Shown one piece after another: positions 1 through 64,000 of a DNA stretch of 64,000 bases. The notes under the pieces were generated by a model. It worked only from the letters and a program-made list of their open reading frames with translations, searched no databases and was not told the DNA's origin. The number at the start of each line of letters is the position of its first letter. The first letter of the stretch is position 1. This DNA is from Chakrabartia godavariana. GTDB lineage: Bacteria > Pseudomonadota > Alphaproteobacteria > Sphingomonadales > Sphingomonadaceae. The translations under genes and the position numbers were made by a program. Location: assembly GCA_005518185.1 (NCBI GenBank), contig RKSN01000001.1, forward strand, positions 744,501-808,500, read 5' to 3'.

Positions 1-37
1 GGGATGTGTCGCGTCGTCCCGGCGGTTGCGCGACCGA

Positions 38-1006
38 TCAGGCGAGTCGTTTTCTGGCCCAGCCGGAGAACCATTCGATCGAAAAGATCGTGATCAGAAT
101 GGCCAGCATGATCGTGCCGACATGTCCATAATCGAACATGTCGAAGCGCCCTTTGAGTTCCTGCCCGATGCCGCCCCCGCCAACGAGGCCGATGATCGTC
201 GACATGCGGAGGTTGCGGTCCAGGAGATAAAGCACATGCCCGAGATGAGCCGGCCAGGTCTGCGGCAGGATGGCAAGGCGCCAGACGATCAGGCGGGACA
301 CGCCCATCGCCCGGATGGCGCGCTGTGGCTGCGGATCGGCATCCTCTATGTCGTCGGCGAAGAATTTGCCCAGAAAGCCCGCACCATGGAGCGCGAGGGC
401 AAGCACGCCCGGCAACGCGCCGAAGCCGTAGAGCAGAACGAGGAACAGCGCGACCACCAGCTCAGGTATGGCACGCAGCGCCGCGATCAATCCGCGCACG
501 GCCGATCGCGCGGGCGCGTTGCCCATGATGTTGGACGCGGCCAGCAACGAAAGCGGAATGGCGGCCAGCAGGGCGAGGGCGGTCCCCCAAAAGGCGATTT
601 CAAGCGATAGGAGGAGCATCGCCGCCACCTCCGCGACGTAGCCGAACGGGCGGTAGAGATAGTGGCGTGTGGACACAGAGCGGACCTCCCGACCGGTGGC
701 GGGGTCCATCTGGCGTTCGGCCTCGACGACCGTTTCGATGCGGGAAAACAGGGGCAGGTTATCGATGTCCAGATCGGGCAGGCGCGACACTTCGGTGCGG
801 TCGGACAGCTGGAGCTGCATGAGCCCAACCCACGGCGAGGCGCGGTCGCCGGTCTGAGGCGCTGATGCCGACAGGAGCGACGTGAGCCCGACATGATGCG
901 CCGACGCAAGGGCCAGCAGGAGCAGGGCCGCTGCAAGCGCGCCCCGCCAGACCATGCCGCGTGATGGCGCGCGCATCCACCCGTCTGCTGGGTTTCGACC
1001 GGGCAT
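38..1006 (-). CDS. phnE: PhnE-type phosphonate ABC transporter permease
   Basis: This 322-aa protein is the inner-membrane permease of a phosphonate/phosphate-family ABC importer. One N-terminal membrane segment (about residues 17-37) is followed by a roughly 90-residue extracytoplasmic stretch. A block of helices comes next, containing the binding-protein-dependent permease loop (RAIRAMGVSRLIVWRLAILP) that contacts the ATPase. The C-terminal GLVGGGGIGQEL is characteristic of PhnE. Its start codon overlaps the phnC stop by one base, so the subunits are probably translationally coupled. The substrate (phosphonate, phosphite or a phosphate ester) cannot be read from sequence. Confidence 0.9.
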   Translation of the reverse strand: MPGRNPADGWMRAPSRGMVWRGALAAALLLLALASAHHVGLTSLLSASAPQTGDRASPWVGLMQLQLSDRTEVSRLPDLDIDNLPLFSRIETVVEAERQMDPATGREVRSVSTRHYLYRPFGYVAEVAAMLLLSLEIAFWGTALALLAAIPLSLLAASNIMGNAPARSAVRGLIAALRAIPELVVALFLVLLYGFGALPGVLALALHGAGFLGKFFADDIEDADPQPQRAIRAMGVSRLIVWRLAILPQTWPAHLGHVLYLLDRNLRMSTIIGLVGGGGIGQELKGRFDMFDYGHVGTIMLAILITIFSIEWFSGWARKRLA

Positions 1007-1755
1007 CAGCTCTGCCGTGACAATCGGCGCAGATCGCGTGGCGGGCGGGTGATGCCTGCGCCTGCGGTTTGCCGTTCGTCGGAGAGGACGCGGCCGTTCT
1101 CCAGCGTCACGATGCGCGGGAAATAGCGCCGGGCAAGATCATGCTGGTGCAGGCTGCACACAAGCGAAGCGCCAAGGCGGCTGGAAAGGCTTGTCAGCAG
1201 GATCATCATGTCTTCGGCGAGCAATGGGTCGAGGCTCGCCACCGGTTCATCGACGAGAATGACGGCCGGGCTGCCCATCATGGCGCGGGCAATCGCCACG
1301 CGCTGCTGCTGCCCGCCCGACAGGTCGAGCACCCGATGTCGTGCGCGATGCGCCTCGATCCCGACGGCGCCCAGCGCGGACATGGCTTCGGCGACAACAG
1401 CATCGGGATAGACGCCGAGAAGGATGCGCCAGGGCGCCAGCCGTGCCGCGCTGCCCATCATGACGTTCTGAAGCACGCTTGCCCGGCGGACGAGCGCGAA
1501 CTGCTGATGCACCATGGCGATGCGTTTGCGCAATTCCCGGGCGGCGGGCAGGGACCCGTCAATCCCGGCGATGGAAAAGCGCCCGCGGGTCGGGCGGCAC
1601 AGCCCGGCCGCCATATTGAGCAAGGTCGATTTGCCAGCACCGGACGGACCGAGGATCGCGACCTGCTCCCCCGGGCCGATCCGGAGCGACAGGCCGTCAA
1701 GCGGACGGACCGACTGCGCAAGCGCGATCGTGACGTCCTCAAAGTCCAGTCTCAC
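1006..1755 (-). CDS. phnC: PhnC-type phosphonate ABC transporter ATPase
   Basis: This 249-aa cytoplasmic ATPase powers the importer. It shows Walker A GPSGAGKST (about residues 36-44), the Q-loop MVHQQFALV, the ABC signature LSGGQQQRVAIARA and Walker B VILVDEP followed by the switch His in CSLHQHD. Family knowledge places it with PhnC ATPases. It overlaps phnD upstream by four bases (ATGA) and phnE downstream by one base, so all three genes form a tight operon transcribed leftwards. Confidence 0.92.
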   Translation of the reverse strand: MRLDFEDVTIALAQSVRPLDGLSLRIGPGEQVAILGPSGAGKSTLLNMAAGLCRPTRGRFSIAGIDGSLPAARELRKRIAMVHQQFALVRRASVLQNVMMGSAARLAPWRILLGVYPDAVVAEAMSALGAVGIEAHRARHRVLDLSGGQQQRVAIARAMMGSPAVILVDEPVASLDPLLAEDMMILLTSLSSRLGASLVCSLHQHDLARRYFPRIVTLENGRVLSDERQTAGAGITRPPRDLRRLSRQS

Positions 1756-2684
1756 GGCGCGGTCTCGCCCTGCGCGGCGCGGCGCAGGATGGCTTCCTTG
1801 CGTTCGGGCCCCACCAGCCGCGCCAGTTGGCTGACCTGATCGAACGCCTTTTGCGGAAAGCCGGTGGTATAGCCATCAACGACGGCGCCACCATAACCGC
1901 GGATCATCTCCTTCTGTATGTCCGGGTTGGCCGCAAGGCCGTTGAGCGCGGCACCCACCCGTGCGGCCACCTCCTGCGACAGGCCGTGCCGGACGACGAG
2001 CGGCGGGTAGGGGATCTCCTCGCTGATGATGAGCGGCCGCAGCTGATCCGCGCCGGGAAGGTTTGCCCGCAGCGCGCGATTATAGGACTCGACCGAAAGC
2101 GCCGCTGCATCCACCTGCCCGTTGGCGAGTGCGGAAAGGCTTGCGGCGTGGCTGCCAAGGATGCGGATCGCCTTCATGTCGCGCGCGGGGTCCACCCCTG
2201 CCTTCAGCAGCATCGCGACCGGATAGAGGAAGGACGAGGTGGAATTGGCGTCACCTAGCGCCAGGCTGCGCCCGCGCAAGTCGGCAGGCGTGGCAATGTC
2301 GCTGTCCTTGCGCACGAAAATGGCTGCGCGGTAGCTGGAATGTCGGTTGCGATAGGCAACGGCCAGAAAGTCGGCGCAACGTCGGTCCCGTGCCTCGATA
2401 AAGGTGCTCGGCCCCAGAAAGGCGATGTCGGCCTGGCCCGCGCAAAGGGCTTCCACCGCGCCGCTATAGGATTGCGCCACCTTCAGATCGAAGGACAGGT
2501 GTGTGACCTTTCCCACGGCATCAAATAAGGGGCGATAGTCGCTGAGCGTGCCGCTTTCGGTGCCGCCATCGGCGGGGATGAGGATGACGCGCAGGGCCGG
2601 ATCGGTGCGCGCGCAGGATGCGAGGATGCCGGACCCGGCGATCCCCATCAGGATCAGCAACGCGATTAGCCACCGCCGAATCAT
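1752..2684 (-). CDS. phnD: PhnD-like substrate-binding lipoprotein
   Basis: This 310-aa protein belongs to the phosphate/phosphite/phosphonate-binding family of ABC binding proteins. The N-terminus has a hydrophobic signal ending in the lipobox LASC (Cys about residue 24), so it should be a lipoprotein held at the periplasmic face of the inner membrane. Typical PhnD features are visible: the pattern LCAGQADIAFLGP and YRAAIFVRKDS, followed by PADLRGRSLALGDANSTSS, which forms the phosphonyl-group pocket in relatives. It is the first gene of the phnD-phnC-phnE operon. Confidence 0.88.
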   Translation of the reverse strand: MIRRWLIALLILMGIAGSGILASCARTDPALRVILIPADGGTESGTLSDYRPLFDAVGKVTHLSFDLKVAQSYSGAVEALCAGQADIAFLGPSTFIEARDRRCADFLAVAYRNRHSSYRAAIFVRKDSDIATPADLRGRSLALGDANSTSSFLYPVAMLLKAGVDPARDMKAIRILGSHAASLSALANGQVDAAALSVESYNRALRANLPGADQLRPLIISEEIPYPPLVVRHGLSQEVAARVGAALNGLAANPDIQKEMIRGYGGAVVDGYTTGFPQKAFDQVSQLARLVGPERKEAILRRAAQGETAP

Positions 2685-2788
2685 GCAATCACAGCACCGC
2701 CCTTCGGCCCGGGGCCTAGGGCGGTGATGTGACGCATCTGTGAAAACGGGCGGCGCGGCCTGCTCTGCAAACCGCGCCGGATAGGACT

Positions 2789-4984
2789 TTAGAAGGATGT
2801 CTGGAACGAGACAAACACGCTGCGCGGCTTGCCTTCGAACTCATAGCCGTAGAAATATTGCGGGCTGTTGAGCACGATCTCGCCGCGGTTGTAGGCCGAG
2901 CTGTAGAACATGTTCGCGAAGCCGTAGCGTTCGGCATAGTGCTCATCGAGGATGTTGACGAAGCGGAGCTGGATCTTGTGCTGGCGGTTTTCACCCGCCC
3001 AATAGGCAAGCGACCCGTTCAGCAGGAAGTAATTGCCGAAATTGGTCCGCAGCGAGTTGTTGACGCCGCCCGTCGCATATTCCGGGCCCTGATAACGCGG
3101 GTAGAGCGTCATGTGGATGCGCTGGTCCGGGCTGTGATAGGCGAGCGTTCCCTGCAGCATATATTCGGGCGTCTCGTTGATCTGCAGCGTCGAGCCCTTC
3201 AGGTGCGCCTTTTGCTTGGTGAAGCTCAGGCTGGTCGTGATCGTCTTGCCAATGTTGAAATCGATATTGGCGGTCAGACCGCGGATCTGCGTGGTCGCAG
3301 TGTTGTTGAAGTAGGTGTTCGGCCGAAGTCCGGAGGTCGTCTGGATCCGGTTCTGGATGTCGGTGCGGAAATAGCCGACTTCAGCGGCGAGCGTGACGTT
3401 GCCCATTTCCTTCGAAAAGCCACCGGCCACGTTGTACGTCTCGGTCGTTTCGGTCTTCAGGTTCGGATTGCCGATAAGCGTTTCGCTCTGGGCGTTGAGT
3501 TCGTTGACCTTCGGCAGGCTGTACGACGTACCGCCATTGGCGCGCACGTAGAAGTCACCGATCGGCTGCCGCAGGCCGAACTTCCAGATGGTGCGCGCCT
3601 TGAAGCGCGCCGAGAAATCGTGGCGGGCCGCCAGCGAGATCTTGGTGTCCGGGCTGAACGGCAGCGTCGGACGGAAATCGGCATAGAGGCCGGTCACCGT
3701 CGTCGACTTGTCGCCAATCGGGAAAACAGGGTCTGAATCGTCGCGATAGTTGACGATCTGGATGCCACCCACGACCTCCAGCGCCTGACCGAAATTGATC
3801 GTGTTGCGCAGGTTGAGGCCCATTTCCTGATAGCCGCCGACCTTCGAGTCCTTGCCGAAGCCCTTATTGGGGAAGGGGATCGACTTGCCCGTGGCGCTGC
3901 CGAACGGCGTGAGGATGGCAGGGTTGGACGGCTGCGGGCAGCCGGTGCGGATCTTGCAGATTTCCGCAAAGGTCTCGGTGTTGTTGAGGAGCGGATTGTT
4001 CCAATAGGCTGCAAATTCAGTGTAGGCGCTGTCGGACCATTTGCGGTCGAGCGAGAGATCGATGATCGGATAGCGTACGCGGTTCGGCGAGTAGGTTTCC
4101 ACGTTCGGGAAGGCATCCTGGAACTCGATCTGCGTATACTGTGCGCCGAGCCGGAACTCGCTCTTGTCGTCGACCTTCCAGAGATATTTGAGACCGACAT
4201 TGCTGCGGTTCAGCGGATATTTCTGGATGCCGCCCGCTGCCGCCACGTTGTCCACGAAGCTTTCGGGGGCGTAGATGCGGGGGCCATCGGTCTGGATGGT
4301 GCCGCCGTAGAACATGACGCTGTGGCGTCCTTCCGCGTCGAGCGGGAAGCGGGCATTGCCCCAGATTTCGCGGGTGTTGAAGGAGCCATATTGGGCGCCA
4401 AGCTCAATCTTGCTCGTGCCATCCGGCCGCTTGGTCACAATGCTGATGACGCCGATGCCGCCGTTGCTGCCGAAGAACAGGCTGTTGCCGCCCCGGAAGA
4501 CTTCCACGCGTTCGATCATATGCGGGTCGATCGTCGTCGTGCCCCAGATGTCCTCAAGCGCAGGCCCACGGTCATAGAGCGGGACGCCGTCCAGGACGAC
4601 GAGCGTGTCGCGGTCCCCGCCGCCGTCGAGCCGGATCGTGTATTCGCCTTCGTCCGGCGAATAGCCGACATTGGCACCCTTGATGAGGAACTGGGCGAGT
4701 TCGGCGAAGTTGGTTGCGCCGGTCGACTCGATTTCCTGTGCACTGACAACCTGCACATTGTTGCCGAATTCGATGGCTTCGGCGGCAAGCTGCGTCGCTT
4801 CGATGCGCTTGCCGGTCACGATCAGTTCGCGCGGCAATTCGGCGCTGCTCTCGGCGCTTTCCGCGTCGCTTGCAGCGTCTGCGGCAAAGGCCGGCGTCGT
4901 CGCAAGTGCTGTGGTCAGAAGAAGTGCGATGGCGCTTGCGCGCGAACGACCGGTGCGTGTTGTCACTTCGATTACCCCTGTCAT
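2789..4984 (-). CDS. TonB-dependent outer-membrane receptor
   Basis: This 731-aa receptor has a signal peptide ending near AFAADA, a TonB-box-like ELIVTGKR, and a plug domain with LDGVPLYDRGPALEDIWG and VEVFRGGNSLFFGSNGGIGVISIVTKRP. A 22-stranded barrel ends in aromatic Phe (VFVSFQTSF), the signal for the BAM machinery. It lies between the phn-type importer and the divergent RpiR regulator. It probably brings the same phosphorus-containing ligand across the outer membrane, but that is inferred from position only. Confidence 0.9.
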   Translation of the reverse strand: MTGVIEVTTRTGRSRASAIALLLTTALATTPAFAADAASDAESAESSAELPRELIVTGKRIEATQLAAEAIEFGNNVQVVSAQEIESTGATNFAELAQFLIKGANVGYSPDEGEYTIRLDGGGDRDTLVVLDGVPLYDRGPALEDIWGTTTIDPHMIERVEVFRGGNSLFFGSNGGIGVISIVTKRPDGTSKIELGAQYGSFNTREIWGNARFPLDAEGRHSVMFYGGTIQTDGPRIYAPESFVDNVAAAGGIQKYPLNRSNVGLKYLWKVDDKSEFRLGAQYTQIEFQDAFPNVETYSPNRVRYPIIDLSLDRKWSDSAYTEFAAYWNNPLLNNTETFAEICKIRTGCPQPSNPAILTPFGSATGKSIPFPNKGFGKDSKVGGYQEMGLNLRNTINFGQALEVVGGIQIVNYRDDSDPVFPIGDKSTTVTGLYADFRPTLPFSPDTKISLAARHDFSARFKARTIWKFGLRQPIGDFYVRANGGTSYSLPKVNELNAQSETLIGNPNLKTETTETYNVAGGFSKEMGNVTLAAEVGYFRTDIQNRIQTTSGLRPNTYFNNTATTQIRGLTANIDFNIGKTITTSLSFTKQKAHLKGSTLQINETPEYMLQGTLAYHSPDQRIHMTLYPRYQGPEYATGGVNNSLRTNFGNYFLLNGSLAYWAGENRQHKIQLRFVNILDEHYAERYGFANMFYSSAYNRGEIVLNSPQYFYGYEFEGKPRSVFVSFQTSF

Positions 4985-5106
4985 TTCGATTGTCTGTCCG
5001 CCCAGACGTGCTCTCCGGGAGAGGATGGCTGGACCGACGGGGGCACTCGCTAAGGTGATTCGATGACAGTGGTATGAAATAAACTCACTTTGATAGTCTC
5101 ATAAGA

Positions 5107-5121
5107 ATGACATATATTCAT
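5107..5121. promoter_or_regulatory. ATGA-7-TCAT inverted repeat in the divergent rpiR/TonB-receptor region
   Basis: The 224-bp space between the TonB receptor and the RpiR gene is AT-rich for this genome. It holds ATGA (5107-5110) and TCAT (5118-5121) around CATATAT. A related inverted repeat (ATGAGTA-5-TACTCAT) lies upstream of the PHP gene. RpiR regulators bind dyads beside the genes they control, so these are candidate operators. The arms are only four bases here, so this one is weak. Confidence 0.25.
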
Positions 5122-5208
5122 GCTTGCAACGGGAGGGGCGCACGGGCAGGCTGGCCACGGTGACGGTTAATCCAATGGTTCCTACTGGCGCCCGGCTGAC
5201 GAGGTGAT

Positions 5209-6111
5209 GTGAAATTGAACGACGAAGCAGCACGCGCGCGAGCGGTTGGAACAGGCGAGGCGCAGCCCGTCGACAATGCGACGACACGTATCCGGATTGC
5301 CCTGCCGACCATGGCCAAGGGCGCGCGGCGGATTGCGGACTATATTCTAGCCCAGCCGGCAGAGATCGTGCGGATGTCGATCACTGGCCTCGCAGACGCC
5401 ATTGACGTCAGCGAAGGCAGCATCATCAATTTCTGCCGCCGCATTGGCCTCTCGGGGTTCCAGCAGCTCAAGCTCAGCCTTGCGCAGGAGATCGTCCAGC
5501 CCGTCCACTTCATCCATGAGGATCTGGACCGCGGCGACGATGTCGATGCGATCTGCCGCAAGGTGTTCCACTCCGGAATCCAGGCGCTTCGGGACACTCT
5601 GTCGGTGCTCGATCCGGCCGCTGTTGCGGCTGCAGTGGAGATGATAACATCTTCAAAACGCGTTGAAATATACGGGATTGGGTCGTCTGCGCCCATTGCC
5701 GAGGATGCGCACTACCGGATGCTTAGAATTGGCATCGATGCCCGTGCCGTCACCGACAGCCATGTGCAGGCGATCAGCGCTTCGCGATGCAATCCGGACG
5801 TGACGGTCCTGACGATCAGCCATACGGGGTCGACGCACGAGACGGTTTCCGCGACGCGGCTGGCCAAAGAGGCCGGGGCCCGCACGATCGTGCTCACCAA
5901 CTTTTCGCGCTCGCCCATCCATGCCCATGCCGATCTCGTGCTTTACACGATGGCGCGCGAGACCGAGTTTCGCACTGAGGCGATGGCGAGCCGGATTGCG
6001 CAGCTGTGCGTGATCGACACGCTGATCGCGGCGCTGGCCATCGCCGATTATGAGCGGGCCACGGATACGCTCCAGAAAACCTTCGACGTGCTGTCGATCA
6101 AGCGTTTCTAG
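5209..6111 (+). CDS. MurR/RpiR-family transcriptional regulator (HTH + SIS)
   Basis: This 300-aa regulator starts at a GTG preceded by GAGG. The N-terminal half is the RpiR helix-turn-helix (about residues 25-100, with ADAIDVSEGSIINFCRRIGLSGFQQLKLSLAQE). The C-terminal half is a sugar-isomerase SIS domain (YGIGSSAPIAEDAHYRMLRIGIDA, then TVLTISHTGSTHET), which binds phosphosugars in family members. It diverges from the TonB receptor and precedes the PHP gene, so it probably controls both sides. Its effector is likely a phosphorylated metabolite. Confidence 0.9.
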   Translation: MKLNDEAARARAVGTGEAQPVDNATTRIRIALPTMAKGARRIADYILAQPAEIVRMSITGLADAIDVSEGSIINFCRRIGLSGFQQLKLSLAQEIVQPVHFIHEDLDRGDDVDAICRKVFHSGIQALRDTLSVLDPAAVAAAVEMITSSKRVEIYGIGSSAPIAEDAHYRMLRIGIDARAVTDSHVQAISASRCNPDVTVLTISHTGSTHETVSATRLAKEAGARTIVLTNFSRSPIHAHADLVLYTMARETEFRTEAMASRIAQLCVIDTLIAALAIADYERATDTLQKTFDVLSIKRF

Positions 6112-6151
6112 ACAGGTGACACGACAGGCGGCGCTCAGCGCGTGCCGTGTC

Positions 6152-6170
6152 ATGAGTAAGACATACTCAT
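6152..6170. promoter_or_regulatory. Inverted repeat between rpiR and the PHP gene (operator or weak terminator)
   Basis: ATGAGTA (6152-6158) and TACTCAT (6164-6170) form a perfect 7-bp inverted repeat with a 5-bp spacer, followed by a run of six T. It could be an RpiR operator for the PHP gene or a weak intrinsic terminator for the regulator. The stem is AT-rich, which argues against a strong terminator. Confidence 0.35.
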
Positions 6171-6237
6171 TTTTTATGAATTGCAGAACTGAGCTGCCAT
6201 CTGTCCCGCGCGGCTCGTTCAGCAACAGGAACCCGCC

Positions 6238-7536
6238 ATGTCCAGATTCGCCCGTCTTCTCGTTCCCTTTGTATGTGCCGTCTCGGTCGCAGCGTCGGCC
6301 AGCGCCCAGCAGGCGGAGGAGACCCGCTGGTGGAAGGGCAATACGCACACGCACAGCTGGTGGAGCGATGGCGACACGCCGCCGGAGATGATCTCGGCTT
6401 GGTACAAGGAGCGGGGCTGGAATTTCGTTGTCTTCAGCGACCACAACATCATGCAAGACGGTGTGAAATGGTATCCGCTGACGAAGCCCGCAACGCAGCA
6501 GGCCTATCAGGACTATCTGAAGGGCTTTGGCCCCGACTGGGTTGAGACGCGCGACAATGCGGGCGTCACTGAGGTCAAGATCAAGACCCTCGACGAATTT
6601 GGCGCGCTGTACAGCGAACCGGGCAAGTTCATTTTCGTGAAGGGCCTGGAAATCACCGGCAAGTTCCACACGCACCCCATCCACATCAACGGCGTCAATG
6701 TGGCGACCAAGATCGAGCCACAGGCGGGCGACAGCATCAGCGGCGTGATCCAGAACACGGTGAACGCCGTAAATGCTTACGGGGAGAGCGCAGGCCGTCC
6801 GGTCTTTGCGCACCTGAACCACCCGAACTTCCATTATGCGGTGCAGCCGGAAGACTTTTTCAACATTGATGCGGCGCCGGGTGAAGGCTTCTTTGAAATC
6901 TACAACGGTCATCCCCGCGTCCACAATGCGGGTGACGCCTTGCATCACCCGACCGAGCGCATGTGGGACATCGTGCTCGCAAAGCGGCTGGGCGAGTTCA
7001 ACAAGAGCGTGGTCTACGGCATGGCGACCGACGACGCGCACGAATACACCGCCTGGGGCGAAGGCAAGACGAACCCCGGTCGCGGCTGGGTGATGGTCCG
7101 GGCCAAGCGGCTGACCCCGAACACGATCACGACGGCCATGAAGCAGGGCGATTTCTACAGCAGCTCGGGCGTCGAGCTTGAGGCGCTGACGGCAAATCCG
7201 TCGGGTCTGTCGCTCAAGGTCCGTCCAAAGGATGGCGTCAAATATCGCATCGAATTTGTCGGCACGCTCAAGACTGCCAATCTGAACGGCACGCCCAAGG
7301 CGGTTCCGCATGAGCATGAAGGCAATGCGGACCACGTTCACAAGCTGACCTACACCTATTCCAAGGATGTCGGGCGGGTGCTGAAGTCGGTGGAGGGGAC
7401 CGAGGCCCACTACACGCTCACTGGCAAGGAACTGTATGTCCGCGCCCGTGTCGTCTCGGATCGCCCCCATCCCAATGCCGCCGAGCCGGGCGATGTGGAA
7501 ATGGCCTGGACCCAGCCTGTCGTTCCCGCAAAATAA
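6238..7536 (+). CDS. Exported PHP-domain phosphoesterase-like protein
   Basis: This 432-aa protein has a signal peptide (cleavage near ASAQQ, residue about 22) and an N-terminal PHP metal-binding domain. The first histidine cluster is KGNTHTHSWWSDGD, followed by VVFSDHN; later FAHLNHPNFH and TDDAHEYTAWG supply further metal ligands. PHP domains hydrolyse phosphate esters or diesters with a multinuclear metal centre. The last third (about 320-432) is a beta-rich region of unclear function. Being exported and next to a TonB receptor, RpiR regulator and phn importer, it may release the transported phosphorus compound in the periplasm. That role is inferred. Confidence 0.78.
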   Translation: MSRFARLLVPFVCAVSVAASASAQQAEETRWWKGNTHTHSWWSDGDTPPEMISAWYKERGWNFVVFSDHNIMQDGVKWYPLTKPATQQAYQDYLKGFGPDWVETRDNAGVTEVKIKTLDEFGALYSEPGKFIFVKGLEITGKFHTHPIHINGVNVATKIEPQAGDSISGVIQNTVNAVNAYGESAGRPVFAHLNHPNFHYAVQPEDFFNIDAAPGEGFFEIYNGHPRVHNAGDALHHPTERMWDIVLAKRLGEFNKSVVYGMATDDAHEYTAWGEGKTNPGRGWVMVRAKRLTPNTITTAMKQGDFYSSSGVELEALTANPSGLSLKVRPKDGVKYRIEFVGTLKTANLNGTPKAVPHEHEGNADHVHKLTYTYSKDVGRVLKSVEGTEAHYTLTGKELYVRARVVSDRPHPNAAEPGDVEMAWTQPVVPAK

Positions 7537-7822
7537 GCGTCTTCCCGCGCCTGCCGCACCGGACGCGGTGTGGCGGGCGCCGCCGGGCGATGGGCCGCAC
7601 GCTTGCCTGCCGGTCCGTTGCGGCTAAATTGCGCTGCGGGGTGTTCCTGATTTCAGGACGGCGCGTTCGAAACGTCGGTCATTTGGGGCTTTGGTCCGCT
7701 TGAAATTTCGTGCACGGCCCGGAATGCAAATGATTTTGGCGAAATGGACGTCTCGTGAAGCCTGCTTGTCTTGGTGATTTTGTCTTTGTTCGTGTGTTGA
7801 CCGACGCCAGCGGTGCGCCGCA

Positions 7823-9196
7823 ATGATCTCGATCCTCAATCTGTTTCGCATCGGGATCGGGCCGTCGAGCTCGCACACGGTCGGCCCGATGCGCATTGCC
7901 AAGCGTTTCTTGCAGGACGTTGAGCGCGCCGGGCAGCTGGTGGACGTTTCCAGCGTCCATGTGCAGCTTCAGGGGTCTTTGGCGCTGACCGGGATCGGCC
8001 ATGGTTCGCCGGATGCCTGCCTTCTGGGCCTGCTCGGGCAGGAGCCTGACCTTGTCGACCCGGCACAGGTGGACGACCTGCTGCGCGCGGCACGTTCCGG
8101 GCGGCTGGCTCTGCTCGGGCGGCATGAGATCGACTTTGATCCGCGCACACATCTGGAGCTTGCCTGCGAGATCGTCCCCGAACTGCACCCCAATGGCATG
8201 CGGCTGCGGGCGTATGACGCGGCGGGACAGTTGCTGGCCGATGAGAGCTGGTTTTCGACCGGAGGCGGGTTCATCGCGAGCGAGAGCCAGTTGCGCTCGC
8301 CAAGCCCGGACGACCTGATCAGCGCGCGCGTGCAGCCGCCTTATCCCTTTGGCTCGGCTGCAGAATTGCTGGCGCAATGTGCCGCGCACCAGCTGACGAT
8401 TTCGCAGATCGTGCTGGCCAACGAAGCCCTGTGGCAGGATGAGGCGAGCACCTTCAGCGGAATTGATCGCGTCATCGACGCGATGTTTTCCTGCATTGAC
8501 CGGGGGTTGTCGGCCGAAGGCGTCCTGCCGGGCGGTCTCAAGGTTCGGCGCCGTGCGCCCGAGCTTTGGAACAAGCTCGTCGTGCAGGCCGCACCGAATG
8601 AGACCGAAGTCCTGCTCGACCGCCTGAACGTCTATGCCATGGCGGTGAACGAGGAGAATGCCGCCGGTGGCCGGGTCGTGACCGCGCCGACCAACGGCGC
8701 TGCGGGGATCATCCCGGCGGTGCTGCGCCATTATTGCTATGAGGGCGCCGACGCGCGTGACCGGGCGCGCAAGTTTCTGCTGACGGCGGGTGCCATTGGC
8801 CTGCTGTACAAGCAGCGGGCGTCGATTTCCGGGGCGGAGATGGGGTGTCAGGGCGAGGTGGGCGTGGCCTGCTCCATGGCCGCCGCCGGTCTCGCGGCTG
8901 TCTGGGGCGGGACGCCAGAGCAGGTCGCGGCCGCTGCCGAAATCGGCATGGAACACAATCTCGGCCTGACCTGCGATCCCGTCGGCGGGCTCGTGCAGAT
9001 CCCCTGCATTGAGCGCAATGCCATTGGCGCCGTCAAAGCCGTGAATGCCGCGCGTCTGGCCCTGCACAGCCATGAACAGGCAAAGGTCTCGCTGGATCAG
9101 GTGATCGAGACGATGCGCCAGACCGGCCTCGACATGTCCAGCAAGTATAAGGAAACCAGCCAGGGCGGCCTTGCCGTCAACGTTGTGGCCTGCTGA
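7823..9196 (+). CDS. sdaA: L-serine ammonia-lyase (iron-sulfur type)
   Basis: This 457-aa enzyme deaminates L-serine to pyruvate and ammonia using a [4Fe-4S] cluster. The beta-domain start [17 protein letters not shown] is diagnostic. The alpha domain contains [46 protein letters not shown] and [17 protein letters not shown], which supply the cluster cysteines. Length matches single-chain SdaA/SdaB enzymes. The 286 bp before it hold no recognisable gene or riboswitch. Confidence 0.95.
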
Positions 9197-9304
9197 GGAT
9201 CGCGACGCCGTGGGCCATTGCGTGCCGGAGCCTGCGCCCTATGCTGCGTAGCGCGCGCTGACCCCAGGAGAGGGCACGCAATAGAGCGGGCGCGGATCGG
9301 GGGG

Positions 9305-10672
9305 ATGGGGATGCAGTCCATGGAGCAACAGGCCGCCGATATGTCGGGCGGCCACCCCAAGGGCCTCTACTTTCTGTCCTTCACCGAAATGTGGGAGCGC
9401 TTTTCCTTCTACGGCATGTCAGCGCTGCTGACGCTGTATATGGTCAAGGAATTGCTGCCTCAGCATGAAGCGCAGGTGGTTGGCCTTGCCACGCTGCGCA
9501 GCGTTTTCGAATTTCACGGGCCGATGAGCGACGTTGCCTTTTCGGCGATCATCTATGGCTGGTACTCCGGCCTCGTCTATTTCACGCCAATCCTTGGGGG
9601 CTGGGTGGCCGACCGCCTTCTGGGCGCCAAGCGCACCGTCATGATCGGCGTGCTCCTGATGAGCGCGGGGCATGTGGCCATGTCTTTCTACGCCAGCTTC
9701 CTGCTTGCGCTGCTGCTGCTGATCCTCGGCTCGGGTTTCCTGAAGGGGAATATCTCGGCGCAGGTCGGGGCGCTCTATCCGGCCGAAGATGAATCGCGCC
9801 GGTCGCGCGGGTTCACGATCTTCTCGACGGGCATCTGCATTGGCGCGGCGAGTGGCCCGTTCGTCACCGGTCTGGTTGCCGCGCTTTATGGCTGGCACGC
9901 GGGCTTCGCGGTGGCCGCCGCCTTGATGCTGGTGGCGCTGGTCGCCTATGTTCTCGGCCAGCGGCACCTGCCCGATGACCGCCCGGTTGCGCGTAAGCGC
10001 GAAAAGGCGCCGCCCCTGACCGCGGCCGAGCGGAAGCGGGTGGCCGTCCTGCTGCTCGTCGTCGCGCTCACCATTCCGGCCGAGATCGCTTATCCAATGG
10101 TGTGGAGCATCGGCATCCTGTGGGTCGATCACTATGTGAATTTGTCGACCAGCGTGGGGGAGGTGCCCTCCAGCTGGTTTGCGTCGATGGACTCGCTCGG
10201 CTCGGTCCTTGCCGCGCCGTTCCTTGTCGCTTTCTGGGCCTGGCAGTCCAAGCGCGGTATCGAGCCGACCAGCGTGACCAAGGTCGGCATCGGGACGGCG
10301 ATCATCGCCATTGGCGCCGGACTGTTCGCATTCGGCAATATGGGGACAACCGCGCCAGATAGCGTTGCTGCCGGCTGGGCCATTGCCGGGTGGCTGATCA
10401 TGGGGCTGGCGTGGATGTATTATTGGCCGACGACCCTTGCCATTGTCAGCCGCGCTGCGCCGCAGGGCATGGCCTCTACATTGATGGGTGTTGCCTTCCT
10501 GTCGCCTTTTGTCGCGCATGTGATGGCGGGCTGGGTCGGCAGCTATTTTGACCAGATGCATCCGTCGACATTCTGGGCGATGGATGCCGCGATCGCGGTG
10601 GCGGGTGCGGCTGTCATCCTGCTGCTGCGCAAGCGCTTGCAAGCCGCGCTGGAGCCAGACCCCAGCGCCTGA
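9305..10672 (+). CDS. POT-family proton-dependent oligopeptide transporter
   Basis: This 455-aa (from the chosen ATG) inner-membrane transporter imports di- and tripeptides with protons. The signature FTEMWERFSFYGMSALL (ExxERF motif for proton coupling) sits at the start of the first helix. FLKGNISAQVGALYP matches the second POT signature, and about 12-14 hydrophobic segments follow. Start choice: ATG 9305 or 9311, both after a G-rich stretch; an upstream in-frame extension lacks family similarity. Its stop codon lies in the arm of a hairpin shared with the convergent FAD oxidoreductase gene. Confidence 0.9.
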   Translation: MGMQSMEQQAADMSGGHPKGLYFLSFTEMWERFSFYGMSALLTLYMVKELLPQHEAQVVGLATLRSVFEFHGPMSDVAFSAIIYGWYSGLVYFTPILGGWVADRLLGAKRTVMIGVLLMSAGHVAMSFYASFLLALLLLILGSGFLKGNISAQVGALYPAEDESRRSRGFTIFSTGICIGAASGPFVTGLVAALYGWHAGFAVAAALMLVALVAYVLGQRHLPDDRPVARKREKAPPLTAAERKRVAVLLLVVALTIPAEIAYPMVWSIGILWVDHYVNLSTSVGEVPSSWFASMDSLGSVLAAPFLVAFWAWQSKRGIEPTSVTKVGIGTAIIAIGAGLFAFGNMGTTAPDSVAAGWAIAGWLIMGLAWMYYWPTTLAIVSRAAPQGMASTLMGVAFLSPFVAHVMAGWVGSYFDQMHPSTFWAMDAAIAVAGAAVILLLRKRLQAALEPDPSA

Positions 10673-10687
10673 CGATCGGATCAGGCG
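10666..10687. terminator. Hairpin between convergent genes
   Basis: CGCCTGA (10666-10672) and TCAGGCG (10681-10687) form a 7-bp stem with an 8-base loop. Each arm contains the stop codon of one convergent gene. No T-run follows on either strand, so intrinsic termination would be weak. Confidence 0.4.
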
Positions 10688-12045
10688 ATCCGCGCCCCCT
10701 GTCGGCGCAGTTCCTGCTGCACGGCGGGAATATCGACCTCGGCAAAGTCGCGGCCAGACTTCACCGCCAGCGCCGCGGCCACGCCCGCGCCCTGGCCGGC
10801 GACCGCGCAGCACATCATGTTGCGGACGGCGGCATGGCTCACCTTGTCGCCGCCGATGATGCGACCGGCCGTGATCAAATGCCTCACCCGCTTGGGCACC
10901 ATCGACCGATAGGGGAGGTGGAAGTAGCGCCCCGTCGTCGGCAGGATCAGATAGCCATAGCCGTCGATGAATTCGGGGAAGATGCCGATGCTGTCATCAA
11001 AGCGCCCCTCTTGCATCACGTCATCGGCCGTCATGTTATAGACGGCGTCAATCTTGCGCGTGTCGCGGATGCCCAGTGTCATGCCGAAATTGCGCAGCTT
11101 GGCATCCTCGCAACCGGGCATGAACGCCTGAAGTGCCGCAATGGCGTGCATCGCCTGCTTGCGCCCCGCCATCTCCCCATGCGTCAGTGCATCGGGGTCG
11201 GTGCCGTCGAGATAGAGGTGACACATGTTGAGATAGGTCAGGTCACCCTGATCGGAGACGGTGCCCCACGTACCGGCCATGGTTTTGACGCTGTCGGGGA
11301 TCAGGCCTGCCTCCAGCGCCTTCTGGAAGGGCTTGCGGAGGAAGGGGGAGAACATGTCATCCTCCTTGCCGCTGGTGATGACTTCCCATTCGCCGCCGAC
11401 GGCCCAGTCGCCATAGGTCTGCGGATCGGCCTTCACGGCGTCGATGAAGCGGCCCTTGTTCACGCCGCACATCGAGAACATCACCGAGACCGACATCATC
11501 TCGTCCACCGGATGCTTGTGCGTCGGCGCGCCTGCGCGGTGGGCGATATCGGCATCGCCCGTCGCGTCGATGATCCTCTTGGCCAAAATGGCCTCGCGCC
11601 CCGCCTTGCTCTCGACGATCACGCCGCGGATTGTGTCGCCCTCCATGATCGGCGCGACGCAGAGGCGATGCAGCATCGGGATGATGCCCGCTTCCTCGAC
11701 GAGCGTGTCGGCGACGAACTTGAACCCTTCGGCGTCAAGGCTGTGGCTGATCGACTGGGGTTCGGGCATGGCCGCGCCCATCGCCTTGGCGCGCTCCTCA
11801 AATTCGCGGCCAATGCCTTCGCTGTCGATGGTCGCAGGGTGGCGGTACCAGGCAAAGCCCTCCACGCCGACCTGCGTGATGTTGCCGCCAAAGCAGCCAT
11901 AGCGTTCGAGCAGGGTCGTCTCGACACCGGCCCGTGCCGAGGCGAGGGCTGCCGCGAGTCCGCCGGGGCCGGAGCCGACGACGAGCACATCCGTTTCGCG
12001 GATCACATCGATCTGGCGGGCGGGCTCCGTGATAGTGGCGGTCAT
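10681..12045 (-). CDS. FAD-dependent oxidoreductase of unknown substrate
   Basis: This 454-aa flavoprotein starts at the ATG that overlaps the betA stop by four bases (ATGA). The N-terminal dinucleotide-binding motif [21 protein letters not shown] is followed by [19 protein letters not shown], typical of the FAD-dependent oxidoreductase family that includes fumarate-reductase-like and tricarballylate-type enzymes. [17 protein letters not shown] is a second conserved nucleotide-binding element. A new reading frame running further upstream was ignored because it overlaps betA. Co-transcription with betA and the betI-betB fusion suggests a role in quaternary-amine or related catabolism, but the substrate is unknown. 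Confidence 0.8.
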
Positions 12046-13709
12046 CGCTGCGTCGTTTCCCAATCGGGCGCGACGTAATAAGGGGCGTTGGAGGGAGCGA
12101 GCATCGGTTTGCCGAGAATGTGGTCTGCGCCCTTTTCGCCGATCATGATCGTCGGCGCGTTGAGATTGCCCGTGGTGATCGACGGCATCACGCTGCTGTC
12201 GACGATGCGCAGGCCGTCCACCCCGATGACGCGCAACTCGGGATCGACAACGGCCATGGGATCGTCCGGGCGGCCCATCTTGCAGGTGCAGCTGGGGTGG
12301 AGCGCGCTTTCGACATGCTCGGCGATGAAGGCGTCGATCTGCTCGTCGGTGACGCAATCGGCGCCGGGCTGGATCTCGCGTCCGCGATAGGGCGCAAAGG
12401 CCGGCTGCTGGAAGATCTCGCGCGTCAGCCGCACGCAGGCCCGCATTTCCGCCCAGTCATCGGGATGGCTCATATAGTTGAACAGAATTTTGGGCTTGTC
12501 GTGCGGGTCGGCGCTGCGCAGCGTCACTGTCCCCCGGCTCTTGGAGCGCATCGGGCCGACATGGGCCTGAAAACCATGCTCGGTCGCCAGCGACGAGCCG
12601 TCATAGTTCACGGCCATCGGGAAGAAGTGATATTGGATGTCGGGATATTTGATCCCGGCGCGGCTGCGAATGAAACCGCAGCTCTCAAACTGGTTTGACG
12701 CGCCCGGCCCCGACCGCAGGAACAGCCACTGTGCGCCGATCAGCGCCTTGCCGAGCAGATTGGCCTTGCCATAGAGCGTAATCGGCTGGGTGCAGGCCAT
12801 CTGGAAGTAGAATTCGAGATGGTCCTGAAGGTTTGCGCCGACGCCCGGGCGGTCGGCCTTCACAGCGATCCCGTGCTGGCGCAGCTCTTCCGCTGGACCA
12901 ATGCCGGAGAGTTTGAGCAGCTGGACCGAGTTGATCGGCCCGCCCGCAAGGATGACCTCCCGCGTGGCTGACAGCTGGTGCGTCTGCCCGCCCCGTTCAT
13001 ATTCCAGTCCGACCGCCTTTTTGCCGTCGAACAGGATGCGGGTTGCCAAGGCGTGATCAATCACCGTCAGATTTGGACGCTTGCGCGCCTCATAGAGATA
13101 GGCCTTGGCAGCCGAACAGCGTGTGCCATTGCGCACGGTCATGTCCATCCGGCCAAAGCCTTCCTGGGCATAGCCATTATAGTCCTCGGTGAGGCGATAC
13201 CCTGCCTGTTGCGCCGCATCGAGCCAGGCCTGATGCAGCGGATTGTTGAGCGGGCCGTAAGCTGTCGAAAGCGGACCATCACCGCCGCGATATTCATCGC
13301 CGCCTTCCGCTCGTCCTTCGGCGCGTTTGAAATAGGGCAGCACATCGGCATAGCCCCAGCCCGAGGCGCCGTCCTCATCCTTCCAGCGTTCGAAGTCGAG
13401 CGCATTGCCGCGCACATAGACGAGGCCGTTGATCGAGGAGGATCCGCCCAATCCCTTGCCGCGCGGACAGTTCAGGCGGCGGCCGTTGAGGTGGGGCTCA
13501 GGTTCGCTCTCATAGCCCCAGTTCCACCTTTTTGAATTCATGGGATAGGCGAGTGCGGCCGGCATCTGGATGAAGATCGACCGGTCGCTGCCGCCATATT
13601 CGAGCAGCACGACCTTGTACTGGCCATCGGCGCTCAGCCGGTCGGCCAGCACGCAGCCGGCGGACCCTGCGCCGACAATGATGAAATCTGCCTGCTCAAT
13701 AGGGGGCAT
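12042..13709 (-). CDS. betA: GMC oxidoreductase, choline dehydrogenase type
   Basis: This 555-aa flavoenzyme should oxidise choline (or a related alcohol) to the aldehyde. The N-terminal FAD motif is [18 protein letters not shown], followed by the GMC signature region [23 protein letters not shown]-terminally HPSCTCKMG, with the catalytic His, and [23 protein letters not shown] match BetA closely. ATG 13709 is preferred because GGAG lies seven bases ahead; it overlaps the upstream aldehyde dehydrogenase frame by about 14 bases. An ATG at 13730 is possible but has no ribosome-binding site. The alcohol substrate is inferred from family and from the neighbouring BetI-BetB. Confidence 0.87.
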
Positions 13710-15693
13710 CGATGGGCTCCATTGCGACATAGACGCTTTTCAGCTGGGTATAATGCTCAATCGCCGCCCGCCCGTTTTCACGGCCGAGCCCGGACTGCTT
13801 GTTGCCGCCAAAAGGCATTTCGATGGGCGTGATGTTGTAGGTGTTGATCCAGCAGGTGCCCGCCTCCAGCGCCGCAATGACGCGGTGTGCGCGGGTCAGG
13901 TTGTTGGTGAAGATGCCGGCAGCCAGGCCGAAACTTGTGTTGTTGGCGCGCGCGACAACCTCCGCCTCGTCCTCAAAGTCGAGCACGGCCATCACCGGCC
14001 CGAAAATCTCTTCGCGCACGATGGCCATGTCATCGGTGCAGTGGGTGAAGATGGTGGGTTCGACAAAGCAGCCTTTGGCAAGATCGCCGGTCACGACGCG
14101 GCGCCCACCGGTCAGGAGCGTCGCGCCCTGCTGCTGTCCCAGCGCGATATAGCCCAGGACCTTTTCCATATGCGCGGGGGAGATCAGCGCGCCCATCTGT
14201 GTCGCAGGATCGAGCGGGTCGCCAATCACCATCGCCTCGGTGCGCGCCTTCAGCTTGGCAAGGAACGCGTCGCGGATGGATGTGTGGACGAAGACCCGCG
14301 TGCCATTGGTGCAGACTTCGCCTGCGGAATAGAAGTTTGCGAGGAGGGCGCCCGACACCGCCTCATCCAGATCGGCATCCTCGAACACGATCAGCGCGGA
14401 TTTTCCGCCCAGTTCAAAGGTGACATATTTGAGCGTGCCCGCCGCATCGACCATCACCTTCTTGCCGGTCCCGACCTCGCCCGTCAGCGACACCTTGGCG
14501 ATATCGGGGTGACGGCTGAGCATCCGCCCGGTCTCGGCCTTGCCCTGTACGACCTGAAACAGCCCGTCGGGCAGGCCCGCATCGCGATAGGCCTTTTCCA
14601 GTTCAATGGCGGTCAACGGTGTGAGTTCAGCGGGCTTGAAGATCATCGCATTGCCGCAGGCGAGGGCAGGGGCTGATTTCCAGCAGGCGATCTGGATGGG
14701 ATAGTTCCACGCGCCAATCCCCGCAACGACGCCCAGCGGTTCGCGCCGGGAATAGCCAAAGGCGCCGGTTCCCAGATCATGATGCTCCCCGGCAATCGTG
14801 CGGGCGAGCCCGGCATAATAGTCAATGCAGTCCGCGCCTGAGAGGACATCGACAGCGATGGTTTCCTGAATAGGCTTGCCGGTATCCAGCGCCTCGAGCC
14901 GCGCGAGCACCTCATTGCGCTCCACCAGAAGCGCCGCCGCCCGGTGAAGGATGCGGCCGCGTTCCACGCCGGGCGTCTTTGCCCATAGTTTCTGAGCGGC
15001 AGCAGCGCGCGCGACGGCCTTGTCGACCTCTGCCTGACCGTCGATGCGGATCGTCGCGAGAACGTCGCCCGTGGCCGGGTTGATCGTGTCAAACTGCGTC
15101 TCCGCCGGCGCGGCGGGCGCACGATCCAGATGGCGGGCAATGAAATCAAAGATCAGGTCACGTGCGATGCCGTTCTGGAGCGCCGAGCCGCCGTTCATGG
15201 CTGCGCGCAGCCAGACGCCGTCGATCATCGCCGCAATCGTCTCCGCCATCGACCCGACGTCGCGCGCATCGACCAGCTTGCGCAGATCGAATTTCAGGTT
15301 GGACAGCATCCGCTGCTGATGCGCGCGCTGCACCCGCGCCAGTTGCGGCACGTGGAGCGCCTCGCCCCAGAAGGACAGCCAGATGCGCGCAGTGTCCTCG
15401 GCATAACTGTTGTCCCCGAGATGCGCGTCCACCAATGCCTCGATGCGCGCGCGCGGACCAGAGGCCTGACGCAGCCGTGCGAGCACAGTGCCGTTCAGTT
15501 CCCGCGCAACCGACCGGAAGATCGCCTCAAGCAGGGCTTCCTTGCTCCCAAAATAATGCACGATCAGCGCTGCCGACACTTCGGCGCGGTCAGCAACCTT
15601 ATTGAACGTGAATTCAACGATGCCGTGATCGGCCAATACAGAGGTGGCGGCGTCAATGATGGCCTGACGGCGGGCTGCAGATAAAGTAGACAT
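13696..15693 (-). CDS. BetI-BetB fusion: TetR-type repressor joined to betaine aldehyde dehydrogenase
   Basis: One 665-aa open frame joins two normally separate proteins. Residues 1 to about 190 are a complete BetI-like TetR repressor: [35 protein letters not shown], then the BetI-specific [31 protein letters not shown] and [14 protein letters not shown]. After a short Ala/Pro linker, residues about 200-665 are Bet[23 protein letters not shown] (Asn330), ELGGKS (Glu427), [12 protein letters not shown] (catalytic Cys461) and [15 protein letters not shown]. All catalytic residues are intact, but the usual first 15-20 residues of BetB are replaced by the linker. A TTG-free ATG start at 15693 sits 17 bp from a perfect palindrome. 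The protein may oxidise betaine aldehyde and repress its own operon; bifunctionality is inferred. Confidence 0.88.
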
Positions 15694-15710
15694 GCCTGCG
15701 GCATATCGCG

Positions 15711-15730
15711 AATTGAACAATTGTTCAATT
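15711..15730. promoter_or_regulatory. Perfect 20-bp palindrome, candidate BetI operator
   Basis: AATTGAACAATTGTTCAATT is a perfect inverted repeat ending 17 bp before the start codon of the betI-betB fusion. TetR-family BetI repressors bind dyads containing TTGAAC/GTTCAA-type half sites upstream of bet genes, so this is the likely autoregulatory operator. It also lies in the region shared with the divergent TonB receptor, though about 400 bp from that gene. Confidence 0.7.
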
Positions 15731-16135
15731 CGGGCGGCGCCGGTGCGAGGCTGTCCGGCATCGGCCAGATAACGGCTGAACATCTCCAGGTGAGGGGGCG
15801 GTGTCCCGGATCATTGCAGGCAAGGGCACAGGCGCAACGACACGCTCAGCACATGCATGACGACGGGATAAGTGTTTCTAATAAGCAAAATTAGAAAAAA
15901 GATCATCTATCACAAAGCGAGGATCGTCGGGGTTTCCGGATTTTTGCTGGAAAAATGCGACCTTACCGAAGTCTCCCCGGCAACTTCGACGCAACCGGAA
16001 GGCCGTTTGATGCAGGCGCCGTCAGCTTGCACGGACACCCAATATGTTTAATCATCCGAGATCAACGAGATAAAAGTGTCGATTGCCGCGGACGACAAAA
16101 ACACCGCGTGATCTGCCAAATAAGGGGACCATCAA
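15731..16135. promoter_or_regulatory. Divergent intergenic region, bet fusion / TonB receptor
   Basis: About 400 bp without a convincing gene separate the divergent betI-betB fusion and TonB receptor. It includes an AT-rich stretch at 15870-15920 with several A-runs, suitable for promoters, and a long leader to the TonB receptor. I could not assign exact -35/-10 boxes. The receptor start is preceded by an AAGGGG-like site (about 16119-16125). Confidence 0.35.
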
Positions 16136-18577
16136 ATGCGCATTTCCAACCATGTTGCTCAACTCGGACTGTTGTTGCGATCCGGAACGGCTCTGACAGC
16201 TGCTCTGGCAGCGGCGCATGTCTCTGCGGCAGAGGTCGCTCCCGCGCCTGCGGCCGACGAAGGCGACCGCACGGAAATCGTGGTGACCGCGCAAAAGCGT
16301 GAGCAGAAGTTGCAGGATGTCGGCATTGCGATCTCGGTGCTGAGCAAGGCCGACCTGGACAATCGCAACATCTCCAATGCGACGGACGTCGTGTCGGCGA
16401 TCCCCAACCTGAAGTATAACGCCTATTCGTCATCGCAGGTCGTCTTCAACATGCGCGGCGTCTCGCAGAATGATTATGGCGACCAGCAGGAACCGCCCGT
16501 TGCCGTCTATCAGGATGATTCCTATTCAAGCTCCATCACCACGGCGAGCTTCCCCATTTTCGATCTGGCGCGCGTGGAAGCGCTGCGCGGGCCGCAGGGG
16601 ACATTGTTCGGTCGCAACGCCACCGGCGGCGCTGTCCAGTTCATCTCAAGCCAGCCGACCGACGTTCTGGATGGCTATGTCAGGCTGACCTATGGCCGCT
16701 ACAACCAGACCCAGGTTGAAGGCGCAGTGTCCGGGCCGCTGAGCGACACGCTCACGGCGCGTATTTCGGGCATCTTTGACCGTGACGACGGCTACATCAA
16801 GAACATCACGCCGGGTGAGAAGGACCGCGGGGCCAACAACCATTGGGCGCTGCGTGGCATCCTTGCCTATGAGCCCAGCTCCGACTTCAAAGCCAAGCTG
16901 ACAGTGCGCTACTCGCAAGCCGACAAGGAGCGTCAGGCCGGGGTCTACAACTATGCGCCGGCCTGCCCCAATGCGCAGTTTCAGGGCGAATTTCTGGCCC
17001 CGACGGCCACATGCGCTTACTGGGGCGTGACCGGAACAGCCGGCAATGGCTATTTCAACCCGGACATCGCCGCATCGCAGGGCGGCAGTCCCTGGAAGAC
17101 CGCAGGCACGGGCAATGCCTATGTCGATCGCAAACTGTTCGGCAGCACGTTGCGCATTGACGCAGAGGTTGGCGGGCTCGAGCTGACCTCGATTACCGAT
17201 TATCAGCATGTCGACAAATTCTACATCGAGAGCGGCAATGGCCCGCCTGAAATCCCTTATGTCGAAAACGTCACGCCGCCCCCCACGGCGCCGTGCCCGG
17301 CACCGAATACCGCGCTGACCTGCTATGCATCCGGGACGGTGTTCTTCCAGGACGCCAAGGTCGATCAGTATTCGCAGGAACTCCGCCTGTCCAAGACGTC
17401 CGACCGCAATTTCCTGACGGTTGGCGCGTTCGGCATGGTCATCGACGGGAAGTATAAGGCCAAATACGCGACGCCGTTTGATGGCTATGATCCCAGCGTC
17501 AGCTTCACCCAGAAGACGGAATCCTACGCCGTCTTTGCGCAGAATGAATTCAAGGTCAGCGATCAGGTCAAGCTGATCGGTGGTTTGCGCTATTGGCATG
17601 ATCACAAGGTCGGCGATTACAGCGCCGTTCACACGCTGCCGCTTTACGCGCTGTCGCTGCACTTCGGGCCAAGTGGCGTGTCCTATAATGACCTGACGGG
17701 CACCAACAGCCCGGCGGCCTGGACCTATGGCGCTGGCACGTCCGGGGTCACGATCACGCCGGATGCAGCCTCGCCGAACTTCAGCGGTGTCACCGCGCGC
17801 GCGGAAATTGATTACAAGCCGAGCGACCGGGTTCTGCTTTATGCCAGCTACAATCGCGGCTCCAAATCGGGCGGGTTCACCTTCTCGACCGGGACGCCAT
17901 TCCCGTCCCAGCTGGTCGATACGCTGAACAATCTGGCCTACCGCCCAGAGACCCTGAATGACTATGAAATCGGCCTGAAGTCCACTCTGGCGCCAGGAAC
18001 GACGCTCAACGTGGCGGCCTTCTATTATGACTACCAGAATTACCAGGCGTTCGTGCAGGTTGGCTTCACGCAGGTCGTCCGCAATTTGCCGGCGACCGTG
18101 AAGGGCATCGAAGCGGACTTCACGACGCGCCCGATGGCCGGTCTCACGCTCCAGCTGTCCGGCGCCTATCAGGACAGCAAGGTCAAGGACGTGCTCCTGC
18201 CTGATGGCGTCACGGTCGTAACGCGGGATCTGCCGCAGGCGCCCAAGCTTTCGGGCAGTGCCATGGCGCGGTATGAGTTCGCGCTGGCAGGGGGCAAGGC
18301 CTCTGTGCAGGCGGATACGATCTTCCAGGGCAAGATGTGTTTCACCGTCATGTGCGCGCCGGTCGAGCGCGAAGGCGGCTATGCCGTGGCCAATGGTCGC
18401 ATCGGCTTCACCACGGCAAATGAGAAGGTCGACGTCGCCCTGTTCGTGAACAACCTCTTCAACCGCGCCTATCGCGTCTATGCGTTTGACGGGTCGCTCT
18501 ACTGGGGCGACACGCTGGGCGTTTATGCCAAGCCGCGCACCTGGGGGCTGACCGTCCGCTACAACTTCGGCAAATGA
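16136..18577 (+). CDS. TonB-dependent outer-membrane receptor
   Basis: This 813-aa receptor starts with an Ala-rich signal region and has the TonB box EIVVTAQKREQ, typical of sphingomonad receptors. The plug contains DVVSAIPNLKYNAYSSSQVVFNMRGVSQND and VEALRGPQGTLFGRNATGGAVQF. The barrel ends in LTVRYNFGK, with a Phe two residues before the usual terminal position. It diverges from the bet operon and precedes an amino-acid-type permease, so uptake of a choline/betaine-like or amino-compound ligand is plausible, on position only. Confidence 0.9.
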   Translation: MRISNHVAQLGLLLRSGTALTAALAAAHVSAAEVAPAPAADEGDRTEIVVTAQKREQKLQDVGIAISVLSKADLDNRNISNATDVVSAIPNLKYNAYSSSQVVFNMRGVSQNDYGDQQEPPVAVYQDDSYSSSITTASFPIFDLARVEALRGPQGTLFGRNATGGAVQFISSQPTDVLDGYVRLTYGRYNQTQVEGAVSGPLSDTLTARISGIFDRDDGYIKNITPGEKDRGANNHWALRGILAYEPSSDFKAKLTVRYSQADKERQAGVYNYAPACPNAQFQGEFLAPTATCAYWGVTGTAGNGYFNPDIAASQGGSPWKTAGTGNAYVDRKLFGSTLRIDAEVGGLELTSITDYQHVDKFYIESGNGPPEIPYVENVTPPPTAPCPAPNTALTCYASGTVFFQDAKVDQYSQELRLSKTSDRNFLTVGAFGMVIDGKYKAKYATPFDGYDPSVSFTQKTESYAVFAQNEFKVSDQVKLIGGLRYWHDHKVGDYSAVHTLPLYALSLHFGPSGVSYNDLTGTNSPAAWTYGAGTSGVTITPDAASPNFSGVTARAEIDYKPSDRVLLYASYNRGSKSGGFTFSTGTPFPSQLVDTLNNLAYRPETLNDYEIGLKSTLAPGTTLNVAAFYYDYQNYQAFVQVGFTQVVRNLPATVKGIEADFTTRPMAGLTLQLSGAYQDSKVKDVLLPDGVTVVTRDLPQAPKLSGSAMARYEFALAGGKASVQADTIFQGKMCFTVMCAPVEREGGYAVANGRIGFTTANEKVDVALFVNNLFNRAYRVYAFDGSLYWGDTLGVYAKPRTWGLTVRYNFGK

Positions 18578-18601
18578 GGCGCTGAAGGCGGAGCAGGGAC
18601 A

Positions 18602-18631
18602 GGATGAGCCTCTGGCGTAAGAGGCTCATCC
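18602..18631 (+). terminator. 12-bp hairpin after the TonB receptor
   Basis: GGATGAGCCTCT (18602-18613) pairs perfectly with AGAGGCTCATCC (18620-18631) around a 6-base loop. Only a short GGTTTTC follows, so it may terminate partially or stabilise the upstream mRNA end while letting some transcription reach the permease 25 bp downstream. Confidence 0.55.
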
Positions 18632-18655
18632 CCGGTTTTCAGGGGAGAGAGACGG

Positions 18656-20275
18656 GTGGCGGGCACGGCAGCGGCATCAGACGCAGGGCAGGCGGGCGGC
18701 CAGAGGCAGCTGCAGCGCGAGCTTGACTGGAAGGATGCGTTCTGGGCGTCCAGCGGGGTCCCGGCGGGCGTTCTGCTGACCATGGGCGGCATCGCCACGA
18801 TGATCGGGCAGCCAAGCTGGGTCATCTGGATCGCCTCCATCCTGATGGGGTTTGTGCAATCCTTCGTCTATGCAGAGATTGCCGGCCTATATCCCAACAA
18901 ATCCGGCGGGGCGTCCGTCTATGGCGCTGCCGGCTGGTTGCCATATGGCAAATTCATCGCGCCCATCTCGGTGTGGTGCAACTGGCTTGCCTGGTCGCCT
19001 GTGCTGGCGCTGGGGACCAGCCTCGGCGCGGGCTATGTCATGGCAAGCCTGTTTCCGGCAGATGCCGCGATCCGGCAATGGCAGCTTGACCTCCTTCCGC
19101 TCGACTTTGTCCGGGAAGGGCTTCACCTTCGCATCAATCTCGTTTCGATCATCGCGACCGGCTTTCTGCTGCTGACCTTTGCGCTGCAGCACCATGGCGC
19201 CGCGCGTGCGGCACATTTTCAGAGAATTCTGGGCATTGCCTGCATGCTGCCGCTCCTCCTCGTCGGTATTATCCCGCTCATCACCGGAGATCTGCCGCGC
19301 GAAAATCTGTTCCCGCTTCTGCCCATCGTCCGCGATGCGGCGGGGCATATCGGGTTTGGGACATGGGATGCGGCGGGGCTGACGCTTCTGGCTGGTGCGA
19401 TGTTTGGGGCTGGGTGGTCCACCTACGGGTTTGAAACGGCTGTCTGTTACACCCGCGAATTCCGCGATCCGGCAAAGGACACCGCCCGCGCCATCTTTGC
19501 CGCGGGCCTGTTGTGCATGGCCATTTTCACCCTCGTGCCGCTCGTTTTCCAGGCATCGCTCGGGCTGGAGGGCATGCTTGATCCGTCAATCTACGATGGA
19601 TCGGGTGTGGCCAATGCGCTCGCCCGGATTTTGGGCGGCGGTGCGGTCATCGGCAATATGCTCATTGTGATGCTCATCCTGGCGCTGCTGCTGATCGTCA
19701 TGACGTCGATGATGGGTTCATCGCGCACCCTGTACCAGGCCTCGGTCGACGGATGGTTTCCGCGCTACCTGTCGCGCGTCAACAAGCATGGTGCGCCCAC
19801 AGCGGCAATGTGGACCGATCTGGTTTTCAACATCGTGCTGCTGCTCGCCTCAGACTATTTTGCGGTGCTGATGATCTCCAACGTCTGCTATTTCGTGTTC
19901 AATTTCCTCAACCTTCAGTCCGGATGGATCCACCGGATTGACCGGAGCGACTGGACGCGACCCTATCGCTGCCCGACCTGGCTGCTGACGACCGGCGCGG
20001 TCTTCGGCTTTGTGAACATGGTCTGGATGGGGGCAGGCGCGAATGTGTGGGGTGAAGGCACGCTGCGCAACGGATTGCTCGCGGTTCTGCTGATCATTCC
20101 GGTCTTCGCGTTCCGCCACTATGTTCAGGACAAAGGCCAGTTCCCGGCCTCTGATGGCAAGCAGGACGGCCCCGTCGCCCGACGGATCGTCCAGCCCAAA
20201 GCCGGGGTGCTGCCATATCTCGCTTTGCTCGCTGCCGCTGCGACCGTCGGGATCACAGCTTATCTGGCCAAGTAG
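18656..20275 (+). CDS. APC-superfamily amino acid/amine permease
   Basis: This 539-aa inner-membrane transporter starts at GTG with AGGGGAGAG ahead. About 12 hydrophobic segments are visible. The first helix region WASSGVPAGVLLTMGGIATMIG and the later MTSMMGSSRTLYQASVDGWFPRYLSRVNKHGAPTAAMW match amino acid-polyamine-organocation permeases. It follows the TonB receptor by 78 bp, separated by a hairpin, and may act as its inner-membrane partner. The substrate is not predictable. Confidence 0.85.
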   Translation: MAGTAAASDAGQAGGQRQLQRELDWKDAFWASSGVPAGVLLTMGGIATMIGQPSWVIWIASILMGFVQSFVYAEIAGLYPNKSGGASVYGAAGWLPYGKFIAPISVWCNWLAWSPVLALGTSLGAGYVMASLFPADAAIRQWQLDLLPLDFVREGLHLRINLVSIIATGFLLLTFALQHHGAARAAHFQRILGIACMLPLLLVGIIPLITGDLPRENLFPLLPIVRDAAGHIGFGTWDAAGLTLLAGAMFGAGWSTYGFETAVCYTREFRDPAKDTARAIFAAGLLCMAIFTLVPLVFQASLGLEGMLDPSIYDGSGVANALARILGGGAVIGNMLIVMLILALLLIVMTSMMGSSRTLYQASVDGWFPRYLSRVNKHGAPTAAMWTDLVFNIVLLLASDYFAVLMISNVCYFVFNFLNLQSGWIHRIDRSDWTRPYRCPTWLLTTGAVFGFVNMVWMGAGANVWGEGTLRNGLLAVLLIIPVFAFRHYVQDKGQFPASDGKQDGPVARRIVQPKAGVLPYLALLAAAATVGITAYLAK

Positions 20276-20374
20276 TGCAGGGCGTTTCTTGAGCCCCCAA
20301 GGACAGAGGGTTGCCTGCCACTCACTTGCGCGTGAGGGCAGGGGTATCTTTCCGTTGAGGCGAGGCCTCCTAGG

Positions 20375-21058
20375 TCAGTTGCCGCCGCCCGCCTTGGTTC
20401 CAAACCAGATCACATGGCGCGGCCCTTTGCCATTGCCGCGTGCGCGCACCCCGATCTCCTCGACGCGGAACCCTGCATCGGAGAGCCGCCGCGCAAATGC
20501 CTTGTCGGGCGCGGCGGACCAGACTGCCAGCACGCCGCCCGGCTTGAGCGCCGTCTTTGCGGCCTCCAGTCCACGCATCGAATAAAGCCGATCATTTCCG
20601 TCGCGGGTCAGGCCATCCGGCCCGTTGTCGACATCGAGCAGGATCGCGTCATAATCGCCGTCCGCCTTCGCGATCACAGCGACAACATCTTCCATGACGA
20701 GGCGCACGCGCGGATCATCAAGGCAGCCCGCCGCCAGATCGGCCATTGGTCCTCGCGCCCAGTCGATGATCTCGGGGACAAGCTCCGCAACCGTGACCTT
20801 CCCTGCGGCATCCAGCGCTGCAAGCGCCGCGCGCAGGGTGAAGCCCATGCCATAGCCGCCGATCAGCAGGTGGGGCGCGCTGTTCGTCGCCAGCCGGTCA
20901 CAGCTCATATCGGCCAGCGCTTCTTCCGACCCGCACATACGGCTGCTCATCAGCTCGTTGCGATCCAGCACGATCATATAGTCGCCGCCGCGCCGGAACA
21001 GCCGCAATTCCTGCCCGCCGGGGACGTGCGCGATGGCGATCAATTCTCTCGGGGTCAT
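20375..21058 (-). CDS. Spermidine-synthase-like SAM-dependent methyltransferase fold protein
   Basis: This 227-aa protein has the spermine/spermidine synthase core: LIGGYGMGFTLRAAL (nucleotide-binding glycine loop), VAELVPEIIDWARG, and YDAILLDVDNGPDGLTR, then LKPGGVLAVWSAAPD. It is shorter than true spermidine synthases and lacks their N-terminal strand domain. Many such proteins are annotated as spermidine synthase, but the real reaction is often unknown. It stands alone between the permease and a DoxX-like gene. Confidence 0.75.
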   Translation of the reverse strand: MTPRELIAIAHVPGGQELRLFRRGGDYMIVLDRNELMSSRMCGSEEALADMSCDRLATNSAPHLLIGGYGMGFTLRAALAALDAAGKVTVAELVPEIIDWARGPMADLAAGCLDDPRVRLVMEDVVAVIAKADGDYDAILLDVDNGPDGLTRDGNDRLYSMRGLEAAKTALKPGGVLAVWSAAPDKAFARRLSDAGFRVEEIGVRARGNGKGPRHVIWFGTKAGGGN

Positions 21059-21197
21059 TGCAGGCGGCTCCAGCGGGTCAGGTCATCGGTGGCCTCCGCC
21101 TTGGCGCAAGGGGCGCTGCGCAGCAATCCGAAAGCTCTTGGCGCGTCAGGAAAACAGGACGTTACAGCGGAGAAGCCCCTGGGTTGCGGTGGGGCCT

Positions 21198-21611
21198 TCA
21201 GCGAAGCGATCGATCAAACGCCCCACTCGACCAGAGGGCGGCCCAAATGAGCAGGGGCTGCGCAAGCATGCGCGGACCGTGATAGGCCCAGCCAAGGCCA
21301 TGATCGGGCCGCGCCATGTCCATGAGCAGATGATTGATGTTGGCGGGCCAGACGCACAGCGCATAGGCGGCAAGCCCCCAACCGGCCGCCACGCGCAGAC
21401 GGGGCCACCAAGGTTGTACAAGGCCAATCGCGCCGGCCATCTCGGCGATCCCGGTCAGCAGGATCACGAGAGGCGCTGCCACGACCCAGCTCGGCGTAAT
21501 CTTGAGGAAGGGATCAGGATGAAGGACGTGCAGCACGCCAGCCGCGACATAAAGACACCCAAGCAGGAGGCGCGTGATCCTCCTTCCCTGCGTATTGTTA
21601 GATCGTGTCAC
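21198..21611 (-). CDS. DoxX-like small membrane protein
   Basis: This 137-aa protein (GTG start) has four hydrophobic segments: RLLLGCLYVAAGVLHVL, APLVILLTGIAEMAGAIGLV, VAAGWGLAAYALCVWPANI and QPLLIWAALWSSGAF. The arrangement and LLTGIAEMAGAIGL match DoxX/DoxD-like families of unknown or redox-related function. It is the last chromosomal gene before the left end of the integrated element. The exact start is uncertain. Confidence 0.68.
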   Translation of the reverse strand: MTRSNNTQGRRITRLLLGCLYVAAGVLHVLHPDPFLKITPSWVVAAPLVILLTGIAEMAGAIGLVQPWWPRLRVAAGWGLAAYALCVWPANINHLLMDMARPDHGLGWAYHGPRMLAQPLLIWAALWSSGAFDRSLR

Positions 21612-21696
21612 GAAACGCCCGCTCCCCCGTTCGTTCTGACCCTAACACCAATCCGGGTAGAGCTCTATCAGAGACATGTTGGATGGGGGGAGGGGC

Positions 21697-21710
21697 TGGC
21701 GGAGCGGGAG
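21697..21710. repeat. attL: 14-bp direct repeat of the tRNA-Ser 3' end
   Basis: TGGCGGAGCGGGAG here is identical to 31667-31680, which is the reverse complement of the last 14 bases (including CCA) of tRNA-Ser(GGA). It lies 160 bp before the integrase gene and marks the left boundary of the element. The repeat stops exactly at both ends (flanking bases differ). Confidence 0.75.
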
Positions 21711-21872
21711 TCCGCCGAACATATGCTCCATCTCGTTCGCTTGTGACTACTAAAGTAGCTGTAAAGCTAGGTAAAATATACATTGTCAAGGATACGGCGT
21801 TCGAGATTGTTCGCTTGCGTTTCACCGAAGAGCACCTATTTTCGGGGAACGGTTTTGGGAACGAAAGAGACA

Positions 21873-23147
21873 ATGCCAAAGAAACTAAGCCATGCGCTGA
21901 CCCAGTTGCAGGTGAAGAACGCGAAACCCGGTCGGCATGCTGACGGAGGCGGACTGCACCTATTGGTCAAGGAAAGCGGTGCGCGGTCATGGGTGTTTCG
22001 GTTCATGCTGAACGGTCGGTCAAGGGACCTCGGGCTTTCACGCTGCCCAGAAGCAGCCGCACTCTTGCGGGCAACTGGAGGGGGAGAACTTTCGCTTGCG
22101 CAGGCACGTGACATCGCGGCCATCTATCGGCTGAAGGTGAAGGCCGGGATTGATCCCCTTGAAGAGCGCGAACAGGATGCAGCGAACAGGGCATCGGCAG
22201 TAACTGCCGCGAAGGCCAAGGCGATCACATTCAAAGCTGCCGCCGAAGCGTACATCTCCGCTAACGAGGGAAGCTGGCGCAACGACAAGCATCGTCAACA
22301 GTGGCGCAACACGCTCGTATCGTATGTTTATCCGGTCATCGGAGAACTACCCGTTGCCAGCGTTACTACTTCCCATGTGTTGGACATCATCGAGCCGATT
22401 TGGGCCACGAAAGCTGAAACGGCGAGCCGTATTCGGGGCAGGATCGAGACTGTTCTGGATGCCGCGAAGGCCCGTGGGTACCGCGAAGGGGAAAATCCCG
22501 CTCGGTGGCGCGGTCATATTGCCCAGATACTTCCGGCCCGGTCACGCCTTGCGCGCGGTCACCATAAGGCAATGCCATACAATGACGTAGCGGCCTTCCT
22601 CTCAGAACTGCGCGCGAAACAGGCGGTGGCAGCCTTGGCGCTGGAGTTCACGATCCTGACCGCTGCTCGCACCAGTGAGGTGACAGATATGACGTGGGAT
22701 GAAGTAGACATGGCCAAAGCCCTGTGGACTATCCCCGCGAAGCGCATGAAGGCTGGCCGCGAACATCGCGTGCCACTCTCAAAGCGGGCTGTAGAGATAC
22801 TGGAGAAGGTTAAGGATTTGGGCCAGGGCTCGGTGTTTCCGGGCAATAGGGGGAAATTGTCCTCTATGGCTATGGCAATGCTGCTTCGCCGCATGGGGCG
22901 CGATGAGACAGTTCACGGCTTCAGGTCCGCGTTCCGGGATTGGGCTGCGGAATGCACCGGCTATCCACGTGAGGTCTGCGAAATGGCGCTTGCGCACGTT
23001 ATCGGAAACAAGGCCGAGGCAGCATATCGGCGCGGAGATCTGTTCGAAAAGCGTCGGCTGTTGATGGATGAGTGGACTGCATTCTGCCTGCCACCTGCGG
23101 GAGCAAGCCCGAATGTCTCATCCATTCGCCTCGGACTTGCAGACTGA
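21873..23147 (+). CDS. int: P4-type tyrosine integrase
   Basis: This 424-aa site-specific recombinase should insert and excise the island at tRNA-Ser. Residues about 1-95 are the N-terminal DUF4102-like domain (GGGLHLLVKESGARSWVFRFMLNGRSRDLGLS). The core-binding SAM-like domain follows (FKAAAEAYISANEGSWRN). The catalytic domain shows Arg in TAARTSEVTDMTWDEVD, the HxxR box VHGFRSAFRDW, His in LAHVIGNKAEAAYRRGD and the Tyr nucleophile in AAYRR. The ATG at 21873 gives the normal family length; an upstream frame extension was rejected. Its stop overlaps the next gene by one base. Confidence 0.93.
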   Translation: MPKKLSHALTQLQVKNAKPGRHADGGGLHLLVKESGARSWVFRFMLNGRSRDLGLSRCPEAAALLRATGGGELSLAQARDIAAIYRLKVKAGIDPLEEREQDAANRASAVTAAKAKAITFKAAAEAYISANEGSWRNDKHRQQWRNTLVSYVYPVIGELPVASVTTSHVLDIIEPIWATKAETASRIRGRIETVLDAAKARGYREGENPARWRGHIAQILPARSRLARGHHKAMPYNDVAAFLSELRAKQAVAALALEFTILTAARTSEVTDMTWDEVDMAKALWTIPAKRMKAGREHRVPLSKRAVEILEKVKDLGQGSVFPGNRGKLSSMAMAMLLRRMGRDETVHGFRSAFRDWAAECTGYPREVCEMALAHVIGNKAEAAYRRGDLFEKRRLLMDEWTAFCLPPAGASPNVSSIRLGLAD

Positions 23148-23764
23148 TGGCTCTTATCGCGCCCAGCACACCCTTTTTAAAGCTGTCCGAAGCTTTGACT
23201 TGGATAGCCTTTGGGGACGTGTCGAACTCTGACATCCATTGGACGAACTACAGCAAAGCGAAACAACAGCTTGCAGACGCTTTGGAAGCGTTCGCCACTG
23301 CTGCTAGCCGGGAGGAAATTTCCGTTCTTGGGAAGCTAGTTGAGAACCACTTGGTCGACCCAGACGCTTGCAACACCGACACCATCCCTGCGAACCGGTT
23401 CCATGATTTCCGTCAGTACGATCAATCTCATTGCGGACTTCGTTTTGGAAGGGGACTGTTCGGATTTCCAGACGCGCAGGGCTACTGCATCATCAACGAG
23501 AACATGCATGGAGGAAGGCAACAATTCTACCGTGACGTCTTGGTGGAGAGGACTAGCCTACTGAGTGCATTTCCCGTCGCTGCTGTGGGTGTGAAGACTA
23601 CATATGACGATGCCGTGCAGTGGTGTCGGGAGTGGATCGCAGGCGGGCGTGGGAACGACCAGAACAAGGCTTGGCAGAAATTTAAATCTGATCCCCAATT
23701 CGACAACTGCTCGCGCGACAACTGGTTCCGTCCGGCTTGGGAGACGGCAAAGACAACGATATAA
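23147..23764 (+). CDS. Unknown 205-aa protein coupled to the integrase
   Basis: I do not recognise this protein. Its ATG overlaps the integrase stop (TGATG), so it is probably translated with it. The N-terminus (FLKLSEALTWIAFGD, KAKQQLADALEAFATAASREE) looks helical. The centre contains CGLRFGRGLFGFP and the C-terminal part AVQWCREWIAGGRGNDQNKAWQKFKSDPQFDNCSRDNWFRPAWETAK. The C-terminal pattern resembles small proteins often found beside integrases. No membrane segment or signal peptide is seen. A role in recombination directionality or element maintenance is possible but unproven. Confidence 0.7.
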   Translation: MALIAPSTPFLKLSEALTWIAFGDVSNSDIHWTNYSKAKQQLADALEAFATAASREEISVLGKLVENHLVDPDACNTDTIPANRFHDFRQYDQSHCGLRFGRGLFGFPDAQGYCIINENMHGGRQQFYRDVLVERTSLLSAFPVAAVGVKTTYDDAVQWCREWIAGGRGNDQNKAWQKFKSDPQFDNCSRDNWFRPAWETAKTTI

Positions 23765-23869
23765 CAAGGGAAGAGAAATGCGGCGGCGTCGCGCGAGAGT
23801 TCAGTTTCCCGCGCGAGAATGTGGTCCCATTTGGACGGTTCCGATCAATTCGAACCGAAAGCAAACTTC

Positions 23870-24055
23870 ATGGACCATCATCCACCCCACGTGCCGCTTG
23901 CATATTCAATCAGGCAGGCATGCGAAGTGTCTTCCCTAGGGAAGACGACGCTCTACCGCCACGCGCAGCGTGGCAATCTCCGTCTGGTACGGGTCGGAGG
24001 GCGCACCGTAATCCCAGCTGATAGCCTACACGCTCTTCTCGGCAAGGGTGACTAA
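23870..24055 (+). CDS. AlpA/excisionase-like HTH protein
   Basis: This 61-aa protein has a MerR-like winged helix: YSIRQACEVSSLGKTTLYRHAQRGNLRLVRVGGRTVIPADSLHALL. Such small proteins in P4-like elements regulate integrase or act as excision factors. It ends eight bases inside the next gene if that gene uses its GTG start, which suggests coupling to the primase. Confidence 0.82.
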   Translation: MDHHPPHVPLAYSIRQACEVSSLGKTTLYRHAQRGNLRLVRVGGRTVIPADSLHALLGKGD

Positions 24056-24593
24056 GATGCACCCGGCCCTCAAATTTCTAACTCTTCTCGACCCAGCGCC
24101 ATCTGCCACGTTTAACATCGAAACCTTCACCGACCTGCCGAAAGGCGTAGTGAAGCCGAAGCCTGACCCCCTGTGCACTCGCTATGCGAACTTGTCGCTG
24201 GCCGGAGTGGCCGAGATCATCGCCAACCTAGAGATGCTGAACGAAGCTGGTGCAGCGGTCTACGTCGCGGTCAACCAATGCAAAGGTCATCGCAGTAAGG
24301 ACAACGTCACGCGTGTGCGTGGCGTCCATGCCGATTTTGACGGGGTGGCAGCAGAAGTCCTTTCCGCAATCCGCTTGCGCCTGAAGCCCACTATCGAGGT
24401 CCAGTCTAGCGGCCCGGGGAACTGTCACTTCTACTGGCTCCTCGATCAAGGTGAAGAAATGTCCTCGGAATGGGCTGAGAGCATCAATCGCGGCCTTGTC
24501 GAATTGGGCGCTGACCGCGCTGCGATCGATGTGTCTCGCCTCCTTCGCCTCCCCGGCTTCCGCCACATGAAGCACCGTGAAGGGAGGGCATGA
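24048..24593 (+). CDS. RepB-like primase domain protein
   Basis: This 181-aa protein (GTG 24048; ATG 24057 also possible) matches the RepB/archaeo-eukaryotic primase-like domain found in plasmid and island primase-helicases. The stretch VRGVHADFDGVAAEVL carries the Asp pair expected for metal binding, QSSGPGNCHFYWLL and DRAAIDVSRLLRLPGFRHMKH match the family's core. Usually this domain continues into an SF3 helicase in one polypeptide. Here it ends in an ATGA overlap with the helicase gene. Confidence 0.78.
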   Translation: MTKMHPALKFLTLLDPAPSATFNIETFTDLPKGVVKPKPDPLCTRYANLSLAGVAEIIANLEMLNEAGAAVYVAVNQCKGHRSKDNVTRVRGVHADFDGVAAEVLSAIRLRLKPTIEVQSSGPGNCHFYWLLDQGEEMSSEWAESINRGLVELGADRAAIDVSRLLRLPGFRHMKHREGRA

Positions 24594-26485
24594 GAGTGGG
24601 CATCCATATTTTACCGGAACAGCTCTGCCCAACGGTCATGGTCGTGGATAGCGGCCCGCGCTATAGCGCCAGCGCAATTGACGCGGCATTCCCGAAAGCA
24701 TCGCCAAAACCCAAACCCATGCCTGAGACGTCGAAAGGCACGGATGTGGCGGCGCCTCTGGTGCCGGAGCATCGCGCTATCGTAGAGGCGGCAGCGGCGC
24801 ATTTGGCGCAGGCCAATCCGAAGCTGTGGTCGGGCGCATGGGATGCCGTCCTGACTTTCGGAAAGAAGCAGGTATTTTCGAGCCAGTCTGAAGCTGACAT
24901 GTCGCTGGCGTCCCGCATCGCGCGCCATTTGGCCGACCAAGGTGTCGCTGCCGAACTGCTCTCTCCACTGACCGAAGCCGTATTTGATCGCTCCGGCCTA
25001 GCCAAACGGGACAAGTGGCAGACCCGCGACGACTACAGGCACCGCACTATCACCCGCGCATGTGCATCTGTGACCGCCGCAGCCAGTATCCCCTACGCGA
25101 GTACGTTGGCAACGACATCTGGCCCACACGTTGACTGGTCCCTTCATGGGGATGTTCGCAACGCGCGCTTCTTCGCTGATAAATGGAACGGCCAATTGGC
25201 GTACGTTCATGAACGCAAGAGGTGGATGCACTGGACCTCAAGCCGCTGGGCGATGTGCGTTGCCGGAGAAGAAATTGAGCGCGCCAAAGAGACGTGCCAA
25301 GCCCTCTATAAGGCGGCGGGTCAAGAACTGGCGCTAGAGCCCGAAAAGGCACAGAAGTTGGCTCGTGAAGCTGCCCAGGCGCATTTGTCGCCGCGCATCA
25401 AAGCGATGGTGGGCCTTGCCCAGTCGGACCCCATGCTCGCCGTATCTTCCACCCGCCTTGATGCGGACAACTTACTTCTCGGCGTCGGGAATGGTGTGGT
25501 CGATCTTCACAAGGCATCGCTCCGGAGCAACGAGCCGGGGCTGTTTATCACGCGCTACTGCAATGCCGACTTTGACCCAGACGCAGGCTGCCCTCGCTGG
25601 TTGCAGTTTCTCGAAGAAGTCTTCCAAGGCGATCAGGCAACTATCACGTCTGTTCAACGCTTGCTGGGTTATACCCTGACGGGGTTGAGCACCGAGGAGT
25701 TCCTCGTCTTCTGCGTTGGGTTCGGGGCCAACGGAAAGTCGATCTTCGGGAACGTCGTCGCGCACATCGTGGGTGACTACGCCAAGACAGCGCCATCTAC
25801 GCTGCTGGCTGCCCGGAGGGGGGATGACCATTCACCACGCGGCGATGTGGCTATGCTTGATGGGGTTCGCATGGTGTCCGTCAACGAACTTCCCGCAGGG
25901 ATGCGGCTCGACGAACAGGTCGTCAAACAGCTGGCAGGCCGGGAACCTATTTCCGCTCGCCAGCTATACGGGGAGTTTTTCACGTACCAACCCCGGTTTA
26001 GCGTCTGGGTCCGCACAAACCACAAGCCAATCATCAAGGGCGATGATGACGGTATCTGGCGTCGGATCGTGGTGGTGCCGTTCCGCCGTAAGTTCGAACC
26101 TCATGAACGCGACCCCGATCTTGAGGCCAAGCTGCTTGCTGAGTGTGACGGCATCCTGCGTTGGATGGTTGAAGGTGCCCAAAAATATCTGAAGCAGGGT
26201 ATTTATTTCAGCCCGGCCATGCAGGCAGAGCGCCAGCAATTCCGCAAAGACAGCGATATACTGGGCGAATTCCTTGAAGAACGCACCGTCGGTCAGCCCG
26301 GAGGCAAGGTAGAGCAGACCTACCTATACTCGAAATGGGCCGCATGGTGCGAAGGGAACGGGACCCATCCGGGAGCCAAGAAGACCTTTACTCAGCGCCT
26401 TGCAGAACGCGGATTTCCGGCCGGAAAGAGCGACGGGAAGCGCTTTTACGTCGGACTCCAAGTCAGCCCGAGCAACCTTCTTTAA
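24590..26485 (+). CDS. P4/D5-type SF3 DNA helicase
   Basis: This 631-aa protein is the replicative helicase of the island. The D5 N-terminal region (about 335-370, QFLEEVFQGDQATITSVQRLLGYTLTG) precedes the SF3 ATPase: Walker A GFGANGKSIFGN (about 378-389), Walker B-like MLDGVRMVSVNELP, and motif C SVWVRTNHKPII with the sensor Asn, then GIWRRIVVVPF. The first 35 residues read as the continuation of RepB-like primases, so the primase-helicase appears split over two overlapping genes. Confidence 0.88.
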   Translation: MRVGIHILPEQLCPTVMVVDSGPRYSASAIDAAFPKASPKPKPMPETSKGTDVAAPLVPEHRAIVEAAAAHLAQANPKLWSGAWDAVLTFGKKQVFSSQSEADMSLASRIARHLADQGVAAELLSPLTEAVFDRSGLAKRDKWQTRDDYRHRTITRACASVTAAASIPYASTLATTSGPHVDWSLHGDVRNARFFADKWNGQLAYVHERKRWMHWTSSRWAMCVAGEEIERAKETCQALYKAAGQELALEPEKAQKLAREAAQAHLSPRIKAMVGLAQSDPMLAVSSTRLDADNLLLGVGNGVVDLHKASLRSNEPGLFITRYCNADFDPDAGCPRWLQFLEEVFQGDQATITSVQRLLGYTLTGLSTEEFLVFCVGFGANGKSIFGNVVAHIVGDYAKTAPSTLLAARRGDDHSPRGDVAMLDGVRMVSVNELPAGMRLDEQVVKQLAGREPISARQLYGEFFTYQPRFSVWVRTNHKPIIKGDDDGIWRRIVVVPFRRKFEPHERDPDLEAKLLAECDGILRWMVEGAQKYLKQGIYFSPAMQAERQQFRKDSDILGEFLEERTVGQPGGKVEQTYLYSKWAAWCEGNGTHPGAKKTFTQRLAERGFPAGKSDGKRFYVGLQVSPSNLL

Positions 26486-26488
26486 CAC

Positions 26489-26593
26489 AGGGCGGGGAGG
26501 GCAGGATCAGGGGCCATTTGCGTAAACTTTGTTATATTGAAATCCCGTAAGGGACTTTACGCAAAACCCCCTCAATCCTGCCCTTCCTGCCCT
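26489..26593. repeat. 39-bp imperfect inverted repeat after the helicase gene
   Basis: The arm 26489-26527 is largely complementary to 26555-26593, with the cores TTTGCGTAAA (26517-26526) and TTTACGCAAA (26556-26565), and outer G-rich/C-rich tracts containing GGGCAGGAT/ATCCTGCCC. The loop is about 27 bases and AT-rich. It lies between the helicase and an unknown gene. It could be a terminator, a replication structure or a protein-binding dyad. Confidence 0.65.
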
Positions 26594-26625
26594 GCCAACC
26601 ACAACCCAGAAGCAGGATATTGAAG

Positions 26626-27150
26626 ATGACCAAGATGACCCCTCGCACCGTATTCCTCCGTGCGATCGAAGACCGTATCACTAGCCGCCCGTTCGAAACC
26701 ATCAGCGCATACAAAGTCCGGGAGAGCCGGGACAACATCGCCCATGTGGTCGCGACATTGACCGAAATCATCTCCGTGGTGTCGAGCGGCAAAGCCCACT
26801 CCGTGCCTATCCTCCTTGGAGGCTGCACAACCGACGATAAGGCCAACTGGCTGAAAGACCTGCCCAGCAATCTCGCAGGTGAACTTGGTGGAAATCTTGT
26901 CCCAGCTATCCACGCCCTCACTGAGGAAGGCGTTCCACAAGTGGCAATCACGAGCTGTGTCCAGTCGATCAAAGAGGACGTTAACAGGCTTCTGGAGAAT
27001 TGTGGCATCATGCAGGCTGAGACTAGCCGTACCGTCAAAGATGAATACGCCCGGATGAAGGCGGGCCACTCTGAAATGCTGCGCATTTGCAAGGATGCTC
27101 TACGCATCGCCGATAGGGCAGTCGCGCTATGTGATACCCACGGGGTGTAA
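26626..27150 (+). CDS. Unknown 174-aa island protein
   Basis: I do not recognise this protein. It starts at ATG 26626 with AGGA ten bases upstream. It is predicted soluble and mostly helical (ESRDNIAHVVATLTEIISVVSSG, VQSIKEDVNRLLENCGIM, SEMLRICKDALRIADRAVALC), with no signal peptide and a few scattered cysteines. It sits between the helicase/inverted repeat and a small Cys/His protein, so it is probably an island function. Confidence 0.6.
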   Translation: MTKMTPRTVFLRAIEDRITSRPFETISAYKVRESRDNIAHVVATLTEIISVVSSGKAHSVPILLGGCTTDDKANWLKDLPSNLAGELGGNLVPAIHALTEEGVPQVAITSCVQSIKEDVNRLLENCGIMQAETSRTVKDEYARMKAGHSEMLRICKDALRIADRAVALCDTHGV

Positions 27151-27263
27151 GGTGTGGTCGATCTGTTCGCTTTACATGGGGCGCTTTCGATGAGGTAAGC
27201 GCACAAAAATTCAGTGCCCGTCTGCCTCACGCTTTGGCCGATGTAATTTACGAGATTTGGCCG

Positions 27264-27572
27264 ATGCCTCTCCCCAACATCACATCCGGTAAGGCGCAAC
27301 GTTGCCGGGCCACGTGTAAGGCAAGGGGGGATCAGTGTCGTAACCCAGCCGCTTACCAGATGAAGGTCTGCCGCTTCCATGGTGCGAAGCGACCAGAAGC
27401 CATCATGCGAGGTGCGAACCACCCGCAATATAAACATGGGAAAGAGACGCTCGACGCCAAAGCTGAGCGCCATCAGAGGCTTGCGGAGCTAAGGGAACTG
27501 GAGGCACTATCATTCGCATTGGGATTGGCCACAGGGCCAAGGTGGCGCGGCAGGAAGCCGAAACTTTACTGA
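27264..27572 (+). CDS. Small Cys/His-motif island protein
   Basis: This 102-aa protein contains the pattern CRATCKARGDQCRNPAAYQM then CRFHGA, a Cys/His arrangement that recurs in small proteins of phages and islands, probably binding metal. The C-terminal half is basic and helical (KAERHQRLAELRELEALSFALGL). ATG 27264 was chosen; an upstream TTG would add ten residues. Its function is unknown. Confidence 0.62.
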   Translation: MPLPNITSGKAQRCRATCKARGDQCRNPAAYQMKVCRFHGAKRPEAIMRGANHPQYKHGKETLDAKAERHQRLAELRELEALSFALGLATGPRWRGRKPKLY

Positions 27573-27781
27573 AAAAGTTCCCCCGGAAGAACACCCAGTG
27601 CACTTGCTATGGCTACGATCACACTCAGCGAAGGGTTCTCTTGCCCCCGTTCAATGCCACCTAAATACCGGACATCAATGCCGACTTGGCCAGCCAAATC
27701 TTCCTGAGTACGGGCAGCAGCTTTCCGACGAATTCGGACGTTCTCCCCGAACACATCATGCCATTTTGGGGAAGTCTCCAC
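27566..27781 (-). CDS. XRE-family HTH regulator
   Basis: This 71-aa protein is almost entirely a Cro/CI-type helix-turn-helix: FGENVRIRRKAAARTQEDLAGQVGIDVRYLGGIERGQENPSLSVIVAIASALGV. It is convergent with and overlaps the end of the small Cys/His gene by 7 bp, and diverges from the lipoprotein gene 111 bp away. It may repress the Slam/lipoprotein cargo or itself. Confidence 0.87.
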   Translation of the reverse strand: METSPKWHDVFGENVRIRRKAAARTQEDLAGQVGIDVRYLGGIERGQENPSLSVIVAIASALGVLPGELFQ

Positions 27782-27892
27782 CTTAACACGCGTGCCAACT
27801 CCGCTAGGAGTTTCAAGGAACTATAGTTCCGATTCTTCGCTCGAACGTAATTTCGGGCCCATTGTACAGTGCAGCTGGAGGAGTAGCCGCTT

Positions 27893-28855
27893 ATGTCCAA
27901 GATTAGCTCCCTGACGTCTCTCGCTGTGCTTTCCATCGCACTTGCAGCTTGCGGGGGAGGGTCAAGCGGAGGCGGAGTACAGTCTATCCCGTCGCCTCCC
28001 CCTGCACCAACACCTCCTCCCCCGCCACCGCCTTCCACACCTACTGACTTTTCAAGTTGGAACTCTGTGCCCACCACCGGCATATTGAGGCTGAGTGGTA
28101 AATCCGTAGAAGCCTCTTACGTTCCGGCGCAAATGAATGGGACCGTAGGAAGCTACAACACCCCGGGAGCTGGCACAGTCACCGCAGATTTCACTTATAG
28201 CTCGGGCTCTCAAACTGGGGTCTCAGTTCAAGGAACTCAGTCCTCCGTGAGTTTCAGCAATGGTGATGGATCCACCAAAATCAATCTCGCCTCAAGCCCT
28301 AGCACCACGAAATACAGCTCCCCGAGTGGCGCCACCTCGCTATTGGTCGTTGATGCGGCGGCTGCGGGTTATTCTTACCTGAGCTATGGGGCGTGGACTG
28401 GAGCAACCTCAAATACCGGGTACATAAACAGTTTCCATGCCGGTTCGCCTACCCCTTCGGGTTCCGTCCCAACCTCCGGGTCCGCGACCTATCGCGGAAC
28501 TTCAACTGGCTATTATTCCTCAGTAAACGGTTCTGTGAATGCAGTGACTTCCGATGTGGCGCTGACAACCGACTTCGCCTCGCGGTCAATTAGCTACGTC
28601 GCCAGCAACACTCAGGGCTCGAGTGCGTATCCGGGCCTCAATATCACAGGGACTCTCACTTACAGTTCTGGGTCAAGCAACTTTACCGGAACGTTATCGA
28701 CTCCCCAAGGTTTCGGCACAGGAGTGTTGTCAGGAACGGCCTCTGGCAGCTTCTATGGACCCTCAGGCCAAGAGTTGGGCGGGGCGTTCGTACTCAATTG
28801 GGTGGGCGGCACCGTCGGACAGTACGTGGGGTCGTTTGGCGGCAAGAGGCAGTGA
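27893..28855 (+). CDS. TbpB-like barrel surface lipoprotein (Slam-type substrate)
   Basis: This 320-aa protein has a lipoprotein signal with lipobox LAAC (Cys20), a Gly/Ser stretch and a Pro-rich linker (PPPAPTPPPPPP), then a beta-rich, Ser/Thr/Gly-rich body. The C-terminal block ASGSFYGPSGQELGGAFVLNW and GSFGGKR is the hallmark of transferrin-binding-protein-B-like beta-barrel domains. It lies 14 bp before a Slam gene, and Slam proteins export such lipoproteins to the cell surface. Its ligand is unknown: related lipoproteins bind haem, metal-carrier proteins or other targets. Confidence 0.78.
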   Translation: MSKISSLTSLAVLSIALAACGGGSSGGGVQSIPSPPPAPTPPPPPPPSTPTDFSSWNSVPTTGILRLSGKSVEASYVPAQMNGTVGSYNTPGAGTVTADFTYSSGSQTGVSVQGTQSSVSFSNGDGSTKINLASSPSTTKYSSPSGATSLLVVDAAAAGYSYLSYGAWTGATSNTGYINSFHAGSPTPSGSVPTSGSATYRGTSTGYYSSVNGSVNAVTSDVALTTDFASRSISYVASNTQGSSAYPGLNITGTLTYSSGSSNFTGTLSTPQGFGTGVLSGTASGSFYGPSGQELGGAFVLNWVGGTVGQYVGSFGGKRQ

Positions 28856-28869
28856 TCGCAACGTAGGTC

Positions 28870-30012
28870 ATGACCCTCTGCGAGTTACCACCTTGTGTCA
28901 GCGCTCCGTCGCCGCTCGAAGTTGATACCGAGTTCCAGTTTGCCCTTCGCCTGATCGATATCGGTCAGGCCGCGTCCGCCGTGCCAAGCTTAGCTCGCTT
29001 GTACCAACAGACCCATGCCAAACGCATTGGTCTTGAACTGGCCCGTGCGCTCACGTTTTCAGGTCGGTCGAAGGAGGCCCGTAAGCTGTTTGTTGATATA
29101 TACAACGACGAACCGCCACCAGCAGTGAAGCTGACGATACTGAAATTCATTGACCAGATCGACCGAAGCCGGGGCAAATTCACTTTCGGCGTTGCCGCGA
29201 CGAAGACATCGAATCCGCTGAGCCAGCCGGATTCGGTGCAAGTCTATTTTCTTGGAAACACCTTCACCATCCAGCTGAACCGGGACGACCGTAATCTGCT
29301 GGGTATCCTCGCAAATGCGGGTTACGAGCGAACGTATACAAATGGGTATGACGTAAGGGCATTCGTATCCCATCGAGAGATGCCGAGGCATCCGAATGCT
29401 GACCTAACGAGCGGCGACGTCTCAGTCGGCAAACAGATTGCAGAGGCGCCCGTGGAGGTCAGGGCGGGCGTTCAGTTTCAGAGCATGACGAAGCAATCAT
29501 TCCGTATGCCCTATTTTGAAATCTCTTACCGGCGAGCGCTGGGGCCTGCGATCGAAATTCAACCAAGGCTTCAAGTCGGATACCATGATTTCTTAGGCGG
29601 CCCCGGATTGTCTGGCATGAACTATCGTGTCCTGGCACCTGTCACATACTCACCGAGACCGACCCTTGGTTTTTCCATTGGCCCGCGCGTCGAGTTTAGA
29701 GCCGCTGCCTTTGCTGAACAGCGGTACGTTAGCGCGGGGTTGGCACTGGATGTAGCCCATACCGGAAAACGCTTGGCCGTGTCGTTCACCGCATTTCCAT
29801 ATACGACCCAATTTTCGGCTGTTGATCCTTTTTGGGGTAAAAGGCGGTCCGACACTTCTCTGTACGTCGCCGCCGTCCTAAGCTCTGATCGACTGCGTGT
29901 GAAAGGAGTTGTCCCAACAATTGGCCCGTATTGCGGATTGAACCGTTCCAACATCGCCTATTACAGCATTAACAACTGTGGGGTGAGCTTTGGTGCGCGT
30001 CGAATTTTCTAG
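28870..30012 (+). CDS. Slam-type (DUF560) outer-membrane lipoprotein exporter
   Basis: This 380-aa protein has the Slam layout. A short TPR-like region (about 20-95) contains the family-typical IGLELARALTFSGRSKEARKLFVDIYNDEPPPAVK. A beta-barrel of about 270 residues ends in NIAYYSINNCGVSFGARRIF, with the terminal Phe used for barrel insertion. The gene follows its likely lipoprotein partner by 14 bp. Oddly, an in-frame stop sits one codon before ATG 28870, and the first 20 residues contain no hydrophobic signal peptide, although Slams must cross the inner membrane. It may be N-terminally truncated. The N-terminal TPR part is shorter than in most Slams. Confidence 0.76.
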   Translation: MTLCELPPCVSAPSPLEVDTEFQFALRLIDIGQAASAVPSLARLYQQTHAKRIGLELARALTFSGRSKEARKLFVDIYNDEPPPAVKLTILKFIDQIDRSRGKFTFGVAATKTSNPLSQPDSVQVYFLGNTFTIQLNRDDRNLLGILANAGYERTYTNGYDVRAFVSHREMPRHPNADLTSGDVSVGKQIAEAPVEVRAGVQFQSMTKQSFRMPYFEISYRRALGPAIEIQPRLQVGYHDFLGGPGLSGMNYRVLAPVTYSPRPTLGFSIGPRVEFRAAAFAEQRYVSAGLALDVAHTGKRLAVSFTAFPYTTQFSAVDPFWGKRRSDTSLYVAAVLSSDRLRVKGVVPTIGPYCGLNRSNIAYYSINNCGVSFGARRIF

Positions 30013-30212
30013 TATCATTCAGATTTCCGTCCCCGCCACTTCATTTAACGGGGCTGATGGTCGTGTATATTCGAGCAACTACGGCTCGAGGTGTTCGACC
30101 CAGCGCACAACTGCATTATCTGCAGGCTCCACCGTTATAGATATTGTTAGACGAAAGTAATCTGTTCTGCTTCAATAAATCGACGAATCGACGTTACAAA
30201 TGGGGGAATACC

Positions 30213-30833
30213 ATGAAAAAATCTGTTCCGATTTTCACGATGTCTGCGCTTGTCATGTGCCAGTCGGCACTCGCACAAATGGCGGCACCACAGCCCGTCC
30301 CATCCGCAGTAGTTGTGTCCGCAGCGCCGGAGCAGAATATCCTTCGGGCGGGAACCGAAATTCCGATGATTATGCGGGAGGAGCTTACCACCAAGAAGAA
30401 GAAGCTGCGCGTTGGACAACGCTTCCAGATGGAGGTGGGGCAGAACGTGACTGCCAACGGCGTGACCGTCATACCTGCGGGCACTCCCGGAACGGGCGAA
30501 GTGACAGAGGTCCGCAACAAGGGAATGTGGGGCAAATCGGGCTATATCGGTGCTCGTGTCGTCTCTATCCGTTTGGGCGACCGAACCTTCCGTGTATCAG
30601 GCAGCTTTGACGACAAGGGCGTCACCGGAACCGGCGGCGTTATTGCGTCAATCGCACTTGTGCCGCTTGCGGGCTTTTTCACGACAGGGACTAGCGCCTT
30701 CATTGCTTCCGGGTCGGGCGTGAAGGCTTTCCTTGATGAGGATATTGTTTTCCATGCCGTCGCGCCGCAAGCCGTGGAAGTCCCGGCCGCACCGGCCGCC
30801 GTCTCCCCAGCGACGCCCGCAACTTCCAAATAG
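30213..30833 (+). CDS. Exported protein of unknown function
   Basis: This 206-aa protein starts at ATG 30213 after GGGGGA and has a clear signal peptide (MKKSVPIFTMSALVMCQSALAQ). The mature part has a beta-rich core (LRAGTEIPMIMREELTTKKKK, GQRFQMEVGQNVTANGVTVIPAGTPGTGEVTEVRNKG) and a hydrophobic stretch (GVIASIALVPLAGFFTTG). The core vaguely resembles beta-barrel modules of secretion-channel proteins, but I do not assign a function. It ends in an Ala/Pro tail. It is the last recognisable island gene. Confidence 0.68.
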   Translation: MKKSVPIFTMSALVMCQSALAQMAAPQPVPSAVVVSAAPEQNILRAGTEIPMIMREELTTKKKKLRVGQRFQMEVGQNVTANGVTVIPAGTPGTGEVTEVRNKGMWGKSGYIGARVVSIRLGDRTFRVSGSFDDKGVTGTGGVIASIALVPLAGFFTTGTSAFIASGSGVKAFLDEDIVFHAVAPQAVEVPAAPAAVSPATPATSK

Positions 30834-31666
30834 TCACAGTTAAGCATCAATCGGACGTGAAGTAGCAGGGGCAGGGCCAACGCTCTGCCCCATTTCTATT
30901 GGCGAGTGCTTCGGACACGGTGCCCCGCCCCGGCCATGTCAGCCTATATCTTTCTATTATAGACGCGCGCGGAATGGCGTTCAAAAACGAGCGACGGCCG
31001 CCCCTGTGGATAAGTTGAACACCAAACTGAACACCTCGGCCCGTAAAATGCCGGGTTTTGCGTCAAGAGGCACTATGACTGAACACCAAACTGAACACCT
31101 TTGACACACGCGACCGCCTCCTTTTTCCGGCCTCCAGAAATTCACACGCGCCGCCTGCCCAATATTTTCCGTCCAACCGCAGCGCTTGGCGACAACCCGG
31201 CGGGTTTGGTCATGCAGGTGTATTGGCTATGCAAGCCGCTGATTAGGTCAGCTTTAGTCTTAAGCCGTCTGCAAGTGTGGCAGCCTTCATGATCTGCGAC
31301 AGCCTTCAAACGACTGTCTGCTGCCTTTTGTGGCGCGAATTGTCCGACTTAGACGGCAGAACACGCCGCTCTGCATTCCAGCAATGGTGGTGAGGGTCAC
31401 ACCTTCTCTTGATGCTAGCCTAGACCATGGCGCTTCGCGCAAGAACGAAATACCCCAACATGGGTCAGGCGCAGTCAAACGAGCAAAGCTGTATGTAGGA
31501 AGGAAGCACGGGTCCCATCTGCACAGAGCGGGGTGTGCCACCCCCGTGGGGCCTAGTTGACCAGATTTTTTGAGGGGAGGGGGGGGAGGCAGCGACGAAC
31601 CTATTGGGGAACGTTTTTGGTAACTTTGACAACTAACGCGTAGAATTCCTAATTTTCCGAAGAACT
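30834..31666. other. Non-coding right end of the island
   Basis: No convincing protein gene lies in these 833 bp; the short open frames lack codon bias and ribosome-binding sites. The region holds a DnaA box and four iterons (31005-31099), then featureless sequence up to the tRNA, including a G-run near 31575-31590 and an AT-rich stretch near 31600-31660. Confidence 0.6.
31005..31099. repeat. DnaA box plus four iterons: putative island replication origin
   Basis: TGTGGATAA (31005-31013) is a perfect DnaA box (reverse of TTATCCACA). The 8-mer TGAACACC follows at 31016-31023, 31028-31035, 31080-31087 and 31092-31099, as two identical 21-bp blocks 64 bp apart. Within each block the copies are 12 bp apart. 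Iterons beside a DnaA box are typical of origins. The P4 alpha protein is known to bind repeats containing TGAACA, which fits the island's P4-like helicase. Confidence 0.6.
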
Positions 31667-31680
31667 TGGCGGAGCGGGAG
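31667..31680. repeat. attR: 14-bp direct repeat within tRNA-Ser
   Basis: TGGCGGAGCGGGAG equals 21697-21710 and forms the 3' end (with CCA) of the leftward tRNA-Ser gene. It marks the right boundary of the island. Confidence 0.75.
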
Positions 31681-31757
31681 GGATTCGAACCCTCGATACG
31701 CTTTTGACGTATACTCACTTTCCAGGCGAGCGCCTTCGACCACTCGGCCACCGCTCC
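31667..31757 (-). tRNA. tRNA-Ser(GGA), with encoded CCA
   Basis: The 91-nt gene begins GGAGCGG and ends CCGCTCCGCCA, giving a perfect 7-bp acceptor stem, discriminator G and CCA. The D arm, a long variable arm and the TPsiC motif GGTTCGAATCC are present. The anticodon GGA lies at 31721-31723 (read leftward), so it reads UCC/UCU serine codons. Its 3' end is the integration target of the adjacent island. Confidence 0.93.
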
Positions 31758-31834
31758 GCATGCACTGGAATGGCGCGCCCTATCGCGGGTGGAGGGGTTT
31801 CGCAAGGGCACAAGCTGTGCAATCTTGCTGTGCC

Positions 31835-32878
31835 ATGAAAAGACTTGCCCTTGCTGTCGCCGCATTGCCCCTGATTGCGGCGGGGCCCGCCGATTGGGCG
31901 CCTGCGCTTGCACCGTCCGAGATTGTGGCGGCGGCACCAGCTGCGGATTGGGTGCGGATCGCGCCGTCTGACCTGATGGTGATGGAGCTCGCGCCGGATG
32001 CGAGGGGATCAAAGAGGCAGAGTGCACCGCGCCGCGTGGTGATCCAGCTGATGCCTGCGCCGTTCTCGCAAGGATGGGTCGGTAATATCCGCAAGCTTGT
32101 CGCCGCGCGCTGGTATGACGGCGTAAGCGTCAACCGGGTGCAGGACAATTACGTCGCGCAATGGGGCGATGCGAACGCCGAGGACCCCAAAGCGGCGAAG
32201 AAGCTGCCAGCGGGGCTCACGGTAATGGGCGCGCCGCAGTACACATTCAAAATCGCCGGGGAACTCGGTTCGCGGCTGCTTGCGCCGACACTGATCGCAT
32301 TGGAAAAAGCCCGCACCGACTGCCGAAATCGCTACCCCGATGGCGGGGAAGGAAGAGCGACGTGCGAATACGATGCCCAGCAGAAATCAGCACGTCCCGA
32401 TCCCTATGCGGCAGCTCACGTGTTTTACGCGGGTTGGCCGATCGCGCTCGGCGCCGATGAGACATCATGGCCCATTCACTGCTACGGCATGGTCGGCGTC
32501 GGGCGCGGGCTTGCCCCTGAAACGGGCTCGGGTGCCGAGCTTTACGCCGTTATCGGCCATGCGCCGCGGCATCTGGACCGCAACATCGCGCTCGTCGGGC
32601 GGGTGATCGAGGGGATCGAGCATCTGTCGTCGCTGCCACGCGGCACGGAAGCGCTCGGTTTCTACAAAACGCCGGAGGAGCGCACGCCGATCGCCTCGGT
32701 CCGCATGGGTCAGGAGATCAAGGATCTGCCCGCTTACGAATATCTCTCAACCGAGAGCGCCAGTTTTGCGCGCTATGCGGAAGCACGGGCCAATCGGCGG
32801 GATGCGTTCTTCAACGTGCCTGCAGGCGGCGCGGACATCTGCAACATTCCGGTCCCGGTTCGCCGCGTGAAGGGCTGA
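31835..32878 (+). CDS. Exported cyclophilin-type peptidylprolyl isomerase
   Basis: This 347-aa protein has a signal peptide (MKRLALAVAALPLIAAGPAD) and a cyclophilin-like core, with RRVVIQLMPAPFSQGWVGNIRKLVAARWYDGVSVNRVQDNYVAQWGD. The loop between the two halves contains a Cys/Glu-rich insertion (about residues 165-205), so it is longer than classical PpiA. C-terminally, YGMVGVGRG and GHAPRHLDRNIALVGRVIEGIEHLSSLPRG match the family. It acts in periplasmic protein folding. It is just right of the tRNA. Confidence 0.83.
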   Translation: MKRLALAVAALPLIAAGPADWAPALAPSEIVAAAPAADWVRIAPSDLMVMELAPDARGSKRQSAPRRVVIQLMPAPFSQGWVGNIRKLVAARWYDGVSVNRVQDNYVAQWGDANAEDPKAAKKLPAGLTVMGAPQYTFKIAGELGSRLLAPTLIALEKARTDCRNRYPDGGEGRATCEYDAQQKSARPDPYAAAHVFYAGWPIALGADETSWPIHCYGMVGVGRGLAPETGSGAELYAVIGHAPRHLDRNIALVGRVIEGIEHLSSLPRGTEALGFYKTPEERTPIASVRMGQEIKDLPAYEYLSTESASFARYAEARANRRDAFFNVPAGGADICNIPVPVRRVKG

Positions 32879-33053
32879 GTTCCTGCGGGTCTGACGGCAA
32901 CCGTTGCTTTTTTGCAACGCAGCAAAAGACTCTTTGCCAGACTGTCATAATTCGACTCGCGCGTCACAGCGCCGAAATATATGGCGCGCACAGGAGCCGG
33001 GATTGCGTCGGGACAGGCGCAGCAATCCGGTACTTCCACATCAGGGGATCACC

Positions 33054-35606
33054 ATGAAGACTCAGTTTTACTTTGGCGTCGCCGCCATTGCGATCACGGC
33101 CGCGACTCCGGCCTTTGCCCAGTCGACGGGCTCGATCATTGTCGATGACGAAATCGTCGTCACCGCGCAGAAGAGCGAAGACGGCGTTGCCGGGATCGTC
33201 GTTCCCGACGCCACCAAGGCGCGCGGCGTCATTACGCAGGAGCTGATCCAGACGCAGGCTGCGGGTCAGACCATTCTCAACACGATCAACCTCATCCCAG
33301 GCGTGAACTTCACGCAGTCGGACGCTTATGGCTCGTCGGGCGGCAACATCCGTATCCGCGGCTTTGACGGCAACCGCATCTCGCTGACGTTCGACGGTTT
33401 CCCGCTGAATGACTCCGGCAACTATGCTATTTTCTCGAACCAGCAGCTTGATCCGGAACTGATCGAGCAGGTCAACGTCAACCTCGGCACGACCGACGTC
33501 GACAGCCCGACCGCGTCGGCCGCCGGTGGCACCGTCAACTACCGCACGATCAATGGCGGCGAAGACATCGCAGCCAAGGTCAGCGCGTCGGCGGGCGATT
33601 TTGGCTACACCCGCATCTTCGGCTGGATCAGCTCCGGTGCGTTCACCGACAGCGGCTCGCGCATCTGGGTTTCGGCCAGCCAGGCGAAGAACGACAAGTT
33701 CAAGGGCCCGGGCGGCATCAACAAGCAGCAGTATAATGCGCGCTTCTATCAGCCGATCGGCGACAATGGTGACTTCATCTCGCTCGCCGGTCACTACAAC
33801 CAGAACCGCAACAACTTCTACCGCAACCCGAGCGTGAACGATCTGCGCACGCTGTTCGGCGCGACGACGATCCCGCTTGCGGCCAACGTTTCTGCGGCCA
33901 ACCCGCTTGACCTCTCGGTTCTGTCGGGCACGCAGCAGGATGCGCTGTTCAACTTCGAAAATGACGCGACCTGCAACCAGCCGGTCAAGGGTCCGGGTGC
34001 GCAGAACTATGGTGGTACGGGCTTCACCTGCACCAACTTCTACGGCGTGCGCATCAACCCGTCGAACACGGGCAATGCGCGCTTCAACTCGCGCTTCACG
34101 CTGACCGATAAGCTCATCTTCACGGCGGACGCCTCGTTCCAGTATGTGCTGGCCAATGGCGGTGGGTACACGACGCTCGCGGAAAACAGCGCTCTCGCCA
34201 AGGGCAGTGTCACGACCCGCGCGGGCGTGGACTTCAACGGCGACGGGGATGTCCTCGACACGGTCGGCTTCTACACGCCGAACAACACCAACACGCGCCG
34301 CTACACGGCGATCATGTCGCTGATCTATGACATCAACGACAACCATCGCGTCCGTCTCGCCTACACCTTTGACCGTGCACGTCACCGTCAGACGGGCGAA
34401 TGGGGCTATCTGAACTCGGCCGGCTTCCCGCAAAGCCCGTTTGGTGGCCGCAATGGTCCGGACGTTCTGAACGCGGACGGCTTCCAGCTCCAGCAGCGTG
34501 ACCGCCTGTCGATCGCGCTCCTGAACCAGGTCGCCGGTCAGTATGTCGGCAAGTTCCTCGACGAGAAGCTGCGTGTTGAAATCGGGGTGCGTGCGCCGTT
34601 CTTCCAGCGTGACCTGAACCAGTACTGCTACACGCAGACGGGCGGCAGCGGCTTTGCAACCTGCACCAGCCAGCTTCCGGCCAACCTCGTCATCGTTCCG
34701 GCGACGCAGCTGACCGGTCCGTTCCCGGCCAACTCGCTCTACGCACCGTTCAAGGCGCAGTATAAGTACAACAAGGTGCTGCCGAACGCAGGCCTGACCT
34801 ACAAGCTGACCGATAATGTCAGCGCGTTTGCCAGCTACGCAAAGGGCTTCTCGGCCCCGCGTACGGACAACCTGTACCGTCAGCCGGTCGTCATCGTGAC
34901 GCCGGAAACCACGGACGCGTTCGACCTTGGCATGCGTTACACCAGCGGGAAGATCCAGGCACAGGCGACCGGCTGGTACATCCAGTACCAGAACCGCATC
35001 GTGACCTCGTTCGACCAGGCGCTTGGCATCTCGGTTGACCGCAACGTCGGTAAGGTGAAGAGCTACGGCATCGATGCGAACATCGCCTACAGCCCGATCC
35101 GTGATCTCACGCTGTACACCTTCGCGTCGTACAACAGCTCGAAGCTGCAGCAGGACATCGAAATTGGCCGGACCACGGGCTTCCCGACCGGCGGTTCCAA
35201 CATCACCATCTTCGCGCCGACGGCTGGCAAGTATGTCACCGAAACGCCGAAGTGGACCGTTGGTGGCCGTGCGTCGGTTGACTACGGTCCTGTCAGCCTC
35301 GGTGCGCAGGTCAAGTATGTCAGCAAGCGCTTCGCAACCGACGTCAATGACGTTGTTGCGCCGAGCTACACGACGGTGGACGCCAATGCCCGCTTCAGCT
35401 TCGCTGACTATGGCATGAAGGACACCTTCTTCCAGATCAACGCGACGAACCTGTTCAACCGGTTCTACTTCGGGAACATCAGCACGCAGATCAACCACGG
35501 CAACATCTGCCCGACCGGTTACACCTGCGCTGCAAACGGTGCGAACCCGAACTTCTCGGTTGGCGCGCCGCGCACCATCATGGGCACGCTGCAGATCGGC
35601 TTCTAA
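33054..35606 (+). CDS. TonB-dependent outer-membrane receptor
   Basis: This 850-aa receptor has a signal peptide (ATPAFAQ) and TonB box DEIVVTAQK. The plug contains LNTINLIPGVNFTQSDAYGSSGGNIRIRGFDGNRISLTFDGFPLNDSGNYA and VNVNLGTTDVDSPTASAAGGTVNY. The barrel ends GTLQIGF. Codon use is strongly biased and the gene carries a strong terminator, suggesting high expression. The ATG 33054 is preceded by AGGGGA. It stands alone; the ligand is unknown. Confidence 0.92.
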   Translation: MKTQFYFGVAAIAITAATPAFAQSTGSIIVDDEIVVTAQKSEDGVAGIVVPDATKARGVITQELIQTQAAGQTILNTINLIPGVNFTQSDAYGSSGGNIRIRGFDGNRISLTFDGFPLNDSGNYAIFSNQQLDPELIEQVNVNLGTTDVDSPTASAAGGTVNYRTINGGEDIAAKVSASAGDFGYTRIFGWISSGAFTDSGSRIWVSASQAKNDKFKGPGGINKQQYNARFYQPIGDNGDFISLAGHYNQNRNNFYRNPSVNDLRTLFGATTIPLAANVSAANPLDLSVLSGTQQDALFNFENDATCNQPVKGPGAQNYGGTGFTCTNFYGVRINPSNTGNARFNSRFTLTDKLIFTADASFQYVLANGGGYTTLAENSALAKGSVTTRAGVDFNGDGDVLDTVGFYTPNNTNTRRYTAIMSLIYDINDNHRVRLAYTFDRARHRQTGEWGYLNSAGFPQSPFGGRNGPDVLNADGFQLQQRDRLSIALLNQVAGQYVGKFLDEKLRVEIGVRAPFFQRDLNQYCYTQTGGSGFATCTSQLPANLVIVPATQLTGPFPANSLYAPFKAQYKYNKVLPNAGLTYKLTDNVSAFASYAKGFSAPRTDNLYRQPVVIVTPETTDAFDLGMRYTSGKIQAQATGWYIQYQNRIVTSFDQALGISVDRNVGKVKSYGIDANIAYSPIRDLTLYTFASYNSSKLQQDIEIGRTTGFPTGGSNITIFAPTAGKYVTETPKWTVGGRASVDYGPVSLGAQVKYVSKRFATDVNDVVAPSYTTVDANARFSFADYGMKDTFFQINATNLFNRFYFGNISTQINHGNICPTGYTCAANGANPNFSVGAPRTIMGTLQIGF

Positions 35607-35631
35607 GCCCGACTGCACAGCGCAAAGAAAT

Positions 35632-35665
35632 ACCGCCGTCCCGAAAGGGGCGGCGGTTTTCTTTT
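35632..35665 (+). terminator. Strong rho-independent terminator
   Basis: ACCGCCGTCCC (35632-35642) pairs with GGGGCGGCGGT (35647-35657) around the GAAA tetraloop, followed by TTTTCTTTT. It ends the TonB receptor transcript. Confidence 0.93.
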
Positions 35666-35688
35666 GGGTGATCCGCATATGCTTTCAT

Positions 35689-35757
35689 GTCATTCCCGCA
35701 AAAGCGGGAATCCCGCCACCAGCCCTGCCTATGGATCCCCGCTTTCGCGGGGATGAC
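35689..35757. repeat. REP/REPIN-like paired palindromic repeat
   Basis: Two hairpins in opposite arrangement: ATTCCCGC-aaaa-GCGGGAAT (35692-35711) and ATCCCCGC-tttc-GCGGGGAT (35735-35754), flanked by GTC and GAC. In translation this family gives the well-known VIPAKAGIP...MDPRFRGDD peptide, an indicator of dispersed intergenic repeats. It is not a gene. It lies between the receptor and the HD protein. Confidence 0.85.
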
Positions 35758-35789
35758 ATAATGGACGGGTGCTGAGCGGCGCGAAGCCC

Positions 35790-36383
35790 TTAGTCGTAGG
35801 CCTTCTTGTAAATGCTGGTCTTCGGCTTTTCGAACAGCTTCATCACCATCGGCTCGAAGAAGCTCAGTGGCGCCGTGTCGTAATTGGGGTCAAAGGCCGG
35901 GCAGTCATATTTTTCGATGAACTCTGCCGTCGCCTGATAATGCTCATGCCCCTTGAACTGCTCCCGCATGTCGCGGTTGAGCCCGATATAGTGGAAGAAG
36001 TTATAGCCCTGGAAAATCCCGTGATGCTGGGTGATCCAGTGAAGTTCTTCCGACACGAAAGGCTTGATGATCGCGGCGGCAACGTCGGGGTGGTTATAGG
36101 CGCCAAGCGTGTCGCCAATGTCGTGCAAGAGCGCCATCACCACGTAGTCCTCGCTGCGCCCGTCGCGGTGCGCGCGCGTTGCCGTCTGCAGGCAGTGCGT
36201 CAGCCGGTCGACCGCAAAGCCGCCGCAATCCCCGTCCAGCAGCCGCAGGTGATCGAGCACCCGGGCGCCGCCATTGCGGGCAAAGGGCTGCATATGCGTC
36301 ATGATGATGTCCCAGTCTTCCTGGGTGCCTTCGGTCATGGTGTGGAACTTGGCGGACTGTTCCATCAGGGCTTCGTCGGTCAT
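35790..36383 (-). CDS. HD-domain protein resembling MIOX/PhnZ-type diiron oxygenases
   Basis: This 197-aa protein shows a histidine/aspartate ligand pattern: THCLQTATRAHRDG (His63), ALLHDIGD (His87-Asp88), then HWITQHHG (His115-121), GHEHY (His146-148) and AFDPNYD (Asp165). The spacing of the first His to the HD pair (24) equals that in MIOX and PhnZ, which are mixed-valent diiron oxygenases rather than phosphohydrolases. No signal peptide is present. Classical HD phosphohydrolase activity remains possible. It is transcribed away from the histidine kinase gene. Confidence 0.7.
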   Translation of the reverse strand: MTDEALMEQSAKFHTMTEGTQEDWDIIMTHMQPFARNGGARVLDHLRLLDGDCGGFAVDRLTHCLQTATRAHRDGRSEDYVVMALLHDIGDTLGAYNHPDVAAAIIKPFVSEELHWITQHHGIFQGYNFFHYIGLNRDMREQFKGHEHYQATAEFIEKYDCPAFDPNYDTAPLSFFEPMVMKLFEKPKTSIYKKAYD

Positions 36384-36469
36384 GTGGCTCTCTCCTGTGT
36401 TTGATGGGGAGCATAGCGAGCGCCTTCAAAGGCTTCAATTGCCCGAACGCTTCGGCTAGACGAACGCGC

Positions 36470-37567
36470 ATGGCAATTCCGGGCTTCGGCAACAGACCCT
36501 TCTTCGAGGACAAGAGCCGCGCCTTCTGGGTGCTCCAGACGGTCGGCTGGTCCTTCTATCTGATGCTGCGCGTCGCAAGTGGTGTGGGCGCGGGCATGAA
36601 GCTGTCCTGGGTCGTGCCTTTGCTGGTCTCGACCGCGACGGGCTATTCGCTCACGCTGATGATGGGCGGCATCTTCCGCTGGATCATCAGCCGCCGCCCG
36701 CTGGTGACGTGGGGCGTGTCGGTCATCACCTTCGTTGTCGCCGTCCTGATCCACTCCATGGTCGATGCCTGGGTGTTCAATATGCTGGAGCGCGAAGGGG
36801 CCGAGTTCAACGGCGCGCTGTTCCTGAGCGCGATCTCGCTGAACGCGCTGCTGCTGGGGGCTTGGGCCGCGCTTTATTACGGCATCAACTTCTATCTGAT
36901 CATCGAAGACCAGAACGATCAGCTGCTGAAGCTGGAAAATCAGGCCACATCGGCTCAACTCGCCATGTTGCGCTACCAGTTGAACCCGCATTTCCTGTTC
37001 AACACGCTGAACTCCATTTCCACGCTCGTGCTTTTGAAGCAGACGGAGCGTGCGAACGCGATGCTGTCGCGCCTCTCGTCCTTCCTGCGCTATACGCTGG
37101 CGAACGAGGCGACCGCGCGTGTGACCATCGAGCAGGAGGTTGAAACGCTGAAGCTGTATCTCGACATTGAGAAGATGCGCTTTGAAGACAGGCTGCGCCC
37201 GACTTTTGACATCGACGCTGCGGTTGAAAAAGCGCGCTTACCCTCCATGTTGCTTCAGCCGCTCGTTGAAAATGCCATCAAATATGCTGTCACACCGCAG
37301 GAAGAGGGGGCGGAAATTGCGGTGGCAGCGCGTCTGGCCGGGGACAGGGTGCAAATCACCGTCGCCGATACCGGGGCCGGATGCGGGGAACAGGGAACAG
37401 GGGCAAGCGGGTCCACCGGTGTCGGGCTCGCGAACATTCGCGAAAGGCTGCAGCAGGCCTTTGGCGACGATCATCGCTTCGAGACCAAGGCCATGACCGG
37501 CAAGGGTTTCCAGGTGCTGATTGATATCCCGTTCCAGACTGAAACCCCAAGGTTGGAGGCCGCATGA
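36470..37567 (+). CDS. LytS/AlgZ-type sensor histidine kinase
   Basis: This 365-aa kinase starts at ATG 36470. Four membrane segments occupy residues about 25-145. The His_kinase domain shows the phospho-acceptor box RYQLNPHFLFNTLNSISTLVL, and the ATPase part has PLVENAIKYAV, VADTGAGCGEQ and GVGLANIRERLQ. It overlaps its response regulator by four bases (ATGA), so the two are a coupled two-component system. Confidence 0.9.
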   Translation: MAIPGFGNRPFFEDKSRAFWVLQTVGWSFYLMLRVASGVGAGMKLSWVVPLLVSTATGYSLTLMMGGIFRWIISRRPLVTWGVSVITFVVAVLIHSMVDAWVFNMLEREGAEFNGALFLSAISLNALLLGAWAALYYGINFYLIIEDQNDQLLKLENQATSAQLAMLRYQLNPHFLFNTLNSISTLVLLKQTERANAMLSRLSSFLRYTLANEATARVTIEQEVETLKLYLDIEKMRFEDRLRPTFDIDAAVEKARLPSMLLQPLVENAIKYAVTPQEEGAEIAVAARLAGDRVQITVADTGAGCGEQGTGASGSTGVGLANIRERLQQAFGDDHRFETKAMTGKGFQVLIDIPFQTETPRLEAA

Positions 37568-38367
37568 CCATCCGTACCATTCTCGTCGATGACGAAGCTC
37601 TCGCCATTCAGGGCCTCGCCCTCCGTCTCGAAGCCCATCCCGATGTCGAAATCATCGAGACCTGCAACAATGGCCGTGAGGCCATCCGCGCGATCAAGAC
37701 GCAAAAGCCCGATCTCGTCTTTCTCGATATCCAGATGCCGGGCTTTGACGGCTTTTCGGTGGTCTCCGGCCTTGCCGAGGTCGAGCCGCCGCTGTTCGTC
37801 TTCGTGACGGCCTATTCAGACCATGCGATCCGTGCGTTCGAGGCGCAGGCCACCGACTATCTGATGAAGCCCGTTGAGGAAGACCGGCTCGCCGCCACGC
37901 TGGACCGCGTGCGCCAGCGCCTGTCTGAGAAGAAGGGCGTTGAAGAGGCAGAGCGCCTGAAGGAAGCGCTCGCCGAACATGCGCCTGAAGTGCATGAGGA
38001 AATGGTCGATGCGGGCGACGATGCCCCGTCCTCCAACCGCTTTGAAAAGCTGATCAACATCAAGGATCAGGGACAGATCTTCCGCGTCGATGTCGACAGC
38101 ATTGAGCGCATCGATGCCGCTGGCGACTATATGTGCATCTATACCGGCGGCGAAACGCTGATCCTGCGCCAGACCATGAAAGACATGGAAAAGCGTCTCG
38201 ACCCGCGCAAGTTCCAGCGCGTCCACCGCTCGTCGATCGTCAATCTCGATCTGGTGAAGCAGGTCAAGCCGCACACCAATGGCGAATGCTTCCTCGTGCT
38301 CGATTCCGGCGCGCAGGTGAAGGTCAGCCGCAGCTATCGCGACGTCGTCGCACGGTTCGTGCATTGA
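37564..38367 (+). CDS. LytTR-family response regulator
   Basis: This 267-aa regulator has a receiver domain (about 1-125: LVDDEALAIQG, phospho-Asp in PDLVFLDIQMPGFDGF, and YLMKPVEED) and a C-terminal LytTR DNA-binding domain (about 165-265: GDYMCIYTGGETLILRQTMKDMEKRL and FQRVHRSSIVNLDLV). LytTR proteins bind paired direct repeats at promoters. The target genes are not obvious; the next gene encodes a membrane protein whose start overlaps this stop. Confidence 0.93.
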   Translation: MTIRTILVDDEALAIQGLALRLEAHPDVEIIETCNNGREAIRAIKTQKPDLVFLDIQMPGFDGFSVVSGLAEVEPPLFVFVTAYSDHAIRAFEAQATDYLMKPVEEDRLAATLDRVRQRLSEKKGVEEAERLKEALAEHAPEVHEEMVDAGDDAPSSNRFEKLINIKDQGQIFRVDVDSIERIDAAGDYMCIYTGGETLILRQTMKDMEKRLDPRKFQRVHRSSIVNLDLVKQVKPHTNGECFLVLDSGAQVKVSRSYRDVVARFVH

Positions 38368-39125
38368 TCGGACAAGAGGCGGCCGGAGGTCATCTGGCGA
38401 AGGTCCCGGCGATCACGCTCGGCTTCTGGGTCATCAAGATATTGGCGACGACACTGGGCGAAACCGGCGCTGACCTGTTCACCCAGCAATATGACATGGG
38501 CTATCTGGCCGGGATCGGGCTGTTCGTTCTGCCGTTGATCGTGCTGGTGATCGCCCAGATCCGCGCCGCGCGGTTCCATCCGCTGCTCTATTGGGCGACG
38601 ATCCTTGCTTCGACGACGGCAGGGACAGCGCTGGCAGACTTTTTCGATCGCTCGCTGGGCATTGGCTATGCTGGCGGAGCTTCGGTACTTCTGGTCGGGG
38701 TGCTGCTCGCGCTGGCGAGCTGGAAGGCGATCCTCGGGACGGTCGCGGTCGACAGCGTGAAGACGCCGTCCGCCGAAGCCTTTTACTGGCTGACGATCAC
38801 GTTGTCGCAGACGCTCGGGACGGCGCTTGGCGACTGGGCGGCCGATGATGGCGGGCTTGGCTATCTGGGCGGCGCCATGGTGTTTGGCGGGCTGCTGTTC
38901 GGCCTCTATCTGCTCTACGCGCAGACCCGGGTGTCGCGCGTGCTCCTGTTCTGGGCGGCGTTCATTCTGACACGGCCGCTTGGGGCCACCGTCGGTGATT
39001 TTCTGGACAAGCCGCTCACATCGGGCGGGCTTGGGTTCGGGCGGGATACGGCCTCGATCGTCCTCGTGCTCGGCATTGCGCTCGCCATCTGGTGGTTCCC
39101 GCAAAAGGCCGCCAAGGCCAGCTGA
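38364..39125 (+). CDS. COG4705-like multi-pass membrane protein
   Basis: This 253-aa protein begins at TTG 38364, overlapping the regulator's stop (TTGA). It has about eight hydrophobic segments and repeated motifs ending in [65 protein letters not shown] and [25 protein letters not shown]. These four repeats mark the uncharacterised COG4705 membrane family. Close linkage to LytS/LytR suggests it is part of the same operon. Confidence 0.78.
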
Positions 39126-39265
39126 AGCCGTCGCGGCGCAAGGGAACACCTTCCGGCGGGCGGGGCTGCATGGCCCCGTGCGAGGCGATCTCACAGCCTG
39201 AAAAACAACCGGCCCAAACAGACATCTATTCGACATGGCACGAATGCTGGTCTAGAAGCGCGGCC

Positions 39266-41191
39266 ATGAGTGACCGACCCGATACGCCGCTCCTTGATAT
39301 GGTCGCCTATCCGGCAGACCTGAGGAAGCTCCGTCCCGATCAGCTCCGCCAGTTCGCGGATGAACTGCGCGCCGAAACCATTTCCGCCGTCTCCGTGACG
39401 GGCGGGCATCTCGGCGCTGGGCTGGGCGTGGTCGAACTGACGACGGCGATCCACTATGTGTTCAACACGCCCGAGGACAAGCTCGTCTGGGACGTTGGCC
39501 ACCAATGTTATCCGCACAAGATCATCACCGGCCGCCGCGACCGCATTCGCACGCTGCGGACGGGCGGGGGGCTGTCGGGCTTCACCAAGCGCATCGAAAG
39601 CGAATATGATCCCTTCGGTGCCGCACACAGTTCGACGTCGATTTCCGCGGCGCTCGGCTTTGCCATGGCCAACAAGATGGCGGGCAAATCGGGCCGGGGG
39701 ATCGCGGTCATCGGCGATGGCGCCATGTCTGCCGGGATGGCTTATGAAGCCATGAACAATGCGACGCAGGCGGGCAACCGGCTGGTCGTCATCCTCAATG
39801 ACAATGACATGTCGATCGCGCCGCCCGTGGGCGGGCTGTCGGCCTATCTGGCGCGCCTCGTCTCCTCGCGGCCGTTCCTCAACTTGCGCGAACTGGCCAA
39901 GAAGATCTCACGCCGCCTGCCGGAGCCGCTGCATATCGCGGCGCGCAAGACCGACGAATTCGCGCGTGGCATGGCCATGGGCGGCACGCTGTTCGAAGAG
40001 CTGGGCTTCTATTATGTCGGCCCGATTGACGGGCACAATCTCGATCACCTGATCCCGGTGCTCGAAAATGTCCGCGATGCGGCAGAAGGGCCATGTCTGA
40101 TCCATGTCGTGACCAAGAAGGGTCACGGCTATGCGCCTGCCGAAGCAGCGGCGGATAAATATCACGGCGTCCAGAAGTTTGACGTGGTGACCGGCACGCA
40201 GGTCAAGGCGCCGCCGGGACCGCCAGCCTATCAGAACGTGTTCGGCGATACGCTCGCCAGGATTGCGGACACCGACCCGCGCATCTGTGCGATTACCGCT
40301 GCCATGCCGAGCGGAACCGGTGTGGATCGCTTCGCAAAGGCGCATCCCGACCGCGCCTTCGACGTCGGCATTGCCGAACAGCATGCGGTGACCTTTGCAG
40401 CGGGGCTGGCCGCAGAGGGCATGCGGCCCTTCTGTGCCATCTATTCGACGTTCCTCCAGCGGGCTTACGATCAGGTCGTCCATGACGTCGCGATCCAGAA
40501 CCTGCCTGTCCGCTTCGCGATCGACCGGGCCGGGCTCGTCGGCGCGGACGGCTCCACGCATGCAGGGTCGTTCGATGTGACCTATCTCGCCTCACTGCCC
40601 AACATGGTCGTGATGGCGCCGTCAGACGAAGCCGAGCTTGTCCACATGACCTATACGGCCGCGCTGCATGACAGCGGCCCGATTGCGCTGCGCTATCCGC
40701 GCGGCAATGGCACGGGCATCGCGCTTCCTGAAACGCCGCAGGCGCTGGAGATCGGCAAGGGCCGGATCGTAAAGCAGGGCAAGAAGGTGGCCATTCTGTC
40801 ACTCGGCACGCGACTGGAAGAAGCGATGAAGGCGGCCGACACGCTTGAGGCCAAGGGGCTTTCGACGACTGTCGCCGACCTGCGCTTTGCCAAGCCGCTT
40901 GATGTCGACCTCATCCGCAAGCTGCTGACGACGCACGAAGTAGCTGTCACGGTCGAGGAAGCCAGCATTGGCGGCCTCGGCGCACATGTGCTGACGATGG
41001 CCAGCGACGAGGGGCTGATCGATGCCGGGCTCAAGCTGCGCACGCTGCGTCTGCCTGACAAGTTCCAGGATCAGGATGCGCCGTACAAGCAATATGACGA
41101 GGCGGGCCTCAACGCGCCGCAGATCGTCGAGGCGGTCCTGAAGGCGCTGCGCATCAATTCGGCCGTGGCCGAAGCCGGGAAGCGCGCCTGA
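39266..41191 (+). CDS. dxs: 1-deoxy-D-xylulose-5-phosphate synthase
   Basis: This 641-aa thiamine-diphosphate enzyme makes DXP from pyruvate and glyceraldehyde-3-phosphate, the first step of the MEP isoprenoid pathway. It shows [17 protein letters not shown], the ThDP motif [31 protein letters not shown], the catalytic Glu region [14 protein letters not shown] and [11 protein letters not shown]. Length fits the family. It is followed nine bases later by tlyA, a common pairing in alphaproteobacteria. Confidence 0.97.
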
Positions 41192-41199
41192 CCTGAGCC

Positions 41200-41937
41200 A
41201 TGGCCAAGGTCCGCGCAGACCAGTTGCTCGTGGATTGCGGGCTCGCGGAAAGCCGCTCGCGGGCGCAGGCGCTGATCCTCGCGGGCCTCGTCTATCTGGG
41301 TGACCGCAAGGTTGAAAAGGCCGGACAGCAGATCGCCGAGGATGCCGTGCTCGACGTTCGCGGGCGCGACCATCCGTGGGTGTCGCGCGGCGGCGTCAAG
41401 CTGGCGCACGCGCTCACGCATTTTGGCTGGGACGTGGCAGGCGCGGTCGCCATTGATGTCGGCAGTTCCACCGGCGGCTTCACCGATGTTCTGCTGACCC
41501 ACGGCGCGGCCAAGGTCTTTGCCGTCGACAGCGGCACCAACCAGCTGGCCTGGAAGCTGCGGCAGGACCCGCGCGTCGCCGTTCATGAGCAGACGAGCGC
41601 GCGCATCCTGACCGACGCCGAGATTACCGAACCCGTTGATCTCATCGTATGCGATGCGAGCTTCATCGGCCTGTCGAAGGTGCTGGAACGACCCATGACC
41701 TTTGCAAAGCCGGGTGCCGGTCTCATCGCGCTCATCAAGCCGCAATTCGAGGCGGGGCGCGACGAGGTGGGGAAGGGCGGTGTCGTCCGCGACCCTGCGG
41801 TACATGTCCGTGTGTGCAATGACGTGCAAACATGGTTGACCGATATCGGCTGGCACGTAGAAGGCGTCACCGAAAGTCCGATCAAGGGGCCGGAAGGCAA
41901 TATCGAGTTCCTGATCGCCGCTCGTAAGATGGCCTGA
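41200..41937 (+). CDS. tlyA: TlyA-family rRNA 2'-O-methyltransferase
   Basis: This 245-aa protein has an N-terminal S4 RNA-binding domain (about 3-62, ADQLLVDCGLAESRSRAQALILAGLVYLGDRKV) and an FtsJ-type methyltransferase domain with AIDVGSSTGGFTDVLL and DLIVCDASFIGLSKVL. The KDKE-type catalytic residues are expected. TlyA methylates ribose in 16S/23S rRNA; the old name hemolysin refers to an incidental activity. Confidence 0.92.
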   Translation: MAKVRADQLLVDCGLAESRSRAQALILAGLVYLGDRKVEKAGQQIAEDAVLDVRGRDHPWVSRGGVKLAHALTHFGWDVAGAVAIDVGSSTGGFTDVLLTHGAAKVFAVDSGTNQLAWKLRQDPRVAVHEQTSARILTDAEITEPVDLIVCDASFIGLSKVLERPMTFAKPGAGLIALIKPQFEAGRDEVGKGGVVRDPAVHVRVCNDVQTWLTDIGWHVEGVTESPIKGPEGNIEFLIAARKMA

Positions 41938-41956
41938 CCGGCCAACAGGGGAAAAA

Positions 41957-43885
41957 GTGAGAACGCGCGCCATTTTGCTGGCTTGCGCTGCAACCTGCCT
42001 GCCAAGCATGGCGCAGGCGCAGCGTACTGCCGAAAATCTTGTGACCCAATCGGCCGACGCCTTCGGCAAATCGATCGGGAGCGAGAAGATCGGCCTGTAC
42101 AGCGCAGACGATATTCGCGGGTTCAACCCGGTCGACGCGGGCAATGTCCGCATCGAAGGCCTGTATTTCGACCATGTCGAACGCGTGCCCTCGCGGCTTG
42201 TGGACGGGTCTTCCGTGCGCGTTGGCGTTGCCGCCCAAGGCTATCCCTTTCCAGCACCCACGGGCATTGTCGACTATGACCTGACGCTGTTTCGCGGCAA
42301 GCAGGAAGCCAGCGGGCAGATCGAGCGCGGTCCCTACGGGGGCTATGCAGGCAATCTCGAAGTCAAGCAGCCCCTCGCCGGAGACCGCTTCGGCGTCGCC
42401 GGTGGCGTAGGCTTCCGGGAAATGGTGCGGCCCGAAGGGGGCAGGAGCAGCTTTCGCAGTATCGGGGCAAACCTTGCCTGGCGGCCTTATGCGGGTGCTT
42501 TGGTGACAGCGATGGCTGGTGGCTTCACCGGTCGGGACGATGAGGCGCACGCGACCATCTTCCCGGCGTCTGGCGCAGCGCTGCCCCGCGTCCCGCGGGA
42601 GGTCTTCCTTGGTCAGCCCTGGACCGACCGCAACTACAATCTCATCATGTATGGCGGCCTTGCCAAACTGCCCATGGGCAAATGGCTGATCGAAGCCGGG
42701 CTGTTCGACTTCACGATGAAGAACGACACCAACTTTGCGGACCTGCTGCGCGGAGTTCGCGAGGATGGGTCGGCTGCGAGCCGCATCGTCATCTACGATC
42801 CGGGCAGCCGTTCCCACAGCCTGTCGGGCGAAGGGCGGATCACGCGACAATTTCTGACCGGGGATATCCGGCACCGGCTGATCCTGAGTGCGCGCGGGCG
42901 GATCAAGGACCGTCTGTTCGGCGGCACGCAGCGGATCGATCTTGGTCCCAGCTCAGCCATCGCGCCCGATTTCCGTCCGCAGCCAGTCCTCCTGCCGCAG
43001 GTGAAGGATGAGGACCATGTCCAGCAGATGACCTTCGGGGCCGCCTATGGCCTGCAATGGCAGGGCCATGGGTCGTTGGACCTGTCGGTCTCTCACGCGC
43101 AATATACCAAGCGGATCGACTTCGCGAACCCGTTGCTCCCGCTCGTCGTCACCAAGGACAATCCGATCCTGGTGACTGCAACGGGCTCGCTCAACCTCAC
43201 ACGTCGCCTCGTGCTGTACGGCGGGGTGGTGCACGGGTTGGAAGAGGCGCTGATCGCGCCGGACATTGCGAGCAACCGGTCCGAGGCACCGCCTGCGATC
43301 CGGACGCGGCAATATGATTTCGGCGCACGCTACGCCGTCACGCCAAAGCTCACGCTGGTCGCCGGGGTGTTCAGCGTGAAGAAGCCCTATTTCAATCTCG
43401 ACCCGAGCTTGCGCTATCGCCAGTTGGGCGATGTCGACAATCGCGGGGTCGAGGTCTCGCTGGCCGGACAGCTGGCGCCCGGCCTCACAGTGGTGGCAGG
43501 GTCGCTGTTCCTCGACCCCAAGATCTCCGGCGAAGCCATCGACACGGGTCTGATCGGCGAACGGCCCGTGGGGTCGATCCGGCGGCGCAGCATCGCGAAT
43601 TTCGACTGGCGGCTGTCGCAGGGGCACAGCCCCTGGTCCTTCGATGTCGCGTTCGAGAGCCTGTCGGCGCGCGTCGGCAATGCGGCCAACACATTTTCGG
43701 TCCCCCCGGGGGAGACGGTCAATCTCGGGCTGCGGTACCGGTTTGAACTGGCGCACAATTCGACGCTGCTGCGCGTTCAGGCGCAGAATCTGTTCAATGA
43801 CTATCGCTGGCAGGTCTCCTCCAGCGGCGGCTTCACCTATGCCAATAGCCGGACCTATATGGCGCAGCTGATCATGGATATCTGA
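41957..43885 (+). CDS. Compact TonB-dependent receptor, tandem copy 1
   Basis: This 642-aa receptor starts at GTG with AGGGGA ahead, 19 bp after tlyA. It has a signal peptide (PSMAQAQ), but no clear TonB box and a short, atypical plug: DADAFGKS-like region, IGLYSADDIRGFNPVDAGNVRIEGLYFD and YPFPAPTGIVDYDL. The barrel portion includes KKPYFNLDPSLRYRQLGDVDNRGVEVSL, as in siderophore receptors, and ends TYMAQLIMDI. It is a paralogue of the next gene. Function unknown. Confidence 0.83.
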   Translation: MRTRAILLACAATCLPSMAQAQRTAENLVTQSADAFGKSIGSEKIGLYSADDIRGFNPVDAGNVRIEGLYFDHVERVPSRLVDGSSVRVGVAAQGYPFPAPTGIVDYDLTLFRGKQEASGQIERGPYGGYAGNLEVKQPLAGDRFGVAGGVGFREMVRPEGGRSSFRSIGANLAWRPYAGALVTAMAGGFTGRDDEAHATIFPASGAALPRVPREVFLGQPWTDRNYNLIMYGGLAKLPMGKWLIEAGLFDFTMKNDTNFADLLRGVREDGSAASRIVIYDPGSRSHSLSGEGRITRQFLTGDIRHRLILSARGRIKDRLFGGTQRIDLGPSSAIAPDFRPQPVLLPQVKDEDHVQQMTFGAAYGLQWQGHGSLDLSVSHAQYTKRIDFANPLLPLVVTKDNPILVTATGSLNLTRRLVLYGGVVHGLEEALIAPDIASNRSEAPPAIRTRQYDFGARYAVTPKLTLVAGVFSVKKPYFNLDPSLRYRQLGDVDNRGVEVSLAGQLAPGLTVVAGSLFLDPKISGEAIDTGLIGERPVGSIRRRSIANFDWRLSQGHSPWSFDVAFESLSARVGNAANTFSVPPGETVNLGLRYRFELAHNSTLLRVQAQNLFNDYRWQVSSSGGFTYANSRTYMAQLIMDI

Positions 43886-43959
43886 TCCGTTCGTCGAACG
43901 GCGGCGCCGTTTGTCGAAGGCCGATTACAACGCACAGCGTCTGCGGCGAGGAGAGGGGC

Positions 43960-45885
43960 ATGAAAACAACAGCCTCTTTCCTGTCGGTTGCGGCGACCTT
44001 GATGTCCGTGCCCGCCTTTGCCCAGCGGACCGACGACAATGCCGTAAAGCAGGCCGATGATGCCTTCGGCAAGTCCGTGGGCGATGAACAGATCGGCATT
44101 TACAATGCGGGCATGGTACGGGGCTTTTCGCCCGTGGATGCCGGCAATGTCCGCATTGAGGGCCTGTATTTCGACCAGCAGGCCAATCCCACGCAGCGGC
44201 TTGTCGGCGGGACGACAATCCATGTCGGCATCTCGGCGCAGGGCTACCCATTCCCCGCGCCGACAGGGATTGCCGATTATGAGCTGCGCCGCCCGGGGGC
44301 CAAGCCGATGGCCTCGGTCAACCTCAGTCTCGGCCCTTGGGAGCATAAGGGCGCGGAATTCGATGCGCAGCTGCCGATCGACGGCGAGACGCTGGGCGTG
44401 GCCTTTGGCGGCGGCATCTACGCAGAGTCGCAGCCCTATCACGGTGTCTCAAAGCTCAACACCATGGCGGTCATCGGTCGTTACGCGCCCGCGCCGGATA
44501 TCGAGATTCTGCCCTTCTGGAGCCGCATTGAATCGCGCGATGAGGAAAGTCAGTCGCTGATCTTCACCGATGGCACTTTCCTTCCGCCCAAGATGCCGCG
44601 CGACAGGTTCCTCGGCCAGAAATGGTCTGATTTCGGCGGTGTGCTTGGCAATTATGGCGTGATCGCCAAGGCACGGCCTGCCGGGCTTGATATCAGGGTG
44701 GGTGTGTTCCGTTCCACCTTCCAGTCGGATGAGGAGCATATCGACCTGCTGTTCGGCACCGACCGCACCGGCCGCGTGGCCGATCGTGTCGTCGTCGTGG
44801 ACGGGGGCAATCGCTTTGCGTCAACATCGGGCGAGATCCGGGTGGCCAAGTCCTTCACCGAAGGCCCGCGCTGGCACAATGTCGTGGCCTCCCTGCGCGG
44901 CCGCGACCAGACCCGGCGCTATGGCGGGGCGGCGCTGGCCGATCTTGGGGCAAGCCAGCTCGGCGTCGAGGATTTCCGGCCAGAGCAAAACCCGCCCATT
45001 GGCCCCAAAACACGCGACCATGTGACGCAAAAGACGATCGGTCTGGGCTATCAGGGTCGCTGGGCGAAGGTCGGCGAGCTCAGCTTCGGGTTGCAAAAGA
45101 CCGACTATGCCAAGGACATTTTGGATCCGGACCCGGCGGTCGTCTTCCCGCGCACCTTGTCAAACCCCTGGCTTTTCAGTGCCAATGCCGCCGCCTATAT
45201 GAGCGATCGGATTGCCATCTATGGCGGCTATACGCGGGGGCTGGAGGAAAGTCCGGTCGCACCTGTTGAGGCCGTCAACCGGAACGAAGCGCCGCCCGCC
45301 ATCCGCACGACGCAGAAAGAGGCGGGGGTACGCTGGAAGGTCAGCGAGGGCGTCAGCGCGGTCGTTGGCTATTTCGATATCGACAAGCCCTATTTCAATC
45401 TCGATCCGTCCCAGCGGTTCCGGGAACTCGGCCATGTCCGCAATCGGGGGATCGAGCTTTCGGTCGCCGGTCCGGTCGCCGAGGGGCTCTATGTCGTTGC
45501 CGGCAATGTGTGGCTCGATGCCACCGTGTCGGGTGAGGAGGTGGATCGCGGCCTGATCGGGCGGCGGCCGATTGGCACGTTCCGCCGTCACACGATCATC
45601 AGCATGGATTATCAGGTGCCGGGCGTTCCGCCGCTGTCGCTCAATGCCGTGTTTGAAGGGACGAGCGCACGCACCGCCAATGCGCTGGATACGCTGCGCA
45701 TCCCGACGCGCGCGGTCATGCATCTGGGCGCGCGCTACAAGTTCAAGATCGCCGACAAGCCGCTCTTGCTGCGCGCCAATGTGCAGAATGTGACGAACAC
45801 CTTCGGCTGGGCGGTCGGGGGGAGCGGGTTTTTCGTGCCCAATGGCTCGCGACGTTATGCGCTAAGTCTTGCCGCAGACCTCTGA
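43960..45885 (+). CDS. Compact TonB-dependent receptor, tandem copy 2
   Basis: This 641-aa paralogue of the preceding gene has signal peptide ending VPAFAQ and shares the blocks DAFGKSVGDEQIGIYNAG, RGFSPVDAGNVRIEGLYFD, AQGYPFPAPTGIADYEL and KPYFNLDPSQRFRELGHVRNRGIELSVAG. Its barrel end is YALSLAADL. The two copies are about the same length with many differences, so the duplication is old. They probably handle related but distinct ligands. Confidence 0.83.
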   Translation: MKTTASFLSVAATLMSVPAFAQRTDDNAVKQADDAFGKSVGDEQIGIYNAGMVRGFSPVDAGNVRIEGLYFDQQANPTQRLVGGTTIHVGISAQGYPFPAPTGIADYELRRPGAKPMASVNLSLGPWEHKGAEFDAQLPIDGETLGVAFGGGIYAESQPYHGVSKLNTMAVIGRYAPAPDIEILPFWSRIESRDEESQSLIFTDGTFLPPKMPRDRFLGQKWSDFGGVLGNYGVIAKARPAGLDIRVGVFRSTFQSDEEHIDLLFGTDRTGRVADRVVVVDGGNRFASTSGEIRVAKSFTEGPRWHNVVASLRGRDQTRRYGGAALADLGASQLGVEDFRPEQNPPIGPKTRDHVTQKTIGLGYQGRWAKVGELSFGLQKTDYAKDILDPDPAVVFPRTLSNPWLFSANAAAYMSDRIAIYGGYTRGLEESPVAPVEAVNRNEAPPAIRTTQKEAGVRWKVSEGVSAVVGYFDIDKPYFNLDPSQRFRELGHVRNRGIELSVAGPVAEGLYVVAGNVWLDATVSGEEVDRGLIGRRPIGTFRRHTIISMDYQVPGVPPLSLNAVFEGTSARTANALDTLRIPTRAVMHLGARYKFKIADKPLLLRANVQNVTNTFGWAVGGSGFFVPNGSRRYALSLAADL

Positions 45886-45925
45886 TCCTGCGTAAACACG
45901 GTTCAGTCCGAACCGGAGGAAATTG

Positions 45926-46480
45926 ATGAGCCAGATCGCATCCAAGTCGCAATTGCGCATGTCGTTCCTGCGCTATGCACTGGTCACCGTACCGGCGATC
46001 CTGTTTCTGGGTTTCCTGTCCGGAAAGATGGCCAATTCGGGCTATGAGAACCGCTGGTTCATGGCACTGTCCCGTCCGGACATCGTGCCACCGGGCTGGG
46101 TGTTTGGCGCGGTCTGGACGACGCTTTATATCCTTCTTGGCATTTCCCTTGCGATGATCCTGTTCGCGCGCGGTGCCCCCGGACGGCCGCTGGCGCTGGG
46201 CCTGTTTGCGGGGCAGCTTGTTCTGAATCTGATCTGGAGCCCGCTCTTCTTCGCGGCGCATCAGGTGACTTTGGCCTTCTATTTGATCCTCATCATTCTT
46301 GGCCTTTCGATCGCCACGACCTTTGCCTTTGCGCGCATTCGCAAGGTCGCGGCATGGCTTCTGGTGCCCTATCTGGTCTGGCTGAGCTTTGCCTCAATCC
46401 TCAATTATCAGATCGATGCGCGCAATCCGGATGCGGAAACCCTTGTGCCGGAAGCTCCGCGCACCCAGATAGTGCTCTAA
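45926..46480 (+). CDS. tspO: TspO/MBR-family membrane protein
   Basis: This 184-aa protein starts at ATG 45926 with a strong GGAGGA site. The TspO signature appears as RPDIVPPGWVFGAVWTTLYILLGISL, followed by NLIWSPLFFAAHQ and ATTFAFARIRKVAAWLLVPYLVWLSFASILNYQI. TspO proteins have five helices and bind porphyrins. Position 40 bp after the TonB receptor is compatible with a longer operon. Confidence 0.93.
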   Translation: MSQIASKSQLRMSFLRYALVTVPAILFLGFLSGKMANSGYENRWFMALSRPDIVPPGWVFGAVWTTLYILLGISLAMILFARGAPGRPLALGLFAGQLVLNLIWSPLFFAAHQVTLAFYLILIILGLSIATTFAFARIRKVAAWLLVPYLVWLSFASILNYQIDARNPDAETLVPEAPRTQIVL

Positions 46481-46503
46481 GCCAGCCTACCAAGGAACTT
46501 GAA

Positions 46504-46752
46504 ATGCAGTCTGAAAATCGCCTGTTTGATGATCTTGCCAAATTCGTGAACGGCGCCGCCGGCACGCTGGCGGGCGTGGGCCGCGAGGCCGAGGCCGCGA
46601 CGCGCGAAAAGGCCAAGGAATGGATTGGCGGACTGGATTTTGTCAGCCGTGACGAGTTCGAAGCGGTGAAGGCAATTGCGATTGCCGCGCGCGAAGAGGC
46701 CGAGGCGCTGAAGGCGCGCCTTGCGGCGCTGGAAGCGACTGCCAAGAGCTGA
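46504..46752 (+). CDS. UbiK-like BMFP coiled-coil protein
   Basis: This 82-aa protein begins MQSENRLFDDLAKFVNGAAGTL and ends with a coiled coil (SRDEFEAVKAIAIAAREEAEALKARLAALEA), the layout of the BMFP/YqiC family. In enterobacteria UbiK assists ubiquinone biosynthesis under aerobic conditions; the function in alphaproteobacteria is less clear. It follows tspO by 24 bp. Confidence 0.82.
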   Translation: MQSENRLFDDLAKFVNGAAGTLAGVGREAEAATREKAKEWIGGLDFVSRDEFEAVKAIAIAAREEAEALKARLAALEATAKS

Positions 46753-46838
46753 GGCACGCTGATCTTCTCCACAATTTTGTCTGTGGACCCGCTGGCGACT
46801 CTTGCCCGTTCGTCACCGCGAAAGGCAATCAGCCGGTG

Positions 46839-47351
46839 ATGAGCATCGAACCCCTCGACATGGCGCAAGCCGCCGGCGCGCCTATCGAAACGCTGGAAAG
46901 CTGGTTTTCAGCTCATGGCTGGCCCTTTGAGCGGCTCGGCGACGAGGAAATCGTGGCGTCGGCCAAGGGGGCGTGGTGCCAATATGAGCTCCGCGGGCTC
47001 TGGCGCGACGATGATTGCGTGCTCCAGTTCCTCGCCTTTCCCGACGTCAAGGTCACGGATGCGCAGGCCGCCGCAATCTATGAAACGATCGGCCTGATCA
47101 ACGAACAGTTGTGGCTGGGTCATTTCGAATATTGGCCCGCGACCGGTATCATCGCCTATCGCCACGCGGTCCTGCTCGATTCCGGCAATGGCGAGGCCAC
47201 TTTCTCCTTTGAACAGGCCGAAGTCATGGTCGAGGCCGCGATTGACGAGCTCGACCGGTTCTATCCGGTCTTCCAGTTCGTCCTGTGGGGCGGCAAGTCA
47301 CCGCGAGAGGCGATCACCTCGGCCATGGTGGAAACGCAGGGCGAGGCCTGA
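46839..47351 (+). CDS. YbjN-domain protein
   Basis: This 170-aa protein matches the YbjN/type III secretion chaperone-like fold: TLESWFSAHGWPFERLGDEEIVASAKGAWCQYELRGLWRDDDCVLQFLAF, then NEQLWLGHFEYWPATGIIAYRHAVLLDSG. The family is common next to proC in alphaproteobacteria and has no firm biochemical role. ATG 46839 is chosen; a GTG three bases earlier is possible. Its stop overlaps proC (TGATG). Confidence 0.88.
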   Translation: MSIEPLDMAQAAGAPIETLESWFSAHGWPFERLGDEEIVASAKGAWCQYELRGLWRDDDCVLQFLAFPDVKVTDAQAAAIYETIGLINEQLWLGHFEYWPATGIIAYRHAVLLDSGNGEATFSFEQAEVMVEAAIDELDRFYPVFQFVLWGGKSPREAITSAMVETQGEA

Positions 47352-48154
47352 TGACAGCGCCGTCGATCTGGCTGGTCGGATGCGGCAACATGGGCGGCGC
47401 AATGCTTGCGGGCTGGCTCAAGAGCGGGGTGCCTGCCGCCTCGATCCATGTGATAGATCCGCATGCAGCGCATGTGCCGGACGGCGTCGCGCTCAGCGCC
47501 GCGCCCCCGCCGGGTGTCACGCCCGACATTCTGCTGCTTGCGGTCAAGCCGCAGATGCTGGCGGAGGTTGCGCCCCGTCTGGCGGTTGGTCCCCAGACGA
47601 TGTTGCTGTCGATCCTTGCAGGTGTCGAGATCGCTGCGCTTGCATCACATCTCCCAGGCGCGGCGCAGTATGTTCGCGTCATGCCCAATATGCCGGCCGC
47701 CATCGGGGAAGGGGTCAGCGCGATTTTCGGCCCCACGCTGGATGATGCGGCGCGGGCGCGCGTTGCCGCTCTGGTGGAGCCGCTTGGCCGGATCGAGTGG
47801 ATCTCCGACGAAAGCCTTTTTCATGCCGTCACCGGCGTGTCGGGCTCCGGGCCGGCCTATGTGCTGCGCTTTGCAGAGGCGCTGGCGGCCGGGGGCGTGG
47901 CAGAAGGTCTCGCCGAAGACGTGGCGCTGCGCCTTGCGCTTGAAACGCTGGCTGGGACGGCGCAGCTCGCCTTGCAATCAGAACGGACGCCATCGGAACT
48001 GGTCGAAACCGTCCGTAGCCCCAATGGCACGACCCATGCGGGTCTGACCACGCTCGACCCGTCGGATTTTGCCGCGATCGTGCGCGCGACAGTGTCGGCG
48101 ACGGCGGCCCGCAGCCGTGAACTTGCCGAGGCTGCACGCGCATCGCAAAATTGA
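47351..48154 (+). CDS. proC: Pyrroline-5-carboxylate reductase
   Basis: This 267-aa NAD(P)H enzyme makes L-proline from pyrroline-5-carboxylate. The Rossmann motif is WLVGCGNMGGAMLAGWL, and the conserved region VTGVSGSGPAYVLRFAEAL with VRSPNGTTHAGLTTL matches ProC. Start ATG overlaps the YbjN stop. Confidence 0.95.
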   Translation: MTAPSIWLVGCGNMGGAMLAGWLKSGVPAASIHVIDPHAAHVPDGVALSAAPPPGVTPDILLLAVKPQMLAEVAPRLAVGPQTMLLSILAGVEIAALASHLPGAAQYVRVMPNMPAAIGEGVSAIFGPTLDDAARARVAALVEPLGRIEWISDESLFHAVTGVSGSGPAYVLRFAEALAAGGVAEGLAEDVALRLALETLAGTAQLALQSERTPSELVETVRSPNGTTHAGLTTLDPSDFAAIVRATVSATAARSRELAEAARASQN

Positions 48155-48231
48155 CCGCATGGAGCGGTTGACGTATGCGCATGGCTCGCATAGCGCGGAC
48201 AGGAAGTTGCGGGAAAACCAGCCCGCGCAGC

Positions 48232-49341
48232 ATGAAAGTTTCAAAATCGATGGGCGCTCATCCCGCATTTGCCATTGAACCCAATGCCTCACCGGTGCCG
48301 GACGCGGAACGGCGTGCCCGCATCGCGGCGCCCGGATTTGGACGGGTCTTCACCGATCACATGGTGATGATCCGCTATTCGGAGGACAAGGGATGGCATG
48401 ATGCGCGCGTGACGGCGCGCCAGCCGCTGACGCTTGATCCGGCGACGGCCGTGTTCCACTATGCGCAGGAAATCTTCGAAGGCCTGAAGGCCTATCGGCT
48501 GGAAGACGGCACCATGGCGCTGTTCCGGCCCGATGCCAATGCAAGCCGCTTCAACGCGTCGGCCCGCCGTATGGCCATGGCCGAGCTGCCGGAAGAGCTG
48601 TTCATTGAATCCTGCCGCGCGCTCGTGGACATCGACCGTGACTGGTTCCCGGATGTTGAGGGCGGGTCAATCTATCTGCGCCCCTTCATGATCGCGAGCG
48701 AGACCTTCCTTGGGGTCAAGCCATCGTCCGAATATATCTACATGGTGATCGCCTCGTCCGCCGGGGGCTATTTCAAGAGCGGCGCGCCCGCGGTGTCGCT
48801 CTGGGTTTCGCAGGATTACAGCCGCGCCGCGCCGGGTGGCACGGGTGCTGCCAAGTGCGGCGGCAACTATGCCTCCAGCCTTGTCGCGCAAGCCGAAGCC
48901 ACCCGGCACGGGCATGATCAGGTCGTCTTCCTTGATGCGGCCGAAAACCGCTGGATCGAAGAACTTGGCGGGATGAACATCTTTTTCGTCTTTGAGGACG
49001 GGTCGCTGCAGACGCCGCCGCTGTCCGGCACCATCCTGCCGGGCATTACCCGGGACTCGCTCCTGACGCTTGCGCGCGAGGCGGGCCTTACGGTGCGGGA
49101 AGAGCGCTATTCGATCGATCAGTGGGAAGCTGACGCGAAGAGCGGGCGCCTGGTGGAATCGTTCGCCTGCGGTACAGCTGCCGTCGTCACGCCCATCGGC
49201 AGCGTCTCCCGGCCGGGCAGCAGCTTTTCCATCGGTGCCGGTGGACCGGGACAGGCCACGCAGCGCCTGAAGGACCGCTTGGTCGGCATTCAGCGCGGCG
49301 CTCTGCCCGACCCACATGGCTGGGTCATGCGGCTCGATTGA
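48232..49341 (+). CDS. ilvE: Branched-chain amino acid aminotransferase
   Basis: This PLP enzyme (369 aa from ATG 48232) transfers amino groups in leucine, isoleucine and valine metabolism. It matches the class-IV type II BCAT: VFHYAQEIFEGLKAYRLEDG, CGGNYASSLVAQAEATRHGHDQVVFLDAAENRWIEELGGMNIFFVF (with the PLP Lys in AAKCGGNYA) and GTILPGITRDSLL. ATG 48250 is an equally possible start, since neither has a strong ribosome-binding site. Confidence 0.93.
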   Translation: MKVSKSMGAHPAFAIEPNASPVPDAERRARIAAPGFGRVFTDHMVMIRYSEDKGWHDARVTARQPLTLDPATAVFHYAQEIFEGLKAYRLEDGTMALFRPDANASRFNASARRMAMAELPEELFIESCRALVDIDRDWFPDVEGGSIYLRPFMIASETFLGVKPSSEYIYMVIASSAGGYFKSGAPAVSLWVSQDYSRAAPGGTGAAKCGGNYASSLVAQAEATRHGHDQVVFLDAAENRWIEELGGMNIFFVFEDGSLQTPPLSGTILPGITRDSLLTLAREAGLTVREERYSIDQWEADAKSGRLVESFACGTAAVVTPIGSVSRPGSSFSIGAGGPGQATQRLKDRLVGIQRGALPDPHGWVMRLD

Positions 49342-49390
49342 CGCATTGAATTCACGTGCGCGGCCGCTATAGGGGCCGTCCACCCGATGC

Positions 49391-49465
49391 TGGGGCGTCG
49401 CCAAGTGGTAAGGCACCGGTTTTTGGTACCGGCATTCGCAGGTTCGAATCCTGCCGCCCCAGCCA
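49391..49465 (+). tRNA. tRNA-Gln(TTG), with encoded CCA
   Basis: The 75-nt gene starts TGGGGCG and ends CGCCCCAGCCA, forming the acceptor stem and CCA. The anticodon stem CCGGT/ACCGG encloses loop TTTTGGT with anticodon TTG at 49423-49425, and GGTTCGAATCC is the TPsiC arm. It reads CAA/CAG glutamine codons. There is no sign of an integrated element next to it. Confidence 0.95.
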
Positions 49466-49928
49466 AGCACTTCTTGTCTCTCCATTTCCAGCTTCTGCGC
49501 GGCAGGGCTAAGTTCCAGTCTTGCGGGGCATAGTTGCTGGTAGTTTTACTTGCCGCTTCGGAGAATCGCTCTGACGCACCTGGGCATTGCACGCCTCGTC
49601 CCTGAGGATTTCGTCGCCGGATTGTTCGCATCAGGCCGTTGAGTCAAAATAACTGACTGAAAAACCGAGATTATTCGTGATCGGTGAAAATTGGCGATGT
49701 CGACAGATAGCTTTTAATAGAACTGTAACCGTTATTTGCGAGAGCGAGAGTCGCGCGTCCACGTATCAGGCTGCGCAGGCTTTGGTTTTTCCCCATTTTC
49801 AGCGGGTTAAGGCTTAAGTTTTGGCAAACTGCCGGGTTTTGTCATTTCTGACATTGGGACTTGATAAAAGTCCGATTTGGTGCCAGAGGACAACCGACTA
49901 CGGTGTAACGAAAGAAAGGGAGCCCCCT
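49466..49928. other. 463-bp intergenic region after tRNA-Gln
   Basis: No credible gene is seen. It becomes AT-rich from about 49640 to 49740 and near 49860, suitable for the promoter and leader of the small membrane protein that follows. I could not fix promoter boxes or a known RNA motif. Confidence 0.5.
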
Positions 49929-50180
49929 ATGAACCTGCGTAACAAGATCACGACGGTTGCTGCTGCAATCGCAATGGTCGCTGTTCCGACCATCGCTTCG
50001 GCCGCTCCGGCTGCCAAGGCTCTGTCGGTCCGTGCGGCTGCTCCGGTCCGTGCTGCTTCGGTGCAGCGCGACGAAAGCAAGCTCGGTGGCAGCATCCTGA
50101 TCGCTGTTCTCGCTGCTGCGGCTGTTGTCGCTGGCATCGTGATCGCGTCGGATGGCAGCAACGACGCTGTCAGCCCCTAG
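49929..50180 (+). CDS. Small exported or membrane protein, 83 aa
   Basis: It starts at ATG 49929, after AAAGGGA. An N-terminal signal sequence (KITTVAAAIAMVAVPTIASAAPAAK) is followed by a C-terminal hydrophobic segment (GGSILIAVLAAAAVVAGIVIASDGSND). The biased codons and the strong terminator 30 bp later suggest high expression. Such small proteins are common in sphingomonads but have no known function. Confidence 0.72.
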   Translation: MNLRNKITTVAAAIAMVAVPTIASAAPAAKALSVRAAAPVRAASVQRDESKLGGSILIAVLAAAAVVAGIVIASDGSNDAVSP

Positions 50181-50208
50181 TCTTTAAAGACTACGGTCAA
50201 GCTATAGA

Positions 50209-50238
50209 GAAGGGCGGTCCCTTGGGGCCGCCCTTTTT
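50209..50238 (+). terminator. Rho-independent terminator
   Basis: AGGGCGG (50211-50217) pairs with CCGCCCT (50228-50234), followed by TTTTT. It ends the transcript of the small exported protein. Confidence 0.9.
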
Positions 50239-50316
50239 CGTTGTGCGCGCTTTATGCCGCGAGGGCCTTTTACGGCGAGGCATTCCTCCCTATCTGCCAC
50301 AGCGAGGAGACTTTGC

Positions 50317-50850
50317 ATGACCGAGACAGCGATTTTTGCGGGCGGATGCTTCTGGTGCGTCGAAGCCGTGTTCCAGGACCTGATCGGAGTCGAGAAGGTG
50401 GAAAGCGGCTATATCGGCGGGCACGTGCCTGATCCGACCTATAAGCAGGTCTGCGGCGGCGACACCGGCCATGCCGAGGCGATCCGCGTGACCTATGATG
50501 CCGCGCGCATCACCTATGGTGATTTGCTCGACATCTTCTTTGCAACGCATGACCCGACGCAGCTCAACCGGCAGGGCAATGACGTCGGGACGCAGTATCG
50601 CTCCGCGATCTTCCCGCTTGACGCTGCGCAGACGTCGGACGCCGAGGCCGCCATCGAACGGGCGCGTGCCGATTGGCCCGCCCCGATCGTGACGACCATT
50701 GAGCCGGCAACCACCTGGTATCCGGCCGAAGACTATCATCAGCAATATTGGGACGGTGAGGGCCAGCGTAACCCCTATTGTCTCGCAGTGATCCCGCCAA
50801 AACTGGCGAAACTGCGCAAGGGCTACGCTGACCGGATCAAGGCCGCCTGA
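50317..50850 (+). CDS. msrA: Peptide methionine sulfoxide reductase A
   Basis: This 177-aa enzyme reduces methionine-S-sulfoxide. It has the catalytic motif GGCFWCVEAVF near the N-terminus, then GGDTGHAEAIRVTYD and STQHDPTQ-like FATHDPTQLNRQGNDVGTQYRSAIF. The second and third cysteine of some MsrA are not obvious at the C-terminus, so recycling may use a different thiol. ATG 50317 has GAGGAGA upstream. Confidence 0.94.
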   Translation: MTETAIFAGGCFWCVEAVFQDLIGVEKVESGYIGGHVPDPTYKQVCGGDTGHAEAIRVTYDAARITYGDLLDIFFATHDPTQLNRQGNDVGTQYRSAIFPLDAAQTSDAEAAIERARADWPAPIVTTIEPATTWYPAEDYHQQYWDGEGQRNPYCLAVIPPKLAKLRKGYADRIKAA

Positions 50851-52212
50851 TCAGCGCGGACCGCGCGCGTTGCGCACCGCGCCCTTGAAGTTGCCGACGC
50901 CCGAAGGCTTGCGGTTGCCGAACCGACGGCGGGGCTGATCGCCGTCCGCCCGGTTGGGCGTGCCTTCCCGGCGGCGACCATCGCCATTGCCTGGGCGGGC
51001 GCGCTGACCGTCGGAACGGCCGTGATTCTCGGCACCGGCCGGTCGTGCGGCAGGCTTGGGCATGCGGGCCACGGCTTCTGCGAAGTTCTCGGGCAGCGGC
51101 ACCTGTTCCAGCTGGACGCGGGTGAGGCGCTCGATCTGCTTGAGATAGGCACGCTCTTCACCGTCCACAAAGCTGATCGCAATGCCTTCCGCCCCGGCGC
51201 GCGCCGTACGGCCGATGCGGTGCACATATTGCTCGGCGACGTTGGGCAATTCGTAGTTGAACACGTGGCTCACGCCCGACACGTCGATGCCGCGCGCGGC
51301 AATGTCGGTCGCAACGAGGATGCGGACGTCGCCCTTGCGGAAGGCCTGAAGCGCGGTCGTGCGCTGGGCCTGGCTCTTATTGCCATGGATGGCGGCGCAG
51401 GGAATGCCGGCGGCGATGAGGTTCTTCACGACGCGGTCGGCGCCATGCTTGGTCCGGGTGAAGACCAGAGCGCGGTCAATCTCTTCTTCCTTCAGTCGGA
51501 TGGTGAGCAGCGCCTGCTTTTCGCGCTGGTCGCAGAAGGTGACATATTGGCGGATGCGCTCGGCGGTCGTCGCCTGCGGCGTGACAGAGACGCGGACCGG
51601 ATTGGTCAGGAAGCGATCGCCGAGTTCCGAAATCGTCTTAGGCATGGTGGCCGAAAAGAACAGCGACTGGCGCTTTTTGGGGAGCAGCGTGTCCACGCGC
51701 TTCAGGGCGTGGATGAAGCCGAGGTCGAGCATCTGGTCGGCTTCGTCGAGCACGAAGATTTCGACATTGCGCAGCGAAAGAGCCCGCTGATCGATAAGGT
51801 CGAGCAGACGGCCCGGCGTTGCGACGAGCACGTCCGTGCCACCGCTCAGCGCCTTGATCTGCTTGCCGATTGGCACGCCGCCAAAGACGGTCTCGACGCG
51901 GATCTGCGACTGGCGACCATAATCGCGGAACGACTGCGCAATCTGCGCCGCCAGTTCGCGCGTCGGCGAAAGAACGAGCATCCGGCACGTCAGCGGAACG
52001 CGCGCCTTGGCATTCTCCATCAGATACTGGAGCGAGGGCAGCGCGAACGCCGCCGTCTTGCCAGTGCCGGTCTGTGCAATCCCGCACAGGTCGCGGCCCT
52101 GAAGGAGCGAGGGGATGGACTGCGCCTGGATCGGCGTCGCAGAAGTATAGCCCTTCGCCTGAAGGGCGGCGAGCAGGGGCTTGGCAAGGCCAAGCTCAGA
52201 AAACTGGGTCAT
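50851..52212 (-). CDS. DEAD-box RNA helicase, RhlE-like
   Basis: This 453-aa protein shows Q-motif GYTSATPIQAQSIP, Walker A AQTGTGKTAAFALP, PTRELAAQI, LDEADQML, SAT, and HRIGRTARAG. The C-terminal tail is basic and Arg/Gly/Pro-rich (PAARPAGAENHGRSDGQRARPGN), as in RhlE helicases involved in RNA turnover and ribosome assembly. It is convergent with msrA and separated by a few bases. Confidence 0.92.
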   Translation of the reverse strand: MTQFSELGLAKPLLAALQAKGYTSATPIQAQSIPSLLQGRDLCGIAQTGTGKTAAFALPSLQYLMENAKARVPLTCRMLVLSPTRELAAQIAQSFRDYGRQSQIRVETVFGGVPIGKQIKALSGGTDVLVATPGRLLDLIDQRALSLRNVEIFVLDEADQMLDLGFIHALKRVDTLLPKKRQSLFFSATMPKTISELGDRFLTNPVRVSVTPQATTAERIRQYVTFCDQREKQALLTIRLKEEEIDRALVFTRTKHGADRVVKNLIAAGIPCAAIHGNKSQAQRTTALQAFRKGDVRILVATDIAARGIDVSGVSHVFNYELPNVAEQYVHRIGRTARAGAEGIAISFVDGEERAYLKQIERLTRVQLEQVPLPENFAEAVARMPKPAARPAGAENHGRSDGQRARPGNGDGRRREGTPNRADGDQPRRRFGNRKPSGVGNFKGAVRNARGPR

Positions 52213-52444
52213 GAAACACTTTCAATATGCGCGCGGACGCGCCGAAAGGGCACGCGCGAGCGGGGTCAAACTGACGACCCGCGTGACAAGGGAAGCCTTG
52301 GAAAAACGCCTTCGGACCCCGCCTGCACCGGGGCTTCTCCCCCAGTCAATCACGCTGGCCATCGGGTCCGGCAAGGCATCGGCCTTGCTGCGCTGCAACA
52401 TCACATAGGTGAAGTTGCACCAGAAAGCAAGCTTATGCGCGGGA

Positions 52445-53368
52445 TCAGGCGGCGGCGCGCCGGAGACGGTCGTTGATTGCGAGGCCAAGACCCGTCTCCG
52501 GGATCGGCGCAACCGCGATGGCGGGGGCGGCGGACGCATCGGCCTGATGGAGCAAATCGAACAGCCGGGCGGCCGCCTCGACGAGATCGGCTGCCGGGCT
52601 GAGATTGGCATCGCAGGCCATCGTGCCAAAGCCAATCAGCCATTCACCGGGGGCGGCCGAGGCCGCGTTGAGGCGCACCGGCTTGGTCGGGGCATAGTGG
52701 CTTGCCAGCTGGCCGGGGGCTTCTATCGATCCGCCTGACGTCAGGGGCAGGGCGAGGTCGATCGGGCCGGGGCGCAACAGGCGCAGGCCGCTGTCCGAAA
52801 CCGCGACGATCGTTGATTCCAGCCCCTGCTGCGTGGGCCCGGCATCGATGATCAGGGAAATGCGCCCCCCGAGGCTCTTCATCACATGCGCCGCGCGCGT
52901 GGGGCTGATCGTTCCGCTGGCATTTGCGCTTGGCGCGGCGAGCGGGCGACCACAGCTCTGCAGGAGATTCTGCATCGCCGGATGGGCCGGCACGCGCAGC
53001 GCAATCGTCGGCAGGCCCGCCATGACCAGCGCTGCAATGCCGCTGTCGGGGCGAACGGGGAGGACGAGGGTCAGGGGACCGGGCCAATATTGCCGGGCCA
53101 GCGCGCGTGCCTGGTCACTGAAGACGGCAATGCGTTCTGCCGCTAAGAGATCGGGCACGTGCACGATCAGCGGATTGAAACTCGGTCGCCCCTTGGCCTC
53201 GTAGATGCGGGCGACAGCATCTCCATTGGTGGCGTCGGCCGCGAGTCCATAGACCGTTTCCGTCGGCACAGCGACGCAGCCGCCCGCACGGATGATGTCA
53301 GCCGCCTCATCGATGGCGGCCTTGCCGTAAGGTCGGATTTGCGTGACCAAAGGGGAGATTGTGTCCAT
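52445..53368 (-). CDS. L-threonylcarbamoyladenylate synthase (Sua5/TsaC type)
   Basis: This 307-aa protein has the YrdC domain (GGCVAVPTETVYGLAADATNGDAVARIYEAKGRPSFNPLIVHV, and ...SGTISPTRAAHVM) and a C-terminal Sua5 domain (APGQLASHYAPTKPVRL). It makes threonylcarbamoyl-AMP for the t6A modification of tRNA. The 232 bp before the DEAD-box gene hold no further gene. Confidence 0.92.
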   Translation of the reverse strand: MDTISPLVTQIRPYGKAAIDEAADIIRAGGCVAVPTETVYGLAADATNGDAVARIYEAKGRPSFNPLIVHVPDLLAAERIAVFSDQARALARQYWPGPLTLVLPVRPDSGIAALVMAGLPTIALRVPAHPAMQNLLQSCGRPLAAPSANASGTISPTRAAHVMKSLGGRISLIIDAGPTQQGLESTIVAVSDSGLRLLRPGPIDLALPLTSGGSIEAPGQLASHYAPTKPVRLNAASAAPGEWLIGFGTMACDANLSPAADLVEAAARLFDLLHQADASAAPAIAVAPIPETGLGLAINDRLRRAAA

Positions 53369-53421
53369 CGCAAGCAGCGCTATAGCCAGCGCCAGCCGGT
53401 TGCAACATGGGGAGCCTTAGC

Positions 53422-56701
<3,280 letters not shown>

Positions 56702-56722
56702 AGCTGCGGGTGGCCTGACGGC

Positions 56723-57898
56723 ATGACCCCGGCCGCGCGCGTCCAGACGGCAATCGAGTTGCTGGACGCCATCATTGATGCCGCGCGCAACAATGGCGCG
56801 TCTGCAGATGTCGTCCTTGCAAAGGGCTTCCGCGAACGGCGCTACGCCGGGTCAAAGGACCGCCGCGCTATTCGGGACCTCGTCTATCGCGCCATCCGGG
56901 CGCATGACCGGATACCTGCATCGGGCCGCGCGGCGATCCTCGCGCTGGAGGATTCGACGCTTTCGGACCTGTTCGGGGCGGATCCCTACGGACCAGCGGC
57001 GTTCACTGACGCGGACGGCATTGTTGCAGTGGATGTGGCGCCCAACTGGATCGATACCGCGTTTCTGCCGTTTGTCGATGCCGCAGAGCGCGCCGCCCTG
57101 CTGGGCCGGGCACCCCTCGATCTGCGTGCCAATGCGCTCAAGGCCGACCGGCAGGAGATGCTGGCACTCTATCCGGATGCCCGGCCTATCGCGCACACGA
57201 CGCATGGCTTCCGCTTTGAAACACCGGTCGATCTTGAACGTGACCCGGCGTATCTCGACGGACGTTTTGAGGTGCAGGACGCGGGCAGCCAGATCATTTC
57301 GCGCATCGCGGTGGCCGAAGATGCCGATATCGTCGTTGACCTGTGCGCAGGGGCCGGCGGGAAGACGTTGTCGCTTGCGGCGGACAAGGCCGGGTCCGGG
57401 CAGGTGATTGCGTGCGACACGGACCGAACCCGGTTGCAGCAGCTGCCACCGCGCGCGGCGCGGGCCGGGGCGACGGTCAGCACGCGGCTGCTGAACCCTG
57501 GACGCGAGATGGAGGCGCTTGAGGATCTCCGAGCCGGCGCCGACATCGTTCTTGTGGACGCGCCGTGCAGCGGCAGCGGCACCTGGCGGCGCAACCCGGA
57601 ACTGCGCTGGCGGCTGACGCCCGAACGGCTGGCGCGGACCGTCGCCTTGCAGGCACAGGTTCTGCACGTTGCCGCGCAACTGGTGAAGCCCGGCGGCGCG
57701 CTGGTCTACGCCGTGTGTTCGCTCTTTACGCGCGAAGGGCCGGGGCAGATCGAACACTTCCTGCAGGCGCATCCTGACTTTGCCGCGACGCGGATCGATA
57801 TTGGAACAGGGCGTCCCGCAGGCGAAGGCCTTGCGTTAACGCCGTTGCATGACGCGACCGATGGATTTTTTGTCGCGCGGCTGGCAAGAAGTTGCTAG
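56723..57898 (+). CDS. RsmB/NSUN-family RNA m5C methyltransferase
   Basis: This 391-aa protein has an N-terminal helical NusB-like region and a C-terminal SAM domain. [17 protein letters not shown] is the SAM motif; [24 protein letters not shown] carries the PC motif, and [20 protein letters not shown] carries the catalytic Cys of the NSUN type. It lies 21 bp after guaB. The target base could be rRNA C967 or a tRNA. Confidence 0.92.
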
Positions 57899-57930
57899 CC
57901 ATGACCGCATCTCACGCTCTGGAGAAGATT

Positions 57931-58461
57931 ATGCGCTTTGTCGCACCGGCTGTTGCCCTGTCCCTTACGCTCGCGACAGTGTCGAGCGTCAGCTTCGGAA
58001 AGCGCATTGCGGATGACCAGATCAACCCGCTGTCCATGACTCTCACGAAGACCGGTATTGCCGAAGCCGCGGCAGGTCGTCTGGGTGAAGCCAATGATGT
58101 TCTGGAATCGGCGTTGGCCGTCGATCCGCGCAACCGCGCCGCTTATGTCGAGCTGGCCTCGGTCGCCCGCAAGCAGGGTCTGACCGGAAAGGCCATCCGC
58201 CTGTACCGTGAGGCGCTCCTGATCGAGCCCAATGATGTGATCGCACTCGCAGGACAGGGCGAAGCGCTGGTCATGAAGGGCGCCGTCACGCGTGCGAAGG
58301 AAAATCTCGCCCGCATCCAGAAGATCTGCATGAGCGCCTGCCCTGAGCAGACGCGCCTTGCCACCGCCATCGAAAAGGGGGCGGCCCAACCGGTCCTCTC
58401 GGCACAGGCCGTCGCGCCCGTCCCGGTGGTCAGCACGTCCGCTGAGAAGAAGCCTGACTGA
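57931..58461 (+). CDS. TPR-containing exported protein
   Basis: This 176-aa protein begins at ATG 57931 with GGAGAAG ahead and a signal peptide-like start ([22 protein letters not shown]). TPR-like repeats follow ([54 protein letters not shown]). The tail is Ala/Pro/Val-rich. It is a small protein of unknown role, probably a scaffolding or cell-envelope factor. Its end overlaps the convergent ksgA by 32 bp. Confidence 0.75.
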
Positions 58462-59275
58462 ACGCGCGTGCGAGCGCGATAAATTCCTCAACCGACACGG
58501 TTTCGGCGCGCCGGTCTCCGGCGATGCCGCAGGCCTCCAGGCAGTCCAGCGCATGGGGGAGCGATTTCAGGCTCTGCCGCAGCATCTTGCGGCGCTGCCC
58601 GAATGCGGCTGACGTCAGGTGTTCAAGCGCCCGCACTGAAACGCCCTCTGGCGCGTCCTTGGGCACGATGTGGACGACTGCTGACATCACCTTTGGCGGT
58701 GGCGTGAAGGCGGAGCGGTGCACCGGCATGGCGAGCCGCGCGGTGGTCCGCCATTGGGCGAGGATCGAAAGCCGACCATAAGCCGAGGTGCCGGGCTGTG
58801 CGACAATGCGGTCTGCGACTTCCCGTTGGAACATCAGCGTCAGGCTCTGCCACCGGGGCGGCCAGACGTCGCTCGTCAGCCACTGGACGAGCAGTGCGGT
58901 CCCGACATTATAGGGCAGGTTGGAGGCGATGTGGCCGCCTTCGGGCAGAACGTCAGCCAGATCGACCTGAAGGGCGTCTTCCTCCCGCACCTGAAGCTGT
59001 CCGGGAAACGCATCCGACAGCTCGGCGAGCGCGGGCAGGCAGCGGCGGTCGCGTTCGACGGCGATGACCTTTGCGCCCGCCTTGAGCAGCGCGCGGGTCA
59101 GGCCGCCCGGGCCGGGGCCAACCTCATAGACAGCCGCACCAGACAGATTGCCGGGGATCGCCGCAATCCGGTCCAGCAACTGGCCGTCGAGGAGGAAATT
59201 CTGGCCAAGCGCCTTGCTCGCGGCAAGGCCGTGGCGCGCAATGACCTCGCGCAGCGGCGGCAGGTCAGGCATCAC
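58430..59275 (-). CDS. rsmA: 16S rRNA dimethyladenosine transferase
   Basis: This 281-aa KsgA/RsmA dimethylates A1518 and A1519. It has [44 protein letters not shown], the NLPY catalytic motif, and the C-terminal [11 protein letters not shown]. It overlaps pdxA by four bases (ATGA). Confidence 0.96.
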
Positions 59276-60264
59276 GCGGTTTTGCAGGGGCGGTTGGCGG
59301 CGGCAAGACCCGCCATCCGGATCGCGGCGATCATCGCGCCGGGCTGGGCAATGTTCTGACCCGCAATGTCATAGGCCGTGCCATGGTCGGGCGAGGTGCG
59401 GATGATCGGCAGGCCAAGCGTCATGTTGACCCCGTCATCGAAGCAGAGCGCCTTGAGCGGGATGAGCCCCTGATCGTGATACATGCACAGAGCGAGGTCA
59501 TAGCGCCCCCGCATATGCGGCGTGAACAGCGCGTCGGGTGCGACCGGGCCGATAACATCAAGCCCTTCTGCACGCAGCTGCTCGATCGCGGGGAGGATGA
59601 TCGTCATTTCCTCATCGCCCATCGAGCCCTGCTCACCGGCATGGGGATTCAGTCCCGCCACGGCGATGCGCGGCGCGGCGATGCCGAAATCCTTAATCAA
59701 TCCCTTGGCCGCCACGCGGCCCCGGCTGACAATCAGGTCGGTGGTCAGCGCTTCGGGCACCTGCGCGAGCGCGATGTGGATCGTGATCGGGATGACGCGC
59801 AGGCCCCGCCCGGCGAGCATCATCGCGACGTTGACAGCGGAGACGCCGCACCGTTCCGCAATGAATTCGGTCTGGCCGGGATGGGTGAAGCCCACTTCCT
59901 GCAGCTTCTTTTTGGACACAGGCCCCGTCACCAGTGCAGCGGCGGCGCCGGACTGGGCAAGGCCGATGGCGAGGCCAAGCGTATCGAGCGCGCACCGTGC
60001 CCCTTCCAGCGTCGGCATGCCGGGTACTGTCTCTCCGCCATCGGGGACATTGATCAGCGGCAGCGCATCGTCAAAGACAGTGGCCGCCTGTGACGGGGTT
60101 TCGATCAGGGCCACCGGCCCGTGCCAGACATGGCGCAAGGTGCGCTCATCCCCGACCGCGAAGAAGCAGGGCAGGCCGCTTTCCGCGCGCACATCCCACG
60201 CCTTGCCGACAATTTCAGGCCCGATCCCGGCAGGATCCCCCAGCGTGACCGCCAATGGCTGCAT
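59272..60264 (-). CDS. pdxA: 4-hydroxythreonine-4-phosphate dehydrogenase
   Basis: This 330-aa enzyme acts in vitamin B6 synthesis. Motifs: [65 protein letters not shown] and [16 protein letters not shown], with the metal-binding His residues. It is the middle gene of surA-pdxA-ksgA. Confidence 0.96.
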
Positions 60265-60275
60265 GATCGCGCCGG

Positions 60276-61616
60276 TCAGCGATACTCAATGACGGCATCG
60301 CGCCGAAGGTCACGCAGATAGATCTGGGCGCGGCGGTTGATGCGCTCGTCGCGGAGCTGGTTTTCGATTGCGTCGGTCGACGGCGCGTCGCTGGCCTGCG
60401 GATCGTCGCGACCGCACAGGGCGAGCACGCGGACACCATCGGTGCGGGAGCCGAAGGGCGGCGTCACCTGACCGACCTGCAGGCCCAGCAGGATGTCCTG
60501 AAGGGCGGGCGGCAGATCGCGCACGCGGATCTGGTCATTGTCCACAACATCGGCGCTGAACTTCTTGGCGACATCGTCAGCGCCGCCGCAGCCCTGCATG
60601 GCCTGCGTGGCCTTGCCAAAGGCTTCCGCCTTGGCCTTGATCTGGGCGTCGGTATCGCTCGCGGTGAAACTCAGCGTCAGCTGGCGCAGGCTCAGCACGG
60701 CGTCGCGCGGGTTGGCGACCAGTACCTTGCGGCTGTCGGTCAGATAGAGGATCGAAAAGCCGCCCGGCACCTGGATCGGCCCGGCAATCTGCCCGACCTG
60801 GATTTCCTGAACGGCCTGCGCGAGCGTGTCTGGCAGCTGGGCAGGGCGGATCCAGCCCAGATCGCCGCCGACTGCGGCGGTCGAGGCTTCGGAGAACTGG
60901 CGGGCATAGGCCTGGAACGAGCCGCCCTGACGGATCTGTTCGATGATCCGGCGGCCATTGTTGAACACTTCCTGCGAATTTTCAGGCGTGGCGGAGAGAT
61001 ATATCTCCCCGACGCGATATTCGGACGTGCCCTTGGACGCGGTCAGGCGGTCGGCAATCTGCTTCACCTCTTCGTCGCTGACATTGACGAAGGGTTCCAC
61101 CTTGCGGCGGAGCAGGCGGCTCCACGCCAGTTCGCCCTCGATCTGACGCTTCATGGTCCGGTCGGACGATCCCTGATCCCGCAGATACTGGGAAAAGGCC
61201 TGCGGCGTCCGCTTGAAGTTGGCGGCGACGCGGGCAAAGCTCTGCGTCACTTCGTCCTGCGAAATCTTGATGTCGTTCGCCTTGGCTTCCTGAATCTGCA
61301 GTGACTCGTCGATCAGGTTGCGCAGCACCTGCACGCGCAGACGCTCACGCTCTTCGTCAGAAACGCGCCCGCTATTGGCCAGAATGACAAGCGCCAGACG
61401 CTGATCGACATCGGTGCCCGTGATGACATCGCCATTGACGATGGCGGTCGCCTTGCGGACCTGCGGGTCAACCTTGCCGATGGTGTTGATCGTGGCAGGG
61501 AGGTTCAGGCCGACATTGGGAGCTGCGGCTTCGTCCGCGACCGTCTGTGCCAGAAGTGCACTTGCCGAACCCGCCAGACAAGCAGCGGTCAAAATCTTGC
61601 GGAAACTGTTCGTCAT
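60276..61616 (-). CDS. surA: SurA-type periplasmic chaperone/peptidylprolyl isomerase
   Basis: This 446-aa protein has a signal peptide (ILTAACLAGSASALLAQT), an N-terminal SurA helical domain (VNGDVITGTDVDQRLALVILANSGRVSD) and one clear PPIC rotamase domain (YRVGEIYLSATPENSQEVFNNGRRIIEQIRQGGSFQAYARQFSEASTAAVGGDLGWI). A second, degenerate domain may follow near residues 310-400. It helps fold outer-membrane proteins, including LptD encoded next door. Confidence 0.93.
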   Translation of the reverse strand: MTNSFRKILTAACLAGSASALLAQTVADEAAAPNVGLNLPATINTIGKVDPQVRKATAIVNGDVITGTDVDQRLALVILANSGRVSDEERERLRVQVLRNLIDESLQIQEAKANDIKISQDEVTQSFARVAANFKRTPQAFSQYLRDQGSSDRTMKRQIEGELAWSRLLRRKVEPFVNVSDEEVKQIADRLTASKGTSEYRVGEIYLSATPENSQEVFNNGRRIIEQIRQGGSFQAYARQFSEASTAAVGGDLGWIRPAQLPDTLAQAVQEIQVGQIAGPIQVPGGFSILYLTDSRKVLVANPRDAVLSLRQLTLSFTASDTDAQIKAKAEAFGKATQAMQGCGGADDVAKKFSADVVDNDQIRVRDLPPALQDILLGLQVGQVTPPFGSRTDGVRVLALCGRDDPQASDAPSTDAIENQLRDERINRRAQIYLRDLRRDAVIEYR

Positions 61617-61702
61617 TCCTGTCCTAATCCCTCACGCACCCGGATGGGCGCGGCCCCATTGCCAAGCATGGGCTGAACGCAGCCTGAGCAATCCCGATTT
61701 CT

Positions 61703-63901
61703 CTAGCGGCCAAGATTGCGGAAGGATAGCCGCAATTGGAAGGTATTGCCCCGGCGGGCATCGCCCTGCGCGTCATAATCGCGGCGCCAGGTAAAGCCGA
61801 AGGTGAGGCAGTCATCCTCATAGGTGATGCCAATGCGGTGGCGCACCGGCTCATAACCATCGGCGAGCGAAGCGGGGTCTTCGCGCCGTCCGGTCAGGTC
61901 GATGATGGTGGACCCGAACAGCGACCAATAGCGGGCGAACTGCAACCGGCCGCCGAGCCGGACTTCTTCACGGTCGCGCAGATCTTCGAGCTGCGGGCCG
62001 ATGTTGCGGTTGAGGCGCAGATAGCCGACCGTCGCATAGGTGCGGTTGCTGCCGACCGTCGCGTCGATTTCATTGCGGCGGATGGCCAGGCTGTCCTTGT
62101 CGAGCCGGTAGCGGTGCGTGAAACTGATGAAATTCTTGTACCGCACATTGGTGCGCCCGACGATGTCGGACGTCCGCCCAAACAGGCCGGTGCCATCGGG
62201 GAAGGTGGTCTGGTTATTGGTCAGGCGATAGCTCTGGCCGATATTGGCGTCGATGCGCAGGCCCGGCGCGTCCCAGGCCCAGTCGACCCCATAGGTCACG
62301 CGCGAACTGTCTTCCCACCGGTCATAGCCCGCAAAGCGGTTGAGCGCGAACAGGTTGCTGTCTTCCAGATCGACCGCGCGCGCATCTTCATTGGGGACTT
62401 TGAGGTTGGACGTCTTGGGCGTGCCGACCAGCTGCAGGCGCGGCGTGAGGCGCTGTTGCCCGCCAAGGAATTCACCGACGAGCGGCCAGCGGACTTCGGC
62501 CGCCAGCGCGCCGATGGCGCGACCGGTCCATCCCGGCTGTCCCCGATAATCCGCCGTCGCGGTCGCGAGCACATCGTCGGTGTGATAGGCATCGGCGCGA
62601 CCATAGGCCGTCAGCTTCACTTCCTGGCCCCAGGGCGTGATGCGGCGCAGATCCCACCGGGCACCGGCAAAGGCGCGCTGCGTGTCCTGACCCGAGGTGC
62701 GGATCAGTGCGAGGCTGTTGAGCTGCAGCTCGATCTGCCCGCCCGAAAAGGGATCGGCCAGCCGCTTGCGCCAGTCGATCGCGGGGAGGGCGACCGGAAA
62801 CTGGCCTTGCGATTCACCCGTGCGCAGTGTCTGGAAGGCCCAGCCCTCGATCGAGAGGTAGCTTGACCGGGTGGTCCGTTCGAGATTGACGGTGGAACGC
62901 AGACGGTCATCGCGCGAGATGTCATAGCGGCGCAGGAAGGTGCGGTCGCTCGCGACGCGGGCAGAACCGCTCAGGCTCCAGCGCTGATTGAGCTGGAAGC
63001 GCCCGCTGCCTTCAAAATAGCCACGAAAATCCTGAAAGCCGGCACCCGTCGGATCGTTGGCGCTCACGCGCCGGCCATAGGTGCCATAGCTGCTGAACTG
63101 ATAGGCACCGCCGCGCGTCAGGTGGCGATAATCGGCCTGTAGCAACGGCGCGACGTCGGAAAAGATGTGCGGCGTGACGGTCAGGTCGCGGTTCGGCCCG
63201 AACAGGACATAAAAGGGCAGGGCGACTTCAAGCCCGTTATTCTTCGTGTACTGGACATCGGGGATCAGGAACCCGGTCCCGCCGCGATCATCCGCCGGGT
63301 GCGACAGGGCAGGCAAGGCGAGGACGGGCACGCCCAGAAATTCGAGCCGGGCATCCTTGTAGCTGATGCGGTTCTTTACCGGATTGTGCGTGACGCGCAG
63401 CGCCGTGATCTTCCAGATCGGTTCCTTGGGGCAGCCTTCGTCGTTGACGACGCGACAGGGGGAATAGACGGCGCGGTCAAGCGACGAGATCCCGTCCTTC
63501 CGCACGGCTTTGGTCGCGGCGAGGCGGCCGCCATCGCGCAGGACGATCAGCAGGTTCTCGACGACGCCATCGCGCAGCGTGTCCTTCAGCTCGACACTGT
63601 CGCCATAGGCCAGATCGCCTTCGGTGCCCTGAACGATGACGCTGCCTTCGGCGCGTACTTCGCCGGTCTTGCGCTTCCACACGATCCGGTCCGCGCGCAC
63701 CCGGTTGCCCTCGCGCGTCATGCGGACATCACCCGATGCCGTCACGATGTCCCCATCGCTGTCATAATCGAGCTGATTGGCGGCAAAATCGATGTCGACC
63801 GCTTCGCCTTCGGCCGGCTTTGCGTCCTGCGCAAAGGCCGGGGCCACGGCGGCAATGTCCGCTGCGGCAAGGAGGAGCATGACTTTTCGGGCGAATTTCA
63901 C
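61703..63901 (-). CDS. lptD: LPS assembly protein LptD
   Basis: This 732-aa (from GTG 63901) outer-membrane protein inserts lipopolysaccharide at the surface. GTG 63901 gives a signal peptide (VKFARKVMLLLAAADIAAVAPAFAQ); an ATG at 63958 would lengthen it by 19 residues. The N-terminal OstA/LptA-like domain is VDIDFAANQLDYDSDGDIVTASGDVRM and ADRIVWKRKTGEVRAEGSV. The barrel follows, with Cys pairs (SPCRVVNDEGCPK and DDCLTFGF) able to form the structural disulfides, ending QLRLSFRNLGR. Gene order lptD-surA-pdxA-ksgA is classical. Confidence 0.94.
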   Translation of the reverse strand: MKFARKVMLLLAAADIAAVAPAFAQDAKPAEGEAVDIDFAANQLDYDSDGDIVTASGDVRMTREGNRVRADRIVWKRKTGEVRAEGSVIVQGTEGDLAYGDSVELKDTLRDGVVENLLIVLRDGGRLAATKAVRKDGISSLDRAVYSPCRVVNDEGCPKEPIWKITALRVTHNPVKNRISYKDARLEFLGVPVLALPALSHPADDRGGTGFLIPDVQYTKNNGLEVALPFYVLFGPNRDLTVTPHIFSDVAPLLQADYRHLTRGGAYQFSSYGTYGRRVSANDPTGAGFQDFRGYFEGSGRFQLNQRWSLSGSARVASDRTFLRRYDISRDDRLRSTVNLERTTRSSYLSIEGWAFQTLRTGESQGQFPVALPAIDWRKRLADPFSGGQIELQLNSLALIRTSGQDTQRAFAGARWDLRRITPWGQEVKLTAYGRADAYHTDDVLATATADYRGQPGWTGRAIGALAAEVRWPLVGEFLGGQQRLTPRLQLVGTPKTSNLKVPNEDARAVDLEDSNLFALNRFAGYDRWEDSSRVTYGVDWAWDAPGLRIDANIGQSYRLTNNQTTFPDGTGLFGRTSDIVGRTNVRYKNFISFTHRYRLDKDSLAIRRNEIDATVGSNRTYATVGYLRLNRNIGPQLEDLRDREEVRLGGRLQFARYWSLFGSTIIDLTGRREDPASLADGYEPVRHRIGITYEDDCLTFGFTWRRDYDAQGDARRGNTFQLRLSFRNLGR

Positions 63902-64000
63902 GTGCGGTTGTCTTCCGATTCCAACCGCGCCTATCGCACTGTCCAGAACATCCTGCAATCACCTGCCCCCTCGTGCGCTAGTCGGTCCCGTTCTGGGTCG

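Follow-up and report, generated by a model that had tools for sequence, protein, structure and literature searches.

PutA is the textbook case of a repressor fused to an enzyme, and, to our knowledge, few metabolic repressors are joined to an enzyme that their own operon encodes. The trifunctional PutA is described as repressing, autogenously, the regulon to which it belongs (PMC5293562). Choline is the signal to which the repressor BetI responds in E. coli, S. meliloti and Acinetobacter, and in Ruegeria it likewise acts as the effector (PMC12442346). In Ruegeria pomeroyi, BetI1 binds the palindrome ATTGACG-CGTCAAT, with a box spacing of N4, and in the main text of the same article the word “fused” is absent and both uses of “fusion” refer to cloning (PMC12442346). 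No paper on a BetI-BetB fusion was found among the open-licence PMC papers listed, as judged by titles and the starts of abstracts, and the word BetI is absent from an article on ALDH-ADH fusions (PMC12454647).

The window examined here is a stretch of 64,000 nucleotides from Chakrabartia godavariana, and it contains a gene that joins a BetI-type TetR repressor to a BetB aldehyde dehydrogenase. This combined switch and enzyme looks like a real one, not a reading error. The TetR half resembles BetI in that it exceeds the cut-off of the BetI model NF001978, lies ahead of betB and betA, retains conserved aromatic residues, and is preceded by a BetI-like palindrome. It differs in that it is not a separate protein, its C-terminus continuing into BetB, and in that fused loci favor ATTGA-N8-TCAAT while separate systems favor N4. 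As an alphaproteobacterial BetI with choline as its probable effector, it is comparable to BetI1 and BetI2 of R. pomeroyi (PMC12442346), which, however, are encoded by separate genes.

The BetB half resembles bacterial betaine aldehyde dehydrogenase (ALDH9 type) in that it exceeds the NF009725 cut-off, has invariant catalytic residues, and has the BetB structure 6wsa as the best of the fold matches listed, but in the window’s kin the N-terminal hairpin is gone and a linker and TetR domain stand in its place. With PutA the fused protein shares an N-terminal DNA-binding domain on an aldehyde-oxidizing enzyme (PMC5293562) and an operator-like site at its own operon. However, it uses a TetR domain, compared to the RHH DNA-binding domain, proline dehydrogenase and P5C dehydrogenase of PutA, and its DNA-binding part probably contains a pocket for a ligand. 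In addition, it lacks a flavin domain, has no known membrane switch, and carries one enzyme activity. The PutA analogy holds for the layout; control of DNA binding by catalysis, on which the comparison centers, may exist but is unsupported.

The fused betI-betB gene

The minus-strand frame at 13696–15693 (start ATG 15693–15691, stop TGA 13698–13696) encodes a chain of 665 amino acids, in which a short Ala/Pro linker connects a TetR repressor of the BetI type to BetB. The plus-strand reading of this interval is ruled out by internal stops. An alternative frame of 695 amino acids starting at 15783 would enclose the operator described below within the gene, and 15693 is therefore the likely start. 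On the minus strand, Pfam identifies a TetR_N helix-turn-helix (PF00440, 1.7e-13; residues 12–58, 15520–15660), with helices at 30–37 and 41–48 in the structural model, followed by the BetI-type ligand and dimer domain TetR_C_6 (PF13977, 6.3e-23; residues 80–189, 15127–15456). The BetB aldehyde dehydrogenase domain, Aldedh (PF00171, 4.6e-173; residues 198–654, 13732–15102), carries Asn330, Lys353, Glu427 and Cys461. The Ala/Pro-rich linker, placed at about residues 190–199 (15097–15126, minus strand) from the model and the sequence, has no internal Met. The Pfam scan gives TetR and Aldedh alone, with no flavin domain, RHH, PRODH or P5CDH. The initial annotation had read a complete BetI-type repressor and a complete BetB in this one frame, and the three domain matches agree with that reading.

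By itself, the TetR half scores 173.4 bits against the NCBIfam BetI model NF001978 (cut-off 118), and it falls below the cut-off of the stricter BetI model TIGR03384 (184.7 compared to 201.3). The BetB half scores 769.9 bits against NF009725 (cut-off 593) and lies just under the cut-off of TIGR01804 (663.2 compared to 668.6). Its NF009725 match begins at profile position 20; the usual BetB N-terminal hairpin is absent from the window protein and the Ala/Pro-rich linker is in its place, as had been annotated. Asn330, Glu427 and Cys461, which had been noted as intact, are present and do not vary in an alignment of 52 fused proteins (the window’s and 51 chosen from fused loci).

An AlphaFold2 model built from these 52 proteins has a mean pLDDT of 81.2 and a pTM of 0.65. 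It features the nine helices expected for TetR, a break at 190–199 and an ALDH fold thereafter, with the TetR helix ending at 189 and the first ALDH strand at 200; pLDDT is below 50 at 192–195, 302–316, 461–464 (which includes the catalytic Cys) and 613–651. When the whole chain was compared to the PDB with Foldseek, all 50 matches listed were aldehyde dehydrogenases, with bacterial BetB on top, and the best of those listed was B. pseudomallei BetB 6wsa (57% identity).

Both halves of the protein are under purifying selection. In all 20 pairs compared, dN/dS is below 0.3 in every computable segment, with values of 0.009–0.149 for the helix-turn-helix, 0.046–0.293 for the rest of TetR, and 0.022–0.152 for ALDH; four helix-turn-helix values could not be computed because dS was saturated. 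Moreover, W105, W109, D158 and W161 are invariant in the 67 fused BetI-type domains compared, and W105, W109, W161, G159, H46 and F48 are invariant across these 67 and 25 separate BetI domains. The tryptophans may form a choline pocket in the TetR half.

The gene that follows, betA, encodes a GMC-type choline dehydrogenase (12042–13730, minus strand; PF00732/PF05199), and with its listed start it shares 35 bases with the end of the fusion. In all 82 loci compared, eight of which are cut by contig ends, a betA relative follows on the strand of the fused gene at a distance of no more than about 270 bases.

The candidate operator and its spacing

A BetI-like candidate operator, ATTGAACAATTGTTCAAT, is located at 15712–15729 (unstranded), 19–36 bases before the ATG and inside a perfect 22-bp palindrome at 15710–15731. 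The inverted-repeat score in the window is 12, and none of 30 shuffles of this region exceeds 8, although by our own count the general palindrome score tops all shuffles in only 6 of 93 fused rows, one of which is the window. A consensus promoter scan at the operator gave no sigma-70-like promoter.

The motif is ATTGAA-N6-TTCAAT. Its distribution was counted in the upstream regions of 86 distinct fused loci, which remain from 95 after seven identical loci and two with fewer than 150 upstream bases were dropped. Zero, one, two and three mismatches are found in 21, 35, 26 and 4 loci, so that 82 of the 86 have the motif at two mismatches or fewer. The corresponding frequencies in dinucleotide shuffles are 0.06, 0.06, 1.5 and 12.4%, figures that overstate the motif because it was derived from the same upstream regions. 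Among fused loci outside the motif-defining set, the half-sites occur at one mismatch in L185 and at none in L186, and L188 has no site at up to two mismatches. A perfect copy of the motif is unique to the window’s site in the 3.17-Mb genome, where nine further places have one mismatch. In close relatives the half-sites are kept, with at most a terminal A-to-G change or two changes, while the six center bases are variable.

The half-sites tend to lie farther apart in fused loci than in systems with a separate BetI. For ATTGA-Nk-TCAAT, perfect sites with k=8 are found in 33 of 86 fused loci and with k=4 in 4 of 86, compared to k=4 in 20 of 26 and k=8 in 12 of 26 separate systems, the latter also fitting k=8 because their boxes often contain both spacings. 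The nearest separate systems, L123 and L130, have a k=4 box. The sequences are related and not independent, and the difference is therefore an association confined to a single lineage. This spacing preference of fused loci lends itself to direct testing.

Four of the six known relatives whose BetB lacks a TetR half were checked for the operator (all but L189 and L190), and all four have no site at two mismatches or fewer in 500 bp upstream; since 108 of 800 random windows have such a site, its absence is the usual background outcome.

Distribution and ancestry

The fusion is not unique to the window’s genome. It is present in at least 95 loci, at least 88 of them distinct after dropping identical records (the window included in both), and its hosts are Sphingomonadales, Caulobacterales, Hyphomicrobiales, Acetobacteraceae and Gammaproteobacteria MAGs. 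A search of related genomes for the same architecture had been suggested as a check: the two genes are not separate in all close relatives, and many genomes carry the fusion. The best 80 loci of a scan of species-genome contigs are all fused at the window’s junction, though as the top matches of a longer list they are biased toward full-length copies. Among loci L001–L039, 12 of 39 are fused at this junction, one being the window itself, and L120, L121 and L149 are fused there too. At L052:3932-5650, one of the best 80 loci and on a MAG contig, the frame of the fused gene stops within the ALDH part, possibly through an assembly error.

Fixed samples at four taxonomic levels, which overlap and each count the window’s genome, give a less biased picture of how common the fusion is. 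Of 397 genomes in the family sample, 19 have BetB at 1e-145 and 378 have none; 16 of the 19 are fused and three lack TetR in the stretch around the gene. In the order sample (396 genomes), 20 have a match above 590 bits, comprising 12 fused genes, four TetR-less truncated genes and four unfused genes without TetR within 1.5 kb. Matches number 49 in the class sample (385 genomes) and 110 in the phylum sample (398 genomes), with fusion in 3 of 30 and 4 of 30 loci examined, respectively. This means that in the window’s family BetB, where present, is mostly fused, while across the phylum the fusion is a minority type. In the one annotated copy examined, on a complete Komagataeibacter plasmid, the fused gene is annotated as one betB of 676 amino acids, with the product name betaine-aldehyde dehydrogenase only. 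Such a name hides the regulator, and genomes may be read as lacking BetI.

Trees of the two halves were quick trees that carry long-branch warnings. For these, 28 of the 95 fused loci were removed by hand because they were broken or were identical or similar to others (for some, both copies went), and the unfused BetB loci L137, L138 and L158 were left out. In the TetR tree of 67 fused and 25 separate BetI domains, all fused domains lie on one side of a single branch (support 97, starred), adjoining the separate BetI of L123 and L130, which fits one old origin. In the BetB tree, 64 of 67 fused sequences fall in one clade (96, starred) whose sister is the separate pair L123, and this clade also includes six genes that are not fused, of which four are truncated and lack TetR. 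The fused L110, L020 and L022 are placed outside it. The BetB tree requires six changes between fused and unfused labels, at least five by starred branches, and a second origin, or replacement of BetB, may have occurred in L110, L020 and L022.

The standalone BetB genes L021, L023, L024, L025, L189 and L190, which have neither a TetR half nor the usual N-terminal hairpin, start where the fusion junction used to be or close to it. A start at this position suggests former fusions, and the TetR half may thus have been lost again in several relatives. At L171–L174, no TetR of the BetI kind was found within about 7 kb. Since this conserved TetR-ALDH fusion apparently arose once, and relatives exist in which the halves are separate, are fused or have lost TetR, it would provide a natural series on the joining of a switch to an enzyme.

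Linkers are 16 to 47 residues long over 88 fused loci. The shortest are found in the window and its nearest kin, in which about 16 residues, with no Met among them, separate NPA from the end of helix 9. By crude pattern, a hairpin-like BetB N-terminus is still present in 36 of 88 fused proteins and a Met within the linker in 27 of 88, with none in the other 61; both features are absent from the window and its nearest kin. Four of the 27 loci with a linker Met have a Shine-Dalgarno-like stretch. An internal start yielding a separate BetB was rejected for the window, where no Met occurs in the linker (ATG starts considered).

These data bear on a neutral explanation, in which adjacent, in-frame betI and betB genes lost the stop between them, the halves function as before, and the joining is without effect. 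By coordinates, betI and betB share one frame with a single intervening stop in 7 of 26 separate pairs (L123, L127, L135, L143, L150, L162 and L166), which makes stop loss a simple route to fusion. A fusion without consequence would also sit well with the hairpin-like starts, the linker Met residues and the apparent loss of the TetR half in several relatives. However, the fusion has been retained across several orders though its linker diverged, most linkers lack a Met, and the fused set has a different operator spacing preference. On balance, neutral read-through is a credible but not a favored account.

Proposed function and alternatives

We consider it probable that the protein is a single-chain autorepressor-enzyme that keeps its operon shut until choline appears. 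The TetR half would dimerize, occupy the palindrome just 5′ of its own start codon, and keep both the fused gene and betA from being transcribed. Choline entering the conserved aromatic pocket would release the TetR half from DNA, and the operon would then be made. BetA would convert choline to betaine aldehyde, which the BetB half would convert to glycine betaine. With one repressor subunit per enzyme subunit, self-repression would be strictly proportional to enzyme once choline is gone. The upstream operator indirectly supports the view that the fused protein is still a self-repressor. It had been proposed that the repressor is tied to the enzyme that consumes its own inducer, and this part does not follow, because the known inducer, choline, is the substrate of BetA, while BetB takes the next intermediate.

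Bacterial BetB-type enzymes are tetramers, and LacI tetramers bind two operators through DNA looping or cooperative binding. A BetB tetramer should therefore bring together two TetR dimers, and the closest folds among the matches listed for the fused chain are bacterial BetB structures. The fused protein could then be a bivalent, LacI-like repressor that holds two operators. A possible second operator with one mismatch lies 111 bp from the first, within the TetR coding part (15601–15618, unstranded). However, two sites at one mismatch or fewer are found in only 9 of 88 distinct fused loci. One of these nine, in L100, consists of two overlapping registers of one site. Five of them have the coding-region copy at the same place as the window, which makes this second site weak, and it may just reflect a conserved VEFTFN peptide. 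Looping through paired operators was rejected because the second site is not conserved across the 88 loci, and bivalent repression as a whole seems unlikely.

A closer parallel to PutA would be that the state of BetB (NAD, betaine aldehyde or acyl-enzyme) alters the DNA affinity of the TetR half, so that the enzyme reports pathway flux. The short, Met-free linker of the window’s nearest kin would suit such coupling, as would the distinct half-site spacing of fused loci. On the other hand, a single conserved contact between the domains is hard to reconcile with the variable linker length, the TetR half retains its own putative ligand-pocket residues, and the known BetI ligand is choline (PMC12442346), which is not a BetB substrate. 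We regard this coupling as quite improbable. The same low standing is given to a broader conjecture, in which two BetI dimers, kept at a fixed distance by the BetB tetramer, have reset operator spacing from 4 to 8, the enzyme’s load of betaine aldehyde or NAD tunes bet repression, and the fusion would represent a widespread, unrecognized TetR-enzyme class. Finally, a sequencing or assembly error that deleted a stop or shifted the frame, which the initial annotation wished to see excluded, is rejected as next to impossible, since the identical junction is open in at least 88 distinct loci and a separate complete plasmid, that of Komagataeibacter, annotates a single betB of 676 amino acids.

For the single-chain autorepressor-enzyme, other BetI-like regulators in the same genome are also relevant. 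Ten fused genomes were tested, and in all 10 the fused frame is the sole match to the BetI model over the cut-off; of four TetR-less genomes, three have no BetI match over the cut-off and G313 has one elsewhere. A second BetI-like TetR in the window’s genome (L192:1162-1836; G000:C3, about 226.4–227.1 kb) scores 112.4 bits, compared to the NF001978 cut-off of 118, and is divergent to a Rieske oxygenase that weakly resembles glycine betaine monooxygenase (147.8 bits, cut-off 670). Another BetI that would make the fused one redundant was therefore discounted, the only candidate being this weaker paralogue below the cut-off. It may serve as a helper to the fused repressor. Similar sub-cut-off BetI-like paralogues occur in several relatives.

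Divergent from the fused gene, a TonB-dependent receptor (16136–18577, plus strand) is a possible uptake partner, and it is followed by an amino-acid-permease-type transporter (18656–20275, plus strand; PF13520, 3e-69). The receptor is 68–83% identical in L051, L053, L054 and L175, and the permease is 77–85% identical in L051, L053 and L175 only, so that the arrangement of both recurs in a genome of the same genus (L175) and in two Novosphingobium loci (L051 and L053). Most fused loci lack either neighbor, with a receptor-like match in 13 of 82 and a permease in 3 of 82, and the Komagataeibacter plasmid with the fused gene also has a receptor nearby. After the permease come a phage-type integrase (21783–23147) and a D5-type primase/helicase (24590–26485), and an integrated element may begin directly past the bet region.
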